64,000 nt of DNA from Solirubrobacterales bacterium (GTDB lineage: Bacteria; Actinomycetota; Thermoleophilia; Solirubrobacterales; 70-9), in assembly GCA_020438355.1 (NCBI GenBank), contig JAGQUT010000004.1, positions 1 to 64,000 on the forward strand, in the 5' to 3' direction. Positions 1-64,000 of this stretch are shown one piece after another; the first letter of the stretch is position 1, and each line of letters begins with the position of its first letter. The notes beneath the pieces are model-generated. The model searched no databases. It was not told the DNA's origin and worked only from the letters and a program-made list of their open reading frames with translations. The translations under genes and the position numbers were made by a program.

Positions 1-1919
1 CGATCGGCCGGACCTTTCGCGAGTCTTTCGCCAAGGGGCTGGCTTCTCGTGAACTCGACTCGATGCCCACCGTGCCGGAGAGTGACAGCGACCTGCTCGA
101 GGCGATCGCAACCCCGACGCCTGGCCGGATCGACCTGGTCCTGGCGGCTTTTGACCGCGGGCTCTCTGTGGAGGAGGTCCACGAGAAGACCAGGATCGAT
201 CCCTGGTTCCTGCGGGAACTCGAACTGCTGGCCCGGGACGGCGACGGCACCGGCAACCTCGAACGGATCTACAACTCGGTTGACACCTGTGCCGCCGAGT
301 TCGAGGCCGCGACTCCGTATTACTACTCCTCGCACGAACCACAGGGCTCGCCCTCCGAGATCCGGCGGGGAGACAAGCCGTCGGTGGTGATTCTGGGTGC
401 CGGTCCCAACCGGATCGGCCAGGGAATCGAGTTCGACTACTGCTGCGTCCACGCCGCAATGACCGTTCGCGAATGCGGAAGGGACGCTGTGATGGTCAAC
501 TGCAACCCGGAGACCGTCTCTACCGACTACGACACCTCCGACCGGCTCTACTTCGAACCGCTGACGCTTGACCATGTTCTTGCGGTCTGCGAGCAGGAGA
601 AGCCCGAGGGAGTGATCGTCATGTTCGGTGGCCAGACTCCTCTGAAGCTCGCTGAAGGGCTTCGCGAGGCGGGCATTCCCTTGCTCGGCACACCGGTGGA
701 CGCGATCGATGCCGCCGAGGACCGGGGCAAGTTCGGAGCTCTGATAGATCGCCTCGGGATCAAGCCGCCCCCTTACGGCACCGCACTCTCGGCCACCGAA
801 GCCGAAGAAATCGCCGAAGGAATCGGCTACCCGCTACTGGTTCGCCCGTCATTCGTGCTTGGTGGCAGGGCCATGGAGATCTGTTACTCGCCCGCTGACC
901 TGAAGGCCTACCTCGACAAGCACGTGAAGGCTTCGCCAGAGCATCCGCTGCTGCTGGACAGGTTCCTGGAGAACGCGATCGAAGTCGACGTCGACGCGCT
1001 CTGCGACGGCGATGAAGTTTTTGTGGCGGGCATCATGCAGCACGTCGAGGAAGCAGGAGTCCACTCCGGCGACTCGGCCTGTGTGATCCCTCCGATGAGC
1101 ATCGGCCAGCACATGATCGACGAGATCAAGGCGGCCACCAGCGCAATCGCCCTTGAACTCGGCGTGGTCGGGCTGATCAACATCCAGTACGCGGTAGCGG
1201 GCGGAGAGCTTTACGTGATCGAGGCCAATCCGCGGGCCTCCCGTACGGTCCCGTTCGTCTCGAAGGCGATCGGTATCCCCCTGGCCAAGGTCGCGACCAG
1301 AATCATGCTCGGCCAGAAGCTCGCTGAAATGGACCTGCCCGAGTTCACCGGTGACCATGTCTCTGTGAAGGAGGCAGTGCTGCCCTTCGCGCGCTTCCAG
1401 GGAGCCGACTCGGTCCTCGGACCGGAAATGAAGTCCACCGGCGAGGTCATCGGGATCGGCCCCGACTTCCCGACCGCTTTCGGCAAGGCCCAGGCTGCCG
1501 CCGGAGTCTCGTTGCCCGAATCGGGCACGGTGTTCATCTCGGTCACCGACACCGACAAGGCAGCTGCCACCCAGCTCGCGGCCCAGCTTCACGACCTCGG
1601 GTTCGACATTCTCGCCACCGGAGGCACCGCCCAGGCGATCTCCAGGATGGGAACCCCGGTAAAGGAGATCAACAAGATCGCCGAAGGTTCGCCGCATGTG
1701 GTCGACATGATCGAGGAGCGCCACTGCGACCTGGTCATCAACACCCCGACCGGCTCCGGCGCCCGCGCGGACGGCTACGAGATCCGTTCCGCGGCGATCC
1801 TCCACGGGATACCTTCGGTGACGACCCTGACCGGGGCGTCAGCCGCGGTCCGGGCGATGGCTGCCCGTGCCAATGGCGGTGGCGAGGTGAAATCACTGCA
1901 GGAGCTTCATGGCCGCTGA
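1..1919 (+). CDS. carB: Carbamoyl-phosphate synthase large subunit, C-terminal part (cut by window start)
   Basis: Large subunit of carbamoyl-phosphate synthase, which makes carbamoyl phosphate for pyrimidine and arginine synthesis from bicarbonate, ATP and glutamine-derived ammonia. The gene enters in frame from the left edge (codons from base 3; first residues IGRTFRESFAKGL), so about 430 of the usual ~1,070 residues lie outside. Visible parts are the end of the oligomerisation region, the second ATP-grasp domain (GPNRIGQGIEFDYCC, MFGGQTPLKLA, IEANPRASRTVPFVSK) and the MGS-like allosteric domain (FISVTDTDKA, ILATGGTAQ). The stop codon overlaps the start of pyrK by 11 bp, so this is the distal end of a pyrimidine operon. 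Identity is certain; only the missing 5' end limits the call. Confidence 0.96.
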   Translation, partial: IGRTFRESFAKGLASRELDSMPTVPESDSDLLEAIATPTPGRIDLVLAAFDRGLSVEEVHEKTRIDPWFLRELELLARDGDGTGNLERIYNSVDTCAAEFEAATPYYYSSHEPQGSPSEIRRGDKPSVVILGAGPNRIGQGIEFDYCCVHAAMTVRECGRDAVMVNCNPETVSTDYDTSDRLYFEPLTLDHVLAVCEQEKPEGVIVMFGGQTPLKLAEGLREAGIPLLGTPVDAIDAAEDRGKFGALIDRLGIKPPPYGTALSATEAEEIAEGIGYPLLVRPSFVLGGRAMEICYSPADLKAYLDKHVKASPEHPLLLDRFLENAIEVDVDALCDGDEVFVAGIMQHVEEAGVHSGDSACVIPPMSIGQHMIDEIKAATSAIALELGVVGLINIQYAVAGGELYVIEANPRASRTVPFVSKAIGIPLAKVATRIMLGQKLAEMDLPEFTGDHVSVKEAVLPFARFQGADSVLGPEMKSTGEVIGIGPDFPTAFGKAQAAAGVSLPESGTVFISVTDTDKAAATQLAAQLHDLGFDILATGGTAQAISRMGTPVKEINKIAEGSPHVVDMIEERHCDLVINTPTGSGARADGYEIRSAAILHGIPSVTTLTGASAAVRAMAARANGGGEVKSLQELHGR

Positions 1920-2775
1920 GGCCGACAGCCCCCGGGCACCTTTCGGCCGGCGGGCCTGTGAGGTAGCCGATTCCCGTGAATCGGGTGGCTACCGGATCTT
2001 TACCCTGATCGATGCCGAGGGCCCGGCGCCTGCAGCCGGGCAGTTCTACATGCTGGCGGCCGCCCCCGACTGGGCCGGTGAAGGTGGAAGGCCATATCTT
2101 CCCCGCGCGATCTCCTACGCGAGGGTCACCGAGAACCCGAAGGGCGGAGTACGTCTCGACTTTCTGATCGACGAGGTCGGACCCGGCACATCAAGGCTCG
2201 CGAGGATGAAGCAGGGCGACGAGTGCTTCGTGGCCGGTCCGTTCGGGAACCGTTTCAGCCTTCCCCGGCAGCTCAACGAGGGTGCTGCGGGAGCGATCCT
2301 GGTCGGCGGCGGGATCGGCATTGCCCCGATGGCCGTGCTGAGGCGGGAGCTGGTGAACCGCGGAATTCCTTCGCGTTCGCTGCTCGGCTTCCGCGACCAG
2401 GCGCACTCGGGCGGGGTCGACGAGCTTTTCGGCTGTGAGGAGACCAGGCTGGCCTTCGAAGACGGCAGCTACGGTCACAAGGGATTTGTCACGGACCTCC
2501 TGCTCCAGCTGCTCGAAGGTGACGACTCCGGTTCGGCTGCCATCTACTCATGCGGTCCCCCGGCGATGCTGGAGGCCGTTCGCCGGATCTGCGCCGATAG
2601 GGGCCTGCCGGTGGAGCTCGCGCTCGAGTCACCAATGGCCTGCGGCTACGGTGCCTGCTTCGGCTGTGCGGTGCCGAAGGCCGAAGGTGGCTATATGAGG
2701 CTTTGTGTGGACGGCCCCGTGGTGCGGGGCGATCAGATCGCGACCGCCATGGCGGGGGAGCCGGCCGTTGGCTGA
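1909..2775 (+). CDS. pyrK: Dihydroorotate dehydrogenase B, electron-transfer subunit
   Basis: FAD and [2Fe-2S] subunit that passes electrons from PyrD to NAD+ in class 1B dihydroorotate dehydrogenase. 288 residues. The N-terminal flavin-binding barrel carries RPYLPRAISY (residues 61-70); a nucleotide-binding segment GGGIGIAPM follows at about 133-141. The iron-sulfur cysteines are Cys245, Cys250, Cys253 and Cys266 in the spacing typical of PyrK. The ATG at 1909 lies inside the carB end and the TGA overlaps the pyrD start, so carB-pyrK-pyrD are translationally coupled. The presence of PyrK implies that the downstream PyrD is the NAD-linked heterotetrameric type. Confidence 0.93.
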   Translation: MAAEADSPRAPFGRRACEVADSRESGGYRIFTLIDAEGPAPAAGQFYMLAAAPDWAGEGGRPYLPRAISYARVTENPKGGVRLDFLIDEVGPGTSRLARMKQGDECFVAGPFGNRFSLPRQLNEGAAGAILVGGGIGIAPMAVLRRELVNRGIPSRSLLGFRDQAHSGGVDELFGCEETRLAFEDGSYGHKGFVTDLLLQLLEGDDSGSAAIYSCGPPAMLEAVRRICADRGLPVELALESPMACGYGACFGCAVPKAEGGYMRLCVDGPVVRGDQIATAMAGEPAVG

Positions 2776-3709
2776 AGGAACGGCAGACACTTCGGACCTT
2801 TCGACGGACCTCTGCGGAATCGAGCTCGCGGGACCGGTGCTGAATGGCTCCGGGACTTTCGATGCGATAGCCGCGCGACGTGTCTTCGGTGACGAAGTAG
2901 TGAGCGGATTTCCGTTCGACTGTTACGTGTCAAAGACGATCACCATGAACCCGCGGCCCGGCAACGCTCCCTACCGGCTCTGGGAAACACCCTCCGGGAT
3001 GATCAACTCGATTGGCCTTCCCGGCCCGGGGCTTGACGGATTCCTGGAGCGCGATCTGGTCCAGCTAGCCGAATTCGACGTTCCTCTGATCGTCTCGGTA
3101 ATGGCAGACAGGGTCGAGGACTTCGAGATCCTGGTCAACCGGGTCGCCGAGCGAGAAGAGGTTGCCGGCATCGAGCTCAACGTCTCCTGTCCGAACGTCC
3201 ATTCGGGACTGATCGTGGGCGAGCAGCCATCCGAAACCGAAGCTTTGATGAAGGCCCTGCGGCCCCTGACTGCGAAGCCCCTGATCGTCAAACTCACCCC
3301 GAATGTGGCAAACCCTCACGAGGTCGCCATGGCTGCCGAGAGCGGGGGAGCCGACTCCGTCTCGATGATCAACACGGTCAAGGCCGCAGCAATCGACCCG
3401 GTCTCGACCCGGACCTGGCTGGGTGCCGGTGCCGGAGGACTTTCGGGACCAGCCGTCAGGCCGATTGCGCTCGCCCAGGTTCGTTCCGTTGCGTCGGCGG
3501 TGTCGGTACCGGTGATCGGGATGGGCGGCATTACCGACGCCGAGTCAGCGCTCGAGTTCATCCTGGCCGGAGCAAGGGTCATAGCGGTAGGCACCGAGAA
3601 CTTCCGGGACCCCCGGGCCGGCGCACTCGTGTCGGAGGGACTGCCGGCCGCACTTGCCCGTCGGGGCTTTGCTTCATTGGCCGAGGCGCAGTCCGTCACT
3701 CTCGACTGA
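2768..3709 (+). CDS. pyrD: Dihydroorotate dehydrogenase, catalytic subunit (class 1B)
   Basis: Oxidises dihydroorotate to orotate with FMN, working with PyrK. I place the start at the TTG at 2768, which overlaps the pyrK stop and has a GGGGGAG ribosome site at 2754-2760; a GTG-type start further upstream would add an unrelated N-terminus. That gives 313 residues, normal for the family. Visible motifs are NGSGTFD (26-32), the substrate loop around NPRPGNAPYR, the active-site segment ELNVSCPNVHSG with catalytic-base Cys141, which is Cys in class 1 rather than the Ser of class 2, GLSGPAVRPIAL, and the FMN phosphate loops GMGGI and GTENF. Last gene of the operon visible here. Confidence 0.93.
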   Translation: MAEGTADTSDLSTDLCGIELAGPVLNGSGTFDAIAARRVFGDEVVSGFPFDCYVSKTITMNPRPGNAPYRLWETPSGMINSIGLPGPGLDGFLERDLVQLAEFDVPLIVSVMADRVEDFEILVNRVAEREEVAGIELNVSCPNVHSGLIVGEQPSETEALMKALRPLTAKPLIVKLTPNVANPHEVAMAAESGGADSVSMINTVKAAAIDPVSTRTWLGAGAGGLSGPAVRPIALAQVRSVASAVSVPVIGMGGITDAESALEFILAGARVIAVGTENFRDPRAGALVSEGLPAALARRGFASLAEAQSVTLD

Positions 3710-3728
3710 CGAGCACTTACTGAACGGT

Positions 3729-3762
3729 CGGGAGACCGGCGACGAGATCGGTCCACCTCCCG
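3729..3762 (+). terminator. Hairpin after pyrD, possible factor-independent terminator
   Basis: Twenty bases after the pyrD stop, CGGGAG (3729-3734) can pair with CTCCCG (3757-3762), with an inner ACCG/CGGT stem (3735-3738 with 3749-3752). There is no T-tract, so a terminator role is only suggested by position. The layout (GTCGG, stem, CCTCCC, then a second hairpin) loosely resembles the dispersed element described at 30931-31010. Confidence 0.3.
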
Positions 3763-3768
3763 GAGCCG

Positions 3769-3791
3769 AACCTCAACCTTGAGTTGAGGTT
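3769..3791. promoter_or_regulatory. Perfect 9-bp inverted repeat upstream of mihF
   Basis: AACCTCAAC (3769-3777) and GTTGAGGTT (3783-3791) are exact reverse complements separated by CTTGA. It lies about 65 bp before the probable mihF -10 box. It could be an operator for a dimeric regulator or the second half of a pyrD terminator; without a T-tract I cannot decide. Confidence 0.45.
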
Positions 3792-3857
3792 GAGATGGAT
3801 TTACCGGATTTCAGCACTTTTCGGGGGTTTTCCGCCAACTCCCGGCCCGGTTATGGC

Positions 3858-3863
3858 TATACT
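3858..3863 (+). promoter_or_regulatory. -10 box of mihF
   Basis: TATACT lies 11 bases before the mihF ATG, so the mRNA would have at most about five untranslated bases. No convincing -35 and no ribosome-binding site are present, matching the leaderless pattern at many other genes in this window. Confidence 0.5.
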
Positions 3864-3874
3864 CGCGCCCTTCC

Positions 3875-4216
3875 ATGGTGCCGCTCTCGAAGACCGTAAC
3901 CAGTCCGCCCGAAGCTCCGGAGAGGTCCCTGGACCAGCGGATGGACGCACTGAAGAGGGCAAACAACATTCGCACCGCCCGCGCCCAGCTCAAGCGTGAT
4001 CTCAAGGCCGGACGCACAACCATCACCGAAGTCCTCGACGACCCGCCGGAGTATCTCCTCACCGCCAAGGTCTTCGACATGCTGCTCGCCGTGCCCAAGT
4101 ACGGCAGGGTGAAGACGAACCGCATCCTCAAGCAGTGCAAGGTCTCGCCGGCCAAGACGATCGGCGGCCTCTCGGATCGCCAGCGCAAAGAGCTGGTTTC
4201 CCTCCTCCAGCGCTAG
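3875..4216 (+). CDS. mihF: Actinobacterial integration host factor (mIHF)
   Basis: Small nucleoid-associated, DNA-binding protein of the actinobacterial IHF type, unrelated in sequence to E. coli IHF. 113 residues, with a basic N-terminal helix (LDQRMDALKRANNIRTARAQ) and the helix-two-turns-helix core ending LLAVPKYGRVKTNRILKQ, which is the characteristic DNA-contacting region. The order mihF-gmk-rpoZ-coaBC is the same as in mycobacteria, which supports the call. It appears to have its own promoter directly before the ATG and is separated from gmk by about 200 bp of strongly structured DNA. Confidence 0.92.
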   Translation: MVPLSKTVTSPPEAPERSLDQRMDALKRANNIRTARAQLKRDLKAGRTTITEVLDDPPEYLLTAKVFDMLLAVPKYGRVKTNRILKQCKVSPAKTIGGLSDRQRKELVSLLQR

Positions 4217-4229
4217 AAGCCCGGGCGGC

Positions 4230-4353
4230 GCCAGGAACCTCCAGCCGTCCGCTGGCTTCGTCGGCGGCCGGGAACGACAGCTCACGTACCCGCGTACTAT
4301 CGCGGTCATTCCCGGCCTGTCTCCTCGACAGCGAACGGCTGGAGGCCCCTGGC
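4230..4353 (+). ncRNA. Candidate structured RNA or leader between mihF and gmk
   Basis: This non-coding segment folds on paper into a closed multi-branch structure. The outer helix pairs GCCAGG (4230-4235) with CCTGGC (4348-4353) and, after a 2x2 internal loop, CCTCCAGCCGT (4238-4248) with ACGGCTGGAGG (4335-4345), all exact. Inside are CCGCTG/CGGCGG (about 4249-4254 with 4262-4267, one G-U), CCGGGAA/TTCCCGG (4268-4274 with 4309-4315) capped by CCGCG-TACTAT-CGCGG (4290-4305), and CTGTC/GACAG (4318-4322 with 4328-4332). The strand is inferred from the flanking genes. It could be a cis-acting leader, an independent small RNA, or an unusually elaborate mihF terminator. I do not recognise it as a known family. 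Confidence 0.5.
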
Positions 4354-4398
4354 ATCCACCCTCTGGGTCACCCCTGAAGTTGCTTCCGGTTCGGGAGG

Positions 4399-4404
4399 TA
4401 GGCT
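4399..4404 (+). promoter_or_regulatory. Putative -10 box of gmk
   Basis: TAGGCT lies ten bases before the gmk ATG; no good -35 is seen. If used, transcription would start downstream of the folded segment, making that segment part of the mihF transcript or an independent RNA. Confidence 0.4.
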
Positions 4405-4414
4405 GGACGGTCCC

Positions 4415-4993
4415 ATGTCTGGTCCTCCTCCTTCCAAAGTCTTTGTCATTACCGGTCCCTCCGGGGTGGGCAAGGGCAGCCTGATTTCCCTGCTTCGGCA
4501 TCGGATCCCGGAGCTTGAACTTTCGACTTCCGCAACTACCCGAAAGCCACGGACGGGGGAGCAGCAAGGGGTCGATTACCACTTCCTTGACGAGCGCGAG
4601 TTTCTCGACCGTGTTGAACGGGGCGAGTTTCTCGAACACGCTGCCTACAGCGGCAACCACTACGGGACTCTGCGCTCCGAGGTCGAGGGCAGGGTGGAGG
4701 CCGGCCATCCGGTCGTGCTCGAGATCGAGGTCCAGGGTGCCCGGCAGGTCGCGGCGTCAATGCCCGAGGCAGTCCAGATATTCATCGCTCCCCCCGAGCT
4801 GTCGACGCTCAAGCTAAGACTCGAGGGGCGCGGGACCGATTCACCCGACGCGATTGCCCGCCGGCTCGAGGTCGCGGAGGAGGAACTCGCAGCCAGGGAC
4901 GAGTTCCACCATCAGGTGGTCAACGACGAACTTGAACGTGCGCTGGACGAGCTCGAAGCCATAGTTCGCAGCAAGCTGTCAGAATCAAGGTAA
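4415..4993 (+). CDS. gmk: Guanylate kinase
   Basis: Phosphorylates GMP to GDP with ATP. 192 residues, normal length. The P-loop is GPSGVGKGS near residues 14-22, followed by the GMP-binding region (TTRKPRTGE, VDYHFL, EFLEHAAYSGNHYGT) and the lid arginines near the C-terminal half (LEGRGTDSPDAIARRL). The stop codon TAA shares its last A with the rpoZ ATG, so the two genes are coupled. First gene of gmk-rpoZ-coaBC-dtd. Confidence 0.95.
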   Translation: MSGPPPSKVFVITGPSGVGKGSLISLLRHRIPELELSTSATTRKPRTGEQQGVDYHFLDEREFLDRVERGEFLEHAAYSGNHYGTLRSEVEGRVEAGHPVVLEIEVQGARQVAASMPEAVQIFIAPPELSTLKLRLEGRGTDSPDAIARRLEVAEEELAARDEFHHQVVNDELERALDELEAIVRSKLSESR

Positions 4994-5226
4994 TGATCAA
5001 GCCTCGCGTCGACCATCTTCTCCAGCATTCCGACTCGCATTACGCAGCTGTAGTTCTCGCTGCGCGGCGGGCCCGGCAGATCAACAGCTACTACCAGAGC
5101 CTGAATGAGGGTGGCTACGGTGACTACCCGCCGCCCATGGTTCCGGCCGAGCCCGGCAAGGGTGCGCTGACCCTCGCGCTTGAGGAAGTCGCGACCGGCA
5201 AGCTCAAGTACGAGTACCGCTCCTAG
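4993..5226 (+). CDS. rpoZ: RNA polymerase omega subunit
   Basis: Small subunit that helps assemble RNA polymerase by wrapping the beta' C-terminus. 77 residues. The conserved core is visible as MIKPRVDHLLQ, then YAAVVLAARRARQINSYY, and the C-terminal ALEEVATGKLKYEY, which is the usual ending in Gram-positive omega. It starts in the gmk stop codon (TAATG) and lies between gmk and coaBC, its usual place in actinobacteria. Confidence 0.93.
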   Translation: MIKPRVDHLLQHSDSHYAAVVLAARRARQINSYYQSLNEGGYGDYPPPMVPAEPGKGALTLALEEVATGKLKYEYRS

Positions 5227-5266
5227 GTTCTACCCGGGCCAAGCGCCCAATACGGAGCAGCCAGTC

Positions 5267-6505
5267 ATGGCAAAGATCCTGCTCGGCGTAAGCGGGGGGA
5301 TCGCGGCCTACAAAGCAGTCGAGTTCGTTCGCCTGGCGACCAGCGCAGGACATTCCGTTCGTGTCCTGATGACCGCCTCGGCGAGGAAATTCGTTGGCCC
5401 CGATACTTTCGAGGGAATCCTCGGTGCGCCGGTCCTGACCTCGGAGTTCGAGAAGGACCCGATGCGGGGAACGTTTCCGGGCGAGCCGCTGCCCGAGCAC
5501 GAACCGATCGGTCACCTCGCGGTGGCCGAATCGGCCGACGTCTATCTGATCGCGCCCGCCTCCGCAAACACGATCGCCAAACTGGCCACCGGCCAGGCCG
5601 ACTCGATCCTCACCACCGCCTTCCTCGCCTTCGACGGCCCCCGACTGGTCGCGCCGGCGATGAACGAGCGCATGTACCTCTCGGAGACAACCGTCTCCAA
5701 CCTGGCACGACTCAAGGAGATCGGGGTCGAGGTGATCGACCCCGGCGAAGGCCGGCTCGCATCGAAGGGCGAATCAGGAGTTGGACGCCTTCCCGAACCT
5801 GCCGAGTTACTCGAAAGGGTTGAAGCTGCCCTCGACGAGGAACGGACAAGGGACCTTGCGGGGCTCCGCGTGCTGGTGACCGCAGGCGGAACCCGCGAGG
5901 GCATCGATCCGGTCCGCTACATCGGCAACCGCTCATCGGGCCGGATGGGGCTGGCCCTGGCCGGGCGCGCAAAGAAGAGAGGAGCGGAAGTGACGGTGAT
6001 CTGTGCGAACGTCAACCTGCCAGCGCCAGCCGGTGTCAAGCGGGTGGACGTCGAGTCAACGGTTGACCTCGCCCGTGCATGCCGCGAGCAGTTTCCAGCT
6101 CACGACCTGCTCTTGATGGCGGCTGCCCCGGCGGACTTCACGGTTGCCGACACCTCGAGCGAAAAGCTTTCCCGGACCGGTGGAGAGTTCACTCTCACCC
6201 TGGTCCCGACCGAGGACATCCTCGCCAGCCTGGCCGCCAACCGGATCGAGGGCCAGACAGTGGTCGGTTTCGCCGCGCAGCATGGCGGTGACGCGATCGG
6301 GCGGGCCCGCCACAAGCTGGAAAAGAAGGGCGCCGACATGATCGTCCTGAACGACGTATCGGACAAAACGATCGGATTCGATTCATCCGAGAACGCGGTG
6401 ACCCTGATTACAACGGGAGGCGAAACCGAAGTTCCCCGCGCTCCCAAGACCGAGATCGCCGACCGGATCATCGACCGGGCGGTCGAGATCCGCAAGGGCT
6501 CCTGA
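5267..6505 (+). CDS. coaBC: Bifunctional phosphopantothenoylcysteine decarboxylase / phosphopantothenate-cysteine ligase
   Basis: Two consecutive steps of coenzyme A synthesis. I use the ATG at 5267 (GGAG at 5254-5257), giving 412 residues beginning MAKILLGVSGGIAAYK; upstream codons overlap rpoZ and are not conserved-looking. The N-terminal CoaC flavoprotein has His83 (IGHLAVAE) and PAMNERMY (Asn133). The CoaB ligase starts near 205 with VTAGGTREGIDPVRYIGNRSSGRMG and has AAAPADF and KGADMIVLNDVS. Odd point: the flap segment that holds the reductive Cys in E. coli CoaC reads LASKGESGVGRLPE here (Ser166 at the expected place), with no Cys nearby. Confidence 0.93.
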   Translation: MAKILLGVSGGIAAYKAVEFVRLATSAGHSVRVLMTASARKFVGPDTFEGILGAPVLTSEFEKDPMRGTFPGEPLPEHEPIGHLAVAESADVYLIAPASANTIAKLATGQADSILTTAFLAFDGPRLVAPAMNERMYLSETTVSNLARLKEIGVEVIDPGEGRLASKGESGVGRLPEPAELLERVEAALDEERTRDLAGLRVLVTAGGTREGIDPVRYIGNRSSGRMGLALAGRAKKRGAEVTVICANVNLPAPAGVKRVDVESTVDLARACREQFPAHDLLLMAAAPADFTVADTSSEKLSRTGGEFTLTLVPTEDILASLAANRIEGQTVVGFAAQHGGDAIGRARHKLEKKGADMIVLNDVSDKTIGFDSSENAVTLITTGGETEVPRAPKTEIADRIIDRAVEIRKGS

Positions 6506-6514
6506 AGGCTCTCC

Positions 6515-6931
6515 ATGCGTGCCCTGGTGCAGCGCGTGACCCGGGCTTCGGTCGAAGTCGACGGCGAGAAAGTGGGGGAGATCGGGCCCGGAATGATGGT
6601 CCTGCTCGGAGTGAAGAAGGGCGACACCGAATCCGAGGCCGAGAAGATTGCCGCCAAACTGCTGAAACTGAGGATCTTCGAGGACGCGGAAGGGCGGATG
6701 AACGATCCGCTTGGCGAGAGGGAAGTCCTTTGCATTTCGCAGTTCACTCTCTACGGGGATACCCGCAAGGGAAACCGGCCGGGCTGGAGCGAGGCGGCCG
6801 GCGGCGAGGAGGCGGAGCCCCTTTACGACCTGGTCTGCGAGAAGCTCGGGGCCAGTAAGGGGGTCTTCGGAGCTGACATGAAGGTGGAGCTGGTCAACGA
6901 CGGCCCGGTCACCCTCTTGGTCGAGATTTGA
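6515..6931 (+). CDS. dtd: D-aminoacyl-tRNA deacylase
   Basis: Hydrolyses D-amino acids mischarged on tRNA. 138 residues, slightly under the usual ~145. The two signature segments are present: SQFTLYGDTRKGNRP (about residues 74-88) and, near the C-terminus, NDGPVTLLVE, which carries the Gly-cisPro chiral-selector motif. It begins nine bases after coaBC ends, probably in the same operon. It is followed by the promoter and leader of the rimP-nusA operon. Confidence 0.93.
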   Translation: MRALVQRVTRASVEVDGEKVGEIGPGMMVLLGVKKGDTESEAEKIAAKLLKLRIFEDAEGRMNDPLGEREVLCISQFTLYGDTRKGNRPGWSEAAGGEEAEPLYDLVCEKLGASKGVFGADMKVELVNDGPVTLLVEI

Positions 6932-6946
6932 ACCTCGGAAGCATCC

Positions 6947-6974
6947 TTGCCTGAGTTGATTGACGGGCTATACT
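6947..6974 (+). promoter_or_regulatory. Promoter of the rimP-nusA-infB operon
   Basis: TTGCCT (6947-6952), a 16-base spacer and TATACT (6969-6974) form the most canonical sigma-70-type promoter in the window. Expected transcription start is about 6980-6982, giving a leader of about 75 nt before rimP. Confidence 0.65.
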
Positions 6975-6982
6975 GGTAAGTG

Positions 6983-7032
6983 CTTTTCCCCTTCAAGCTG
7001 TGTCGAAAAGTGGGCCTCGCCCGCTTTTTTTT
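6983..7032 (+). terminator. Leader terminator/attenuator before rimP
   Basis: A ten-pair hairpin, AAAAGTGGGC (7006-7015) with GCCCGCTTTT (7019-7028, one G-U pair) and a three-base loop, runs straight into eight Ts (7025-7032): a textbook intrinsic terminator placed between the promoter and the rimP start at 7056. Upstream, CTTTTC (6983-6988) is complementary to GAAAAG (7005-7010), the 5' arm of the terminator, so an alternative antiterminator can form. This suggests attenuation of the rimP-nusA-infB operon. It could instead simply end read-through from dtd, but the promoter lies upstream of it. Confidence 0.7.
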
Positions 7033-7055
7033 GGCCCTCAGGCCGGATTTTCACC

Positions 7056-7489
7056 ATGAAACCAACCCCCCAGGACATCGAAGAACGCCTCACCGGCATC
7101 GATCCACAGATCGAGTTTCTGGCGCTGGAAAGCGCCGGAGGCGTCGGGCTGCGGCTTTTCATCGATTACCCGGGCGGCGTGACCCTCGAGCTTTGCCAGC
7201 GGGTCACCACAGGGCTTCAGGATGTGTTGATCGACCACTCGCTTGAAGTCTCATCACCGGGCCCCGAACGCCCGCTGGTGAAGCCGTCCCACTTCGAGCG
7301 ATTCACCGGCCGCCGGGCCAGGGTGAGCACGATCGAGCCCCTGGACGGCCGCAAGAACTTCACCGGAACCATCGCCGAGGCCGGGGAAAACGGAATCGTC
7401 ATCGAAATCGATGGCCAGAACCACGAAATTCCTTACGCAAGCATCGAGCGCTCGCACCTCGCGCCAGAAATCCCACAAGGAGCAGCAAA

Positions 7490-7493
<4 letters not shown>
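7056..7493 (+). CDS. rimP: Ribosome maturation factor RimP
   Basis: Assists maturation of the 30S subunit. Start chosen at the ATG 7056 directly after the leader terminator (145 residues); upstream in-frame codons would run through the terminator hairpin. The family pattern is visible: an N-terminal alpha/beta domain with LRLFIDYPGGVTLELCQRVT, the motif VSSPGPERPLVKPSHFERFT (about residues 65-84), and the C-terminal SH3-like barrel (GTIAEAGENGIVIEI). It overlaps nusA by four bases (GTGA), as expected for the conserved rimP-nusA-infB order. Confidence 0.92.
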
Positions 7494-9189
<1,696 letters not shown>

Positions 9190-9193
<4 letters not shown>

Positions 9194-11550
9194 GCAAGAG
9201 GCGAGTCCACGAAATTGCCAAGGAAGCCGGCGTAACCAGCAAAGAGCTGCTCGCCGCACTTCAGGCTGCCGGCATCGAAGTCAAGGCCGCTGCCTCGAAC
9301 GTCGAGGAGGCTGACGCGAAGAAGGTTCTGGCCGGTCTGGGCAAAGCCGAGGCGAAGCCGGCCGCGAAGCCCAAGGCCGCTCCGAAGCCGGCCGCGAAGG
9401 CAGAACCAAAGCCATCTGCGAAGCCGAAGGCGGCCCCCAGGGCCGAGGCCAAGCCTGCTGCCAAGGCCGAGCCCGCCGCAGCACCCAAGGCCGAGGCAAA
9501 GCCAGCCGCGAAGCAGCCTGCCCAGAAGACTTCCCAGGCATCAAAGAAGCCTGTTCGGACCGATGCCGACGGTTCCGCCACAGGCGGGGCCGCACCAGCA
9601 TCTGGTGGAAGCGCTGCTGGTTCAGGCGCGGCCGGCAAGAAGCGCCGGCGGGTCGTGATCGACTCCCAGGCCTCCCGGCGCGAGCAGGGCGGGGGACCGC
9701 CCCCGCAGCGTCCGCCCAGACGCCGCGGTGGACGCCGCCGACGCCCGCTGCTCGAAGAGCCGGAGCCCGTCCAGGCTGATCCGGCCGAGCCGCAGGCAAC
9801 CCGGGTCAACAGCGGAGTCACTGTCCGCGACCTGGCAGAGCTGCTCGACCTCAGCGCCGCGGACCTGATCAAGAAGCTGATGACGATGGGCGAGATGGCG
9901 ACGCTCACCCAGACCCTGACCGACGATTCGGTCAAGGCGATCGCCGACGAATACGACCGCAAGATCGAGATCGTCTCCGCCGCCGAAGAAGAAGTAGCTG
10001 CGCCCGAGTTCGAGGACTCTGACGAGGAACTCGTGGACCGCCCGCCGGTCGTCACGATCATGGGGCACGTCGACCACGGCAAGACCTCGCTGCTCGACGC
10101 CATTCGTGAGACCGAAGTTGCCGCCGGGGAAGCAGGCGGAATCACCCAGCACATCGGCGCCTACCAGGTACACCACGACGACCACACGATCACCTTCCTG
10201 GACACCCCCGGTCACGAAGCATTCACCGCGATGCGTGCCCGCGGAGCCCAGGTGACCGATGTCGCCGTGATCGTCGTTGCCGCAGACGACGGGGTCATGC
10301 CCCAGACCCGTGAGGCAATCGATCACGCCCGTGCCGCTGACGTTCCGATCCTCATTGCCGTCAACAAGATCGACAAGGAAGGAGCGAATCCGGACCGGAT
10401 CCGTACCGACCTCGCCGCCGACGGGCTCAACCCCGAGGAATGGGGCGGAGACACGATCTACTGCAACGTTTCCGCGAAGACCCACGACGGTCTCGACAAC
10501 CTGCTCGACATGATCATTCTGGTCACCGAGCTGGAAGAACTGGCAGCCAATCCCGATGCGCCCGCTTCAGGGTCGGTCATCGAATCGAAGCTCGACCCGG
10601 GACGGGGTCCCGTGGTCAGCGTCCTGGTCAACCGGGGAACACTTCGGGTTGGCGACTCTGTTGTCGCCGGAGCGGTCTGGGGCAAGGTGCGCGCAATGCA
10701 CGACTACCTCGGAGCGAAGGTCGAAGAGGCGACGCCGGGAATGCCGGTCGAAGTCCTCGGGTTCGACGGTGTCTGCGAAGCCGGTGAGTTCGTCACGGTG
10801 GTCGAGAACGACCGCCGCGCACGGCAGATGGCCCAGGAGAGACTCAACCGCCTCAAGGCGGAGACGATCGCCCGCCGCTCGGCCCGCAAGGTAACCCTCG
10901 AGGAGATCTTCGCCCGCGCCCAGACCGGCGACCTGAAGGAACTCAACATCGTGCTCAAGAGCGATGTGGCGGGTTCGCTGGAAGCACTCCAGGACGAGAT
11001 CGCCAAGGTCCCCCAGGAACAGGTCGCGATCAACATCATCCGCGCCCAGACAGGCGGGATCTCGGAGTCGGACGTGATGCTCGCTTCCGCGTCGAACGCG
11101 ATCATCATTGGCTTCAACGTCAGGCCCCTGGCCGACGCCCGCAGGGCTGCCCAGGCCGAAGGCGTCGACATACGGACCTACTCGGTCATCTACAAGATCA
11201 CCGAGGATCTCCGGGCCGCGATGGAGGGCATGCTCGACACCGTCGAAGTCGAAGACTCGATCGGTGAAGCTGAAGTCAAGGAAGTCTTCAAGGCATCGAA
11301 GGTCGGCAGGATCGCCGGATGTGTCGTCACCGAAGGGAAAGTCCAGAGGGACGCCTCGGTGCGCCTCGTCAGGGAAGGGACGGTCATCTGGACCGGGCAG
11401 CTGGATTCGCTGCGCCGCTTCAAGGACGCCGTCCAGACTGTCGAAGAGGGACAGGACTGCGGCATCGTCCTGGACGGGTACGCCGACGTGAAGGTTGGCG
11501 ACGTGCTCGAATTCTTCTCGACCCGCCAGGTCGAACAGACCCTGAACTAG
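9190..11550 (+). CDS. infB: Translation initiation factor IF-2
   Basis: GTPase that brings initiator tRNA to the 30S subunit. 786 residues from the GTG that overlaps nusA. Domains: N-terminal IF2_N helix ([18 protein letters not shown]), a long Ala/Lys/Pro-rich linker to about residue 140, an Arg-rich patch, a second IF2_N-like segment ([20 protein letters not shown]), then the G domain with [11 protein letters not shown] (about 295), DTPGHEAF and NKIDKEG, and domains II-IV. The usual small genes between nusA and infB (ylxR, ylxQ) are absent. The lengthened linker resembles other high-GC actinobacteria. Confidence 0.96.
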
Positions 11551-11562
11551 GGCGGAGCCGGT

Positions 11563-11925
11563 ATGTCCAAGGCGCGGATGCGCAGGGTGAATGAAGTCTT
11601 ACGTCAGGTGATCTCTGACGCGATCACCAACGATCTGAGCGATCCTCGACTCGAGATGGCCACGGTGACTTCGGTTGACACCACGCCCGACCTGCGGCAT
11701 GCGAAGGTCTACTTCACAGTTCTCGGTGACGAGCAGGCGAAGCAGGATGCCCTGAAGGGCCTCAAGCGGGCGCATAGCGTCCTGCAGGGAAAGGTTGCGG
11801 CCGAGACGCGGATGAAACACACACCGGCACTCGTTTTTGAGTACGACGATTCGATCGAGTCCGGGATGCGGATCGACGCTCTCCTCGCCGAAGGCGAAGC
11901 CGCCGGGCAGGGAGAAAGCGAGTGA
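11563..11925 (+). CDS. rbfA: 30S ribosome-binding factor RbfA
   Basis: KH-fold factor needed for late 30S maturation and cold adaptation. 120 residues, with the conserved start (ARMRRVNEVLRQVISDAI), the strand SDPRLEMATVTSVDTTPDLRH, and the terminal KHTPALVFEYDDSIESG. It begins 12 bases after infB and overlaps the next gene by four bases, keeping the infB-rbfA-(DHH)-truB order common in Gram-positive genomes. Confidence 0.94.
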   Translation: MSKARMRRVNEVLRQVISDAITNDLSDPRLEMATVTSVDTTPDLRHAKVYFTVLGDEQAKQDALKGLKRAHSVLQGKVAAETRMKHTPALVFEYDDSIESGMRIDALLAEGEAAGQGESE

Positions 11926-12938
11926 ACGCCGCGGCAGCAAGCCAGCTAGTGGTCAAGGGTGACCTCGACCAGATTGCCGGCCTCGTCAGGGAGGAACAGA
12001 AGTTCCTTCTGACCACCCATGAGGGGCCCGATGGCGACGCGCTCGGCTCCCTGCTCGGGATGCATCACCTGCTCGAGTCGCTGGGCAAGGACTCGGTCAT
12101 GTTCCTCGCGGCCAAGGAGTTCCCGCTGCCGATCGAGTACCGCCACCTGCCGCTGGAGGGCGTGTTCCACGAGCCCCCAGCCGACATCAGTGACCGGGTG
12201 GTCATCTTCCTCGATTGCGGCAACATTGACCGGATGCCGGTCGACTTCCTTCGGGACGGCGGCAAGCTTGTCGTGAACATCGACCATCACCACGACAACA
12301 CGGAGTTCGGTGACCTCAACTTCGTCGATGCCGGACGCTCCTGTACAGCCGAGATTGTCTACGAGCTCGCGATATTGCTTGACGTGAAGGTGAGTCCGGC
12401 GATGGCCAGGGCCCTTTACATCGGCATCGTCACTGACACCGGCAAGTTCATGTATGACGCGACCAACGCGACAACCCACCGCATCGCAGCCGACCTGATC
12501 GAGGCCGGCGTGGACGTCGATGACGTGAACCGGAGGCTCTACGAGAGCGTTCCGATCGAGAAGCTCAGGCTGCTCAGCCGGGCGCTCGACAATCTGGAGC
12601 TTCACTGCAGCGGGCAACTGATCATCAGCTACATCACCGAGAAGGACTACAGCGAGACAGGCGCCGGCGAGGAGATGACCGAAGGGATCATCGACAACCT
12701 GCGCGCTGTTGACGGCATCAGGGTGGCGGCTGTGGTCCGCGACCAGGTCAGTCGAGGGCATTCAGCCAGGAAGATCAGCCTCAGGGCAGGTGACGATCAC
12801 ACTGACGTTTCTGTCCTCGCCCGCAAGTTCGGAGGTGGAGGTCACGTCCGCGCGGCGGGCTGCTCGACCGAGATGCCTTTCCCGGAGATCGTCTCCGAGC
12901 TTTGCGCGGGCCTCGATGCCCAGCCCCTTCCGGACTGA
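11922..12938 (+). CDS. nrnA: DHH/DHHA1 phosphoesterase, NrnA-type oligoribonuclease
   Basis: Family of metal-dependent enzymes that degrade nanoRNA and pAp, sometimes cyclic-dinucleotide products. 338 residues from a GTG overlapping rbfA (GTGA). Metal motifs are HEGPDGDALGS (about 33-43), FLDCGN (about 95), the DHH motif within NIDHHHDN, and TDTGKFMYD. The C-terminal DHHA1 domain ends with KFGGGGHVRAAG. The position between rbfA and truB is typical for this family. A c-di-AMP phosphodiesterase activity (pGpG or pApA turnover) is possible given the c-di-AMP riboswitch elsewhere in this window, but that is inference. Confidence 0.88.
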   Translation: MNAAAASQLVVKGDLDQIAGLVREEQKFLLTTHEGPDGDALGSLLGMHHLLESLGKDSVMFLAAKEFPLPIEYRHLPLEGVFHEPPADISDRVVIFLDCGNIDRMPVDFLRDGGKLVVNIDHHHDNTEFGDLNFVDAGRSCTAEIVYELAILLDVKVSPAMARALYIGIVTDTGKFMYDATNATTHRIAADLIEAGVDVDDVNRRLYESVPIEKLRLLSRALDNLELHCSGQLIISYITEKDYSETGAGEEMTEGIIDNLRAVDGIRVAAVVRDQVSRGHSARKISLRAGDDHTDVSVLARKFGGGGHVRAAGCSTEMPFPEIVSELCAGLDAQPLPD

Positions 12939-12948
12939 GCGAGGTCCC

Positions 12949-13818
12949 GTGTCCGGAGCATCCGGAACAGGGACCGGGGAGCCTCGCGACGGCATCCTCA
13001 TCGTGGACAAACCGGCCGGTGTGACCTCGCATGACGTGGTTGCGAAAGTAAGGCGCGAAAAGGGAGGGAAGGTAGGCCACGCCGGGACCCTCGATCCCTT
13101 TGCGACCGGGCTTCTCACCGTTCTGCTGGGTCGTGCGACGCGCCTTCAGCGCTATCTGCTGGACCTTCCGAAGACCTATCTCGCGACGGCACGTCTCGGC
13201 TGGACGTCCACAACCGGCGACCCCGACGGGGAACTGGAGGAGACCGGAAACCTGCCCGACTTGCTTGCGTTGCCGACGGGAAAGATCGAACAGATGGTGC
13301 CGATGACTTCGGCGGTCAAGGTCGACGGCGAGCGGCTGTACAAACGGGCTCACCGCGGCGAATCGAGTGAGGACCGGCCAGTCCGCGAAGTCGAGATCTA
13401 CCGGGCCGATCTGATTTCGGCGCCGGGAGGAGAACCGGCCATTGGCCAGGAAGTCGTGTTCGAGGTCGAGGTCAGCTCCGGCACCTACGTGAGGACCCTG
13501 ATCGAAACCCTGGGCGATGCCTACTGCAGTGCGCTTCGACGCACCGCCGTCGGGCCGATCGGAATTTCCCGGGCGGGCCAGGTGCTCAGCCCCATGGAGG
13601 CCCTCTCTTTCCTGCCTGTGGTCGAGATCGACGAGTCCCAGGCACGGGCGGTCGGGTACGGGCAGAAGCTCCCTGCGGGGTCCGTCGAGTTGCCAGCCGA
13701 CGTTCAGGGTGACCCGTCGGGAAGTTTCCGGCTGGTCCACGCGGATAACCTGATTGCCGTGGCTCGTCTGAGTGAAGAGACCGTCCGCTCCGAAGTAGTG
13801 CTGGAGCCAGCCTCGTGA
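12949..13818 (+). CDS. truB: tRNA pseudouridine-55 synthase
   Basis: Converts U55 of the tRNA T-loop to pseudouridine. I take the GTG at 12949, eleven bases after the previous stop and preceded by GAGG, giving 289 residues; an in-frame ATG at 12916 lies inside nrnA. Catalytic motif GHAGTLDPFATGLL contains the nucleophile Asp49; KTYLATARLGWTSTTGD, VPMTSAVKVDGERLY and SSGTYVRTL are also typical. A C-terminal PUA-like region follows. It overlaps ribF by four bases, the common truB-ribF pairing. Confidence 0.94.
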   Translation: MSGASGTGTGEPRDGILIVDKPAGVTSHDVVAKVRREKGGKVGHAGTLDPFATGLLTVLLGRATRLQRYLLDLPKTYLATARLGWTSTTGDPDGELEETGNLPDLLALPTGKIEQMVPMTSAVKVDGERLYKRAHRGESSEDRPVREVEIYRADLISAPGGEPAIGQEVVFEVEVSSGTYVRTLIETLGDAYCSALRRTAVGPIGISRAGQVLSPMEALSFLPVVEIDESQARAVGYGQKLPAGSVELPADVQGDPSGSFRLVHADNLIAVARLSEETVRSEVVLEPAS

Positions 13819-14699
13819 TCAAGGTCACGCCGCTTTCCGAAGCTGAGTTCCGGCCCCGGAAGATCGCGATCGGGACTTTCGATGGCGTTCACGTAGGCCA
13901 TCGGGCTGTGATCAAGGGCGCCGACACCGTGCTCACATTCGAGCCGCATCCGCTCGAGGTACTTCACCCGGCAGCCGCTCCGAAGCTGCTGATGCCCTTT
14001 GACGTGAAGCGCGACGTGCTTGACGGACTCGGGATCGAGGAAATGATCGTCATCGAGTTCGACGAGTCCTTCACGAAGATCACCGCCGAGCAGTTCATAG
14101 AGGAGATCCTGATCGCCCGGCTGGGCGCCGAGGAAGTCTCGGTGGGTGACAACTTCCGCTTCGGCCAGCAGGCCAGAGGAACCCCCGAGATGCTGGGGTC
14201 CCGGCCCGAGTTCAAGACCAGAGTCGAGCCGCTTGTCGAGGTGGAAGGCGAGGCAGTCTCCTCGACGCGGATCCGGGCGCTGGTTGCGGCCGGTGATGTG
14301 GAGATGGCGCGCCGGTGCCTTGGGGTGCCCTTCATGATCGAAGGCGAGGTTGTGACAGGTGATCAAAGGGGACGCGAACTTGGCTTCCCTACTGCGAATA
14401 TCGTGCCTGACGACCGTCTGGCCATTCCCGGACACGGCGTCTATGCCGCCTTCGCCGATGGGCTGCCGGCGGCTGTGAACATCGGCGTCAGGCCCACTTT
14501 CGACACCGGTCGCGGTGTACTGATCGAGACCTACATTCTCGACGAGGATGTAGATCTCTACGGCCGGATCCTGCGGGTCGCCTTCGTCGAGCGCCTGCGT
14601 GGCGAGAAACGGTTCGATTCGGTTGACGACCTGATCGAGGCGATGAAGCAGGATGTAGAGAAGACCAGAGCCGTCTGTGCTAGCTTCCATCGGCCGTGA
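13815..14699 (+). CDS. ribF: Bifunctional riboflavin kinase / FAD synthetase
   Basis: Makes FMN and then FAD from riboflavin. 294 residues from a GTG overlapping truB (GTGA). The N-terminal FAD synthetase domain has IGTFDGVHVGHRAVI and FEPHPLEVL, with SSTRIRALVAAGDVEMA near residue 155; the C-terminal riboflavin kinase domain has GDQRGRELGFPTANI and VNIGVRPTF. The N-terminal domain looks short between the HxGH-type motif and the FEPHP segment compared with family members I know (a helix appears trimmed), but all motifs are present. Confidence 0.93.
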   Translation: MIKVTPLSEAEFRPRKIAIGTFDGVHVGHRAVIKGADTVLTFEPHPLEVLHPAAAPKLLMPFDVKRDVLDGLGIEEMIVIEFDESFTKITAEQFIEEILIARLGAEEVSVGDNFRFGQQARGTPEMLGSRPEFKTRVEPLVEVEGEAVSSTRIRALVAAGDVEMARRCLGVPFMIEGEVVTGDQRGRELGFPTANIVPDDRLAIPGHGVYAAFADGLPAAVNIGVRPTFDTGRGVLIETYILDEDVDLYGRILRVAFVERLRGEKRFDSVDDLIEAMKQDVEKTRAVCASFHRP

Positions 14700-14742
14700 A
14701 CGGGTCCGCCCGTGACCCGAAACCAAGGATTTTGAAGAAGAA

Positions 14743-15012
14743 ATGACACTGACCAAAGAAGACAAGGCCGAACTGATCAGCAAGTACGGCAAGTCCGAAG
14801 GCGACACCGGATCGACCGAGGTCCAGGTTGCCCTGCTGACCGAACGCATCAACGACCTCACCGGCCACCTGCGCGAGCACGGCAAGGATCATCACTCCCG
14901 CCGCGGCCTCCTGATGATGGTCGGCAAGCGTCGTCGGCTGCTCCGGTACCTCGAGCGGACCGACGTGGACCGCTACCGCGCCCTCGTCGCCGACCTCGGC
15001 CTCCGCCATTGA
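14743..15012 (+). CDS. rpsO: 30S ribosomal protein S15
   Basis: Primary 16S rRNA-binding protein of the small subunit. 89 residues, the normal length, with [40 protein letters not shown] and the C-terminal [13 protein letters not shown] purine-rich GAAGAAGAA stretch precedes the ATG. It overlaps the peroxiredoxin gene by four bases, which is unusual because rpsO is normally followed directly by pnp; here pnp comes one gene later. Confidence 0.96.
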
Positions 15013-15461
15013 TCGAGGTCGGAGCCAAGGCTCCCGACTTCACCCTGCCTGACCACGCCGGTCAGGAGATCTCGCTGTCGGATTTCGCCGGCAAGAGGGT
15101 GCTGCTCGCGTTCTACCCCCTGGACTTCAGCCCGGTCTGCTCGGACCAGCTGGCGCTTTACAAGGACATTCAGTCCGACCTCGACGAGGCAGGGGTCACC
15201 CTGGTCGGAATCAGCGTCGATTCCGCTTTCGCCCACAAGGCTTTCCGGGACCACCTCGGCATCGAGACCTCGCTGCTGGCCGACTTCGAGCCAAAGGGAG
15301 CAGTCGCCGAAGCCTATGGTGCCTACCTCGGCCAGGCAGGCCACTCAAACCGCTCGCTGGTCCTGATCGGACCCGACGGCACCGTCGAATGGGTTCACGA
15401 GACGGAAACCCCGCTCGACATCCCGCCGCCCGACGTAATCGTCGAAGCCATCAAGGCTTAG
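15009..15461 (+). CDS. One-Cys peroxiredoxin (AhpE/Bcp-like)
   Basis: Thiol peroxidase of the AhpC/TSA superfamily. 150 residues starting at a TTG that overlaps the rpsO stop. The peroxidatic Cys is Cys44 in [15 protein letters not shown]; it is the only cysteine in the protein, so no intramolecular resolving Cys exists and an external thiol must reduce it. The N-terminal [15 protein letters not shown] and the segment [14 protein letters not shown] are standard. The size and single Cys resemble mycobacterial AhpE more than classical two-Cys Bcp. Confidence 0.87.
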
Positions 15462-15564
15462 ACGCATTCGCGACAGCCTCCGCCGTCGCTCCCGTCTCGA
15501 CCCGCCACTTCCTGAAGTTTCAAGGATGAATGGGTAGGGGACCTATCGGGCTCGTCCCGTAGAA

Positions 15565-15650
15565 GGCGGAGCCGGCCCATCCACTGCTTTCTTCTGTGGG
15601 CCGACGGGTGTGGTCCGGAGGCGGATCGAAGCTCGCCGACTTGCAGGTCC
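15565..15650 (-). ncRNA. Dispersed structured element, copy A
   Basis: Read on the minus strand it has GTCGG, a short variable stem ending CCGCCTCC, then the hairpin GTCGGCCCA (15597-15605) with TGGGCCGGC (15571-15579) and a 17-nt loop. The second base pair is a U-G wobble only if the RNA is the minus strand. Clear homologues lie at 24144-24230 and 30931-31010. It sits between the peroxiredoxin and pnp. It may be a small RNA, a protein-binding site or a REP-like repeat. Strand assignment is an inference. Confidence 0.55.
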
Positions 15651-15699
15651 CCGGGCCTGTACCCTTGTGGGGATAAGGGAACGACAGTTCTAAACAGAT

Positions 15700-15723
15700 G
15701 GCCGCCAACCGGGCGGCCGGAGG
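15700..15723 (+). promoter_or_regulatory. pnp leader hairpin and ribosome site
   Basis: GGCCGCC (15700-15706) and GGCGGCC (15712-15718) form a perfect seven-pair hairpin that abuts GGAGG (15719-15723). The GGAGG lies 16 bases before the ATG at 15740, further than normal, but AGGAA/TTCCT pairing could bring them closer. A hairpin in this place fits autoregulation of PNPase through its leader, known in E. coli; here it is inference. Confidence 0.4.
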
Positions 15724-15739
15724 AAAAAGAAATATTCCT

Positions 15740-17980
15740 ATGAGCATTTTCGAAACGACTCGCGTCGAGACGCGGGTCGGCGACGCCGACATCTCCTTCG
15801 AGACCGGCAAACTCGCCAAGCAGGCCAGCGGTTCCGTTGTAGTTCGAAGCGGCGACACGATGGTCCTCTCTACCGCCACGATGGGCGGTCTTCGCGACGT
15901 TGACTTCCTGCCCCTGACCGTCGACGTCGAGGAGCGCATGTACGCCGCGGGCAAGATCCCCGGCTCGTTCTTCCGTCGCGAGGGTCGCGCCGGCGAGAAG
16001 GCAACCCTGACCGCCCGCATGATCGACCGTCCGATCCGTCCGCTCTTCCCCAAGGGCTGGCACTACGAGACTCAGCTCGTCACCATCCCGATGTCGGTTG
16101 ACCAGGAGCACCCCTACGACATCCTCGCCATGAACGGCGCATCCGCCGCCCTGGCGATCTCCGAAATTCCGGTCGCCAAGCATGTCGGTGCGGTCCGCAT
16201 CGGCAAGCTCGACGGTGATTTCGTGATCAACCCCAACGAGGAAGATCACGAGGCCCTCGACCTCGACCTGATCGTCGCCGGTACCGACGAAGCCATTCTG
16301 ATGGTCGAAGCCGGAGCCAACGGCGTCACCGAGGCAGACATCCTCGACGCCCTTGACATCGCCCACGGCGAGATCAAAAAGATCACCCAGACCATCGAGG
16401 AACTCCGCCAGAAGGTTGGCAAGGAGAAGCTGGTCATCGAGGAGCCGACCATCGACGAGGGTCTCCTCGCCGACATCCGCAGCTCTCACGGCCAGGCCCT
16501 GGTCGACGCGATTGCGACCGAAGGCAAGCTCGAACGCTACGAAGCGATCGACAAGGTCAAGGAAGCCGTCGTCGAGCAGTACTCGGCCGGCATCGCCGAC
16601 GAGTTCGAGGCCGAAGCCCGCAAGTCAGAGGTTTCCAAGGCATTCGACGCCATCGAGAAGGACACCATCCGCAAGGCGATCGCCGTCGACAAGAAGCGCC
16701 CCGACGGCCGCGCCCAGGACGAGATCCGTCCGATCGAGTGCGAGGTCGACATCTCACCGCGCGTCCACGGTTCAGCCCTGTTCACCCGTGGTGAGACCCA
16801 GGTCCTCGGCAACGTATCGCTGGGTACCACCCGCATGGACATGCGGGTCGACGGTCTCGGTCTGGAAACGACCAAGACCTTCTGGCACCACTACAACTTC
16901 CCGCCGTTCTCGGTGGGCGAGGCCGGCTTCATGCGCGGCCCGAAGCGCCGCGACATCGGTCACGGTGCCCTCGCCGAACGCGCCCTCGCGCCGTCGGTCC
17001 CGGATCAGGAGGAGTTCCCCTACGTGATCCGCGCCGTCTCGGAAACTCTCGAATCAAATGGTTCGTCCTCGATGGGCTCCGTCTGCGCCTCCTCGATGGC
17101 CATGCAGGCTGCCGGCATCCCGGTCAACGCACCGGTCGCAGGTGTCGCCATGGGTCTGATCAAGGAAGGCGACGACTACATCGTCCTGACCGACATCGCC
17201 GGTGTGGAAGACCACCTCGGTGACATGGACTTCAAGGTCGCCGGTACCGCGGATGGCATCAACGCCCTCCAGATGGACATCAAGATCACCGGAGTCACCT
17301 TCGAGATCCTGACCGACGCCCTCGAGCAGGCCCGCAAGGGACGCCTCTTCATCCTCGGCAAGATGGCCGAAGCGATTGACGGCCCCCGCGAGCAGCTCTC
17401 ACCGCATGCTCCGCGCATCGAGTCGATCAAGATCGACCAGGAGAAGATCGGCGCGGTCATCGGCAAGGGTGGCGAGACCATCCGCGGACTCTGTGAGGAG
17501 TTCGAAGCCGAGATCGACGTCGAGGACGACGGCACGATCCGCATTTACGCCCCGACCGGAACCCAGGTCGAGGATGCGGTCGCCCGTATCCAGTCGATGA
17601 CCAAGGAAGCCGAAGTGGGCGACCGGTACACCGGCGCCAAGGTTGTCAAGACGACCACCTTCGGAGCCTTCGTCGAACTGACCAAGGGAACCGACGGTCT
17701 GCTCCACATCTCGAACGTCAAGCCCGGTGGCCGGGTCGAGACGGTCGAAGAGGTCCTCGAGCAGGGCCAGGAGATCGACGTCACCGTCGCTGAAGTCGAC
17801 CGTGAGCGTGGCCGTATCGGCCTGCGCATGACTGACGACCCGGCGATCGCGGGCAAGAGCCCCGAGGAGATCGCCGCGCTTTCCGCCAACGGCGGAGGCG
17901 GAGGTGGCGGCGGGCGCCGTGGAGGCGACCGCGAAGGCGGACGCCGCCGTCGTGACCGTGGTGACCGGGACCGCCGATAG
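15740..17980 (+). CDS. pnp: Polyribonucleotide nucleotidyltransferase (PNPase)
   Basis: Phosphorolytic 3'-5' exoribonuclease of RNA turnover. Start chosen at ATG 15740 (MSIFETTRVETRVGD); an ATG at 15698 falls inside a leader hairpin. 746 residues: first RNase PH domain with GKIPGSFFRREGRAGEKATL, helical linker, second RNase PH domain (RPDGRAQDEIRPIECEVD, SNGSSSMGSVCASS), KH domain with GAVIGKGGETIRGL (about 572), S1 domain (GDRYTGAKVVKTTTFGAFVE), and a Gly-then-Arg/Asp-rich tail. All core parts are intact. Confidence 0.96.
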   Translation: MSIFETTRVETRVGDADISFETGKLAKQASGSVVVRSGDTMVLSTATMGGLRDVDFLPLTVDVEERMYAAGKIPGSFFRREGRAGEKATLTARMIDRPIRPLFPKGWHYETQLVTIPMSVDQEHPYDILAMNGASAALAISEIPVAKHVGAVRIGKLDGDFVINPNEEDHEALDLDLIVAGTDEAILMVEAGANGVTEADILDALDIAHGEIKKITQTIEELRQKVGKEKLVIEEPTIDEGLLADIRSSHGQALVDAIATEGKLERYEAIDKVKEAVVEQYSAGIADEFEAEARKSEVSKAFDAIEKDTIRKAIAVDKKRPDGRAQDEIRPIECEVDISPRVHGSALFTRGETQVLGNVSLGTTRMDMRVDGLGLETTKTFWHHYNFPPFSVGEAGFMRGPKRRDIGHGALAERALAPSVPDQEEFPYVIRAVSETLESNGSSSMGSVCASSMAMQAAGIPVNAPVAGVAMGLIKEGDDYIVLTDIAGVEDHLGDMDFKVAGTADGINALQMDIKITGVTFEILTDALEQARKGRLFILGKMAEAIDGPREQLSPHAPRIESIKIDQEKIGAVIGKGGETIRGLCEEFEAEIDVEDDGTIRIYAPTGTQVEDAVARIQSMTKEAEVGDRYTGAKVVKTTTFGAFVELTKGTDGLLHISNVKPGGRVETVEEVLEQGQEIDVTVAEVDRERGRIGLRMTDDPAIAGKSPEEIAALSANGGGGGGGGRRGGDREGGRRRRDRGDRDRR

Positions 17981-18006
17981 TCCGGCGAACCCAGGTTCTC
18001 GCATAA

Positions 18007-19284
18007 ATGAGCACTGAAGAACCGCGCCTGTCCGAGACCGCAGCCGGCGTCCGGGTGATCACCGAGGAAGTTCCCTCGGTGCGCTCGGTCGCCCTCGGCC
18101 TCTGGGTCAGGACAGGTTCACGTGACGAAACCCTCGCCCAGGCGGGGGTTTCGCACTTTCTGGAGCACCTTCTCTTCAAGGGCACCCCGAATTACTCGGC
18201 AATCGAGATCTCGGAGCGCTTCGACGGACTTGGAGCCTCCTTCAACGCGGCCACCGGCAAGGAGACCACCCACCTCCACGCCCGGTTCCTCGACGAGCAC
18301 ACGCAGGACGTCTTTGACCTGCTGGGGGAGATGCTGCTCGAGTCGACCTTCCCCGACATCGATTCCGAGCGTGATGTCGTCCTGGAGGAGATCGCGATGT
18401 ACGAGGACGAGCCTTCGGACCGGGTCCACGACTATCTGGCGGATGCGATCTTCGGGGATACGCCACTCGGCAGGAGAATCCTCGGTCGATCCGAGGTGAT
18501 CTCCGGAATCCCGGTGCCTGACATCGCCGCCTACCACAGGGCCCGCTACTCGGCCGGAAACATCGTCGTCGCGGCCGCCGGCAACGTCGACCACGACGCG
18601 ATCCTCGCGATGGCCGAGAAGCTCGAACCGGACTCTGGCAGCGGCGAGGAAACCCTGGTTCCCCAGCAACCTTCGGACAAGGGCCGGCTCGAGTTCGCGA
18701 CCAAGGACACCGAGCAATACCACGTCTGTGTCGGTGCCCCGGGAATCAACCGCGCCGACGAGCGCCGGTTCGGCCTGGCGGTTCTGGACTCGATTCTGGG
18801 CGGCTCCAGCTCTTCCAGGCTCTTCATCGAGGTCCGTGAGAAGAGAGGCCTCGCTTACTCGGTCGGGACGTACTCGGAGCAGTTCACCGATACGGGCGTC
18901 GTCGCGACCTACGTGGGCACCCGTGAAGACAACGTCGAGGAGGCCTGCGAGGTAATCGGGACCGAGCTGAAGCGCATCCAGAGCGAGCCGGTTACGGTCG
19001 AGGAACTCGATCGGGCGAAAGAGCACGTGAAGGGCCGTCTGGTCCTTTCAGGCGAGTCGACCGCGGCCCGGATGGCCCGCATCGCCCGGGCCACGCTCCA
19101 TGACATTCCGCTTCTCAACCTTGACGAGATGCTGGCCAGGGTCGATGCTGTGACCGTGGATGACGTGTCCGAACTGGCGTCCGAGCTCTACGCGGAGGAG
19201 CGACTCTCAGCTGCTGCCGTCGGCCGTGACGAGGACCGTTTCCGGGCGGCAATCCAGCCGGTGAGCGAGGCCCTCGCAGCATGA
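18007..19284 (+). CDS. M16 family zinc metallopeptidase (PepR-like processing protease)
   Basis: Processing-peptidase-like metalloprotease. 425 residues. The inverted zinc motif HFLEH is at residues 50-54, and the distal acidic ligand lies in DVVLEEIAMYEDEPSD (about 122-137). The second half keeps the non-catalytic M16 domain, with the conserved FIEVREKRGLAYSV segment. Gene order pnp-M16-dapB is typical for actinobacteria and Firmicutes. ATGA overlap with dapB shows coupling. Natural substrate unknown. Confidence 0.9.
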   Translation: MSTEEPRLSETAAGVRVITEEVPSVRSVALGLWVRTGSRDETLAQAGVSHFLEHLLFKGTPNYSAIEISERFDGLGASFNAATGKETTHLHARFLDEHTQDVFDLLGEMLLESTFPDIDSERDVVLEEIAMYEDEPSDRVHDYLADAIFGDTPLGRRILGRSEVISGIPVPDIAAYHRARYSAGNIVVAAAGNVDHDAILAMAEKLEPDSGSGEETLVPQQPSDKGRLEFATKDTEQYHVCVGAPGINRADERRFGLAVLDSILGGSSSSRLFIEVREKRGLAYSVGTYSEQFTDTGVVATYVGTREDNVEEACEVIGTELKRIQSEPVTVEELDRAKEHVKGRLVLSGESTAARMARIARATLHDIPLLNLDEMLARVDAVTVDDVSELASELYAEERLSAAAVGRDEDRFRAAIQPVSEALAA

Positions 19285-19958
19285 TCAGGGTTGGTGTCGC
19301 CGGTGCCGCCGGACGCATGGGCCAGACCGTCTGTGGAGCGGTCGAAGAGGCCGAGGGCATGGAACTCGCAGGACGGGCGGACCCGGCCCTCGGTACCGAT
19401 CTGAGCGAGATCCTCGGCGATGTCGACGTTGTCGTCGAGTTCACAACCCCGGACACTTCGCTCGAGAACTCGATCGCCTGCCTCGAGGCCGGCGTTCACG
19501 TGGTGGTCGGCGCGACAGGATTCGACCTCGCGAAGCTGGAAGCCGCAGCCAACGAGGCGGACGCAGGGGCGAACTGCTTCGTGGCACCCAACTTCGCGAT
19601 CGGTGCGGTACTACTGATGGAGCTCTCGCAGAAGGCGGCAAAGCACATGCCGGAATGCGAAATCATCGAGCTCCACCACGATCGCAAATTGGATGCGCCT
19701 TCGGGAACCGCGAAGCGAACCGAGGAACTGATCACGGCCGCCGGTGGCCACGTCCACCAGCCGATTCACTCCGTTCGTCTGGCCGGCCTTGTCGCCCATC
19801 AGGAGGTCCTGTTCGGAGGGACGGGGCAAACCCTTTCGATACGACACGACAGCATCGATCGATCTTCATTCATGCCAGGGGTGGTACTCGCGGTACGCAA
19901 GGTAGGTCAACTCGAAGACCGGTTCACGGTCGGACTGGAGAAGCTCCTAGATGACTGA
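19281..19958 (+). CDS. dapB: 4-Hydroxy-tetrahydrodipicolinate reductase
   Basis: Second step of the diaminopimelate/lysine branch, NAD(P)H-dependent. 225 residues, on the short side of the family. The Rossmann motif is VGVAGAAGRMGQ (4-15), NFAIGAVL marks the domain hinge, and the catalytic segment ELHHDRKLDAPSGTA holds His132, His133 and Lys136. It overlaps the M16 peptidase before it and the amidase after it. dapA lies two genes downstream, so this is a partial lysine/DAP operon. Confidence 0.94.
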   Translation: MIRVGVAGAAGRMGQTVCGAVEEAEGMELAGRADPALGTDLSEILGDVDVVVEFTTPDTSLENSIACLEAGVHVVVGATGFDLAKLEAAANEADAGANCFVAPNFAIGAVLLMELSQKAAKHMPECEIIELHHDRKLDAPSGTAKRTEELITAAGGHVHQPIHSVRLAGLVAHQEVLFGGTGQTLSIRHDSIDRSSFMPGVVLAVRKVGQLEDRFTVGLEKLLDD

Positions 19959-21402
19959 TGTCGTGGCACTGGACGCAACTGCCCAGGCGGAACTCGTTGC
20001 CAATGGAGAGGTTTCACCGCAGGAACTCGTTGCCGGCGCGATCGAGCGGGCCGAGAAGCTGAACCCGGAGTTGAACGCGATCTGCTCTCCGCTCTACGAG
20101 GAGGCGACCGCGACCGCTGCCGGCGATCTGCCCGACGGCCCGTTCAAGGGAGTTCCTTTCCTGTTCAAGGACCTCGGTGCCGGACTTGCCGGGCAGCCTA
20201 TGCACATGGGTAACCGAGTGCTCAGGGAAATCGGCATGAAGATGCCGTACGACACCCATCTGGGAAGTCGCTTCAGGGATGCCGGCCTTGTAACGCTGGG
20301 CCGCGCATCCACGCCCGAACTAGGGATCCTCCCGACCACCGAGCCTGAAGCGAATGACGGTCCGACCAGGAACCCCTGGGACAAGACCCGCTCGAGCGGA
20401 GGCTCCTCCGGCGGTTCGGCGGCGGCCGTTGCGGCCGGCATCGTGCCAATCGCCCATGCCTCGGACGGCGGCGGATCGATCCGCATTCCCGCCAGTGAAT
20501 GTGGTCTGGTGGGTCTCAAAGCGACCCGGGCCAGGATCTCGATGGCCCCGGTGATGGGTGACTCCATGTCCGGGCTCACCACCGAACTTGTCGTCGCCCA
20601 CTCGGTCAGGGACATCGCGACCATGCTCGACTGGGTCCACGGACCTCAGCCCGGCGACCCCTACGGCTGCCCGGCACCGTCCCGTCCTTACAGCGACGAA
20701 GTGACGGCTGGAACCGAGCCCCTCAAGATCGCGCTGCTCACCGAGTCACTTACCGGAGACACGCTTCAGCCCGCAGTCATCGATGCCGCGAAGGAGACCG
20801 CCCGGAAGCTCGAGGATCTCGGTCACGAGGTGACCGAGTTCGAACTGCCGGCCGCCGGCGAGCCGGATGCGCTCTACCAGACCTTCATCACCCGCTGGGC
20901 AGCCGGAATGAGCCAGACGGCCGACACCCTGAGCCTGTTGATCGGCCGTCCTCTGACGGAGCAGGATGTCGAGCCTCTCACATGGGCCCTGATCCAGAAG
21001 GGCAGGATGGAAGGGGGCGCGGGCTACCTCTCGGCGATTGCCCAGCATCAGCTGATCGGCAGGCTGATCGCCGGGGTGATGATCGACGGCCAGTTCGATC
21101 TGCTGATGACCCCGACCCTGGCCACCGTGCCCCCGAAGCTGGGGCATTTCGATCAGCACGGTGACGATCCGATGGACGCGATGCTCAAGGCAAGGGAACT
21201 CGCCACCTTCACCGGCATCTTCAACGCGACCGGCCAGCCCGCGATCTCGGTTCCGATGGAAATGAGCGAAGAGGGACTGCCGATCGGAATCCAGTTCGTG
21301 GCTCCCATGTGGCGTGAGGACATCCTGATCCAGCTGGCGGGCGAACTCGAGCGGGCTCACCCGTGGATTGATCGCCGGGCACCCGGCGTGCTCGATTCCT
21401 GA
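19951..21402 (+). CDS. Amidase signature family hydrolase
   Basis: Ser-cisSer-Lys amidohydrolase. 483 residues. Catalytic residues are visible as Lys73 (PFLFKDLG), the cis-Ser in the Gly-Ser-rich loop SSGGSSGGSAAAVAAG (about 148-163) and the nucleophile Ser176 in DGGGSIRIPAS. The C-terminal segment NATGQPAISVPM, GLPIGIQFV is typical of 6-aminohexanoate/aryl-amidase-like members rather than GatA. It overlaps dapB by eight bases. Its position between dapB and dapA might suggest a role in lysine or peptidoglycan metabolism, but substrate specificity cannot be read from sequence. Confidence 0.9.
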   Translation: MTDVVALDATAQAELVANGEVSPQELVAGAIERAEKLNPELNAICSPLYEEATATAAGDLPDGPFKGVPFLFKDLGAGLAGQPMHMGNRVLREIGMKMPYDTHLGSRFRDAGLVTLGRASTPELGILPTTEPEANDGPTRNPWDKTRSSGGSSGGSAAAVAAGIVPIAHASDGGGSIRIPASECGLVGLKATRARISMAPVMGDSMSGLTTELVVAHSVRDIATMLDWVHGPQPGDPYGCPAPSRPYSDEVTAGTEPLKIALLTESLTGDTLQPAVIDAAKETARKLEDLGHEVTEFELPAAGEPDALYQTFITRWAAGMSQTADTLSLLIGRPLTEQDVEPLTWALIQKGRMEGGAGYLSAIAQHQLIGRLIAGVMIDGQFDLLMTPTLATVPPKLGHFDQHGDDPMDAMLKARELATFTGIFNATGQPAISVPMEMSEEGLPIGIQFVAPMWREDILIQLAGELERAHPWIDRRAPGVLDS

Positions 21403-21452
21403 TTCGAAGATGCTCGGTCCAGACCGGAAGCGGATGCCCACATACAGTGGGA

Positions 21453-21458
21453 TAGGGT
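21453..21458 (+). promoter_or_regulatory. -10 box of dapA-rnj
   Basis: TAGGGT seven bases before the dapA GTG at 21466, with no ribosome-binding site: a probable leaderless promoter. It helps choose 21466 over the GTG at 21457, which overlaps the box. Confidence 0.5.
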
Positions 21459-21465
21459 GCGTTGC

Positions 21466-22335
21466 GTGAGTGAGATTCGCGGAGTAATTACGGCATTGGC
21501 CACCGCTTTCCGGCCAGATGGAGAGCTCGACGTCGACTCGACGCGAAAGCTGGCTGCGTACCTGGTCGAGAATGGATCACACGGACTGGTCGTCGCTGGT
21601 ACCACCGGCGAGTCGCCGACCCTCGAGGACGACGAGAAGATCGATCTGCTGAAAGGTGTGATCGACGAGGTCGGAAGCGATGTCACGGTGATCCTCGGAA
21701 CCGGCTCCAACGACACGCGTCACTCGGTTCAGCTCACCAACATGGCAGCCGAGGCCGGGGCGGATGCCGGGCTGATCGTCACCCCGTACTACAACCGCCC
21801 GACCGAAGCCGGAATCAAGGGCCATTTCGCCGCGGTCGCCGAAGGAAGCCCTGGTTTCCCGCTCGTCGCCTACAACATCCCTGCCAGGACCGGCGTGAAC
21901 ATGCCCCCGGCCCTGCTGGAGGAACTCGGGAGCATTCCTGAAGTGGTGGCCGTGAAGCAGGCCAACGACGATGATCTCGGTCCAATCGAAGGTCTTGACG
22001 TCCTGGCTGGTAATGACAGTGGCTTCCTGACCACCCTCAAGTTTGGCGGCGCCGGGGGAATCCTGGTTGCGTCGCATCTCGACAACGGCCGCATGCGCAC
22101 TATCTGGGATCTCTGGCAGGAAGGCCGCCACGACGAGGCGGAAGCTCTCGACAACCAGCTCAGGCCGCTTTACGAAGCTATGGGCGTGGTCGTGAACCCG
22201 ATCCCTGTGAAGGCCGCTCTGGCCAGCCGAGGTCTGCTGCCGCCGACCATGCGCCTGCCGATGGTCGAACCCACCGGGAAAGAATTCGACGCGATCGAGG
22301 AGCTTCTCGCCGAAGCAGGGGTTCCCGCGTCGTGA
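21466..22335 (+). CDS. dapA: 4-Hydroxy-tetrahydrodipicolinate synthase
   Basis: Condenses pyruvate with aspartate semialdehyde, the first committed step towards diaminopimelate and lysine. 289 residues from the GTG at 21466. The Schiff-base lysine is Lys164 (VVAVKQAND); GTTGES is at 45-50, and the catalytic tyrosines lie in TPYYNRPTEAG (about 109) and YNIPARTG (Tyr136). It overlaps rnj by four bases (GTGA), the widespread actinobacterial dapA-rnj pairing. Confidence 0.95.
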   Translation: MSEIRGVITALATAFRPDGELDVDSTRKLAAYLVENGSHGLVVAGTTGESPTLEDDEKIDLLKGVIDEVGSDVTVILGTGSNDTRHSVQLTNMAAEAGADAGLIVTPYYNRPTEAGIKGHFAAVAEGSPGFPLVAYNIPARTGVNMPPALLEELGSIPEVVAVKQANDDDLGPIEGLDVLAGNDSGFLTTLKFGGAGGILVASHLDNGRMRTIWDLWQEGRHDEAEALDNQLRPLYEAMGVVVNPIPVKAALASRGLLPPTMRLPMVEPTGKEFDAIEELLAEAGVPAS

Positions 22336-23993
22336 GTGAACAGATCAAGCTGCTCCCGCTCGGCGGACTGGGGGAGATCGGCAAGAACATGATGGTGATC
22401 GAGTACCGCGGCAAGATCGTGGTGGTCGACACCGGACTGATGTTCCCGACCCCGGACATGCTCGGTATCGACCTGGTCCTGCCCGATTTCGACTACCTGA
22501 GGGACAGGGCCGATGACATCGAGGCCATCGTCCTCACTCACGGTCACGAGGACCATGTCGGGGCACTTCCGTACGTACTGAGGGAGATCGGTTTCCCCAA
22601 GGTGATCTACGGGGGCATGCTTACCGTCGGCATGGTGCGGTCGAAACTCGACGAGCACAAGCTGGGGGCGGCCCCGCTGACCGAACTCCCCGCTGGTCAG
22701 GTCGTTCAGGCCGGACCGTTCGAAATCGAACTGGTCCACCTTTCCCACTCGATCCCGGACATGCGGGGCGTGATCATCGGAACCGACCTGGGCCGGATCT
22801 TCATGACCGGTGACTACAAGTTCGACCAGACCCCGGTTGATGGCCGACCCGCCGACGTAGCCCGGCTTGCCGCCCTCGGCGACGAAGGTCTGCTGCTCCT
22901 TTGCGGTGACTCGACCAACGCCGACCGTCCCGGTGTTTCCCCTTCGGAGTCAAGCGTCGGTCCCGCGCTCTACGACACCTTCTCCCGCTGCAAGGGGAGA
23001 ATCATCGTTACCTCGTTCGCCTCGAACATCCACCGGGTCCAGCAGGTGATCGACGCGGCAGAGAGGCTAGACCGCAAAGTCGCGCTGGTCGGTCGTTCGA
23101 TGCGCAAGAACTTCAATATTGCTTCCAATCTCGGAATGGCCAACGCTCCCGAAGGAATGCTTATCCAGCCCCGCGAGATCGAGGACTATCCCGACGAGCG
23201 GGTGGTGGTCATTTCGACGGGTTCGCAGGGTGAGCCCTTCTCCGCGCTCCGGCGGATGGCGAACAACGACCACCGCGACGTCGAACTTCACTCCGGCGAC
23301 ACCGTGGTCTTCTCGGCAACTCCGGTGCCCGGAAACGAACGTGCCGTGAACGACACGATCGACCGGATTTATGAACTGGGTGCGAGCGTCGTTACGCCGA
23401 AGGACGCTCCGATCCACGCTTCCGGTCACGGATACCGGGAAGAGATCAAGATGATGCTCAACCTGACCCGTCCGAAGTACGTGATGCCTGTCCATGGTGA
23501 CTTCCAGCGAATCCGTCTCCATTCGGAGCTCGCGGAATCGGTTGGAGTGCCGACCGAGAACATTTTCCGCAACCACAACGGGCAGGCGCTCCTGGTGGGC
23601 CCGGATGGAGCGGAGCTGACCGAAGAAACGGCCGGCGGCGTGATCTACGTCGATGGAGTCGAACTCTCGGACCCCAACGACGCGACCCTCAGGGACCGAC
23701 GCACGATCTCCGCTGACGGCATCGTGATCGTCGTCGCGACCATCGCCGAAGATGACGGTGAGGTGGTCTCGGATCCCGAGGTAATAGCTCGCGGCGTGCC
23801 CGGACTGGACGAGGACGCTGATCTGCTCGACGACCTTCACGACCTGATCGAGGATTCACTCGAGCGGGCTGCGGAAGCGAAGGTCAAGGACCATGATCTG
23901 GTCCAGCAGGATCTTCACGACGCGGTCGCCGGCTTCTTCCACAAGCGCCTGAAACGCCGCCCAATGGTCGTCCCGGTCGTCGTAGAGGTCTAA
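22332..23993 (+). CDS. rnj: Ribonuclease J
   Basis: Metallo-beta-lactamase-fold nuclease with endo- and 5'-3' exonuclease activity in mRNA decay and rRNA processing. 553 residues. Zinc motif HGHEDHVGALPY (about 73-84), GDYKFD with the bridging aspartate, the beta-CASP region (TSFASNIHRVQQVIDAAE, ISTGSQGEPFSALRRMA) and ASGHGYREEIKMML with the last zinc ligand. The C-terminal domain is present. With PNPase and RNase Y also encoded here, most of the RNA-decay apparatus lies within 20 kb. Confidence 0.95.
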   Translation: MSEQIKLLPLGGLGEIGKNMMVIEYRGKIVVVDTGLMFPTPDMLGIDLVLPDFDYLRDRADDIEAIVLTHGHEDHVGALPYVLREIGFPKVIYGGMLTVGMVRSKLDEHKLGAAPLTELPAGQVVQAGPFEIELVHLSHSIPDMRGVIIGTDLGRIFMTGDYKFDQTPVDGRPADVARLAALGDEGLLLLCGDSTNADRPGVSPSESSVGPALYDTFSRCKGRIIVTSFASNIHRVQQVIDAAERLDRKVALVGRSMRKNFNIASNLGMANAPEGMLIQPREIEDYPDERVVVISTGSQGEPFSALRRMANNDHRDVELHSGDTVVFSATPVPGNERAVNDTIDRIYELGASVVTPKDAPIHASGHGYREEIKMMLNLTRPKYVMPVHGDFQRIRLHSELAESVGVPTENIFRNHNGQALLVGPDGAELTEETAGGVIYVDGVELSDPNDATLRDRRTISADGIVIVVATIAEDDGEVVSDPEVIARGVPGLDEDADLLDDLHDLIEDSLERAAEAKVKDHDLVQQDLHDAVAGFFHKRLKRRPMVVPVVVEV

Positions 23994-24016
23994 GCGCCCC
24001 ATCTTCGCCGCGGGCC

Positions 24017-24037
24017 GGCATCCCCTCCCGGGATGCC
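24017..24037 (+). terminator. Hairpin after rnj
   Basis: GGCATCCC (24017-24024) and GGGATGCC (24030-24037) form a perfect eight-pair stem with a five-base loop, 24 bases past the rnj stop. No T-tract follows. Likely the end of the dapA-rnj transcript. Confidence 0.45.
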
Positions 24038-24143
24038 CCACCCGTCGCGGTTGCGAGTGCTCGCTCGGATGTCTGAGAAGTAATCGGAAGGCACCCGGGA
24101 GGGCAAACCGGCCCACGCCTACCCGATCCGGTGTGGCCGTTCG

Positions 24144-24230
24144 ACGGAGCCGGCCCATCCATCGGTGTATGTCCTGGGCCGGCGGGTTCAGATTGGAGGT
24201 CCGGCGCAGTCCGGACCGACTGCAGGTGCC
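24144..24230 (-). ncRNA. Dispersed structured element, copy B
   Basis: Homologue of the elements at 15565-15650 and 30931-31010. On the minus strand: CTGCAGTCGG, a seven-pair stem GGTCCGG/CCGGACC that differs in sequence but not in pairing from the other copies, CCTCC, AACCC, and the hairpin GCCGGCCCA (24175-24183) with TGGGCCGGC (24149-24157) around a 17-nt loop. It directly follows the 3' end of the adjacent 6C-like RNA on the same strand, so it may be part of a longer transcript. Confidence 0.55.
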
Positions 24231-24232
24231 CC

Positions 24233-24349
24233 CTTAAACAGAGAGACCGCTGGGCCTGGGGGAGGAAGTGGCTCAACGGTCTGCTCTGAAGAAGCGAAGC
24301 GCCGGGCCAGTCTGGGGGAGATTCCCGGCTGCTTCATGTGTCTCGTCCA
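24233..24349 (-). ncRNA. 6C-like small RNA, copy 1
   Basis: About 117-nt RNA predicted on the minus strand. 5' hairpin: GAAGC plus GCCGGG pairing with CCCGGC plus GCTTC (24331-24335, 24324-24329, 24301-24306, 24296-24300), loop with CUCCCCC. 3' hairpin: CAGAG/CTCTG, GACCG/CGGTC and TGAGCC/GGCCCA, loop with CUCCCCC, followed by a short T run. A -10 box (TATCGT, 24356-24361) stands just upstream. Two hairpins with C-rich loops is the hallmark of the actinobacterial 6C RNA family; I assign it as 6C-like because the loops have five rather than six contiguous Cs. A near copy lies 200 bp away with compensating stem changes. Confidence 0.6.
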
Positions 24350-24355
24350 CGGGGA

Positions 24356-24361
24356 ACGATA
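24356..24361 (-). promoter_or_regulatory. -10 box of 6C-like copy 1
   Basis: TATCGT on the minus strand, followed about seven bases later by the conserved RNA start. An upstream TTTAGGG and TTAG segment is shared with copy 2, so promoter and RNA were duplicated together. Confidence 0.45.
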
Positions 24362-24433
24362 AGCGCCGCCGCTAACAGATCCCTAAACCCTGGCGAAGCG
24401 TTTCCCTAAGGTTTCTGGCCGCTCGTCGACCCC

Positions 24434-24553
24434 CCTTAAAGCAGAGAGGCCGCCGGGCTGGGGGAGGGAGTTAGCTCGGCGACCTGCTCTGAAGAAGCGA
24501 AGCCGCCGGGGCAGTCTGGGGGAGATCCCCGGCGGCTTCATGTGTCTCGTCCG
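24434..24553 (-). ncRNA. 6C-like small RNA, copy 2
   Basis: Second copy of the RNA at 24233-24349, same strand. Its 5' hairpin is a perfect 13-pair stem, GAAGCCGCCGGGG with CCCCGGCGGCTTC, loop containing CUCCCCC; its 3' hairpin pairs CAGAG/CTCTG and CGCCG/CGGCG around a loop containing CUCCCUCCCCC, then CTTT. Compared with copy 1 the loops are nearly identical whereas the stems differ in compensated pairs (for example GACCG/CGGTC against CGCCG/CGGCG), which is evidence for a conserved RNA fold. -10 box TATCTT lies at 24560-24565. Confidence 0.6.
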
Positions 24554-24559
24554 CGAAGA

Positions 24560-24565
24560 AAGATA
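24560..24565 (-). promoter_or_regulatory. -10 box of 6C-like copy 2
   Basis: TATCTT on the minus strand, about seven bases before the predicted RNA 5' end; it aligns with the TATCGT of copy 1. It is 54 bp downstream of the histidine kinase stop, so the RNA probably has its own promoter rather than being a processed tail of that mRNA. Confidence 0.45.
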
Positions 24566-24618
24566 GGCGCGCGTTCTAAAAGGCCCCTAAATCCTTGTTA
24601 ACGGTTTCCTTGAGGTTT

Positions 24619-26094
24619 TCAGGCAACCGCGAATTCGGCTCTGGCAGCCGGAATGCGAACCACAAAAGCGGCGCCACCAGCGCCTGACTTGCCAACCGTT
24701 GCGGTTCCTCCGTGACTGCGCGAGATCACTCTCACGATTGAAAGCCCGAGGCCGGTGCCCTTGCCCTTTGCACGGTCACCAGGTCCGTGGTGGCGGACGA
24801 AGCGGTCGAAGATCGTCGGCCACATTTCCTCGGGAATGCCGGGCCCGTCGTCCTCGACCCGAACCTCTGCCATGTCACCGTCAAGCCGGCTTGTGACGGT
24901 GATCGTGCTGCCGGGGGGCGTGTGGCGAATCGCGTTGTCGATCAGGTTGAGAATCACCCGATGGAGTTCATCCGCATTTCCACTGACCACAACCGGATCC
25001 GGCGCATCGATAACCACCTCGTGCTCGTCACTGATCGGGTCGAGCTCGGAGGCGACATTTCCCGCGATCTCGGAAAGGTCACATGGAGCCGGGTCTCTCG
25101 TGTGCCCGGCGTCGGCCTTGGCCAGCAGTTGAAGGTCAGCGACCAGGCGCGTCATGCGCTCGGAGGAGCGAAGCGCAGACTTCACCGAGTCGATCTGGAA
25201 CTCCCTGTCTCCGTTGCCGGACCCGGGGCGACGGAGCGAATCATCGAGAAGCTCGAGGTTCGCAAGCACGCTCGTCAAAGGCGTCCGCAGCTCATGTGAA
25301 GCATCCGCCACGAACTCGCGCTGGCGCTCCAGGGACTGCTCCCTTTCCTCGCGGGCGATAGAGAGCTCATGAAGCATGTCGTTGAAGGTTCGGGTCAGTT
25401 CGGCGACCTCGTCGTCACCTTCGGGCTCGGCAAGGGTGACTTCCGGGTCCCTTGTCCTTGCGATCTGGCCGGCGGCGGAGGTCAGGGAAGAGATCGGCCG
25501 CATCGCTCGCCGGGACAGGATGACCCCGCCCATGGCGGCAAGCAGAGTGGCGCCGAGCGTTCCGGCGAGAATCGAGATCCAGATTCGTCCGATCGACGCA
25601 TCAAGCCGGTCCATCGGCCTGCCATAGCGGACAAGGCCGATCGCATATGGCTCTGTGGGGGACTGGGTCACCACAGCGGTTGCGACCTGCCATCCCTCGG
25701 ACGTCGAGATTCCGGGGCTGGTAGGTGCGCCCAGGTCATGGGTGTTCGGGGGGCGATATCGGATCCCGTTGGCCAGCGAGGTGATGTCTGCCGAACCGTT
25801 GACCGAGGCCAGGAGGTTGTTCAGCATCGCTTCGTCCCCGAAGTAGGCGGGAGTGATCAGGTCCCGGTCCCTGATCTCGGCGGCGAGCTCGTTGACCTTT
25901 GCCTCGGTGTCCGCCGCGTAATTCTCGCGCAGCTGATTGGTGGTGATCTGACCGACGGCCAGGCCGAAGGCGACGAGGATCACAAAGGTGATGCTGGACG
26001 AGACCGCCGCGAGCTTCCACTGGATCGGCCAGTGCGGGGGCCACTTGCGCGACCTTCGCATCCGGTTCAGCAGGCTGGTTTCCGCCCGGGCCAT
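24619..26094 (-). CDS. Sensor histidine kinase (two-component)
   Basis: Membrane sensor partnered with the adjacent response regulator. 491 residues: transmembrane helix at about 28-50, an extracytoplasmic sensor of about 120 residues, second helix at about 170-193, HAMP (RRAMRPISSLTSAAGQIA), HisKA with the phospho-accepting His267 in FVADASHELRTPL, and an HATPase domain with NLIDNAIRHTPPG, EDDGPGIPEEM and GTGLGLSIV. Its ATG overlaps the regulator stop by one base (TGATG). Resembles MprB/TcrY-type actinobacterial kinases; the signal is unknown. Confidence 0.93.
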   Translation of the reverse strand: MARAETSLLNRMRRSRKWPPHWPIQWKLAAVSSSITFVILVAFGLAVGQITTNQLRENYAADTEAKVNELAAEIRDRDLITPAYFGDEAMLNNLLASVNGSADITSLANGIRYRPPNTHDLGAPTSPGISTSEGWQVATAVVTQSPTEPYAIGLVRYGRPMDRLDASIGRIWISILAGTLGATLLAAMGGVILSRRAMRPISSLTSAAGQIARTRDPEVTLAEPEGDDEVAELTRTFNDMLHELSIAREEREQSLERQREFVADASHELRTPLTSVLANLELLDDSLRRPGSGNGDREFQIDSVKSALRSSERMTRLVADLQLLAKADAGHTRDPAPCDLSEIAGNVASELDPISDEHEVVIDAPDPVVVSGNADELHRVILNLIDNAIRHTPPGSTITVTSRLDGDMAEVRVEDDGPGIPEEMWPTIFDRFVRHHGPGDRAKGKGTGLGLSIVRVISRSHGGTATVGKSGAGGAAFVVRIPAARAEFAVA

Positions 26095-26786
26095 CAGGCC
26101 TTGATTACGTAGCCGGCTCCGCGCTTGGTGTGGAGGATGCGGGGCTCGCCGCCCTCCTCCAGTTTGCGTCGGAGGTTGGAGATGAAGACGTCGATGGTGT
26201 TTGTCTCATCGAGCGGGTCATATCCCCAGACCTCTTCCAGAAGGCGCTCCCTCGAGATGACCAGTCGCTGGTTGCGCATCAGATACTCGAGCAGCTCGAA
26301 CTCCCGTTTGGTCAGTTCGACCTCGCGGTCGCCTCGCATCGCTTCCTGCGAATCGGGATTGAGCCGGAGGTCCCCGACCGTCAGCATCGCCGAGCCCCTG
26401 GGGGGACGGCGACGAAGCAGGGCACGGATCCTGGCCAGCAGTTCGTCCCGGTTGTAGGGCTTCTCCAGATAGTCGTCCGCGCCGCTGTCGAGTCCGGTTA
26501 CCCGGTTCTCGGCTCCATCGCGGGCGGTCAGCATCAGAATCGGCAGATCGGAGCTCTCCTCACGGAGCCGGGTACAGACTTCGAGGCCGTCCATGTCGGG
26601 AAGTCCGAGATCCAGGACGACCAGGTCGGGCAGGAACTCATCTGCCACCTGGAGTCCGGATTCACCGTCTTCACCGGCTCTGACTTCGTATCCCTCGGCT
26701 CTCAGCGTGCGTCTCAGGACGTCAACGATTTCGTCGTCGTCCTCGATGACGAGAATACGCCCGCCGCTCTGCTCCTCATCCACCAT
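26094..26786 (-). CDS. OmpR-family response regulator
   Basis: Cytoplasmic DNA-binding partner of the downstream kinase. Start set at the ATG 26786 because TAGAAT (26794-26799, minus strand) stands seven bases before it, as at other leaderless starts here; a TTG 18 bases upstream would overlap that box. 230 residues: receiver domain with the acidic pocket (IEDDDE), phospho-accepting Asp59 (VVLDLGLPDMDG) and Lys in LEKPYN, then a winged-helix domain (LTKREFELLEYL, NTIDVFISNLRRKL). Target genes cannot be read from sequence; ftsK is divergent. Confidence 0.93.
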   Translation of the reverse strand: MVDEEQSGGRILVIEDDDEIVDVLRRTLRAEGYEVRAGEDGESGLQVADEFLPDLVVLDLGLPDMDGLEVCTRLREESSDLPILMLTARDGAENRVTGLDSGADDYLEKPYNRDELLARIRALLRRRPPRGSAMLTVGDLRLNPDSQEAMRGDREVELTKREFELLEYLMRNQRLVISRERLLEEVWGYDPLDETNTIDVFISNLRRKLEEGGEPRILHTKRGAGYVIKA

Positions 26787-26851
26787 TGCGGGGATTCTAA
26801 GCAAGCGTGCATTACGGAAGGGTAAACCGGGCTTTCGTTGAAAGGAAAGCC

Positions 26852-29569
26852 ATGTTCGTACGTTCAGTCCGGCGCGGTTCCGATCGGCGCCCGTCCCGCA
26901 GCGCTTCGAAGCAGTCCACGAAGGCGGCCAAGCCCGCCCGGGAGCCGCTGCGCCAGCATCACCTCGACCTGATCGGGCTCGGTTGCGTGCTGCTCGGCAT
27001 CTATCTGGTCTTCGTCATGTACTTCGGCTGGAACGGTGGTCGCATCGGTTCCGGTATCAGCGACGGCCTCACCTATCTCTTCGGATTGGTCGCCTATCTT
27101 GCTCCGGTCGCTTTGTTCGCGGCGGCGGCGATCGCGATCTTCCGTCCGGCGGTTCCTTCGACCCGTCCTCTCAGGACCGGTGCCGTGGTACTCGTGGCCG
27201 GACTGCTGCTGGCTTTCGCGGGCGGAACCTTCGGTCTGGGAGGCGGCAGGCCCGACCGGATCAACTACTTCGACCCAGGATGGTTCCCTGAACACGGCGG
27301 CGTCGTAGGGGAGAGCTTCTACTGGGTCTTCGCCAGTGCCCTGCAGCCCTTTGGAGCCCATCTCGTGGCGGTGTTCGCAGTCCTGGCAGGCATTCTCCTG
27401 CTGACCGGGATGACTGTCGCTGCGGTTCTCGGTCGAAGCGGCAAGGCCGTTCGAAAGGCGGGTGCCACCTCGGTCGAGAAGACCAGGACCTTCGCCCGTA
27501 CCGCGATCCTCCACGACGCGAAGGAGGGCGAGGAAGAGACCATCGTCGACCCGCTTCCTTTCGATGGCGAGCCCACCGTGACTATCGGCAACTCCGACTC
27601 GACTGACGAAATGGAACTGCCGGCGACTGCGGAGAAGGATGACTCGCCCTTTGCGGTTGATATCTGGGCCGAGGATGGGGGAGAGCCGGGCGTCTCGGAC
27701 CGTACGGAACGTCTTGAGCCGATTGACATCTTCGGCGACGGGGGCGCCCAGGCGGCGATCTCGGGCGCCGGGACCGCCGTTGCGGAGCCTGGTAGCGACG
27801 ACGGCAACTCGGGTGGCGATTCGAACGACGGTGACGACGCCGTCTTCAGCGACGATTTCGAAGAAGAGCTCAAACAGCTCGAGGAGGAATTCGACGAGGC
27901 ACCCGAGCCGGAGCCTGAACCGGTCGCCGAGGCCGAGCCGGTCGAAGATGCCCCTGAGTCGTCCAGCAAGGTAGAACAGCTTTCACTCACCCCTCAGGGT
28001 GAAAAGCGGGGTGCGACTGTCTCCGAGGAGATCAACTACAAGGCGCCGCCCCTGAAGGTCCTCGAGAGGGGCCAGAAAGGTGGCGGACCCGATCCGGCCG
28101 AGCAGAAGGAATTGGCCCGCAAGCTGGTCGAGACTCTCGGTCACTTCGGCGTCGAGGCCAAGGTCGTGGGAGTGGTCACCGGTCCTCACGTTTCCCGGTT
28201 CGAGCTTCAGCTCGCGCCTGGCACCAAGGTCAAGAAAGTTTCGGAGCTCGCCAATGACCTCGCGTACGCCCTCGCTTCGACGGACATCCGGATCCTCGCG
28301 CCGATCCCCGGCAAGCAGGCGGTCGGGGTAGAGGTTCCGAACTCGAGTCGCAACATGGTCCGGCTGGGCGATATCTACGGCAAGCCGAAAGAGAAGGACT
28401 CGCCGCTGTTGGCCTGGCTGGGCAAGGGAATCGACGGCAAAGCTGTTTCGACCGATCTCGCGAAGATGCCTCACGTCCTCGTCGCCGGCACGACCGGCTC
28501 GGGCAAGTCCGGCTGCGTGAACGCGGTTCTCTCCTCGATCCTCATGCGCTCCTCTCCCAACGAGGTGAGGCTGGTCCTGGTCGATCCGAAGCAGGTCGAA
28601 CTGAACCATTACGAGGCGGTTCCGCACCTTCTCACCCCGGTGGTGACCAACCCGAAACTTGCCGCGAACGTTCTCAACAACCTGATCGCGGAGATGGAAA
28701 CGCGTTACGGGCTGATGAAGAACGCCAGGGCCCGGAACATCGAGGATTACAACAAGGCGATGACGGCAGAGGGCGAGCCACGGCTTCCGTACATCCTCTG
28801 CGTCATCGATGAGCTTGCCGACCTGATGATGGTCGCGCCCGCCGACGTGGAGGCGTCGATCATCCGACTCGCGCAGAAGTCGAGGGCGACCGGCATCCAT
28901 CTGCTGCTTGCGACCCAGCGTCCCTCGACCGACATCATCACCGGCACGATCAAGGTCAACATCCCCTCTCGAATCGCCTTCGCAGTTTCGTCCCAGACCG
29001 ACTCGAGGGTCATCCTCGACCAGGGCGGCGCCGAATCGCTGCTCGGGCAGGGCGACATGCTCTTCCGGGGTCCGGGAACGTCGAAGCTTGCCCGCATCCA
29101 GGGCGCCTTCGTGAGCGAGGAAGAGATTGCCCGGATCACCGACTTCTGGTCGGCCCAGGGCGAGCCCGAGTTCGAGCAGGAGCTACTCAGCGAGCCCGAG
29201 ACGGTCCAGGAAGAGACCTCGGACAGCGACTTCGACCCGGATCAGGACGATCTGCTGAACGAGGCGATCATGCTGGTGGTCGAGACCGAGACTGCTTCCG
29301 TGTCGATGATCCAGCGGCGTCTGAGAGTTGGCTACACGCGGGCCGGAAGGCTGATCGACATGCTGGAGCGCCGTGGAGTGATTTCCGGTTACGAGGGCTC
29401 CAAGCCGAGGCAGGTCCTGATCACCCACGCCGATCTTCCAAGAGTCCTCGGCGGCACCAGCAGTGACGAAGCCGAGTCCGTGGAGGATCAGGCGGGCGCA
29501 GACGAGTCAGCCCCGGTCGAAGTGCCAGCTGACGTGCTCGACACGAGCGATCAGCCCGCCCGGGACTGA
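26852..29569 (+). CDS. ftsK: DNA translocase FtsK
   Basis: Septum-located DNA pump that clears the chromosome and activates dimer resolution. Start ATG 26852 follows a GAAAGGAAAG ribosome site; codons upstream are in the promoter region. 905 residues: four transmembrane helices within about the first 195 residues, an acidic low-complexity linker (about 230-380), then the RecA-like motor with Walker A GTTGSGKSG, Walker B LCVIDELADLMMVA, and RPSTDIITG. The C-terminal winged-helix gamma domain is present (MIQRRLRVGYTRAGRLIDML), so it should read KOPS-like sites. Confidence 0.94.
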   Translation: MFVRSVRRGSDRRPSRSASKQSTKAAKPAREPLRQHHLDLIGLGCVLLGIYLVFVMYFGWNGGRIGSGISDGLTYLFGLVAYLAPVALFAAAAIAIFRPAVPSTRPLRTGAVVLVAGLLLAFAGGTFGLGGGRPDRINYFDPGWFPEHGGVVGESFYWVFASALQPFGAHLVAVFAVLAGILLLTGMTVAAVLGRSGKAVRKAGATSVEKTRTFARTAILHDAKEGEEETIVDPLPFDGEPTVTIGNSDSTDEMELPATAEKDDSPFAVDIWAEDGGEPGVSDRTERLEPIDIFGDGGAQAAISGAGTAVAEPGSDDGNSGGDSNDGDDAVFSDDFEEELKQLEEEFDEAPEPEPEPVAEAEPVEDAPESSSKVEQLSLTPQGEKRGATVSEEINYKAPPLKVLERGQKGGGPDPAEQKELARKLVETLGHFGVEAKVVGVVTGPHVSRFELQLAPGTKVKKVSELANDLAYALASTDIRILAPIPGKQAVGVEVPNSSRNMVRLGDIYGKPKEKDSPLLAWLGKGIDGKAVSTDLAKMPHVLVAGTTGSGKSGCVNAVLSSILMRSSPNEVRLVLVDPKQVELNHYEAVPHLLTPVVTNPKLAANVLNNLIAEMETRYGLMKNARARNIEDYNKAMTAEGEPRLPYILCVIDELADLMMVAPADVEASIIRLAQKSRATGIHLLLATQRPSTDIITGTIKVNIPSRIAFAVSSQTDSRVILDQGGAESLLGQGDMLFRGPGTSKLARIQGAFVSEEEIARITDFWSAQGEPEFEQELLSEPETVQEETSDSDFDPDQDDLLNEAIMLVVETETASVSMIQRRLRVGYTRAGRLIDMLERRGVISGYEGSKPRQVLITHADLPRVLGGTSSDEAESVEDQAGADESAPVEVPADVLDTSDQPARD

Positions 29570-29610
29570 CCCGCTCGCATTGGATTCGCCTGCGGCTGTA
29601 GGGTCACGCC

Positions 29611-30930
29611 GTGGGATCAGGCGAGAACATCTTCAGGCCCGGAAGCAGCTCGGATGGAGAGGTGCGAGCGGGAATCGTCGTTACCGGCACCGAGGTTCTC
29701 AACGCGACCATTCCTGATCGAAACGGGCCCTGGCTTTCCGAGCAGCTCGCCGAACTCGGCGTGGAACTGGTCGAGATCCTGATCGTTGCCGACCACCCGG
29801 GTGACCTCGCCAGCGGGCTCGAGCACATGAAGTCGGTGGGGATCGATTTGATCATCACCACTGGTGGTCTCGGCCCGACTGCCGACGACCTTACGGCTGA
29901 GGTAGTCGCTTCGTTTGCTGGCAGGGAAATGGAACTCGACCCGGAGATGGAGGCGCGGATCGCAGCGATCCTGGCCAGATTCGCCGCGAACTCCAGGCTT
30001 GAACTCAGCACCGATGCCATCAACGACGCAAACCGCAAGCAGGCGATGATCCCGGTCGGGGCCGTGGCCCTGAACCCGATCGGCACCGCACCCGGGCTGA
30101 TCGTGCCCGGCCAGAGCGAGGCCGATCCGCTCGTGCTCGTGCTTCCGGGCCCGCCCCGGGAACTGCAGCCGATGTGGAAGGCGGCACTGGAAGAACCGCT
30201 TCTGAGGTCCGTTATCGACCAGGCAACCCGTCTTGAGAGCTACCGCCTGCGGATGTTCGGAACCCCGGAGTCCGAGCTGGCGATGAGCCTGAGGGAGATC
30301 GAAAAGGAAGGGCTCCCCTTTGATGGTCTCGAGATAACCACCTGCCTGCGGAAGGGCGAGGTCGAGATCGATGTTCGGTACCGCGAAGCGGCTGCGGGTT
30401 CTGCCGGGAAGCTCAGGGAAGAGCTCGCCAGGCGCCACGCCCGGACGCTCTACAGCTTCGACGGCCGAACGGTTGACGAAGTCGTGTCCGGGCTGCTTCA
30501 GGGCCGCAGACTTGCCCTGGCGGAGTCCTGCAGCGCCGGCCTTCTGGCCGCCCGGATAACTGACGTGCCGGGCTCATCGGACTACTTTGCGGGCGGGGTC
30601 GTCTGTTACTCGAACGAAGCCAAGCGAGATCTGCTCGGGGTTGAGCAGGACCTTCTCGACAGGCACGGGGCGGTGTCAGCAGAGGTTGCCGAAGCGATGG
30701 CGACCGGTGCGCTCGAGCGCTTCGACGCCGATGTGGCTGTCTCGATCACGGGTATTGCAGGTCCTGGCGGCGGAAGCGAGGAGAAGCCGGTGGGCCTGGT
30801 TCATTTCAACGTCCAGACCGGAGAGGGCAAGACGCGGGCCGCGGCACCGATCATCCCCGGGGGCCGCCGGGACGTGCGTGAGCGCTCTGCCCTCGTGGCG
30901 ATGCACCTGCTGCGCGAGATGCTGGCTTAA
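29611..30930 (+). CDS. cinA: CinA family protein (nicotinamide-nucleotide amidohydrolase/ADP-ribose pyrophosphatase)
   Basis: 439 residues, both domains of full-length CinA. The N-terminal MoaB/MogA-like domain has VVTGTEVLNATIPDRNGPWL and TTGGLGPTADDLTAEVVA; the C-terminal PncC domain, which deamidates NMN, has LALAESCSAGLLAARITDVPG and ITGIAGPGGGSEEKPVG. GTG start with TAGGGT (29599-29604) six bases upstream and no ribosome site. cinA directly before recA is a conserved Gram-positive arrangement; here a structured element and an SOS promoter separate them. Confidence 0.94.
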   Translation: MGSGENIFRPGSSSDGEVRAGIVVTGTEVLNATIPDRNGPWLSEQLAELGVELVEILIVADHPGDLASGLEHMKSVGIDLIITTGGLGPTADDLTAEVVASFAGREMELDPEMEARIAAILARFAANSRLELSTDAINDANRKQAMIPVGAVALNPIGTAPGLIVPGQSEADPLVLVLPGPPRELQPMWKAALEEPLLRSVIDQATRLESYRLRMFGTPESELAMSLREIEKEGLPFDGLEITTCLRKGEVEIDVRYREAAAGSAGKLREELARRHARTLYSFDGRTVDEVVSGLLQGRRLALAESCSAGLLAARITDVPGSSDYFAGGVVCYSNEAKRDLLGVEQDLLDRHGAVSAEVAEAMATGALERFDADVAVSITGIAGPGGGSEEKPVGLVHFNVQTGEGKTRAAAPIIPGGRRDVRERSALVAMHLLREMLA

Positions 30931-31010
30931 CAGGAGTCGGCGAGCTTCGCTCCGCCTCCCAGTTCAACCCGCCGACCCAAGAAGATCAGGGGATTGATGG
31001 GTCGGTTCTG
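30931..31010 (+). ncRNA. Dispersed structured element, copy C
   Basis: Begins right at the cinA stop. Order is the same as in copies A and B: GAGTCGG, stem GGCGAGC-TTC-GCTCCGCC (one bulge), CCTCCC, TTCAACCC, then the hairpin GCCGACCCA (30971-30979) with TGGGTCGGT (30998-31006) around an 18-nt loop. Against copies A and B the hairpin carries a compensated G-C to A-U change, strong evidence that pairing is selected. It could form the cinA 3' end or an independent RNA. Confidence 0.55.
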
Positions 31011-31189
31011 CATGAGCATGTCCGGGCCCGGTGATTCGGAAGTGTCCGGGGTGGTTGTAAGGATCAGGAAACGAATTCGCACCTGAATTGTTGCTTCTTT
31101 TGCGCATATTTGAGGCTTGTTCAGGCAGATTTCGGGTCGAGGGCGGCGTGACAAAGATCCGTCCGAAGCAGGACCTAGTGTTCCAAAAA

Positions 31190-31203
31190 CGAACTTGTGT
31201 TCG
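31190..31203. promoter_or_regulatory. LexA (SOS) box upstream of recA
   Basis: CGAACTTGTGTTCG is a perfect palindromic match to the Gram-positive/actinobacterial SOS box pattern GAAC-N4-GTTC, 63 bases before the recA ATG. The rest of 31011-31265 holds no gene that I can support; a clear -10/-35 pair was not found. Confidence 0.8.
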
Positions 31204-31265
31204 TGTCCGTTCGGGCACGAAGGTACAAACGATCTGCCCGCAAGGGCGGCGGCGAGGTGAACGAG

Positions 31266-32399
31266 ATGAGCGACAAGAGAATCAATGACCTGGAGCCGGC
31301 TACCGACAAGGAGGTCAAGGCCCGGACCGCTGCCCTTGATGCGGCCAAAAGCCAGATCGAGAAGCAGTTCGGTGCCGGATCGCTGATGAAGCTTGGTGAC
31401 AAGTCCTCGGTCAATGTGGAAGCGATCTCGACCGGTGCCCTGCCGCTGGACATCGCACTTGGCGTGGGAGGAATCCCCCGCGGCCGGATCGTGGAGATAT
31501 ACGGCCCCGAGTCCTCGGGCAAAACGACCCTCGTCTACCACATCATCGCCGAGGCCCAGAAGCGCGGCGGGGTATGTGCCTTCGTCGACGCCGAGCATGC
31601 GATCGACCCCGTCTACGCAAGGCGGATCGGCGTCAACACCGACGAGTTGCTCGTCTCCCAGCCCGACTACGGCGAGCAGGCGCTCGAGATCGTTGACGTG
31701 CTGACACGTTCCGGCGCTGTGGACGTGGTCGCGGTTGACTCGGTTGCCGCCCTGACGCCCAGGGCGGAACTGGAAGGCCAGATGGGCGAAGTGACCGTCG
31801 GTCTTCAGGCCAGGCTGATGTCGCAGGCACTGAGGAAGCTGGCCGGCAACCTCAACCGGGCCAACACCCTCTGCCTGTTCACCAACCAGATTCGCGAGAA
31901 GATCGGCGTGTCGTTCGGATCACCCGAAACTCAGCCGGGTGGCCGGGCGCTTAAGTTCTACTCATCCCAGAGGCTCGATATCCGGCGCATTGAAACCCTC
32001 AAGGACGGCACTGAAGCGGTCGCCAACCGGGTCCGGGTCAAGGTCGTCAAGAACAAGGTCGCAGCGCCGTTCAAGCAGGCCGAGTTCGACATCGAGTACG
32101 GAGTCGGGATCTCCCGCGAGGGCAGCCTGATCGACCTGGGCATGGAACATGACCTGGTCCAGAAGTCAGGTTCCTTCTTCTCCTATGGCGATACGAGGCT
32201 CGGACAGGGGCGGAACAACTCCAAGCAGTTCCTTGCCGAGAACCCCGATATCGCCCAGGAAATCGAGGACAGGATCCTTTCAAGCCTCGGAATAACCCGT
32301 GACGGCTCGCCGATCGAGAGTTCGGCGCCTGAAGGTGTTGACGCCGAGACCGGCGAGATCATCGAGGAGACCGGAACGGCCGGACTGAAGGCGGCCTAG
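31266..32399 (+). CDS. recA: Recombinase RecA
   Basis: Strand-exchange ATPase and SOS coprotease. ATG 31266 has AGG six to nine bases upstream; earlier in-frame GTG codons lie in the promoter region. 377 residues. Walker A is GPESSGKTT, Walker [13 protein letters not shown], and the L2 loop region reads [20 protein letters not shown] followed by the conserved [11 protein letters not shown]. An acidic C-terminus is present. No intein interrupts it. It is controlled by a LexA box and followed by recX. Confidence 0.97.
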
Positions 32400-32424
32400 C
32401 CAGGCCGCCCACCGGCAACGGTGG
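32390..32424 (+). terminator. Tandem hairpins between recA and recX
   Basis: GGCGGCC (32390-32396) pairs with GGCCGCC (32403-32409) across the recA stop codon, and CCACCG (32409-32414) pairs with CGGTGG (32419-32424) around a GCAA tetraloop. No T-tract. A partial terminator here would keep RecX below RecA, as described in E. coli; this function is inferred. Confidence 0.45.
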
Positions 32425-32433
32425 TCGAAAGAG

Positions 32434-32883
32434 ATGGCTGACGAACTGCTGGCCAAGGCCCTCGCCGCCCTCGGGCGAAAGGCCCTGACCGAAGCCGAAA
32501 TGCGGGAGTGGCTCGCCGCCCGGGAAGTCGAGGAGGGAGAAGCCGAAAGGGTGGTCTCCTTCCTGACGGAAAACCTCGCAATTGACGATCGCGCATTCGC
32601 GGTTGCTTTCGCCAGTGACAAGCGTGAGCTCTCCGGCTGGGGAAAAGACCGGATCAGGGAAGTGCTTCTCAGACGCGGTGTCGAAAGGCGTCTGGTGGAA
32701 GAGGCTCTGAGCCCTGATGACGGCGAGAGTGAGGTCGATCGGGCAGTTCGAGTGCTCAAGGAACGTGGGGCAGACCTGGGTGATGACCGTGGTCGCCAGA
32801 GGGCACTCGGCCTGCTCGCCCGCAGGGGCTACGACGCGGAAGAGGCATACGCGGCAATACGCATCGCCGGTCGCGCAGCCTGA
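32434..32883 (+). CDS. recX: Regulatory protein RecX
   Basis: Inhibitor or modulator of RecA filaments. 149 residues of three-helix repeats: LLAKALAALGRKALTEAEMR, VVSFLTENLAIDDRAFAVAF, GKDRIREVLLRRGVERRLVEEAL and GRQRALGLLARRGYDAEEAYAAI. The order recA-recX and size are typical. It starts 34 bases after recA, behind the two hairpins, so it is probably expressed at low level from the SOS-controlled promoter. Confidence 0.9.
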   Translation: MADELLAKALAALGRKALTEAEMREWLAAREVEEGEAERVVSFLTENLAIDDRAFAVAFASDKRELSGWGKDRIREVLLRRGVERRLVEEALSPDDGESEVDRAVRVLKERGADLGDDRGRQRALGLLARRGYDAEEAYAAIRIAGRAA

Positions 32884-32937
32884 GACCGCACCCTAGGGAA
32901 AGACCGACTTGATCGGTGGTCTACCCTAGGTTGAGGC

Positions 32938-34464
32938 ATGGCGCTCGACTCCTTCATCCCGGCCTGGCTGCGGAACCGGTCAAAGGAACCGGCCCACGAA
33001 GGAGCCAGTTCGGGCGACGAACCAAAGGGTGATGCCGAGCGGGAAGACCTGTCGGTACAAGGAGGAAACGGGGCCAACGGCAGCGTTGAGCCGGCGCCTG
33101 ACTACGACTCACCGCCGCCTCGGGAAGGGTTGCTTTCCGCGGAGGCCGAACTGAGAGCACGACGGGAAGAGATCGTCCGTATGGAGGAGCGGGCACTCCG
33201 GGAACTCGAGTCGGCGAGGACCCAGATGAGAGAAGCAGAGCGCCGCAGTGACCTTGCTGACGAGCGCGAACAGCGGCTTGAGCAGGCTGAACAGCAACTC
33301 GAGGAAATGCGCCAGGCGCGGATCAGCGAACTGGAAGAGGTTTCAGGGCTCACCCGCAAACAGGCTCGGGAACAGCTGATCAAGCAGGTGGAAGACGAGG
33401 CGACCCATCAGGCCGGGCTGATGGTCAGGCGAATCGAGGAGGAAGCCAAGCTCGATGCCGAAAGGCGGGCAAGGGGAGTCCTGGCGGTCGCGATGCAGCG
33501 CCTCGCTGCCAACCAGTCGATCGAATCGAACACCTACACGATCCAGCTGCCTAACGAAGAGATGAAGGGCAGGATCATCGGCAAGGACGGCCGTAACATC
33601 AGGGCGCTGGAGAACCTCACCGGAGTCGACGTCATCATCGACGAGACTCCCGAAACCGTTGTCATCTCCTGTTTCGACGGGGTCAGGAGGGAGATCGGGC
33701 GCCTCACCCTCGAGAAACTGATCGAGGACGGAAGGATTCACCCGGCATCATGCGAAGCCGCCTTCGAGGAAGCCTCGGCAAGGGTGGACGACCTGATGAT
33801 CGAAGCCGCCGAGGCGGCGCTGCTCGAATCGAGGGTGACCGGACTTCATCCCGAACTCGTGAGGCTGCTCGGAAGGCTCAGGTTCCGGACCAGCTACAGC
33901 CAGAACGTGCTCGCCCATCTGGTCGAATGCTCCAACCTTGCCGCCCTGATGGCGGCGGAACTCGGAGCTTCGGTGGAAGTGGCCCGGCGGGCGGCCCTGC
34001 TTCATGACATCGGGAAAGCCGTTAGCCACGAGGTCGAAGGAACACACGCAGCAGTCGGGGCGAGGCTCGCGCGCCGCTACGACGAAGTGGAAGCGATCAG
34101 CCATGCCATCGAGGCTCACCACAACGAGATCGAGCCGGTCACCGTGGAAGCAGTGATAGTCCAGGCTGCCGATGCGCTGTCCGGGGCCAGGCCCGGAGCC
34201 AGAGGCAACGCGCTCGAGCAGTATGTGACAAGGCTAGGGGATCTCGAGGAAATTGCTCTGAGGCACGAAGGCGTCCGAAAAGTGTTCGCGATGCAGGCCG
34301 GCCGTGAGATCCGGGTTATGGTCGACCCGGGGCGGGTTGACGACCAGGCGACAGCCCTGATCTCCCATGAAATCGCGGCCGCAATCGAGAGGGAGATGGA
34401 ATATCCGGGCCAGGTGAAGATCACCGTGATCAGGGAGCTTCGGTCAACCAGAATCGCCCGCTAA
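32938..34464 (+). CDS. rny: Ribonuclease Y lacking the usual N-terminal membrane anchor
   Basis: Endoribonuclease that initiates mRNA decay. 508 residues: coiled coil (about 62-165), KH domain with GRIIGKDGRNIRALE (about 217), and an HD domain with LLHDIGKAVSHEVEGTHA. Typical RNase Y starts with a hydrophobic transmembrane helix; here the N-terminus is MALDSFIPAWLRNRSKEP followed by about 45 hydrophilic residues, so at most a short amphipathic helix could touch the membrane. The start is supported by TAGGTT/TACCCT boxes directly upstream. Otherwise it is a complete member. Confidence 0.92.
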   Translation: MALDSFIPAWLRNRSKEPAHEGASSGDEPKGDAEREDLSVQGGNGANGSVEPAPDYDSPPPREGLLSAEAELRARREEIVRMEERALRELESARTQMREAERRSDLADEREQRLEQAEQQLEEMRQARISELEEVSGLTRKQAREQLIKQVEDEATHQAGLMVRRIEEEAKLDAERRARGVLAVAMQRLAANQSIESNTYTIQLPNEEMKGRIIGKDGRNIRALENLTGVDVIIDETPETVVISCFDGVRREIGRLTLEKLIEDGRIHPASCEAAFEEASARVDDLMIEAAEAALLESRVTGLHPELVRLLGRLRFRTSYSQNVLAHLVECSNLAALMAAELGASVEVARRAALLHDIGKAVSHEVEGTHAAVGARLARRYDEVEAISHAIEAHHNEIEPVTVEAVIVQAADALSGARPGARGNALEQYVTRLGDLEEIALRHEGVRKVFAMQAGREIRVMVDPGRVDDQATALISHEIAAAIEREMEYPGQVKITVIRELRSTRIAR

Positions 34465-34519
34465 CGCAGCTCGAAGCCAGGGGTCCGGGGCGCCGCCGAA
34501 ATCAGTAGGATTCTCCGCG

Positions 34520-34795
34520 ATGGACATCAAGACCGTCTTTCTCATCTTCGGCATCGGCCTCGCCTGCTTCGCAGTGATCGTCAGCTTCATCGGGCTGCGG
34601 TCGAAGAACTTCCCGAGCAGGGGCGCCCTGATCGGTTTTCTCGCCGCCGGGCTGATCCTCGTCTTGGGCACCGCCTACTTCGCGGTCGAGCTTTCGATCG
34701 AGGAAGCACACGAACGCGAAGAGGGCGAGAAGGCAATCGGCGAAGAGGAAACCGAAGCTGCCGGAATACGCCTGATCCTTCCCGATCAGGCCTGA
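34520..34795 (+). CDS. Small two-helix membrane protein of unknown function
   Basis: 91 residues with hydrophobic segments at about 5-25 (VFLIFGIGLACFAVIVSFIG) and 36-56 (ALIGFLAAGLILVLGTAYFA), then an acidic Glu-rich cytoplasmic or external tail. TAGGAT (34506-34511) stands eight bases before the ATG, so it looks like a leaderless transcript, which supports it being a real gene. I do not recognise a family. It sits between rny and miaB. Confidence 0.7.
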   Translation: MDIKTVFLIFGIGLACFAVIVSFIGLRSKNFPSRGALIGFLAAGLILVLGTAYFAVELSIEEAHEREEGEKAIGEEETEAAGIRLILPDQA

Positions 34796-34847
34796 ACCGC
34801 ACCGCCTTCCCTCCTTTTCGGTCAGTTCCGCCCCTCAGGGTGCGGTT
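34795..34847. repeat. Nine-base inverted repeat between small membrane gene and miaB
   Basis: AACCGCACC (34795-34803) and GGTGCGGTT (34839-34847) are exact reverse complements separated by 35 bases. It starts in the stop codon of the preceding gene and may form a terminator-like structure or an operator ahead of the miaB promoter (TAATCT, 34889-34894). Confidence 0.35.
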
Positions 34848-34903
34848 ACACAGCTTGCGCGGCCGGATCGCGGGCGCCTGAACGCCTGTAATCTCGGACT
34901 CCG

Positions 34904-36226
34904 ATGAAGAAGTTCCACGTCACAACCTTCGGCTGCCAGATGAACGAGCACGACTCGGAGCGGATGAAAGGCATGCTCACATCCCTTGGCTACTCCGAAT
35001 CCAGTGAGCGTGACGATGCCGATCTGATCCTCTTCAACACCTGTTCGATCCGTGAGAACGCTGACAACCGCTTCATCTCGCACCTCGGTGAGGCGAAGCG
35101 CCTCAAGGGCGAGGATCCGGAAAGGATCGTCGGTGTAGGGGGCTGCTGGGCCCAGTCGGTCAAAGACGAGGTCTTCCGCCGTTTTCCCTTCGTGGACGTC
35201 GCCTTCGGTCCCGGCCAGATCCACAAGCTGGCCGAGTTCCTCAACTCGGATCAGTTGACCGCGCAGGGCTACTTCGAGTTCGAGGATTTCGCCGGCCACT
35301 TGCCGTCACACCGCGCTCGGCAATTCCAGGGATGGCTTCAGATATCCCAGGGCTGCAACTGCGTCTGCTCGTACTGCATCGTTCCTTCGACCCGGGGTCG
35401 TGAACAGAGCCGCGACCCCCAGGAACTCCTGCTGGAAGCAGAGAAGCTCGCGGCCGAGGGTGTGCGCGAAGTGACCCTGCTCGGCCAGAACGTCAACTCC
35501 TACGGAAGGGACCTTCCGAAAGAGAGCCGGATCAGGTTCTCCGACCTGCTGGCGATGATCGACGCCGTCGACGGAATCGACCGGCTGCGCTACACGAGCC
35601 CTCACCCGAAAGACATGAGGGAAGACGTGATCGAAGCCCACGCCAGCCTGCCAAGCCTCTGCGAGCACATCCACCTGCCCCTGCAGTCAGGTTCCAGCCC
35701 GATTCTCAAGAAGATGCGGAGGACATACACCCGCGAGCGCTACATGGACAGGGTCGAGATGATCCGCGACAGGGTGCCGGACTGCGCCATCACCACCGAC
35801 ATCATCGTTGGCTTTCCAGGGGAGACCGAGGAAGACTTCAGCCAGACGCTCGAGGTGGTGGAGGAAGTCGGGTACGACGGCGCATTCACCTTTGTCTACT
35901 CGCCACGTCGCGGCACCCTCGCAGCCGACATGGAGGAACAGGTTCCACATCCGGTGAAGGTGGAACGGATGGAGCGGCTTGTCGAGGCGGTCCAAAGGAG
36001 AGCTCGAGAACGCTCGCAGCGGTTCGTTGGAAGGAACATGGAAGTCCTCGTAGAGGGGCCGAGCCGAAACGACCCGACCAGGATCCGGGGTCGCATCCGC
36101 CACAACAAGGCAGTGAACTTCGAAGGAACCGCGGAACCCGGCCAGATGGTTGAAGTCGAGATCTCTTCGGCCACCTCACAGACCCTGACCGGCAACGAAC
36201 GCCTGCTCAGCGGCATCGGCGCCTGA
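34904..36226 (+). CDS. miaB: tRNA-2-methylthio-N6-isopentenyladenosine synthase
   Basis: Radical-SAM methylthiotransferase acting on A37 after MiaA. 440 residues: MTTase domain with three cluster cysteines (TTFGCQMNEHD, FNTCSIREN, GGCWAQ), the radical SAM motif ISQGCNCVCSYCIVPSTRG, and a C-terminal TRAM domain (VEGPSRNDPTRIRGR, NFEGTAEPGQMVEVEI). Leaderless-type -10 TAATCT lies nine bases before the ATG. miaA follows after ten bases, so both enzymes for the same modification are co-transcribed. Confidence 0.95.
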   Translation: MKKFHVTTFGCQMNEHDSERMKGMLTSLGYSESSERDDADLILFNTCSIRENADNRFISHLGEAKRLKGEDPERIVGVGGCWAQSVKDEVFRRFPFVDVAFGPGQIHKLAEFLNSDQLTAQGYFEFEDFAGHLPSHRARQFQGWLQISQGCNCVCSYCIVPSTRGREQSRDPQELLLEAEKLAAEGVREVTLLGQNVNSYGRDLPKESRIRFSDLLAMIDAVDGIDRLRYTSPHPKDMREDVIEAHASLPSLCEHIHLPLQSGSSPILKKMRRTYTRERYMDRVEMIRDRVPDCAITTDIIVGFPGETEEDFSQTLEVVEEVGYDGAFTFVYSPRRGTLAADMEEQVPHPVKVERMERLVEAVQRRARERSQRFVGRNMEVLVEGPSRNDPTRIRGRIRHNKAVNFEGTAEPGQMVEVEISSATSQTLTGNERLLSGIGA

Positions 36227-36236
36227 GGAATCCGGC

Positions 36237-37175
36237 ATGCCGCCGGTGCCCCCGTCGCAGATGCCGGTGATCGCCATATTCGGGCCGACCGCGATCGGCA
36301 AGACCGGGGTCGCGATCGAACTTGGAAGGCTGCTGCGTGAGCGTGGGGGTGATCCGCTCGCGATCAACTGTGACTCGATACAGGTGTACAAGGGCCTCGA
36401 GGTGATCAGCGGAGCAGCATCGCCGGAGGATCAGGCGAGGCTCGAACACCGGCTTCTCTCATTCGTCCCGGTGGACACGGAGTACAGCGCCGGAAAGTTC
36501 GGAGCTGCGGCCAGAGACGAAATCGATTGCGCCCTGGAAAGCGGGCGCCAGCCGATACTGGTCGGTGGCACGGGGCTGTACCTGCGCGCGGCGATCAGTG
36601 ACCTTGAGATGCGCCCGCCAGTCGATCCGAAGCTGAGAACCGAAGTGGAGTCCGAGATCGAGTCCAGAGGGCCGGAAGCGCTGCACGCCGAGCTTCCCGA
36701 CGAATTCTCAGGGCAGGTCCACCCGAACGACCGGAAGCGCGTCGCCCGACTGACCGAGCTGGTTCGATCGGGCGCGGAACCACATCCGGACCATCAGGGC
36801 GGGGGGCAGCTGTGGACCACTTCTCCGAGACATCCCACCCTGCTGATCGGATTGGTTGAAGAAGACGCGCCGCTTGTCGAGAAGATCAGGCGGAGGGTGG
36901 ACTCGATGGCAAGGGGAGGAGCTGCAGCCGAGGCCGATTCGGCAGCTTCGGCCGGAGCGGTGAGGACGGTCAGGGCGGCAATAGGCTTCGACGAGTTCAG
37001 GCAGGGCGACCTCGAGCGGGTAGTCACCCTGCATCGCAGGTATGGCCGGCGACAGATGACCTGGATGCGCCGGTTGGACGGAATCGTGGTGCTGGACCGG
37101 ACCGGGCTCGGCGACGACGAGGTAGCGGCAGAGATCCTTGAACATCTGGACCAGATACCTTCCCGGGTCGCATGA
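36237..37175 (+). CDS. miaA: tRNA dimethylallyltransferase
   Basis: Adds the isopentenyl group to A37 of tRNAs reading UNN codons; MiaB uses the product. 312 residues. P-loop GPTAIGKTGVA (about 15-25), DSIQVYKGL, GGTGLYLRAAI, and C-terminal YGRRQMTWMRR. The region between about 185 and 245 is Gly/Ala/Ser-rich and does not closely follow the usual zinc-finger/swinging domain sequence. The stop overlaps the next gene start (ATGA). Confidence 0.92.
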   Translation: MPPVPPSQMPVIAIFGPTAIGKTGVAIELGRLLRERGGDPLAINCDSIQVYKGLEVISGAASPEDQARLEHRLLSFVPVDTEYSAGKFGAAARDEIDCALESGRQPILVGGTGLYLRAAISDLEMRPPVDPKLRTEVESEIESRGPEALHAELPDEFSGQVHPNDRKRVARLTELVRSGAEPHPDHQGGGQLWTTSPRHPTLLIGLVEEDAPLVEKIRRRVDSMARGGAAAEADSAASAGAVRTVRAAIGFDEFRQGDLERVVTLHRRYGRRQMTWMRRLDGIVVLDRTGLGDDEVAAEILEHLDQIPSRVA

Positions 37176-38014
37176 AGTTCGAAAAGTGGCAAGCACTAGG
37201 CAACGACTACATCATCATCGAGGACGCGAACCTGCCCTGGGAACTGACCCAGCAGCGCATCCAGCGGATCTGTGATCCCCATTTCGGGGTGGGCGCGGAC
37301 GGCATCCTCCTGCTCTCCCGTAGCGATGACCCTGAACTGGTCGCGAACCTCCGGATCTTCAATCCCGACGGTTCCGAAGCCGAACTCTCCGGTAACGGAG
37401 CTAGGGAAGCGATCCTCTACCTGCGGAAGCACGGTTGGACCGACTCCGAACGCTTCACGATCATGACCGTTTCCGGACCGGTAACCCCGACAATCACCTC
37501 CGAGCGAACCTGTGCGGTCGAAATGGGCCGGGCATCGACGACTTCAAAGGATTACCCGGAAGGCGGGCCAGACGGCAAGGGGACGCTGTCCTCGGGCGAC
37601 AGGGACTGGAAATTCCAGCATGTATCGATCGGGAATCCCCAATGTGCGATCGAGGCCGGCGCCGACCTGGAGGAACTCGATCTGGGCAAGATCGGCCCCG
37701 GGATCGAGAACAACGTGCTTTTCCCGAACCGGAGCAACGTCTCGTTCTACCGGGTCTCCGGATCAAGAGTCCGGGCTCGAATCTTCGAACGCGGCGTGGG
37801 AGAGACCCTCTCATCGGGTACCGGTGCGTCCGGGGCGGCGGTAGCTGCCTTCCTGAACGGGGCGCCGAGCCCGATCACAGTCGAACTTGACGGAGGCGAA
37901 CTCAAGGTCGAGATCACCGATGATCTGGATGTGACCCTCACCGGATGGGCCGAGCCGATCGCCGCCGGGGAGCTCGCTCCTGAGATGATGGCGGCTCTGG
38001 CCGACCTCGGCTGA
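37172..38014 (+). CDS. dapF: Diaminopimelate epimerase-like protein without the two catalytic cysteines
   Basis: 280 residues with the two-lobed DapF fold and most of its signatures: KWQALGNDYIIIED, FGVGADGILLL, RIFNPDGSEAELSGNG (about 61-76), IGNPQCAI, and ERGVGETLSSGTGA. DapF works with a Cys pair, in GNGxRC and ETxACGTG. Here the first is Glu79 (SGNGAREA) and the second Ser215 (ETLSSGTG). Base-level reading is unambiguous at both sites. So standard epimerisation of LL- to meso-diaminopimelate is doubtful. Glu at the first site recalls PhzF-type members of the superfamily, which lack the Cys pair. It overlaps miaA and lies just before dapL. Fold call is firm; function is open. Confidence 0.85.
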   Translation: MKFEKWQALGNDYIIIEDANLPWELTQQRIQRICDPHFGVGADGILLLSRSDDPELVANLRIFNPDGSEAELSGNGAREAILYLRKHGWTDSERFTIMTVSGPVTPTITSERTCAVEMGRASTTSKDYPEGGPDGKGTLSSGDRDWKFQHVSIGNPQCAIEAGADLEELDLGKIGPGIENNVLFPNRSNVSFYRVSGSRVRARIFERGVGETLSSGTGASGAAVAAFLNGAPSPITVELDGGELKVEITDDLDVTLTGWAEPIAAGELAPEMMAALADLG

Positions 38015-38061
38015 GAAAACGACCTGATCACAGACAGAACCGAATCACCGAAGGAGAACCC

Positions 38062-39231
38062 GTGGCGCTGACCGATCCATCCCGACGACTGCAGGCGATG
38101 CCGCCCTACATGTTCGCCGAGCTCGAAAAGAAGATCGCCGACAAGCGCGCCGCCGGGATCGACGTGATCAGCCTCGGAATCGGGGATCCCGATCACCCGA
38201 CCTACCCCCATGTGGTCGAGGCGATGCAGAAGGCCGTGGCCGATCGCGGAAACCAGAACTACCCCAGCAACCGGGGCCGCGAAGAGTTCCGGCAGTCCTT
38301 CTCCGACTTCTACCGTGACCGGTTCGGTGTTGACATCGACCCCGACAGCGAAGTGATTCCCGCCATCGGCGCCAAGGAGTGCATTTACAACCTCTGCTTC
38401 GCCTTCCTTGACCCCGGGGACGTCGCCCTGGCCTCCGACCCTGGCTACCCCGTCTACACGGGAGGCCCGATCCTCGCCGGCGCAGAAGCCGTACTGCTGC
38501 CGCTGAAGGAAGAACTCGGATTTGCACCCGATCTCGACGCGATCGACGCCCAGACTGCGGAGCGTGCCCGCCTGCTCTTCCTGAATTACCCCAACAATCC
38601 CTCGGGGGCCATCGTTCCCGATGGCTTTTTCGAGAAGGTCGTCGATTTCGCCCGCGAAAACGAGATTCTCGTCGTTCACGACAACGCCTACTCGGAAACC
38701 ACCTACGACGGCTACGTGGCGCCCAGTTTCCTATCCACCCCTGGAGCCAAGGAAGTCGGAGTGGAAGTGTTCTCGCTGTCGAAGGGCTACAACATGACCG
38801 GCTGGCGGGTCGGAGCGATTCTCGGCAACGCCGATGCCATCCAGACCTACTGGCGCCTGAAGACGAACGTGGATTCCGGTCTCTTCGAGGCGATCCAGCT
38901 CGCGGCAGTAGCTGCTCTGGACGGCCCGACCGCGCCGCTGGAAGAGATGAACGCGATCTACGCCCGCCGCAGGGACCTGACCGTGGACACCCTCCGCGCG
39001 ATCGGGGTGGACGTGAAGAGCCCCAAGGGCACGATCTACGTCTGGGCTCCAGTCCCCGACGGATACACCTCGACCAGTTTCTGCGAGAAGGTTCTCGAGG
39101 AGGCAGCGGTCGTGATCTCGCCCGGCTCGATGTACGGCCGAAGCGGCGAGGGCTACTTCAGGATCTCACTAACCACTCCGGACGAGCGCCTCACAGAGGC
39201 CCTCGAGCGGATGCGCGAGCACCTGGCCTAG
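38062..39231 (+). CDS. dapL: LL-diaminopimelate aminotransferase
   Basis: PLP enzyme that converts tetrahydrodipicolinate directly to LL-diaminopimelate. GTG start with a strong AAGGAG ribosome site. 389 residues. N-terminal RLQAMPPYMFAELEKKIADK and ISLGIGDPDHPTYP match the DapL2-type group; the PLP lysine is Lys241 in SLSKGYNMTGWR, with LNYPNNPSGA and HDNAYSE typical of class I/II aminotransferases. Assignment to DapL rather than a general aminotransferase is supported by the neighbouring dapF-like gene. Its TAG and the stop of the convergent gene share the palindrome CTAG (39228-39231). Confidence 0.88.
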   Translation: MALTDPSRRLQAMPPYMFAELEKKIADKRAAGIDVISLGIGDPDHPTYPHVVEAMQKAVADRGNQNYPSNRGREEFRQSFSDFYRDRFGVDIDPDSEVIPAIGAKECIYNLCFAFLDPGDVALASDPGYPVYTGGPILAGAEAVLLPLKEELGFAPDLDAIDAQTAERARLLFLNYPNNPSGAIVPDGFFEKVVDFARENEILVVHDNAYSETTYDGYVAPSFLSTPGAKEVGVEVFSLSKGYNMTGWRVGAILGNADAIQTYWRLKTNVDSGLFEAIQLAAVAALDGPTAPLEEMNAIYARRRDLTVDTLRAIGVDVKSPKGTIYVWAPVPDGYTSTSFCEKVLEEAAVVISPGSMYGRSGEGYFRISLTTPDERLTEALERMREHLA

Positions 39232-40226
39232 AGGCGCCCTTCTGCGGCCAGGGTGTCGCGGAGACCGGCTTTGGCCTCGCGGGGCGTCCAGCCGAGGTCG
39301 CGGCGGGCCTTCGAGGCATCCGCCCAGAAGGTGACTCCGTCGGCCGAGCTGATCAGCTCGGCAAGGTTCGGCGGCTGGTCCATGATCTTGCCGACCAGCG
39401 GCCCGACTGGCCGCAGAGCCTTGAGGATTCCGGTCGGCATGTTTCGCTTCGGGACCTTCTTTCCGGTGATCTCGCCGACCATCTCGAGAATCTGGCGCAT
39501 CGTGTAGTTGTCCTGATTGAGGATGTAGCACTCGCCGACCTCGCCCTTGTCCAGGGCCAGCGCGAACCCGGCTGCGATGTCCTCGACATGGGTGAGACCG
39601 GTGCCGAAGTCGTGAAAGGGAACCATCGGAAGCTTTCCGTCGAGAAACTGGTGGATGGTCGAGCCGAGCTCGGAGTGATCGTCAGGGCCGTAGACACCGC
39701 CCGGCTGCACGACCACGCAAGGCAGATTCCTGGTCTTGATCAGATTCAGCGCAATCTGATGAGCTTCGTACTTGGTCTCCTCGTATACCGAGGTGAACTC
39801 CATGCCACCGGGGCTGTCCAGATCCGGCCGGCGAAAATCCTCGGTTGCGATCTCACGGTGGGTGTTGCCGAACACGGCACAGGTGGACACGTAAAGCACA
39901 CGCGGGACGCCGGCTTCCAGTGCCGCCTCCAGGGTGTTGGCAGTGCCCTCTACGTTCGCCTTTCGAAGGACCGGGGCGCGGTCCCTGGGAATACCGACCT
40001 CGTAGAGCGCGGCATTGTGAACAAGCGCGTCATGGCCGGTCATCTGCTCGGCGAGGCGGGGGCGGGAGGAAAGGTCGCCGTCGACAAGGGTGCAGCCGAT
40101 CGCTTCGAGTTCACTTGCCTTTGAACGGTCCCGGACGAGACAGGTGAGTTCGTGCCCCTGCTCGACCAGGTGCCTCGCCGTCGCTCCGCCGATGAATCCG
40201 GTCGCTCCAGTCATGAAGATCTTCAT
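39228..40226 (-). CDS. NAD-dependent epimerase/dehydratase (extended SDR)
   Basis: 332 residues from the ATG at 40226, which has TACGCT (40233-40238) six bases upstream. Rossmann motif FMTGATGFIGG near the start, then a Tyr-Lys catalytic pair in SVYEETKYEAHQIA (about 145-158) with the preceding Ser/Thr region ISTCAVFG-like YVSTCAVFG. Typical of dihydroflavonol reductase/UDP-sugar epimerase-like SDRs; the substrate is not evident. Monocistronic: convergent with dapL and divergent from hflX. Confidence 0.87.
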   Translation of the reverse strand: MKIFMTGATGFIGGATARHLVEQGHELTCLVRDRSKASELEAIGCTLVDGDLSSRPRLAEQMTGHDALVHNAALYEVGIPRDRAPVLRKANVEGTANTLEAALEAGVPRVLYVSTCAVFGNTHREIATEDFRRPDLDSPGGMEFTSVYEETKYEAHQIALNLIKTRNLPCVVVQPGGVYGPDDHSELGSTIHQFLDGKLPMVPFHDFGTGLTHVEDIAAGFALALDKGEVGECYILNQDNYTMRQILEMVGEITGKKVPKRNMPTGILKALRPVGPLVGKIMDQPPNLAELISSADGVTFWADASKARRDLGWTPREAKAGLRDTLAAEGRL

Positions 40227-40269
40227 GGAGGGAGCGTAACGCGGGGTCGGGTTATCTAGCATGGAGTGA

Positions 40270-41535
40270 GTGACCAAATCGGTAGAGACATCCCGAACAC
40301 TCCGCGCGAAGCAGCGGGCGGTGATGATTGCGGTGGATACCACCGGGGATACGACCCTTGAAGAACTCGGGGAGCTTCTTCGCACCGCAGGAGTTGCCAC
40401 GGTCGGCGAAGTCATTCAACGGCGGAGCGAACCGGACCCCGACCGGTACCTGGGCCTCGGCAAGCTCGACGAGGTCAAGGAAGAAATCAGGCGAAGTGGC
40501 GCGAACCTCGTCGCATGTGACGATGAACTCGCTCCCCGTCAGGAGCGGAACCTCGAGGCGGCGCTTGAAGTCCCGGTGATCGACCGCACAGCGACGATTC
40601 TTGACATCTTCGCCGACCACGCCCACTCGGCCGAAGGAAAGCTCCAGGTCGAGCTGGCCCAGCTCGAGTACAACCTCGCCCGGATGCGCGGTCTCTGGAC
40701 CCACCTCGAACGACTCGGAGCCGGCATCGGAACGAGGGGACCGGGCGAGTCCCAGATCGAGACCGACCGGCGACTGGCTCGTGACCGCATCGCGGCGCTT
40801 CGTCGCCGTCTGCGTGACGTCGAACGCAACCGGGGAGTGATGAGGGCCCGCAGGCAGGACTCCTCCTTGCCGCAAGTTGCCCTGGCCGGATACACCAACG
40901 CGGGAAAGTCGACTCTTCTCAATGCGCTGACCGGGGCCGAAGTCAGCGTAGGTGACCGTCTGTTCCACACTCTCGACCCGACCACCCGTGCCTTCGAGTA
41001 CGAAGGCCGTCGCTATCTGGTCACTGACACGGTCGGATTCATTGAGAAGCTTCCCCACCAACTCGTCGAAGCGTTCAAGGCGACACTCGAGGAGACGGTC
41101 CTCTCGGACCTGATCCTCCATGTCGTTGACGCCTCGGCCGGGGAGGAGCGCATGAAGGCCGAGATGGCGGCGGCCGACGAGGTCCTTTCCGAAATCGGGG
41201 CCGGTGACAAGCCCAGGCTTCTGGTTCTGAACAAAATCGACCTTCTCGATGACGAGGCCCGCGCCGAAGCCCGAATCGACCATCCCGACGCGGTTCAGGT
41301 CTCCGCGGTCACGGGCGAGGGGCTGGAGAAGCTGCGCAGTGAGATGGAAAGGGCCTTCGAAGAGACCATGGCGCCTGTGGAATTGCTGGTTCCCTACTCG
41401 GAGGGAAGCAGGCTTCACGAACTCCACGAGGTCGCCGGCAAGGTTGACCGGGAAGACGGACCCGAAGGGGTTCTCGTTCGCACCCGGCTGCCGTTGGGCG
41501 AGATGCATCGTTTCGCCGACCTCGTGACCAGCTGA
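40270..41535 (+). CDS. hflX: Ribosome-splitting GTPase HflX
   Basis: Stress GTPase that splits stalled 70S ribosomes. 421 residues. The N-terminal HflX domain has IQRRSEPDPDRYLGLGKLDE and DHAHSAEGKLQVELAQLEY; the GTP-binding subdomain TRGPGESQIETDRRL precedes the G domain with AGYTNAGKSTLLNAL, DTVGFIEKLP and NKIDLL. GTG start 40270 has TAGCAT seven bases upstream and no ribosome site. Confidence 0.94.
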   Translation: MTKSVETSRTLRAKQRAVMIAVDTTGDTTLEELGELLRTAGVATVGEVIQRRSEPDPDRYLGLGKLDEVKEEIRRSGANLVACDDELAPRQERNLEAALEVPVIDRTATILDIFADHAHSAEGKLQVELAQLEYNLARMRGLWTHLERLGAGIGTRGPGESQIETDRRLARDRIAALRRRLRDVERNRGVMRARRQDSSLPQVALAGYTNAGKSTLLNALTGAEVSVGDRLFHTLDPTTRAFEYEGRRYLVTDTVGFIEKLPHQLVEAFKATLEETVLSDLILHVVDASAGEERMKAEMAAADEVLSEIGAGDKPRLLVLNKIDLLDDEARAEARIDHPDAVQVSAVTGEGLEKLRSEMERAFEETMAPVELLVPYSEGSRLHELHEVAGKVDREDGPEGVLVRTRLPLGEMHRFADLVTS

Positions 41536-41581
41536 CCGACTGCCGGGAATCGTCGGATTCGCACCGGTAGAGTCCACAACA

Positions 41582-42013
41582 ATGGAACTCAAGGTTCAAT
41601 TGCTCTCCGATTCCGGAACCCTTCCGACCAGGTCGCACGAAGGCGACGCCGGGCTTGACCTTTACGCCGCAGAGCCGGCGCACATCGGACCGGGCGAGCG
41701 CTGGCAGGTTGCGACCGGAATCGCGGTCGAGATCCCCGCCGGGCATGCCGGTCTGGTGCTGCCGCGGTCGGGGCTCGCCCAGAGACACGGCATCTCGCTT
41801 GTAAACGCACCCGGACTGATTGATGCCGGATACAGGGGAGAGGTGAAAGTACTCCTTCTGAACAACGACCCGGCCGAGATTTTCCGCATCAAGCCCGGCG
41901 ACCGGATCGCCCAGCTTCTGGTCACGCCTTTCGTTTCCGTAGAGCCGCAGCAGGCCGAGACGCTCTCCGAGACCGGTCGTGGCGACAGCGGTTTCGGTTC
42001 GACCGGTCGCTGA
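41582..42013 (+). CDS. dut: Deoxyuridine 5'-triphosphate nucleotidohydrolase
   Basis: Removes dUTP and supplies dUMP. 143 residues, trimeric dUTPase type, with all five motifs in order: EGDAGLDL, VLPRSGLA, NAPGLIDAGYRGEV (with the catalytic Asp), GDRIAQLL and the C-terminal GRGDSGFGSTG. TAGAGT (41568-41573) lies eight bases before the ATG. It converges with the murT-gatD operon with only six bases between stops. Confidence 0.95.
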   Translation: MELKVQLLSDSGTLPTRSHEGDAGLDLYAAEPAHIGPGERWQVATGIAVEIPAGHAGLVLPRSGLAQRHGISLVNAPGLIDAGYRGEVKVLLLNNDPAEIFRIKPGDRIAQLLVTPFVSVEPQQAETLSETGRGDSGFGSTGR

Positions 42014-42019
42014 GGGCCG

Positions 42020-42760
42020 CTAGCCGCGGCTTGCTGCGGTGAGGGCCGCCCGGTGGGCGGCATCTTCGAGCCGGTCATCAAGGGGTTCGAGAAGAGGCCG
42101 TTCTCCATGGTGGTGCTCGAGGCCGGTAGCGATCAGATAGTCCGCCAGCCAGGCGTTCTTCGGCAGTAGCGGACCGTGGAGGTAGGTGCCGATCAGGTTG
42201 TCTTCTTTAACGCCCTCGAAGCCGTCTTCCCCGTTGTTTCCGAAGCCGTGAATCACCTTGCCCAGCGGCGTGCAGTTGCCGAGCCGGGTTCGCCCCCCGT
42301 GGTTCTCGAAACCGGCCAGGGTCCTGGGGTGGCCCAGCAGGTCGACCTCGATTGCAACAGGGCCGATCAGCCTGGGACCGGGTTCCCGGACTGTCTTCAG
42401 GTCGACCAGCCCCAGTCCCTCGATCGTCTCGCCCTCGAGCTCGTAGGACTGGCCCAGCAGCTGGTAGCCGCCGCAGACGGCAAGAATCGCGGCGCCGGCC
42501 TCCTTGGCTTCTCTCATCGACTGCTGCTTGGTTTCGATCAGGTCCCTGGCCACCGCCTTCTGGTCCCTGTCCTGGCCACCACCCATGTAGAGCAGGTCAT
42601 GCTCGCCCGGATCGAACTCTTCGCCTGGACCGCAGCGGGTCACCTCGAAATCGATTCCCCGCCACTCGCAGCGGTGCTGGAGAAAGAGGATGTTCCCCCG
42701 GTCCGCGTAAATGTTCATCTGGTCCGGATAGAGGCTGAGGAGCCTTAGCTTCATGGTCAT
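42020..42760 (-). CDS. gatD: Lipid II isoglutaminyl synthase, glutaminase subunit GatD
   Basis: Supplies ammonia to MurT for amidation of the D-Glu of peptidoglycan stem peptides. 246 residues, class I glutamine amidotransferase (CobB/CobQ-like) with the nucleophile Cys96 in AVCGGYQLLG and His195 in GTYLHGPLLPKN. GatD normally sits directly beside murT; here a methyltransferase gene lies between them, still with four-base overlaps on both sides. Last gene of a five-gene minus-strand operon. Confidence 0.9.
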   Translation of the reverse strand: MTMKLRLLSLYPDQMNIYADRGNILFLQHRCEWRGIDFEVTRCGPGEEFDPGEHDLLYMGGGQDRDQKAVARDLIETKQQSMREAKEAGAAILAVCGGYQLLGQSYELEGETIEGLGLVDLKTVREPGPRLIGPVAIEVDLLGHPRTLAGFENHGGRTRLGNCTPLGKVIHGFGNNGEDGFEGVKEDNLIGTYLHGPLLPKNAWLADYLIATGLEHHHGERPLLEPLDDRLEDAAHRAALTAASRG

Positions 42761-43527
42761 GACTCTAGGGTCTGGTCGATTTCGTCTGCGTGACAGGCGA
42801 CCACGACCACCGTCGCGATGTGCCGTTCGGTCTCGGGTACCTCGATCGTACGGACGGCTGCCAGCCCTGCTTCGGAGATCTCTTCGGCAAGGGTGTGACG
42901 GTCCATCCGGTCGAGCGTGATGCTGTCGTGCGACTCCTCGAAAGAACCGTCAGGGGCGACGATCTGGCGCAGCCGGACCACCGTGAGCGCGTCGCCGTCG
43001 TCCTCGACTGCGACCGGCCTGCTCGCATAGACCCAGTTCCCGATTTCGCGGATGTCCGGAAGCACTTCGACCTCCCGTGACTCGCCGGGTACCCACTCGG
43101 AGATCGCAAAGGCGGCCAACCCGCCTGTTTCGAGCCGTTCCTTCACCCCTTCGATCAGCTTCTGACGGGAGACCTCGCCGCCGACGATGTGGAGAAGCTG
43201 CTGGGGAGCGAGGATCGCCTCGAACTTTTCCAGGCCGAGATCGACGCCAGCAAGCTCCGTTGCGTCTCCGGCGACCCCCCTGACCGGCTCGTCACCGGAG
43301 AGCCGGTTCAAGTCACCAACCAGAAGGGGGTCGAAGTCGAGACCGACCACCTCGGTCCCTGAGCGAGCCAGGTGCCGGGCGACCCTTCCGATTCCGCAGC
43401 CAAGGTCGAGAACCGGGCCCTGACCTGCGGTCAGCTCGGTCCAGACCGGAAGGTCGGCGGTGTACCCGCAGGACTCCGCGAGCTGCCAAACCGCTACTTC
43501 GGGCGAATCCAGGTCAGCGAGGATCAA
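42757..43527 (-). CDS. SAM-dependent methyltransferase within the murT-gatD operon
   Basis: 256 residues from a TTG overlapping the murT stop (TTGA). Class I methyltransferase: motif I VLDLGCGIGRVARHL (about 39-53), acidic motif II VVGLDFD, and the LAPQQLLHIVGG region. The substrate is unknown. Being inserted between murT and gatD with coupled translation at both ends suggests a link to cell-wall precursor chemistry, but this is inference; an independent housekeeping methyltransferase remains possible. Confidence 0.78.
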   Translation of the reverse strand: MILADLDSPEVAVWQLAESCGYTADLPVWTELTAGQGPVLDLGCGIGRVARHLARSGTEVVGLDFDPLLVGDLNRLSGDEPVRGVAGDATELAGVDLGLEKFEAILAPQQLLHIVGGEVSRQKLIEGVKERLETGGLAAFAISEWVPGESREVEVLPDIREIGNWVYASRPVAVEDDGDALTVVRLRQIVAPDGSFEESHDSITLDRMDRHTLAEEISEAGLAAVRTIEVPETERHIATVVVVACHADEIDQTLES

Positions 43528-44876
43528 CTGGCCCAGTACCGCCCTGAATCACCCCGCTGGGCAAGGAGGTTTCGAAGGTCAAGCAGGGCTGTGTAGGTAG
43601 GCAGGGCGAAGAGCTGACCTTCGGCTCCCGCGATCGCCTGGTCAAGGGCTGCCTCCGGGCTGTCGATTACGGCGGTGCGATCCACGGGCCATCCCGCGTA
43701 CTTGAGCCGCAGGGCCATCTCGGAAGCCCGGGTGCCGGTACAGGTGATGCGGCCGACGCGCTCGGAGAGGACCTCGAAATCCGCGTCCCAGATCCAGGAA
43801 ACATCCCGTCCGTCGGCGATCCGGTCGTTCAGGGCGATCCAGAGGTCGATCGGGGCCGGTTCGAGCGCGAGGGTACGGATAACTTCGTTTGCCCCGGCCG
43901 GGTTCTTGATCAGCAGGATGGAGAGGTCGACTTCTCCGATGGTGATCCGTTCGACCCGGCCGAAGACTGCCTTCATTCCGGCAAGGGCGGAAACGGCCCT
44001 GTCGACCGGGACTCCCAGCCTGGTCGCCGTCGCGATCGCGCCAAGCGCGTTGTAGAGGTTGTAGAGGCCAGGCAGGGGAAGCTCGAGTTCCGCCCTGCCT
44101 TCTGACGAATCAATGCTGGCGGTGAGACCGCTCATGCCCTTCAGGGTGATCGAGCTCGCCGAGAGATCAGGCCGGGGCCTCTCCATACCGCAGGAGTCAC
44201 AGTGGTAATGCCCGAGGTGACCGACGAAGGCGCGGTCATAAGTGAGTTCGTGGCCGCAGTTCCGGCAGAGCTTCGCGTCGTGGGCGTGCTGGAGCTCTGG
44301 CAGCGCCTGGGATTCGTCATCGATTCCGAAATAGATCGTTCCGGGACCGCTCGAGTTACCGATGTCAGCGACCAGGGGATCATCAGCGTTCAGAACGAAA
44401 CTGGTCTGGCCGGCAAGGGTGGCAGCCAGAGCCGCCCAGGCGTCGGCCAGGGCCTCGGTTTCCCCGTAGCGATCAAGCTGGTCCCGGAAGAGGTTGCCAA
44501 GAAGGATCGTCTTCGGCTGGAGCCGCTCCGCAACCTCGGGCAGCCAGGCTTCGTCGACCTCGAAAAGGCCCTCGTCACCCTTCTGCTCGGCCAGGGCGGT
44601 GGCGACGCCCCAGGTCATGTTCGACCCTGCCCGGTTGTGAACCGGGTGTCTTCCCTCCGCGGCGAGGATCGTCGCCAGCATCGACGCGGTCGTCGTCTTT
44701 CCGTTCGTGGCGCTGATAAGGGTGGTTCCAGCGCTCAGCCTGCTCCCGAGCTTGGTGATCGCGTCGCCGTCGAGCTTGAGCAGAACCCGTCCGGGGAGGG
44801 TGGTTCCGCCGCCGCGCCCCGAGGCCCGGCTGAGCCGCCCGATCGAGCGGGCCGTCCAGGTCTTGAAGCGGATCAA
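43524..44876 (-). CDS. murT: Lipid II isoglutaminyl synthase, Mur-ligase subunit MurT
   Basis: ATP-dependent partner of GatD. 450 residues from a TTG overlapping the upstream stop. Mur-ligase central domain with the P-loop SATNGKTTTASM (Lys60), an inserted zinc ribbon with Cys204, Cys207, Cys226 and Cys229 that is characteristic of MurT, and the C-terminal DUF1727 domain (LLIKNPAGANEVIRTL, DLWIALNDRIADGRDVSWIWD). All hallmark residues are present, so stem-peptide amidation is expected in this organism. Confidence 0.93.
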   Translation of the reverse strand: MIRFKTWTARSIGRLSRASGRGGGTTLPGRVLLKLDGDAITKLGSRLSAGTTLISATNGKTTTASMLATILAAEGRHPVHNRAGSNMTWGVATALAEQKGDEGLFEVDEAWLPEVAERLQPKTILLGNLFRDQLDRYGETEALADAWAALAATLAGQTSFVLNADDPLVADIGNSSGPGTIYFGIDDESQALPELQHAHDAKLCRNCGHELTYDRAFVGHLGHYHCDSCGMERPRPDLSASSITLKGMSGLTASIDSSEGRAELELPLPGLYNLYNALGAIATATRLGVPVDRAVSALAGMKAVFGRVERITIGEVDLSILLIKNPAGANEVIRTLALEPAPIDLWIALNDRIADGRDVSWIWDADFEVLSERVGRITCTGTRASEMALRLKYAGWPVDRTAVIDSPEAALDQAIAGAEGQLFALPTYTALLDLRNLLAQRGDSGRYWAS

Positions 44877-45775
44877 GCTGCTGACTCCGGAACGATCATC
44901 TTCAGGGAGCGGGGGATGACCTTGATCGTGGCGGGAAGCTCGGTCAGGGGGTCTCCATCGGCATAGACAGTGAAGGGGCGACTGGCCTTCAGCTCGATCG
45001 AACTGGTCCGGTGCGACCCGATCACGTCATTGTCCTCGACGTGAGTTCCCTTGAAGACCTTCGGGAGATTCAGCAGGAACTTCATCTTGCTGACCTCGCC
45101 GATCGTGATCACGTCCAGCTTGCCGTCGTCGATCACCGCATCGGGCGCGACGTTCATTCCACCACCGTAGAACCCGTTGTTCGCGACGGCCACCGTGTAT
45201 CCGGTCATCTTGCTCTGGACCCCGTTCTCGATCAGCGTGAAGCGGGCTGGCTTCCAGCTCGCGAGTGCCCTGAGGGCCGCGTAGGCGTAAACCGGCTGAC
45301 CCTTGAGCAGCTTCGCCTCGTTGGCAATCCGGTTGGCTTCCGAATCAAACCCGACCGAAGCGATCCCCAGGAATCGTTCTCCGTTGGCATCGCCGACGTC
45401 CAGCATTCTGGTGTGGCCGGCGACCAGGCAATCGACGGCCTCAGAAGGATCGGTGGGAATTCCCAGTCCGCGGGCGAGATCATTGCCTCTTCCCGCCGGG
45501 ATCAGCCCCAGGGGGAAGTCGACGCCGGCCATCGCTCCGCCGACGGCTCCGACCAGCCCGTCACCGCTCATCACAACCGGAATCTCCCTCGCATCGATCG
45601 CTTCGAAAGCAAGATCGACACCGTGCTCCAGAGATCGTGTCTTTTCGACCCGGAAAGGCACTCGAAGCTCATCAAGCCGGCCTTCAACCTCGGGCAGGAG
45701 CTGTCGTGAGCGCCCGCCGCCGGAACTCGGATTCATGATCAGGGTGTAGGCCTGCTTTTCGGTCATTTCGGTCAT
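44873..45775 (-). CDS. Diacylglycerol/lipid kinase family protein
   Basis: 300 residues from the ATG that overlaps the upstream methyltransferase stop. DAGK catalytic fold: nucleotide loop LIMNPSSGGGRSR at the start, the active-site loop VVMSGDGLVGAVGGAMAG (family consensus GGDGT, here SGDGL) and IPAGRGNDLARGLGIP. Likely phosphorylates a lipid or prenol-type alcohol; the family also includes undecaprenol-like roles in Gram-positives, which would suit the murT-gatD operon. Exact substrate cannot be inferred. Confidence 0.85.
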   Translation of the reverse strand: MTEMTEKQAYTLIMNPSSGGGRSRQLLPEVEGRLDELRVPFRVEKTRSLEHGVDLAFEAIDAREIPVVMSGDGLVGAVGGAMAGVDFPLGLIPAGRGNDLARGLGIPTDPSEAVDCLVAGHTRMLDVGDANGERFLGIASVGFDSEANRIANEAKLLKGQPVYAYAALRALASWKPARFTLIENGVQSKMTGYTVAVANNGFYGGGMNVAPDAVIDDGKLDVITIGEVSKMKFLLNLPKVFKGTHVEDNDVIGSHRTSSIELKASRPFTVYADGDPLTELPATIKVIPRSLKMIVPESAA

Positions 45776-46416
45776 GAGAGGCGTGCCGAGACCCATGTTC
45801 CTTGACCGGCCGTCCCGGTGTGTACCTCGTGGAAGCCGTGGGAGGACAGTTTCTTCAGCACGAGCTTTTCCGGGGTGCTGAATGGAGTGCGGTCGCCACT
45901 GCTGCTGGCGACAATAAGTCCTCCACCGGACCGGAGAACCCTTCCGATCTCCCCGAAGAAGATCGGCATGTTCACCTGGGTCACCAGGTCGAAGGAGTCG
46001 TCGGGGAAAGGCAGCCTGGATGCGTCCGCAACCCGGAAAGTGACTCTCGCATCGGGGTCGAGGCCGATCTTGGCCTGTGCCTTCGCGATCATTTGCTCGG
46101 AGAGGTCGACCCCGCGAATCGACGCGACCGGAAACTCCCGCGCGAGGAAGAGCGTTCCGGCTCCGGTTCCACATCCAAGGTCCAGTACCCGCTCCGGCTT
46201 CACGCCCAGGGAGTCGAGGCCGGCAGCAAGCGTGGCCAGGTGCTCGGCCGAACCGGCACCTGTCCGGTCGTCCCAGCCGGAAGCAGCGCCGTCAAAAAAA
46301 CGACCGACCGAAGAACCGACCAGAGGCCAGGCCCACGGGGCAGTTGCTGCCAGCCGGCAGATGGTCCGGCCGATCAGGATGGTCTTCCGGTCGGGGCCGG
46401 ATCCGGTCTCGGGCAC
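45772..46416 (-). CDS. SAM-dependent methyltransferase (class I)
   Basis: 214 residues from a GTG at 46416; the start is chosen because codons further upstream run antisense through the divergent cyclophilin gene. Motif I RVLDLGCGTGAGTLFLA, then IRGVDLSEQMIAKAQ and the DASRLPFPDDSFDLV motif of UbiE/Coq5-like small-molecule methyltransferases. First gene of the five-gene operon running to gatD. Promoter region is shared with the divergent cyclophilin gene (46417-46446). Substrate unknown. Confidence 0.82.
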   Translation of the reverse strand: MPETGSGPDRKTILIGRTICRLAATAPWAWPLVGSSVGRFFDGAASGWDDRTGAGSAEHLATLAAGLDSLGVKPERVLDLGCGTGAGTLFLAREFPVASIRGVDLSEQMIAKAQAKIGLDPDARVTFRVADASRLPFPDDSFDLVTQVNMPIFFGEIGRVLRSGGGLIVASSSGDRTPFSTPEKLVLKKLSSHGFHEVHTGTAGQGTWVSARLS

Positions 46417-46446
46417 CCCCTGATCATGACAACTAGACTGGCCCGG

Positions 46447-47097
46447 ATGAGTGAACGCGGAAAGCTTGTGACTATCGGTGTAATTGGTGCCATCCTCGCG
46501 ATCATCGTGGTGGTGGTTCTGGTCAGCGGAGGAGGCGACGACGACGCCGCCCAGACCGCCACGCCGGTCACCAAGGACGAGAAGCTCCCCAAGCCGGAGC
46601 CCGGTTCGGTCGTCGGGCAGGGAGAGACGGCCAGCGTCCGCATGGAAACCACCGAGGGCGACTTCACGATCACCCTCGATACCGGGAACTGGCCGATTAC
46701 CGCAAACAACTTCGCCTACCTGACCGAGGAAGGCTTCTTTGACGGGCTCGGATTCCATCGAATCGTCCCCGAGTTCGTGATCCAGGGTGGCGATCCGACC
46801 GGAAGTGGCACCGGCGGACCCGGCTACAGCGTGGTCGAAACGCCTCCCCGGGACACGAAGTACCCGATCGGGACAGTGGCCATGGCCAAGACCGCGGCCG
46901 AGGCGCCAGGTACATCAGGAAGCCAGTTCTTCATCGTCACCGGGGCCCAGGGCTCGACCCTCACACCTGACTACGCCATCGCTGGCGAGGTCAGCGAAGG
47001 CCTCGACATCGTGACCGCGATCGGGGAACTCGGCTCGGCTGATCAGACCCCGACGAAGCAGGTCGTGATCACGAAGGCGACCCTCGAGCAGGGTTGA
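46447..47097 (+). CDS. Membrane-anchored or secreted cyclophilin-type peptidyl-prolyl isomerase
   Basis: 216 residues from the ATG with TAGACT (46434-46439) seven bases upstream. A hydrophobic segment (about residues 8-27, VTIGVIGAILAIIVVVVLVS) anchors or exports it, followed by a short Thr/Pro-rich linker and a bacterial cyclophilin domain: GDFTITLDTGNWPITANNF, FHRIVPEFVIQGGDPTG, SQFFIV. Expected to assist folding outside the membrane. Its TGA is in the same frame as, and directly before, the next coding region. Confidence 0.9.
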   Translation: MSERGKLVTIGVIGAILAIIVVVVLVSGGGDDDAAQTATPVTKDEKLPKPEPGSVVGQGETASVRMETTEGDFTITLDTGNWPITANNFAYLTEEGFFDGLGFHRIVPEFVIQGGDPTGSGTGGPGYSVVETPPRDTKYPIGTVAMAKTAAEAPGTSGSQFFIVTGAQGSTLTPDYAIAGEVSEGLDIVTAIGELGSADQTPTKQVVITKATLEQG

Positions 47098-47100
47098 GCC

Positions 47101-47940
47101 CTGGCTCCTGTCGAAACTTCCGAGTTCGAGGTCGAATCCGGCGGACCGGGACTGGCCGGAGAGGATCAGGGGGAGGGCCGCCCGCTGGTCCTGTGCCACG
47201 GACTTTCGGCGACCAGGCGCTATGTCGTCCACGGATCCAGGCATCTTCCCCGAAACGGCTACAGGCTCATCACCTATGACGCGCGGGGCCACGGCAGAAG
47301 CGAGCCGGCGGATAACTACGGCTACGCCGGGCTGACGACAGACCTGGGCAGGGTGATCGACCACACCGGCGCGCTTGAATCTGGCCCGCTGCTGCTCGGG
47401 GGCCACTCGATGGGTTGCCATACGGCCGCCGCCTGGGCTCTCGCCAACCCGGATGAGGTGGCCGGGCTGATCCTGATCGGTCCCGTGTTCACGGGTGAGG
47501 CCGACGGTGACGACCGCTGGGATCGTCGGGCCGACGCACTGGAGCAGGGCGGTCCTGAAGCCTTCGCAGAGATCGTCGCCGAGAACAGTCCCGACGAGAA
47601 GATCAGGGAGACAACTTTCAGACTGGCCCGGGACCGTGCCCGGCTTCACGAGCACCCGGAGGCAGTTGCCCGGGCCCTCAGGGAGGTCCCGAGGTCCCGC
47701 CCGTTCGGAGACTTTGCCGACCTGGCTTCGCTTTCGGTGCCGGTTCTGGTGGTCGGGAGCCACGACGAGTTCGATCCCGGTCACCCGCAGGCGGTTGCCG
47801 AGCTCTGGGCCGAGACCATTCCGGGGGCGGAATTCGAGATCGAAGAGGCCGGCGAGTCACCCCTTGCCTGGCAGGGAGGCATCCTCTCCAGGGAGATAGA
47901 AGCCTTCCTCGGCCGACACGGACTGGCGCCGGCCGGTTGA
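47101..47940 (+). CDS. Alpha/beta hydrolase with an apparent CTG start and no catalytic His
   Basis: Reading frame is open from the cyclophilin TGA (47095-47097) to 47940. The alpha/beta hydrolase fold needs the N-terminal part (LVLCHGLSATRRY, LITYDARGHGRS), yet no ATG, GTG or TTG occurs in frame before a GTG at 47353; CTG at 47101 has AGGG seven bases upstream and is my choice (279 residues). Nucleophile elbow GGHSMG has Ser103; the acid is probably Asp221 (VVGSHDEFDPGHP). Where the family has the His of AGHSP, this protein has AGESPLAW (Glu251). So it may be inactive or use different chemistry. Start codon is inferred. Confidence 0.72.
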   Translation: MAPVETSEFEVESGGPGLAGEDQGEGRPLVLCHGLSATRRYVVHGSRHLPRNGYRLITYDARGHGRSEPADNYGYAGLTTDLGRVIDHTGALESGPLLLGGHSMGCHTAAAWALANPDEVAGLILIGPVFTGEADGDDRWDRRADALEQGGPEAFAEIVAENSPDEKIRETTFRLARDRARLHEHPEAVARALREVPRSRPFGDFADLASLSVPVLVVGSHDEFDPGHPQAVAELWAETIPGAEFEIEEAGESPLAWQGGILSREIEAFLGRHGLAPAG

Positions 47941-47964
47941 CGGTGCGGAGTAGCCTTGAGCGGG

Positions 47965-48921
47965 ATGGAAACAGTTGATGAAGCACCGGGGTCGCCGCCG
48001 GCAGAGGGGATGGTCTGGATACCGGGAGGCACCTACACCATGGGCAGTGACCGCCACTACCCGGAAGAGAAGCCGACCGGTCCGGTGACGGTGGACGGCT
48101 TCTGGATGGACGAGACGGCCGTTACAAACCGGATGTTCTCCCGCTTCGTAGACGACACCGGATACGTGACCACGGCCGAGAAGGCCCCCGACCCGGCCAT
48201 GTACCCGGGGGCGGACCCTTCGATGCTCGTCCCGGGGTCAATCACCTTCGCCAAGCCACGCGGGCCGGTTGACCTTTCAGACCCCCTTCAATGGTGGGCA
48301 TGGACCCCTGGCGCGCAGTGGCGTTCTCCCTGGGGTCCAGGCAGCAACATCGAAGGGCTGGGAGACCATCCGGTAACCCAGGTCACCTACGAGGACGCGG
48401 ACGCCTACGCCAGGTGGGCAGGCAAGCAGCTCCCGACCGAAGTGCAGTGGGAGAGGGCCGGTCGCGGAGGCATCGAGGGTGCGGAGTTCGCCTGGGGGAA
48501 CGAACTGTCACCCGGCGGTGAAGAGAAGATGAACCGCTGGATTGGCGAGTTCCCCTGGAAGTTTCGCCCGCGTTCCGGTGGAGCGCGGAAACCGGGCACC
48601 GTTGCCGTCAGGACATTCGAACCGAACCCGTACGGGCTTTTCGAAATCACCGGTAACGCCTGGGAGTGGACACGGACCTGGTACTCCGACAGCCATCCCG
48701 AACCAACGAGCCGCTGCTGCGCGCCGGCGAACCCGCTCGGGCCCGGGGTCGACGCAAGCCGTGATCCGGGCAGCGGCATTCCCCGAAAGGTGCTGAAAGG
48801 TGGCTCATTCCTGTGCGCCGAGAACTACTGCTCGCGGTACCGGCCGTCGGCCCGAATCCCCGAGAGCATCGAAAGTTCGACGGTCCACATTACCTTCCGC
48901 TGCGTTGCTCCCCCCGGTTGA
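47965..48921 (+). CDS. Formylglycine-generating enzyme (sulfatase-activating)
   Basis: Aerobic FGE oxidises a Cys in type I sulfatases to formylglycine, using copper. ATG at 47965 has TAGCCT (47951-47956) eight bases upstream. 318 residues: MVWIPGGTYTMGSDRHYPEE near the N-terminus, LPTEVQWERAGRGG, and ITGNAWEWTRTWY. The copper-binding pair Cys284 and Cys289 is present in KGGSFLCAENYCSRYRPSAR, which separates true FGE from EgtB-like and other DUF323 relatives. No sulfatase gene is visible in the window, so the client lies elsewhere. Confidence 0.9.
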   Translation: METVDEAPGSPPAEGMVWIPGGTYTMGSDRHYPEEKPTGPVTVDGFWMDETAVTNRMFSRFVDDTGYVTTAEKAPDPAMYPGADPSMLVPGSITFAKPRGPVDLSDPLQWWAWTPGAQWRSPWGPGSNIEGLGDHPVTQVTYEDADAYARWAGKQLPTEVQWERAGRGGIEGAEFAWGNELSPGGEEKMNRWIGEFPWKFRPRSGGARKPGTVAVRTFEPNPYGLFEITGNAWEWTRTWYSDSHPEPTSRCCAPANPLGPGVDASRDPGSGIPRKVLKGGSFLCAENYCSRYRPSARIPESIESSTVHITFRCVAPPG

Positions 48922-48996
48922 AGCGGCCGGATAAGGTGAGGGCTCCGCGGGTCCTCGGGCGCCGCGGTTCGTCCAAAACTGAATCGGAGGAGACGT

Positions 48997-49428
48997 ATGT
49001 CTGAAACGAGTGGTTCGCAGCCCCCCGGAGGTTCCGCAGCCTGGGCCTCATGGGTCGCATTTGCCGGCATCATGCTGATGCTGATCGGCGTGTTCAGCGT
49101 TATTGCCGGACTGGCGGCAGTCACTGACGACGGCTACATCACCAAGACCTTCTCTGCGGATCAGGTCTTCCTCGTCAACTACACCGTTCTCGGAGTTTTC
49201 TGGATCGCGATCGGCATCCTCAAGGCCTGGGCCGGTTATGCCCTGATCCAGGGAAGGGAGTGGGCGAGGATCGTCACCATCATTCTCGTATTCATCAGCG
49301 CCGTGAGCCACATGCTTTCGCTCACCTCGCAGCCGTTCCTGGCACTCCTGTTCATCGTCGTTGACCTGGTCATCCTCTACGCGGTGACTGTCCGCTGGCA
49401 GGTCGCCAAGATCGGCATGGGGGACTGA
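48997..49428 (+). CDS. Four-helix membrane protein (DUF7144-like)
   Basis: 143 residues preceded by GGAGGAG. Four hydrophobic helices (about 20-45, 62-84, 92-110, 115-135) with short loops and a hydrophilic Ser/Gly/Pro-rich N-terminus. The pattern GREWARIVTIILVFISAVSH and the overall size resemble a family of actinobacterial vesicle-like membrane proteins of unknown function. Function unknown; location inner membrane. Confidence 0.78.
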   Translation: MSETSGSQPPGGSAAWASWVAFAGIMLMLIGVFSVIAGLAAVTDDGYITKTFSADQVFLVNYTVLGVFWIAIGILKAWAGYALIQGREWARIVTIILVFISAVSHMLSLTSQPFLALLFIVVDLVILYAVTVRWQVAKIGMGD

Positions 49429-49450
49429 AGCGAAGGCCCGGGTTTCACAG

Positions 49451-50335
49451 CTGAAGACCTGGGCTTCGAAGCTGCCCGAGCCGCTGCGGCGGCTCGGGTC
49501 CGGCGCATGGGAGGCGATCCTCTCCTTCGACCGGTCCGCCGGCACCCGGCAGGCCGCTCAACTCAGCTTCTACATTCTGATGACCTTCCCGGCCCTCTTG
49601 CTGCTGGCCGTATGGGTTCTCAGCAACATCTTTGACTCTCCCGGCGTCCGCAACGACCTGATCGAAGAGATCGTCGACAACCTGCCGATCGAACAGGTCG
49701 AGGGTCGTGAGGAAATCGAACGCCTGCTCGATCAGCTCACCCAGGGGGCGGGGGGCATCGGTATTGCCACGGTCGTGGTTCTTCTTTACTCGAGCAGCGC
49801 AGCGATTGGTGCCCTGAGGCACGCGGTCGAGACGGCCAACGAGAAAGGCCTGAACGGCCCCTGGTTCCCCAAGAACAAGGGGCTCGACATCATGATCATG
49901 CTGGTCACCCTTCCCGCGGGGCTGCTCTTCATGTCGCTGGCCCTGTCACGCGACCTCGCCTCAATCGTCGACGACAGCGGCTTCCTGACCTGGGTGTCGG
50001 CCAACCTCGGCGGTCCGATCGGACTCTTCGCCGCCGGAGTCCTCTTCTACACCTGGATCTTCTGGGTGCTGAATCCGGGAAAGACCAGCTGGACGAGTGC
50101 AGGAATCGGGGCCGCATTTACATCTGTGATCATCTGGGCGGTCTGGGTGGGCCTGAGGGTCTGGTTCGACATTTCAGGGGGAGGGAGTGCCATCTACGGG
50201 GTACTGGCCGGGTTCCTGGGACTTCTGATCTTCATCAACCTGGCCTCGATGGGTGTGGTGATGGGCGCCCACGTCGCCGCCACCTGGCGCGTTCACCATC
50301 CCGAGCCCGCGGAACCGGAAGACGAATCACCTTGA
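49451..50335 (+). CDS. YihY/BrkB-family membrane protein, start uncertain
   Basis: Six-helix membrane protein of the family once misnamed ribonuclease BN. The conserved N-terminal stretch (AWEAILSFDRSAGTRQAAQL, SFYILMTFPALLLL) requires codons upstream of the only conventional start, ATG 49580; the frame is open back to a TGA at 49385-49387 and contains no ATG, GTG or TTG there. I place the start at CTG 49451 (294 residues), without a good ribosome site, so the exact start is uncertain. The second half has NPGKTSWTSAGIGAAF and the final helix ILAFLG-like VLAGFLGLLIFINL. Possible export or envelope role. Confidence 0.75.
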   Translation: MKTWASKLPEPLRRLGSGAWEAILSFDRSAGTRQAAQLSFYILMTFPALLLLAVWVLSNIFDSPGVRNDLIEEIVDNLPIEQVEGREEIERLLDQLTQGAGGIGIATVVVLLYSSSAAIGALRHAVETANEKGLNGPWFPKNKGLDIMIMLVTLPAGLLFMSLALSRDLASIVDDSGFLTWVSANLGGPIGLFAAGVLFYTWIFWVLNPGKTSWTSAGIGAAFTSVIIWAVWVGLRVWFDISGGGSAIYGVLAGFLGLLIFINLASMGVVMGAHVAATWRVHHPEPAEPEDESP

Positions 50336-50376
50336 TCTCCTGCTTGCTCGCCGCGCCGCTGGGGTAGTCTCCGCAC

Positions 50377-50649
50377 ATGGGCTGCCTCGTTCCTCTTCTC
50401 GCACTTATCTCGCCACGACTTGCGCTGTTCGTCATCCTGCTGTTCTCGGGCTGGATAGGTGAGGCCCTTGACGGCTGGATCGTGCCGGTCCTCGGTTTCT
50501 TCTTCCTGCCCTGGACGTTGCTGGCCTACGTCGTGATGTACCAGGTCAGCCCGCTCGGGGTCAACGGCTTCGACTGGTTCATCGTCGGCTTCGCATTCGT
50601 GGTGGACATAGCCACCTACGTGAAGTCGTCTCAGTCGCGAACCAATTAG
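50377..50649 (+). CDS. Small membrane protein of unknown function
   Basis: 90 residues, mostly hydrophobic, with probable helices at about 2-24, 33-55 and 65-82 and a Cys at position 3 (MGCLVPLLAL). TAGTCT (50365-50370) six bases before the ATG supports a real, leaderless gene. No family recognised. Its stop overlaps the stop of the convergent gene by three bases. Confidence 0.7.
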   Translation: MGCLVPLLALISPRLALFVILLFSGWIGEALDGWIVPVLGFFFLPWTLLAYVVMYQVSPLGVNGFDWFIVGFAFVVDIATYVKSSQSRTN

Positions 50650-51122
50650 TGGACGAAGATCTTCAGGGCGAGGATCACCACCCCGAAGAGGGCATTGATA
50701 GCGCCGACGAGTAGGCGGCGAGCCCAGGAACGCCCGTCGCGGCTGCCAACCAGAAGCCCGGTGGCGAACAGCACGACGATGCCGGTGCAGACCGCGAAGA
50801 AGCTGACGTCTTCGTCGCTGACCAGCCCCAGGGGGGCCGCCAGCATGGCGACGACCGGAATCATGGCTCCCTGCACGATCGGCCACTCCGCCCTGAATGC
50901 GGCCCTCGCGTGCCCAAGGGCTTCCCTTACGGTCGAGTAGCCAGCGGCGACTATGTCCGCATAGACGTGGGCCAGCCAGAAGACGATCGCGGTGGTTGCG
51001 GCCCAGCCGGCGATCTCCATCGGATCAAGGCTCGCGTCCTTGGACGAGGTTGCGATAACGGTCATCGAAATGACGGTTCCGTAGATCGCTCCGGCGTAGT
51101 TGACCTTGTTCTCCTGCTCCAC
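50646..51122 (-). CDS. Integral membrane protein of unknown function
   Basis: 158 residues from a GTG at 51122, chosen because TATCGT stands eight bases upstream on the minus strand and because the extension further upstream is charged and antisense to the next promoter. Hydrophobic helices at about 8-26, 36-58, 88-107, 113-131 and 138-156. Begins MEQENKVNYAGAIYGTVIS. Resembles uncharacterised actinobacterial membrane proteins; no function proposed. Divergent from the secreted lipase-like gene. Confidence 0.7.
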   Translation of the reverse strand: MEQENKVNYAGAIYGTVISMTVIATSSKDASLDPMEIAGWAATTAIVFWLAHVYADIVAAGYSTVREALGHARAAFRAEWPIVQGAMIPVVAMLAAPLGLVSDEDVSFFAVCTGIVVLFATGLLVGSRDGRSWARRLLVGAINALFGVVILALKIFVH

Positions 51123-51232
51123 GAGCCGAAACGATAATGACCGGCGGCTGATCGGATAACCTTGCCTTGCCTCGTCGGTCGGGGCCGACCAGGGTGGGGA
51201 GCCCGGGTCCAAACACGAATCAGGGAGAAGTC

Positions 51233-53932
51233 TTGAAGAAGCAGACTCATGGTCGTCGCCTGCTGGTTGCGGTCCTGGCACTGGTTGCCGGACTTGCCAC
51301 TTTCACCACCCAGGCTGAGGCGGGTAAGGAGAAGAAGGCAAAGCCGGCGAATGTTTCGTTGACGGTTGTCACGACCAATCAGCAGCAGCTTGTGAGTCAG
51401 AAGAAGCTGCGGGTGAAGGTCAAGTCGACCGGCAAGGCTTCTCCGAAGCTCACCGTTGTCAGTGGCGGCAAGAGCAACTACTTCAAGGCTGCGACGGTGA
51501 AGTTCAAGAAGAAGGGCACCAAAACGGTGAACCTTGCCTTGACTTCGAGTGGCCGTACCGCTCTGGGTAAGTGTGGCGCGAAGACCGTGACGGTCAACGC
51601 GGCATACAAGAAGGGCAAGAAGAAGGCCAAGGCCTCAAAGAAGAAGACCCTCGCCAAGTGGGCCAACAACCCCGACTGTTTCGTGACCGTCGACCTCGGC
51701 GACAACCCCGAAACCTGCGACTTCCTCGATGCCACCGCCTGTCTGCACCCTTGGCCGAACGATTACTTCATGAAGAACGATTCGACCAGTGCGACAGGCA
51801 AACGGCTTGACCTGGCGGCTGCGTCGACGCCCGCCAACAAGAACGGCGTGAACATCAGCGTTACCGACATCAACCGTGGTGACGGCTTCAGCCCGGGCAA
51901 CCTGATCGTGCTGAAGATTCCCGGGCTTGACACGCCGGCCGCATTCGAGAACAACGATTTCGTGACCCTGGGTGATCTACACGCCTATGACGATCCCGCC
52001 CAGCGCGTTCTGCTGATCGATGCCGATACGGGCGAGCGCCAGCCGATCTGGGCCGAGCTCGATGCCAATCCCACCTCAACCGATCCGAACGAGGAAGGTC
52101 CGGGTGGAATCAACACCAACCCGACCAACACCGAGCCGGTCAACATCATCGTTCGTCCGGCCAGGAACCTCGAGTGGGGCCACCGGTACATAGTTGCCTT
52201 CCGTGACCTCAGGGATGCTGACAACAATTCGATCCCCGCTCCGCTTGGTTTCCAGGTCTACCGCGACAACCTGCTCACCCGGCAGGCCATCGTCGAGGAC
52301 CGTCGCGATCACATGAACTCGGTGATCGGTGACCTGGTCAACAAGGCCGGTGTCGAGCGTTCCAGCCTCTACATGGCCTGGGACTTCACAGTTGCTTCGC
52401 AGGAGAGCGTTGCTGGTCGTGCCCTGCAGGTTCGTGACGATGCCTTCGCAAGGCTGGGCGACAACAACCTCGCAAACCGGGTCATCGAAGGGGACAGCCC
52501 CGAGGTCGTGGTGACATACGCCTGTGACCGGTACGAGAACCCCAACCCCAACGCACCGGTCTCCGACGAATGCCGCAACGGACCCAATGCGCCTTCCGGA
52601 ACCGACAAGCGCCCAAGCGTGCCGGGGTCGGATCTGATCCGGGTGATTGACGGCTACATCAACGACGTCCCCTGCTACCTGAACCAGAACGGTTGTCCCA
52701 CCGGTTCGACCTTCAACTTCAAGGCAGACCACACGGTTGATTTCAACCCGGCCTACACGATGGATGTACCGTTCCGTTGCTTCATTCCGACCGCGGTTCA
52801 GCCCGGCGGCGAGAACACGGCTGTAACCCCGGGCCAGGCTGGCATCTATGGCCACGGCCTGCTGGGGGATCTCAACCAGATCACTTCCGCCGGTCCTGTC
52901 AACGTCGGCAACCATGGTGGCAGCGTCTGGTGCGGAGCCAACTGGGACGGCTTCTCGACCAGTGATCTGCTCTCGGTCTTCCAGTCGCTGAGCGACATGT
53001 CGAATTTCCCGAAGATGGCCGACCGCATGGTCCAGGGATTCGTCAACTTCATGATGATCCAGCGGGCGATGATCCACCAGGACGGGTTCGCCGACAATCC
53101 GGCCTTCCAGCTCGACCCCGATGGCGTCGGAGGAGAGGATCCGGTTTCGGTCATCGACGTTTCGGGGTTCCCGAACACGCGCGGCATCTACATGGGAATC
53201 AGCCAGGGCGGCATCATGGGCGGCGCCCTGATGGCGCTGACCCCGGACTCCGACTACGGGGTGCTGGGCGTGCCGGGAATGAACTACTCGACCCTGCTGC
53301 GCCGTTCGGTGGACTCGGACCAGTACTTCAAGACCCCGGGCGTCGGGCTCTACAGCAACTACCCCGACGAGCATGAGCGGCCCCTGCTGCTTTCGGTCGT
53401 CCAGCTGATGTGGGACAGGGGAGAGGCGAACGGTTACGCCAACAACATGACCCTCGATCCGCTTCCGGACACGCCGGAGCACAGGGTCATGCTGCGGGTT
53501 GCCTACGGCGACCACCAGGTGACCAACTACTCGGCTGAGGTCGAGGCCCGCACGATCGGTGCAGGCGTCTACTCACCGGCGCTGAATGCCGACCGCCACT
53601 GGGATGTCGATCCTTTCCTGGGAATGGAGAAGGTGACCTCATTCCCGAACGTTGGCGACAGCATGCTCGTCTACTACGACAGCGGACCGGTCGACTTCGT
53701 CGGTGACCGCGGAGCAGGAATCGGCAAGCCCCCGATCGAAGAGCTTCCGCCTAGAACCGAATGGGGTTACGGGCGAGACCCGCACGAGGATCCGCGACGC
53801 TCGCCTGACGGTATCGACCAGGCGACGACGTTCCTCCAGAACGCGACTATCAACAGCTGTGAAGTGATCACGCCGATTCCCGCCGGCGACGCCCACTGCT
53901 ATGCGAACAACTACACGGGGCCTACTCCGTAG
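51233..53932 (+). CDS. Secreted lipase/esterase-like protein (VolA-type fold)
   Basis: 899 residues from a TTG with GGGAGA a few bases upstream. Signal peptide with basic start and core LLVAVLALVAGLATFTT, likely cleaved after AEA. Residues about 30-160 form a Lys-rich, Ig-like surface domain (VKFKKKGTKTVNLALTSSGR), then the part resembling bacterial VolA-type lipases: WPNDYF, NIIVRPARNLEWGHRYIVAF, DFTVASQES, and a hydrolase elbow GISQGGIMGG holding the candidate nucleophile Ser. Probably an extracellular, cell-wall-associated esterase or lipase. Catalytic acid and His are not assigned. A strong terminator follows, so it is a single-gene unit. Confidence 0.75.
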   Translation: MKKQTHGRRLLVAVLALVAGLATFTTQAEAGKEKKAKPANVSLTVVTTNQQQLVSQKKLRVKVKSTGKASPKLTVVSGGKSNYFKAATVKFKKKGTKTVNLALTSSGRTALGKCGAKTVTVNAAYKKGKKKAKASKKKTLAKWANNPDCFVTVDLGDNPETCDFLDATACLHPWPNDYFMKNDSTSATGKRLDLAAASTPANKNGVNISVTDINRGDGFSPGNLIVLKIPGLDTPAAFENNDFVTLGDLHAYDDPAQRVLLIDADTGERQPIWAELDANPTSTDPNEEGPGGINTNPTNTEPVNIIVRPARNLEWGHRYIVAFRDLRDADNNSIPAPLGFQVYRDNLLTRQAIVEDRRDHMNSVIGDLVNKAGVERSSLYMAWDFTVASQESVAGRALQVRDDAFARLGDNNLANRVIEGDSPEVVVTYACDRYENPNPNAPVSDECRNGPNAPSGTDKRPSVPGSDLIRVIDGYINDVPCYLNQNGCPTGSTFNFKADHTVDFNPAYTMDVPFRCFIPTAVQPGGENTAVTPGQAGIYGHGLLGDLNQITSAGPVNVGNHGGSVWCGANWDGFSTSDLLSVFQSLSDMSNFPKMADRMVQGFVNFMMIQRAMIHQDGFADNPAFQLDPDGVGGEDPVSVIDVSGFPNTRGIYMGISQGGIMGGALMALTPDSDYGVLGVPGMNYSTLLRRSVDSDQYFKTPGVGLYSNYPDEHERPLLLSVVQLMWDRGEANGYANNMTLDPLPDTPEHRVMLRVAYGDHQVTNYSAEVEARTIGAGVYSPALNADRHWDVDPFLGMEKVTSFPNVGDSMLVYYDSGPVDFVGDRGAGIGKPPIEELPPRTEWGYGRDPHEDPRRSPDGIDQATTFLQNATINSCEVITPIPAGDAHCYANNYTGPTP

Positions 53933-53945
53933 CTCCCGACGGACG

Positions 53946-53984
53946 GGGCCTGCCGGACTTTCCCGGCAGGCCCTCTCTTTTTCT
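53946..53984 (+). terminator. Intrinsic terminator of the lipase-like gene
   Basis: GGGCCTGCCGG (53946-53956) and CCGGCAGGCCC (53963-53973) form a perfect eleven-pair stem with a six-base loop, followed directly by TCTCTTTTTCT. This is the clearest gene-end terminator in the window. Confidence 0.88.
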
Positions 53985-53990
53985 CCACTT

Positions 53991-54012
53991 ACAAGTCAGT
54001 TGACTGACTTGT
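53991..54012. promoter_or_regulatory. TetR operator upstream of tetR-P450
   Basis: ACAAGTCAGT (53991-54000) and ACTGACTTGT (54003-54012) are perfect ten-base inverted half-sites around TG. The palindrome ends one base before the -10 box TATATT (54014-54019), so a bound repressor would block RNA polymerase. Expected to be the autoregulatory site of the adjacent TetR protein. Confidence 0.75.
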
Positions 54013-54026
54013 GTATATTGCGCGCC

Positions 54027-54050
54027 ATGCCAGAGGGGATGAACTCTTGA
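54027..54050 (+). CDS. Possible seven-codon leader peptide before tetR
   Basis: ATG at 54027 lies seven bases after TATATT, exactly the distance of leaderless starts in this genome, and opens a short frame encoding MPEGMNS whose TGA (54048-54050) overlaps the TTG start of tetR at 54047. Ribosomes finishing it would be positioned to start tetR. Alternatively these bases are just the tetR 5' end carrying its ribosome site (GAGGGG). Confidence 0.35.
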   Translation: MPEGMNS

Positions 54051-54658
54051 AGGAGGAGCGGCGCCAGCAGAAGGACCGAACTGCCGCAACCAGAGCGGCG
54101 GTTCTCGAGGCCACGATCGAACTTCTGGTCGAGCGCGGATACGCAGGTACTTCCACCCGACTCGCGGCGGAGAAGGCCGGCGTTTCGCTTGGGTCCCTCC
54201 AGCATCACTTCCGAACCAAGGCCGAACTTACGGTCGAGGCGATGCGGTTCGTCAGCGCCAGGCTGGCAGACGAGTTTGTCTCGGCCATTCCTCGCGACGG
54301 CGATGAACTCGAGCGGGTGTCGCTGGCCCTCGACCGGCTGTTTGTCGTGTTCCGGGGCCCGACCTTTGCAGCTGCGATGGAGCTTCATCTCGCGGCAAGG
54401 ACGGACGACGCCCTGCGCGAACCGATGAAGAATCTTCATTCCGAGGACCGGATCCGGTTCAGGGAAAGCGCAATCGCCTTGATGCCCGGCATTGAGGAAA
54501 GACCCGGATTCGATGCCTGGTTGCTCATGTCGGTGTTTGCCATCCGCGGTCTGGCGGTGGCCACCATGGGCGTCGAAGAGATAGCGGAAGAGTGGAAGCA
54601 GCTCAGGGACCAGCTCGTCGAATCAGCAACCGACCTAGTAAGGCAGGAATCAACTTGA
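54047..54658 (+). CDS. TetR-family transcriptional regulator
   Basis: Repressor probably controlling itself and the cytochrome P450 gene that overlaps its stop codon. Start at TTG 54047 (GAGGGG upstream), giving 203 residues; a GTG at 54011 would put the start inside the operator and -10 box. N-terminal helix-turn-helix: ATRAAVLEATIELLVERGY, TSTRLAAEKAGVSLGSLQHH, FRTKAELT. The C-terminal ligand domain is of TetR_C type without recognisable specificity. A perfect palindrome stands at 53991-54012. Confidence 0.85.
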   Translation: MKEERRQQKDRTAATRAAVLEATIELLVERGYAGTSTRLAAEKAGVSLGSLQHHFRTKAELTVEAMRFVSARLADEFVSAIPRDGDELERVSLALDRLFVVFRGPTFAAAMELHLAARTDDALREPMKNLHSEDRIRFRESAIALMPGIEERPGFDAWLLMSVFAIRGLAVATMGVEEIAEEWKQLRDQLVESATDLVRQEST

Positions 54659-56094
54659 ACCAGAAACCGCTCCCTCCGGGCCCGAAAGGGCTTGACGCGG
54701 CCCGCTTCCTGATCAACACCACCCGTGACTTCAAGCAGCCGATGATGGACATGGCGCTTGAGTACGGAGAGGTTGCCCACGTTCGCAACCGTCGACGCGA
54801 CTTCATGGTGGTCAGCGGCCACGAGGCGGCCCGGCACGTTCTGATCACCAACCAGGACAACTACCGCAAGGGCCTGGAGTACGAGCTACTCAGGATCGTG
54901 CTTGGAGATGGACTCCTGACCAGCGAAGGTGAGACCTGGCGTCAGCAGCGTCGGCTCGTTCAGCCGATGTTCGCCAAGCGGTATCTGAAGAACTTCACCG
55001 CCCACATGACGCAGGCGACTGCAGAGGTGCTGGAGAGCGAGCAATTCGCCAACCTGCCCGACGGCGAGACCGTGGACGTGTCCGAGGTCATGATGGCCCT
55101 GACTCTGGACATCGTCGGTCGCGCGTTGTTCGGGGCGGACCTGAGCGGCGAGACTGCCCGGAAAGTCGGTCCGGCAATGAACGACGTGCTCAGCCTTGGC
55201 ACGAAGATGTCCCGGCGGCTGCCGACGTTCGTCCTCGCACACCTGCCGGGAATGAACCTTGAAAAGGCGATGTCGCTGAATCCCGAGGGCCGCCGCTTCC
55301 AGGCCGCGCTTGCCGACCTCAAGTCGGTCATTGACGAGATGCTCGAGGAGCGCAGCCGACAGGACCACACTGGCGACGACCTCGTCGGCGTGATGCTCTC
55401 CGCCAGGGACGAGGAGACCGGCGAGACGATGAGCAGGGAGCAGATCGGTGACGAACTGATGACCTTCATGCTGGCGGGGCACGAAACGACTTCGAACGCT
55501 CTTGCCTGGACCTGGCGGCGCCTCTCACTGAACCCGGCGGTTCGCGAGAGGCTCTTCGAGGAGGTTGACACCGTGCTCGGGGACCGGATTCCCGACATGG
55601 ACGACATGGACCGGCTGCCCTGGACCCGCGCCTGCGTCGAGGAGGCGATGCGCCTCGATTCGCCGGTCTGGACTGTAGGCCGGCAGGCGATCGAAGAGGA
55701 CGAGATTCTCGGCTACCGCATCCCGGCGGGATCAAGCGTGATGGTGCTGATCAGCATGATCCACCGGGACCCCCGGGTGTGGCCGAACCCCGAGGGCTAC
55801 GACCCTAACCGCTTCCTGCCCGAGAACACGAAGGGCAGGCCGCGGCAGGCCTACATGCCTTTCGGGGCGGGCAGGCGGGTCTGTGTGGGATCGACCTTCG
55901 CGACCGTCGAGGCCACTCTCCTGGCCGCAATGATCAGCCGGAAGCTGCGCTTCGACATGCCGAGCGGGGCGGAGACCGAGGCCGAAGCCGTGATCACCCT
56001 GCGTCCGAAGAACGGCCTTCCGATGCACGTCTTCCACCGGCGCCACGAGGCGCTGGAGGAAACCTCAGAAGAATCCGACCTGGCTGCCGTCTAG
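54655..56094 (+). CDS. Cytochrome P450
   Basis: Heme monooxygenase. I use the TTG at 54655 that overlaps the tetR stop (TTGA) with AGGCAGGA upstream; the protein then begins MNQKPLPPGPKGLDAARF, the usual proline-rich P450 start (479 residues). I-helix oxygen motif AGHETTSNAL (274-283), ExxR at Glu330-Arg333, PERF-like NRFLPE, and heme loop FGAGRRVCVG with Cys410. The long-chain type (no membrane anchor, CYP102/CYP4-like heme loop) suggests fatty-acid or alkane hydroxylation; redox partners are not encoded nearby. Repressed, by inference, by the upstream TetR. Confidence 0.92.
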   Translation: MNQKPLPPGPKGLDAARFLINTTRDFKQPMMDMALEYGEVAHVRNRRRDFMVVSGHEAARHVLITNQDNYRKGLEYELLRIVLGDGLLTSEGETWRQQRRLVQPMFAKRYLKNFTAHMTQATAEVLESEQFANLPDGETVDVSEVMMALTLDIVGRALFGADLSGETARKVGPAMNDVLSLGTKMSRRLPTFVLAHLPGMNLEKAMSLNPEGRRFQAALADLKSVIDEMLEERSRQDHTGDDLVGVMLSARDEETGETMSREQIGDELMTFMLAGHETTSNALAWTWRRLSLNPAVRERLFEEVDTVLGDRIPDMDDMDRLPWTRACVEEAMRLDSPVWTVGRQAIEEDEILGYRIPAGSSVMVLISMIHRDPRVWPNPEGYDPNRFLPENTKGRPRQAYMPFGAGRRVCVGSTFATVEATLLAAMISRKLRFDMPSGAETEAEAVITLRPKNGLPMHVFHRRHEALEETSEESDLAAV

Positions 56095-58295
56095 CCCTTC
56101 TCCAGAATCGGGTCGTTCGCAAGCTCGGGGGAGAGCGGCTCACCCCTGGGATCCTTGTTGGCGACCAGGTGGCCTTCCAGTGACACGTTCGGGATGATCC
56201 GGTCGAGCCAGCGGGGCATCCACCAGGCCTTGTCGCCGAGGAGCGTCACGACCGCCGGAGCGATCACCAGGCGGACTACGAGCACGTCGATCAGGATCGC
56301 CAGGCCGAGTCCGAGCCCGAACATCTTCGCCACGACGTCCTGCTGCGTCACGAAGGCCAGGAACACCGAGGCCATGATCAGGCAGGCGAAGAGGATGACC
56401 TTTCCGATCCTCGAGAGGCCATGAATCACACTCTCCCGGGGCCGGTCACCTTCCTTGTAGGCCTCGTGAATCCGCGAGAGCAGGAACACGTTGTAGTCCA
56501 TGGAGAGGCCGAAGAGGATCGCGAAGATCATCACCGGGACGAAGGACATGATCGGGACCCCGCTGTCCACGCCGATCAGGCTGGCGCCGATTCCCTTCTG
56601 GAAGACCGCGACGACCACGCCATACGCGGCAGCAACCGAAAGCAGGTTGAACAGGGCCGAAACCAGCGGCACCCAGAGGGAACGGAAGGCTGCCATCAGC
56701 AGCAGCACGGAAAGTCCGATCACCACCGCGATGAACACGGGCAGCCGTTCGGAGACCTTGTCCGAGAAATCCTCGAAGCTGGCCGTGTTTCCTCCGATGT
56801 AGGCGCTCAGTCCCGTGCCCTGGGTGGCCTCGGGGAGAGAGCTTGACCTCAACTCCTGGAGCAGATCACTGGTCGCAGCGTCCTGGGGCGAAGTGGTGGG
56901 GATCAGGAAGATCGATGCCATCTGGTTGTCCTGGCTCGGCTCTGCCGGCGTCACCTGGGCCACGCCGTCGACCTGACGCAGTTCGTTGACCAGTGTGTTC
57001 AGCTCGGCCCTGCTCTGGCTCGCGCCTTCAGGCGTGTCCACCGCAATGAGGAACGGTCCGTTCACGCCGGCACCGAATCCCTCGCTGATCAGGTCATAGG
57101 CGACCCGCTGGGTCTTGCCTTCAGGCTGGTTTCCGTCATCGGGGGAGCCAAGCCGCATGTCGAGCATGGGGGAGGCGAAAACGAGCAGAACGACCACTCC
57201 GGAAGCTATGGCTAGCCAGGGTCGTGCCGTGACCTTCTCGCCCCAGTTGCCGAATGCAGGGGAGGGACGGACGTGAGAGATCTTCTTCGGCTTCAACCAG
57301 CGCTGAAGGGCCCCGATCATGATCGGCAGGATCGTCAGGGCGGAGACGACGACGGCTGCCACTCCGATTGCTGCCCCGAGACCCATCTTGCCGATCAGGG
57401 GGATGCCGATGACGAGAAGGCCGGCGATCGCGACCATCACGATCAGCCCCGCGGCCAGGACCGCAGAGCCGGCCGTGGCAGCTGATTTGGCGGCGGCGTC
57501 ACGGACCGAGTCCCCGGCCGCAGACTGCTCGCGGAATCTGCCGAGTATCAGTAGCGAATAGTCGATACCGGCTCCGAGCCCGAGCATCACCGCGATCGTC
57601 GAGGCGAATTCGGGAAGTCCCAGCGGTGCGGCCAGGATCACCAGGAGCATCTGGCCGACCATCACGCCGATAAGGGCGCCAACAAGGGTGGCGATCATCG
57701 CCGCGAAGGAGCGGAAGAGGATCGTCAGCAGGATGATGGCGAGAAGGACCCCGATCAGCTCTCCTACGGGTACCTCCTGCTCCTGGGCGAGGTCAACGAC
57801 CACGCCACGCATCGCGACCTCGACCCCGGCTGACTCGACCGGCTCGGTTGCCTCCTCGAGAGCTTCTCCCTGCGCCTTCTTTACGTCGCCGAAGTCAAGG
57901 TCGTACCTGACGTCCGAGTAGGCGACCTGCTGATTCTCCGATATGGCCCCCGACCTCTTCGCGAACGGGTTGGAGACTGCCAGTACATCGGGCTGACCCT
58001 TGATCGTCTCAAGCGAATCGAGGATCGCCTGCTTGCGTTCGGGCTCGGTGAGGGTCCCATCCGTGGTGTGGAAAACAATCGTCGAGTCGACCCCGGCGAG
58101 AACCGGGCTGTGGGCAGAGAAGAGGTCGTAGGCCTTCTGGCTTTCGCTGCCCGGGGTGTCGAAGTCATCCGGGGGCGCTTCTCCAGCGGTACCTGAAAGG
58201 AATCCGATGCCGAATACGGCGATCAGGGCGACGACCAGGGAGCGTTTCCAGTGGCCGGTAATCGAGCGAACCATGCGAGCGAGTAGGTCGGACAT
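56091..58295 (-). CDS. MMPL-family RND transporter
   Basis: 734 residues, ATG with GGAGA five bases upstream. Twelve predicted helices in two repeats, each with a large extracytoplasmic domain after the first helix (about 35-165 and 395-500). Conserved MMPL features include the segment GLGAGIDYSLLILGRFRE and its second-half counterpart FGLSMDYNVFLLSRIHE, which carry the proton-relay Asp-Tyr pairs. Likely exports a lipid or hydrophobic compound. Divergent from a TetR gene with a shared palindromic operator. Its stop shares CTAG (56091-56094) with the convergent P450 stop. Confidence 0.9.
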   Translation of the reverse strand: MSDLLARMVRSITGHWKRSLVVALIAVFGIGFLSGTAGEAPPDDFDTPGSESQKAYDLFSAHSPVLAGVDSTIVFHTTDGTLTEPERKQAILDSLETIKGQPDVLAVSNPFAKRSGAISENQQVAYSDVRYDLDFGDVKKAQGEALEEATEPVESAGVEVAMRGVVVDLAQEQEVPVGELIGVLLAIILLTILFRSFAAMIATLVGALIGVMVGQMLLVILAAPLGLPEFASTIAVMLGLGAGIDYSLLILGRFREQSAAGDSVRDAAAKSAATAGSAVLAAGLIVMVAIAGLLVIGIPLIGKMGLGAAIGVAAVVVSALTILPIMIGALQRWLKPKKISHVRPSPAFGNWGEKVTARPWLAIASGVVVLLVFASPMLDMRLGSPDDGNQPEGKTQRVAYDLISEGFGAGVNGPFLIAVDTPEGASQSRAELNTLVNELRQVDGVAQVTPAEPSQDNQMASIFLIPTTSPQDAATSDLLQELRSSSLPEATQGTGLSAYIGGNTASFEDFSDKVSERLPVFIAVVIGLSVLLLMAAFRSLWVPLVSALFNLLSVAAAYGVVVAVFQKGIGASLIGVDSGVPIMSFVPVMIFAILFGLSMDYNVFLLSRIHEAYKEGDRPRESVIHGLSRIGKVILFACLIMASVFLAFVTQQDVVAKMFGLGLGLAILIDVLVVRLVIAPAVVTLLGDKAWWMPRWLDRIIPNVSLEGHLVANKDPRGEPLSPELANDPILEKG

Positions 58296-58346
58296 ACATC
58301 TCCAGAGGGGTGAGGGGAGGGAAGAGCGCCGGGCAAATTATCACAA

Positions 58347-58366
58347 TGACTGCAAAATTGCAGTCA
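58347..58366. promoter_or_regulatory. TetR operator between MMPL and tetR genes
   Basis: TGACTGCAA (58347-58355) and TTGCAGTCA (58358-58366) form a perfect nine-base inverted repeat around AA. It covers the -35 (TTGCAG, 58358-58363) of the rightward tetR promoter, 16 bases from GATACT (58380-58385), and lies within the leftward MMPL promoter region, so one repressor could control both genes. Confidence 0.72.
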
Positions 58367-58393
58367 CTGCATTTTCGCTGATACTCTTTGTAT

Positions 58394-59026
58394 GTGTTCA
58401 CCGTCGCCGCGAACAGCCTCAGAGAGCGAAAGAAAGCGCAGACCCGCGAGAAGATCGTGCTGGTTGCGCTGAACCTTTTCGCTGATGACGGCTACTCGAA
58501 CACGACGATCGCCAGAATCGCCGAGGAAGCCGAGATCTCACCGAGGACTGTCGCGACCTACTTTCCGGCCAAGGAAGACATCGTCTTCTACCTCAGCGAG
58601 CAGACCAAGGACCGGCTCGCACAGGCCATCTCCGAGAAACCGGAGGGGGTGGACACGATGACGGCGCTTCGCTCCTGGCTCAAGGAGGAGCGGGATCTGT
58701 TTGAGCAGCACCACGAGGTTATGGGCTGCCAACGCCGCGTGATCGACAACGAGGAATCACTGAGGGTGCGCGAGCAGGCGCTGATGCGCGACTTCGAGAT
58801 CATCCTCGCCGGCGGACTCGCCCAGGACCTGGGCATGGAGTCAACCGATCTCGAACCTCGGTTGGCGGCCGCCGCCACCATGGCGGTCTTCGACCTGATC
58901 AGGGATGAGCGCAAGCAGCGAGGTGACTTCGAGATGCCGCCCGTGGACGAACAGCTGGCAAAGCTGGACCAGGCACTCACCTTCATCACTGGCGGCGTCG
59001 CAGCCCTCCGCGAAGCTGGCGAGTGA
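58394..59026 (+). CDS. TetR-family regulator of the MMPL transporter
   Basis: 210 residues from the GTG at 58394, eight bases after GATACT; a TTG at 58388 is possible but would sit nearer the -10 box. Helix-turn-helix at about residues 28-65: LVALNLFADDGYSNTTIARI, AEEAEISPRTVATYFPAKED. The C-terminal domain resembles TetR proteins that regulate efflux and lipid genes (a MftR/AcrR-like pattern with RLAAAATMAVFDLI). Divergent partner of the MMPL transporter; operator at 58347-58366 supports autoregulation. Confidence 0.88.
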   Translation: MFTVAANSLRERKKAQTREKIVLVALNLFADDGYSNTTIARIAEEAEISPRTVATYFPAKEDIVFYLSEQTKDRLAQAISEKPEGVDTMTALRSWLKEERDLFEQHHEVMGCQRRVIDNEESLRVREQALMRDFEIILAGGLAQDLGMESTDLEPRLAAAATMAVFDLIRDERKQRGDFEMPPVDEQLAKLDQALTFITGGVAALREAGE

Positions 59027-59068
59027 GAAGACAGCCTGACTTCTCCGGAGACTGCCGTCGCTTAACGA

Positions 59069-59097
59069 CTCCGCCCCGACGCAGGGCCGGGGCGGAG
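59069..59097. terminator. Bidirectional hairpin between convergent tetR and cell-wall hydrolase genes
   Basis: CTCCGCCCCG (59069-59078) and CGGGGCGGAG (59088-59097) form a perfect ten-pair stem with a nine-base loop, between the ends of two convergent genes. No long T-tract on either strand. Confidence 0.6.
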
Positions 59098-59122
59098 CAC
59101 TTCCGTATTGGGAGGGAGGAAG

Positions 59123-59680
59123 CTAGAACTGACCGCCTGGACTGCGGGCGACGAAGCGGCCGGGGGTGGAGCGGAGACTCTTGCTCCAGCCGGGACCGTT
59201 ACCCGGAGTCATCGAGGTGTCGAACCGGAGGCCGGCGACAATCATGTAGGCGTGGCCTGGATTCGAGTAGACAGTGATCCAGCGACCCTTGCCGCGCTTG
59301 CCCCAGGACATGTATCCGGTCGAGGCCATTGGAGAGCTAACGAACCGTCCGCCGCGGAGGGCAAAGCTGACGGAACCGGAGCAGTCGTAGCCGCTGTCGA
59401 AGAAACTGCCGTGTCCGCCACCGTAGCGATAGGGCTTGTTGCGGATGCGGTTTGCCCAGGCGATGACCTTCTTCACCCTTGCAGGGGCGCTGGCCGGGGC
59501 GTAGGCCTTGCCGCGGATGAGCCTTGCCTTGCGGACCGGCTTGCACTTGCCGCTGCTGACGGAGAGTCCGCCGCTGGCGGAGGCCGACTTGCAGGATGCG
59601 GCTGCGGTCGAGGGGGAACCAAGAGTCATGAGCAGAGTCAGGGCGAGCATGCCGGTGAGGGCTGCAGCCACGCTGCGCAT
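59123..59680 (-). CDS. Secreted NlpC/P60-like peptidoglycan hydrolase
   Basis: 185 residues with a signal peptide (core ALTGMLALTLLMTLG, cleavage after TAAA). The catalytic domain is NlpC/P60-like: nucleophile Cys100 in GYDCSGSVSFALRGG and His143 in NPGHAYMIVAG. Before it, VKKVIAWANRIRNKPYRYGGG is the typical helix leading to the active-site Cys. It should cut stem peptides outside the membrane. A c-di-AMP riboswitch precedes it, a known association in actinobacteria (rpfA, NlpC/P60 hydrolases). Confidence 0.86.
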   Translation of the reverse strand: MRSVAAALTGMLALTLLMTLGSPSTAAASCKSASASGGLSVSSGKCKPVRKARLIRGKAYAPASAPARVKKVIAWANRIRNKPYRYGGGHGSFFDSGYDCSGSVSFALRGGRFVSSPMASTGYMSWGKRGKGRWITVYSNPGHAYMIVAGLRFDTSMTPGNGPGWSKSLRSTPGRFVARSPGGQF

Positions 59681-59721
59681 TGACGATCTCTGTTTTTCAG
59701 GGGTCGAGGTAATGATGCCGA

Positions 59722-59866
59722 TCTCCTTTTCGTGCCTGCGGGGTTAGCTGACGGGCTGGCGCTAAGGGAGCAGCGCTCTCACCTTCACTGGTGGGTTCGC
59801 CCCAACTACCTGGGTCCCCCGCTTCCCGGGCCATGAGGCGTCGGGAACTCGGCGTATCGGTTTTCA
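59722..59866 (-). promoter_or_regulatory. Cyclic di-AMP riboswitch (ydaO-yuaA type)
   Basis: Leader of the NlpC/P60 gene on the minus strand. Conserved segments are found in order: GCGGGGGACCC (59812-59822), GGGGCGAACCC (59793-59803), and CGTCAGCTAACCCCGCAGGC (59734-59753), all hallmark sequences of the ydaO-yuaA aptamer, with a variable hairpin between them. In actinobacteria such riboswitches switch off cell-wall hydrolase genes when c-di-AMP is high. Exact borders are approximate. Confidence 0.87.
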
Positions 59867-59872
59867 GAATCA

Positions 59873-59901
59873 CAAAGCATAGAGACTTTACTAATGCTTT
59901 G
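59873..59901. promoter_or_regulatory. CAAAGCAT inverted repeat upstream of riboswitch and rpiA
   Basis: CAAAGCAT (59873-59880) and ATGCTTTG (59894-59901) are exact reverse complements 13 bases apart, and a third CACAAAGC follows at 59903-59910. Located in the divergent region between rpiA and the c-di-AMP riboswitch. Likely an operator; regulator unknown. Confidence 0.45.
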
Positions 59902-59965
59902 CACACAAAGCGGCCCGGGCATCGCCACGACCGCTGTCTGACGACTATGCCCTAGGCTTCCGAAC

Positions 59966-60673
59966 ATGAAACCCGCCCGCCACCGCGAATTCACCTTCGA
60001 GCCCTTCGACTCGGGCTCCATATCCAACTATGAAGCCAAATTTCGCGCTGCCGAAGAAGTGGCTGCCCTGGCCGAATCGGGGCAGGTAATCGGTGCGGGG
60101 TCCGGTTCCACCGCATTCCTCGCGGTCAGGGCAATCGCCTCCCGGGTAAGGCATGGAGAACTTCACGATGTCCGTCTGATTCCGACCTCGATCGAGTCCG
60201 AACTGACCATCACAGGTCTGGGGCTTGCGCAGGCCGACCTCTCGGAAGTCGCTCCGGACTGGCTTTTTGACGGAGCTGACGAGGTCGATTCGGATGGCAA
60301 CCTGATCAAGGGGAGGGGCGGGGCACTGTTTCGGGAGAAGCTCCTGTTCTCGGCCTGCCAACTGAGGAGGGTCCTCATCGACCCGTCCAAGCGGGTAGAA
60401 AGGCTGGGGAAGAACTTTCCCGTTCCGGTCGAGGTGGTTCCGCGGGCCGCCTCGGTCGCCATGGCCGGACTGAAGGCGCTGGGCGCCGACGAGATCGCTT
60501 TGCGCACCGGAAGCGGTAAAGACGGGCCCGTCCTGACAGAGCAGGGCAACCTGCTTCTCGATTGCCACTTCGAGTCGATCGATGAAGATCTCGAGGACCA
60601 GATCAAGCTGATCGTAGGGGTGCTGGACTCGGGCCTGTTTCAGGGCTACGGTCCGGAAGTCATCTCCGCCTGA
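59966..60673 (+). CDS. rpiA: Ribose-5-phosphate isomerase A
   Basis: Interconverts ribose 5-phosphate and ribulose 5-phosphate. 235 residues; TAGGCT (59953-59958) stands seven bases before the ATG. Conserved RpiA motifs: GAGSGSTAFLAV near residue 44, PTSIESEL, FDGADEVDSDGNLIKGRGGA with the catalytic acids and Lys, FREKLL, and the C-terminal GNLLLDCHF. The first 20 residues (EFTFEPFDSGSISNY) are an unusual extension relative to typical RpiA. Confidence 0.91.
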   Translation: MKPARHREFTFEPFDSGSISNYEAKFRAAEEVAALAESGQVIGAGSGSTAFLAVRAIASRVRHGELHDVRLIPTSIESELTITGLGLAQADLSEVAPDWLFDGADEVDSDGNLIKGRGGALFREKLLFSACQLRRVLIDPSKRVERLGKNFPVPVEVVPRAASVAMAGLKALGADEIALRTGSGKDGPVLTEQGNLLLDCHFESIDEDLEDQIKLIVGVLDSGLFQGYGPEVISA

Positions 60674-60685
60674 GGCGGACCCGGG

Positions 60686-61462
60686 TCAGATGATGAGGCG
60701 ACGCTCGAGCCTGCGGATCGCGATCCGCCAGAGCACCAGCGCCAGGACCAGAAGGCCCGCGAACCGGAGAATGTCGACGGGCTCAAGCCCGAAGCAGGCA
60801 TCGCGGACCAGCTGTACGAGCTGGTAGAGCGGGTTGAACTGGGCCGCGATCTGGAAGCCCTCCGGCAGTTGGTCGATCGGGAAAAAAGTGCCTGCGACCA
60901 GGAACAGCGGAGTGATGACCAGCGTCGTGACGTAGTTGAACTGGTCGATCTTCGAGACAGAGGCGGCCATCGTGATTCCGAAAGCCGAGAAGGCCATCGC
61001 GGTGACGAAGGCGAAGATCGGCACCAGCAGCATCGTCACTTTCGGTTCGAGTCCGAAGAACATGGTCACGATCAGCGGGAAACAGCCAAAGACCGCAGCC
61101 CGGAGGGAAATCCAGAGCATCTCCGCAGTGACAAGTTCTTCGACATCGACCGGCGCCGCGAGGATCGCGTCATAGGTCCGCTGGAAGCGTTCCTTGACGA
61201 ATGTGCCGAACATCGCCGGCAGGGCGGACGAGAAGACGACCGCGGTGGCGACCAGGCCGGTCCCTACGAACTGGACGTAATCGATCCCGTCGACGTCGGC
61301 GACCAGAGTCGATCCGAGCCCGAGTCCGAAGGCAAGAAGGTAGACGATCGGCTCGAAAGTGCTTGTGAAAGCGGTGGACTTCCAGAAAGTCCTGAAATTG
61401 GCGAACTCACGGCCCATTACCGCCAGGATCACTGCCGGTTCCAGTCTGCGAACCCGGGTCAT
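60686..61462 (-). CDS. ABC-2 type transporter permease
   Basis: 258 residues with six predicted helices (about 32-52, 65-90, 108-133, 142-168, 175-193, 228-246), a NodJ/DrrB-like ABC-2 membrane protein. Conserved KERFQRTYDAILAAPV lies between helices 2 and 3 and FNPLYQLVQLVRDACFG near the end. It overlaps the ATPase gene upstream by four bases, forming a two-gene exporter. Substrate unknown; DrrAB and NodIJ relatives move drugs or lipo-oligosaccharides. Confidence 0.89.
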   Translation of the reverse strand: MTRVRRLEPAVILAVMGREFANFRTFWKSTAFTSTFEPIVYLLAFGLGLGSTLVADVDGIDYVQFVGTGLVATAVVFSSALPAMFGTFVKERFQRTYDAILAAPVDVEELVTAEMLWISLRAAVFGCFPLIVTMFFGLEPKVTMLLVPIFAFVTAMAFSAFGITMAASVSKIDQFNYVTTLVITPLFLVAGTFFPIDQLPEGFQIAAQFNPLYQLVQLVRDACFGLEPVDILRFAGLLVLALVLWRIAIRRLERRLII

Positions 61463-62349
61463 TCGGCCTCCTCTCCGGTCAGCATGACAAAGACGTCTTC
61501 CAGCGAACCGGCTCTGTGGACCGCGTCTTCCGGAATCAGGCCCGGAGCCGCGGTCTCTGCGCCGACAATGGCGATCGCGGGACCGGCCGGTCTGACTCTC
61601 AACCCGGCTTCCTCGACTTTCGACCGAACCTCCGAGAGTCGGTCAGGTGGCCCGTAAACCTCTGCGGTTCGCTGCCCGGCGTGCTCGGCGATCAGCTCGG
61701 CGGGGGTAGCCCTGGCGATCACCTTTCCTGCCGAGACGACCGCGACCTCGTCCGCCAGTCGCTCGGCCTCCTCGATGTAGTGAGTGGACATCAGGATTGT
61801 CGTGCCGCGGGAGCGGAGCCCGTCGATCAGGGACCACAATTCGGTGCGTATCTGCGGGTCGAGTCCCACGGTCGGCTCGTCGAGGAGCAGCAGCTTAGGC
61901 TCGTGAACGAGCCCACGGGCGAGCAGCAACCTTCTCCTCATGCCACCCGAAAGCTTGTCTACGGCATCCTTTCGGCGGTCGGTCAGCCTGGCGATCTCCA
62001 GAGTGCGGTCAACCGCGGCGCCAACGTCAGCCACCCGGTAGAGACGGGCGAAGATGGCCAGGTTCTCCTCGACCGTTACGTCGATGTCCAGGTTGTCGAG
62101 CTGTGGGACAACGCCCATTCCTGCGCGGGCCTGCTTGGCCTCGCGAGGCAACTCGAAGCCCAGCACCCTGATCTCGCCACCGTCGGGGATAGCCTGACCC
62201 GTAAGCATCTTCATGGTGGTCGACTTCCCCGCCCCGTTGGGGCCGAGCAGGCCAAGGCAGACGCCTTCGTCCACGACCAGGTCGAGACCGTTGACGGCCT
62301 TGATCGGTCCGAAACTCTTCGTCAGGCCGTGAAGTTCGATTGCGGGCAT
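61459..62349 (-). CDS. ABC transporter ATP-binding protein
   Basis: ATPase of the exporter with the downstream permease. Start set at ATG 62349 (a TTG at 62361 is an alternative); 296 residues. Walker A GLLGPNGAGKSTTMK, Q-loop VVPQLDNLD, signature DKLSGGMRRRLLLARGL, Walker B LLLDEPTVGLDP, and H-loop MSTHYIEEAERLAD. The C-terminal extension with VSAGKVIARATPAELI is of DrrA/NodI type. Divergent from the AI-2E-family gene. Confidence 0.93.
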   Translation of the reverse strand: MPAIELHGLTKSFGPIKAVNGLDLVVDEGVCLGLLGPNGAGKSTTMKMLTGQAIPDGGEIRVLGFELPREAKQARAGMGVVPQLDNLDIDVTVEENLAIFARLYRVADVGAAVDRTLEIARLTDRRKDAVDKLSGGMRRRLLLARGLVHEPKLLLLDEPTVGLDPQIRTELWSLIDGLRSRGTTILMSTHYIEEAERLADEVAVVSAGKVIARATPAELIAEHAGQRTAEVYGPPDRLSEVRSKVEEAGLRVRPAGPAIAIVGAETAAPGLIPEDAVHRAGSLEDVFVMLTGEEAE

Positions 62350-62417
62350 CGGGGCAGTCAATCAGACCAGGTAGGTGGGCGATTCGGCGTCTGGCCCCCA
62401 AGGTAGCCTGCGCTCCG

Positions 62418-63605
62418 ATGATCCGGGGCAGAATCAGGCGGGACGGGGGAAAGGGAGAAGGACCGGCCGCAGATCAGGTCATCGAGATCGACCCCGGTGA
62501 GCTCTCCAACGTGTTCTCGGTGCCGACCTGGCTTCGCAATGCCGGTCTTGGAGCGTGGTTCCTCGTTGGCATCGCCATCCTCCTGGGTGCCCTGGTCTGG
62601 CTCGCCTCGCTCACCGAGGTGATCGTTGTGCCCGTGATAATCGCCGGCATCGTCGGGTCGGTCGGCTCTCCGATCGTGTCGGCCATGAAGCGGAAGGGCG
62701 TTCCCCGGGGCATCGGAGCGCTGCTTGTCCTGCTCGGCGTATTCCTCGTCGGAGCAGCCTGCTCGGTGATGGTCGTCAACGGCATCGTCCAGCAGGTCCC
62801 CGAGATCAGCCGCGACCTGAACGAAGCAACCGACGACATCAGCAAGTTCCTGGCCGACCAGGGAATCGACAGTCAGCAGGTCGACAAGGCCAGGGAGGGC
62901 GCCAGGGAAGGAGCGTCCTCAAGTATCGGAACGTTGCTTTCCGGACTCGGTGCCGGTATCTCCGGCATAACCTCTGTGGTCTTCTTCATCGCGATGGCTG
63001 CCCTGAGCTCTTTCTTCTTTCTCAAGGATGGACCGGCAATAAGAAGCTGGGCAGAGAAGGCCTCGAACCTGCCGCCTCCGGTGGCGAGAATGGTCTTCGG
63101 GCGGATGGTCTCTTCGCTCCGGGGCTACTTTGCGGGAGTGACCATCGTTGCGGCATTCAGCGCGGTGGTGGTGATGCTAGGCGCCCTGATAATCGGAGTT
63201 CCTCTGGTCGCGACGATAGGCGCGGTCACCTTCGTCGCCGGATATGTGCCGTACATCGGCGCGTGGACCGCCGGGATATTCACCGTTCTGCTGGCCTTCG
63301 GATCGGCCGGACCAGAAGCGGCCGCCGGCATGGCGTTGGTCCAGCTGCTCGCCAACGGAATCCTCCAGCAGATGATTCAGCCCTTCGCCATGGGCAGCAC
63401 CCTGGGGATCCATCCACTCGCCGTCCTGATCGTGACCATCGCGGGAGGGGCCCTGTTCGGATCGATCGGGCTGATAATCGCGGCACCGATTGTCGCCGCG
63501 ATCAACGGCATCATCAAGGATTCAAGGGAAATGACCGCTACGAAAGCCCAACCAGCAACTCGTAGTGGCGAACCAGCCGTTGAACCGAGAGCGACCCCGA
63601 CTTGA
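62418..63605 (+). CDS. AI-2E family membrane transporter
   Basis: 395 residues from the ATG that has TAGCCT (62404-62409) eight bases upstream. Eight-helix topology of the AI-2E/TqsA family: two N-terminal helices, a soluble segment about 115-175, then five to six more. Conserved IGAVTFVAGYVPYIGAWTAG and IQPFAMGSTLGIHPLAVLIV stretches mark the family. Members export small molecules or ions, including Na+/H+ antiporters; the substrate is not predictable. Its last 68 bases overlap the convergent glycosyltransferase gene. Confidence 0.88.
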   Translation: MIRGRIRRDGGKGEGPAADQVIEIDPGELSNVFSVPTWLRNAGLGAWFLVGIAILLGALVWLASLTEVIVVPVIIAGIVGSVGSPIVSAMKRKGVPRGIGALLVLLGVFLVGAACSVMVVNGIVQQVPEISRDLNEATDDISKFLADQGIDSQQVDKAREGAREGASSSIGTLLSGLGAGISGITSVVFFIAMAALSSFFFLKDGPAIRSWAEKASNLPPPVARMVFGRMVSSLRGYFAGVTIVAAFSAVVVMLGALIIGVPLVATIGAVTFVAGYVPYIGAWTAGIFTVLLAFGSAGPEAAAGMALVQLLANGILQQMIQPFAMGSTLGIHPLAVLIVTIAGGALFGSIGLIIAAPIVAAINGIIKDSREMTATKAQPATRSGEPAVEPRATPT

Positions 63606-64000
63606 CCGCTTCGTGGGCGGCATCGCCGATCCTTTGAGCTTCATCCCCATCGGCCAGCAGGCGATCGATCGCCGCAGCGAAGGCAGGCAGGTCACGCGCA
63701 TCGTCAATCAGGATCCCTGACCGGCCGTCCTCGATCTGGTCCCGGATGCCTCCGATCCTGCTCGCCACCATGGGCCTCGATTTCCACATGCCTTCGGAGA
63801 CCGTGAGCCCGTAACCCTCGGCAAGGCTCTTCTGGACGATGACCGTGGCCCGGCGCTGGATCGCGTTCACCATGAAGGCGTTCTCTTCCAGATCGTCCAT
63901 CGGCAGGCTGACCAGGTGGATGCGCTTCCGCATCTCCTCGGGCAGATCGCTGAACTGGCTGACGATCTCTTCGTAGACGGCGGCACCCTCGGGGTCATCG
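63538..64000 (-). CDS. GT4-family glycosyltransferase, C-terminal part (cut by window end)
   Basis: Partial gene on the minus strand; the frame continues past base 64000 (DDPEGAAVYEEIVSQF upstream of the first Met shown). About 154 residues are visible. The segment VIVQKSLAEGYGLTVSEGMW, with the EGYGLTxxE motif, then RPMVASRIGGIRDQIEDGRS are the GT-B nucleotide-sugar site. The EENAFMVNAIQRRATVIVQK run is very like trehalose synthase/TreT-type proteins (trehalose from NDP-glucose and glucose), so that is my best guess. Its final 68 bases overlap the AI-2E gene. Confidence 0.85.
   Translation of the reverse strand, partial: DDPEGAAVYEEIVSQFSDLPEEMRKRIHLVSLPMDDLEENAFMVNAIQRRATVIVQKSLAEGYGLTVSEGMWKSRPMVASRIGGIRDQIEDGRSGILIDDARDLPAFAAAIDRLLADGDEAQRIGDAAHEAVKSGSLSVQRLVRHYELLVGLS

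What the first reader, a model, noticed from the sequence alone, without database searches (positions are those of the whole stretch)
37172..38014. DapF homologue with both catalytic cysteines replaced (Glu79, Ser215), adjacent to dapL
DapF catalysis depends on a cysteine pair in GNGxRC and ETxACGTG. This protein keeps the surrounding motifs but reads SGNGAREA and ETLSSGTG. Either the enzyme uses another acid/base pair (Glu at the first site recalls PhzF-type relatives), has lost function so that LL-DAP made by DapL goes directly to the wall or lysine, or does a different reaction. Its coupling to miaA and position beside dapL argue it is maintained.
Basis: partly seen in the sequence, partly recalled or inferred. 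Interest (0 to 1): 0.8.

Follow-up and report, generated by a model that had tools for sequence, protein, structure and literature searches.

The report
DAP epimerase with serine-serine active site
A cell-wall and lysine enzyme (diaminopimelate epimerase) that is taught to need two cysteines has a serine at both positions in this bacterium and in its whole order, where it appears to be the only enzyme that could do the job, which makes a textbook catalytic rule directly testable.

Summary
The ORF at 37172-38014 is a genuine DapF (TIGR00652, 189 bits, cut-off 114.65). H. influenzae/E. coli Cys73 is the Cys of "CGNG", not the one after the Arg, so the pair here is Ser73/Ser215. Glu79 replaces a non-catalytic residue.

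It is not an error or a decaying gene. All 97 Solirubrobacterales DapFs readable at both sites are Ser/Ser. dN/dS to close relatives is about 0.09, and both Ser codon families occur at both sites. All compared DAP-contacting residues are kept. Sister lineages have Cys/Cys in the same miaB-miaA-dapF-dapL operon.

Ser/Ser also occurs, usually as the sole DapF, in other Thermoleophilia, other Actinobacteriota, and the phyla of a Rokubacteria MAG and a Sulfurihydrogenibium MAG. The tree rejects a single origin (p-AU 0.006).

LysA is present in 25 of 27 Ser/Ser genomes tested, Ddh in only one genome, and no extra racemase tracks with Ser/Ser. Solirubrobacterales are reported to have meso-DAP peptidoglycan.

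Best reading: a working Ser/Ser DAP epimerase, though activity is untested. Engineered single Cys-to-Ser DapF mutants keep under 0.1% activity. A Solirubrobacterales-specific His159-to-Gln change adds doubt.

The parts
37172..38014 (+). dapF, diaminopimelate epimerase homologue with Ser/Ser active site (280 aa)
   Evidence: PF01678 134 bits, TIGR00652 189 bits over cut-off 114.65; AlphaFold pLDDT 95.8, Foldseek best match E. coli DapF 4ijz
37388..37390 (+). Ser73 codon TCC, equivalent of catalytic Cys73
   Evidence: alignment to E. coli DapF; lies directly before helix 74-86 in the model
37814..37816 (+). Ser215 codon TCG, equivalent of catalytic Cys217
   Evidence: alignment to E. coli DapF; lies directly before helix 216-228 in the model
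37406..37408 (+).
   Evidence: Glu 90% / Gln 10% across the order
37640..37642 (+). Gln157, equivalent of His159; Gln in all Solirubrobacterales, His in every other group compared
38062..39231 (+). dapL, LL-diaminopimelate aminotransferase (makes LL-DAP)
   Evidence: NF006756 547 bits over its cut-off 507; TIGR03540 531 bits, below its cut-off 593
36237..37175 (+). miaA, overlapping dapF by 4 bases
   Evidence: PF01715 over its cut-off; TIGR00174 140.8 bits, just below its cut-off 148.65
34904..36226 (+). miaB-like radical SAM/TRAM protein, part of the conserved gene order
40270..41535 (+). hflX, end of the conserved miaB-miaA-dapF-dapL-hflX block
   Evidence: TIGR03156 432 bits; synteny in Ser/Ser and Cys/Cys relatives

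Best explanation
The gene encodes the organism's only DAP epimerase, and it interconverts LL-DAP (made by the adjacent DapL) and meso-DAP with a pair of serines where known DapFs use a pair of cysteines. LL-DAP binds as in ordinary DapF: the distal L-centre is held by Asn64, Asn155, Asn189, Glu206 and Arg207, and the reacting carboxylate sits between Gly74/Asn75 and Gly216/Thr217 at the N-termini of two opposed helices. Ser73 and Ser215, each at one helix start, would take the alpha proton from one face and return it on the other. Shown here: fold, binding residues, Ser/Ser identity, constraint, conserved operon, absence of known substitutes. Inferred: that the protein is active on DAP. Not shown at all: how a serine is made basic enough.
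For: (1) DapF equivalog match and high-confidence DapF fold. (2) The known DAP contacts Asn64, Gly74, Asn75, Asn157, Asn190, Glu208, Arg209 and Gly218 are invariant in Solirubrobacterales, as is Asn11; Thr at 219. (3) Same miaB-miaA-dapF-dapL-hflX/dut order in Cys/Cys relatives, so it is the orthologue in place. (4) Only PF01678 protein in the genome, and likewise in Solirubrobacter taibaiensis and Patulibacter americanus. (5) LysA present in 25 of 27 Ser/Ser genomes including this one; Ddh in 1 of 101 genomes of the order and 1 of 38 in a second set, the same genome; no extra Asp/Glu-type or Ala-type racemase in Ser/Ser compared with Cys/Cys genomes. (6) meso-DAP stated for all members of Solirubrobacterales (PMC3035278) and measured in Solirubrobacter (PMC10722151). 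(7) dN/dS about 0.09; TCN and AGY Ser codons at both sites. (8) Ser/Ser arose more than once: 6 label changes, at least 3 forced, one clade rejected p-AU 0.006. (9) Within the phylum of a Sulfurihydrogenibium MAG, Ser/Ser (19 genomes) and Cys/Cys (11 read) did not occur together. (10) A Ser can be one of the two bases in a related two-base epimerase: 4HypE with Ser93/Cys, and a Ser/Thr dehydratase (PMC4113996).
Against: No Ser/Ser DapF has been assayed in any paper found. Engineered Cys-to-Ser DapF and PddB keep under 0.1% activity (PMC8225329), and Cys-to-Ala mutants of C. glutamicum DapF almost none (PMC5296763). His159, called essential in PMC5885031, is Gln in this order. In the superfamily, losing one thiol can turn an epimerase into a dehydratase (PMC8142540). 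No compensating residue is shared by the Ser/Ser lineages: only the two sites themselves separate them from Cys/Cys. Some genomes carry a Cys/Cys DapF plus a Ser/Ser paralogue, which shows that Ser/Ser proteins need not be the main epimerase.
Confidence: 0.6

Rival explanations
1. The Ser/Ser protein has lost epimerase activity (kept as a DAP-binding, regulatory or structural protein), and a non-homologous, unrecognised enzyme such as a broad-specificity alanine racemase makes meso-DAP.
For: Cys-to-Ser mutants are nearly dead (PMC8225329). E. coli DapF has a second role as a partner of RppH (PMC4227774, abstract). All genomes tested have an Ala_racemase_N protein. His159 is also replaced in this order.
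Against: A dead enzyme need not keep every substrate contact and Ser at both sites over 97 sequences. The repeated, independent switch in lineages whose only DapF it is would need a replacement enzyme each time. One nearly complete Ser/Ser genome, G009, has a single PF01168 and a single PF01177 protein and no Ddh.
Confidence: 0.2
2. The protein acts on DAP or a close analogue but catalyses another reaction (for example a one-base elimination or isomerisation), as Ser/Thr relatives in the proline racemase superfamily do.
For: Precedent: Ser90/Thr256 t3HypD is a dehydratase (PMC4113996) and a Cys-to-Thr change converts an epimerase to a dehydratase (PMC8142540).
Against: The operon context (dapL next door) is identical in Cys/Cys relatives, DAP-binding residues are unchanged, and these genomes have LysA but neither a second DapF nor, with one exception, Ddh.
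Confidence: 0.1
3. The organism does not need meso-DAP: LL-DAP from DapL goes straight to the wall and lysine is imported or made otherwise.
For: DapL makes LL-DAP directly, and LL-DAP walls exist in other actinobacteria (general knowledge).
Against: LysA, which by established knowledge decarboxylates the D-centre of meso-DAP, is present in this genome. meso-DAP is reported for the order (PMC3035278, PMC10722151). This particular genome has no measured wall.
Confidence: 0.05
4. Glu79 with Ser215 forms the acid/base pair.
For: None beyond the misread motif.
Against: Glu79 aligns with non-catalytic Cys79 and is Gln in about 10% of the order and Ile or Cys in other Ser/Ser lineages.
Confidence: 0.02

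Closest known systems
Canonical diaminopimelate epimerase DapF (H. influenzae, E. coli, C. glutamicum; Cys73/Cys217)
   Same: Fold (best Foldseek match E. coli 4ijz, TM 0.84-0.86), DAP-contacting residues, operon context, genome role by elimination
   Different: Ser at both catalytic positions; Gln for His159 in this order; Glu/Gln at 79
Engineered C73S and C217S H. influenzae DapF (2q9h, 2q9j)
   Same: Serine at one of the same sites; both among the top structural matches
   Different: Single mutants made to block catalysis and help crystallisation; here both sites are Ser by nature
Proline racemase superfamily enzymes with Ser (4HypE B9JQV3 Ser/Cys; t3HypD B9K4G4 Ser/Thr)
   Same: Natural Ser in place of a catalytic Cys in the same general fold (PMC4113996)
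   Different: Different family and substrate; 4HypE retains one thiol, t3HypD is a dehydratase
PhzF family
   Same: Distant fold relative (Foldseek E about 1e-16, 14-16% identity)
   Different: No match over cut-off; the query's Glu79 is not at the catalytic position as aligned to DapF
O-ureidoserine racemase (7vdy), PddB, HisR/CntK
   Same: DapF-like racemases; 7vdy is a structural match with TM 0.85-0.89
   Different: They act on other amino acids; PddB, HisR and CntK use Cys pairs; PddB has lost the distal-carboxylate residues that this protein keeps

Membership tests
DapF (diaminopimelate epimerase) | Equivalog HMM TIGR00652 above curated cut-off | tested here: met
   189.1 bits vs 114.65; other Ser/Ser proteins 171-257 bits
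DapF (diaminopimelate epimerase) | Two-domain DapF fold | tested here: met
   pLDDT 95.8; DapF structures fill the top Foldseek ranks
DapF (diaminopimelate epimerase) | Residues contacting DAP (N64, G74, N75, N157, N190, E208, R209, G218) | tested here: met
   all conserved in the query and in 100% of Solirubrobacterales with a residue at the site
DapF (diaminopimelate epimerase) | Catalytic Cys73/Cys217 pair and PROSITE signature with Cys | tested here: not met
   Ser73 and Ser215
DapF (diaminopimelate epimerase) | His159 | tested here: not met
   Gln157 in the query and in the whole order; His in all other groups
DapF (diaminopimelate epimerase) | LL-DAP/meso-DAP epimerase activity | not testable with these tools
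   needs enzyme assay; inferred from pathway context
PhzF / PhzC-PhzF family | Family HMM match | tested here: not met
   no PF02567 or TIGR00654 hit at E 0.001 for the query
Proline racemase superfamily (PF05544) | Family HMM match | tested here: not met
   only PF01678 matched

The most novel reading that the evidence does not exclude
Nature has repeatedly replaced the thiol/thiolate pair of DapF with a hydroxyl/hydroxyl pair that carries out full two-base epimerisation of an unactivated amino acid. Thiols would then not be required for cofactor-free amino-acid epimerisation, and a large, correctly placed but wrongly understood DapF class would exist in several phyla. One possible gain is immunity to the disulfide that shuts C. 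glutamicum DapF.
Probability: 0.5. Interest if true: 0.85.

Novelty: new variant of a known kind. Interest (0 to 1): 0.62.

Why it matters
DapF is a textbook two-cysteine enzyme and a drug target, and cofactor-free amino-acid racemases are explained by a thiolate that removes a very weakly acidic proton. A Ser/Ser DapF as the only epimerase of a whole order with meso-DAP walls would mean either that hydroxyls can do this chemistry or that an unknown meso-DAP enzyme exists; both are open, testable questions. It also means that HMM-based annotation names proteins DapF although their catalytic cysteines are missing (shown here for every Ser/Ser protein scanned), and that cysteine-directed DapF inhibitors should fail on them.

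Tried and rejected
Glu79 as catalytic base: rejected by alignment and by Gln at that site in about 10% of the order. Sequencing error: rejected by 97 of 97 relatives. A second canonical dapF: none in the own genome. Ddh bypass: absent in the order apart from one genome, G256. Extra racemase tracking Ser/Ser: not seen for PF01168 or PF01177; PF05544 and PF02567 were not searched genome-wide. A shared compensating residue in Ser/Ser lineages: scanned all columns, only the two catalytic sites came out. An early impression that the two sites always change together was wrong: Ser/Cys (11) and Cys/Ser (10) natural variants exist in the phylum. Literature: no description of a natural Ser/Ser DapF found, but the library lacks most subscription journals.

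Full report
What is there. The ORF at 37172-38014 (+), 280 aa, overlaps the end of miaA by four bases and is followed by dapL (38062-39231). It is a DapF by Pfam (PF01678) and by the NCBI equivalog TIGR00652 (189.1 bits, cut-off 114.65). AlphaFold gives a confident model (pLDDT 95.8, pTM 0.91), and DapF structures lead the PDB fold search (E. coli 4ijz TM 0.84-0.86; the engineered C73S and C217S H. influenzae structures are ranks 2 and 6).

Which residues. Aligned to E. coli DapF, Cys73 and Cys217 correspond to Ser73 and Ser215. PDB alignments agree, and the PROSITE signature puts the catalytic Cys before G-N-G-x-R (PMC8225329). So the finding is a Ser/Ser pair, and the Glu/PhzF idea falls away.

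It is fixed and constrained. All 97 Solirubrobacterales sequences that cover both sites are Ser/Ser. Both serines are written with TCN in most and AGY in some members, so serine itself is held; dN/dS against two close relatives is 0.08-0.09, and 0.14 against a more distant one. Residues known to contact DAP (Asn64, Gly74, Asn75, Asn157, Asn190, Glu208, Arg209, Gly218; roles listed in PMC8225329) are invariant. One other residue called essential, His159 (PMC5885031), is Gln in all Solirubrobacterales but His in all other groups.

Same gene in the same place. Cys/Cys relatives in the class (L103-L106, L108) have the same RecA/Rny-MiaB-MiaA-DapF-DapL-HflX/Dut order. The Ser/Ser protein is therefore the orthologue in place, not an added paralogue, and proximity to dapL is ancestral.

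How widespread. In Thermoleophilia, Ser/Ser is also the state in group-code families f7 and f11, while f5, f6, f8, f9, f10 and f12 are Cys/Cys apart from one Ser/Cys (L167, f9). In the wider phylum Ser/Ser (f46, f49), Ser/Cys (11 sequences) and Cys/Ser (10) all occur. On a tree built without the two sites, Ser/Ser needs 6 changes, at least 3 forced by strong branches; on an 80-row tree one Ser/Ser clade is rejected (p-AU 0.0056). The direction of change is not inferred from the tree.

Is another route available? The genome has one PF01678 protein, as do Solirubrobacter taibaiensis and Patulibacter americanus. LysA, which by established knowledge uses meso-DAP, is present in this genome and in 25 of 27 Ser/Ser genomes searched. 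Ddh was found in 1 of 101 genomes of the order and in that same genome, G256, in the second set of 38. PF01177 and PF01168 counts do not separate Ser/Ser from Cys/Cys genomes. [quoted passage not shown] Solirubrobacter deserti has it too (PMC10722151). This lineage must therefore make meso-DAP, and the Ser/Ser DapF is the only recognised candidate.

Mechanism. Known DapF chemistry uses one Cys thiolate to take the alpha proton and the other thiol to give one back, with both at the start of opposed helices. In the model, Ser73 and Ser215 directly precede helices 74-86 and 216-228. I infer the same two-face transfer through serines. A precedent for Ser as one of the two bases is 4-hydroxyproline epimerase with Ser/Cys, while a Ser/Thr relative is a dehydratase (PMC4113996). 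Against this, Cys-to-Ser DapF and PddB mutants retain less than 0.1% (PMC8225329). What raises serine basicity is unknown: no third residue is shared by all Ser/Ser lineages and absent from Cys/Cys ones. A possible benefit is freedom from the inhibitory Cys83-Cys221 disulfide seen in C. glutamicum DapF (PMC5296763); this is speculation.

Verdict. Real, order-wide and convergent. Family membership holds on sequence, fold, binding site and context, and fails on the defining cysteine pair. It most likely works as a DapF, with about 0.6 confidence, pending an assay. No report of a natural Ser/Ser DapF was found in the open-access library, which does not prove that none exists.

Noticed in passing
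L192, L193, L195, L196, L199: Genomes in group-code families f26 and f40 carry a Cys/Cys DapF plus a Ser/Ser paralogue with SATG/SAAG in place of SGTG and changed Asn157, probably with another function.
   Followed up: partly
L232, L233, L237, L239, L243, L250 (Ser/Cys); L174, L190, L204, L210, L212, L215 (Cys/Ser): Natural DapFs with only one of the two cysteines replaced by Ser, a ready-made series for testing which base is needed.
   Followed up: partly
L084, L087, L091, L095, L098, L099: In some Solirubrobacterales, including Patulibacter americanus and Solirubrobacter taibaiensis, dapL is missing next to dapF; only a weak (29-34%) aminotransferase match on the opposite strand lies nearby.
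   Followed up: no
L113 (G256:C1:346057-346512): One genome of the same genus has a meso-DAP dehydrogenase-like gene and a second LysA over cut-off, by transfer or contamination.
   Followed up: no
window 42020-42760 and 43524-44876 (-): A GATase_3 protein and a MurT-like ligase lie close by on the minus strand, resembling the MurT/GatD pair that amidates lipid II (function from general knowledge).
   Followed up: partly
window 37640-37642: His159-to-Gln replacement fixed in Solirubrobacterales DapF only; its role with Ser/Ser is unexplained.
   Followed up: partly
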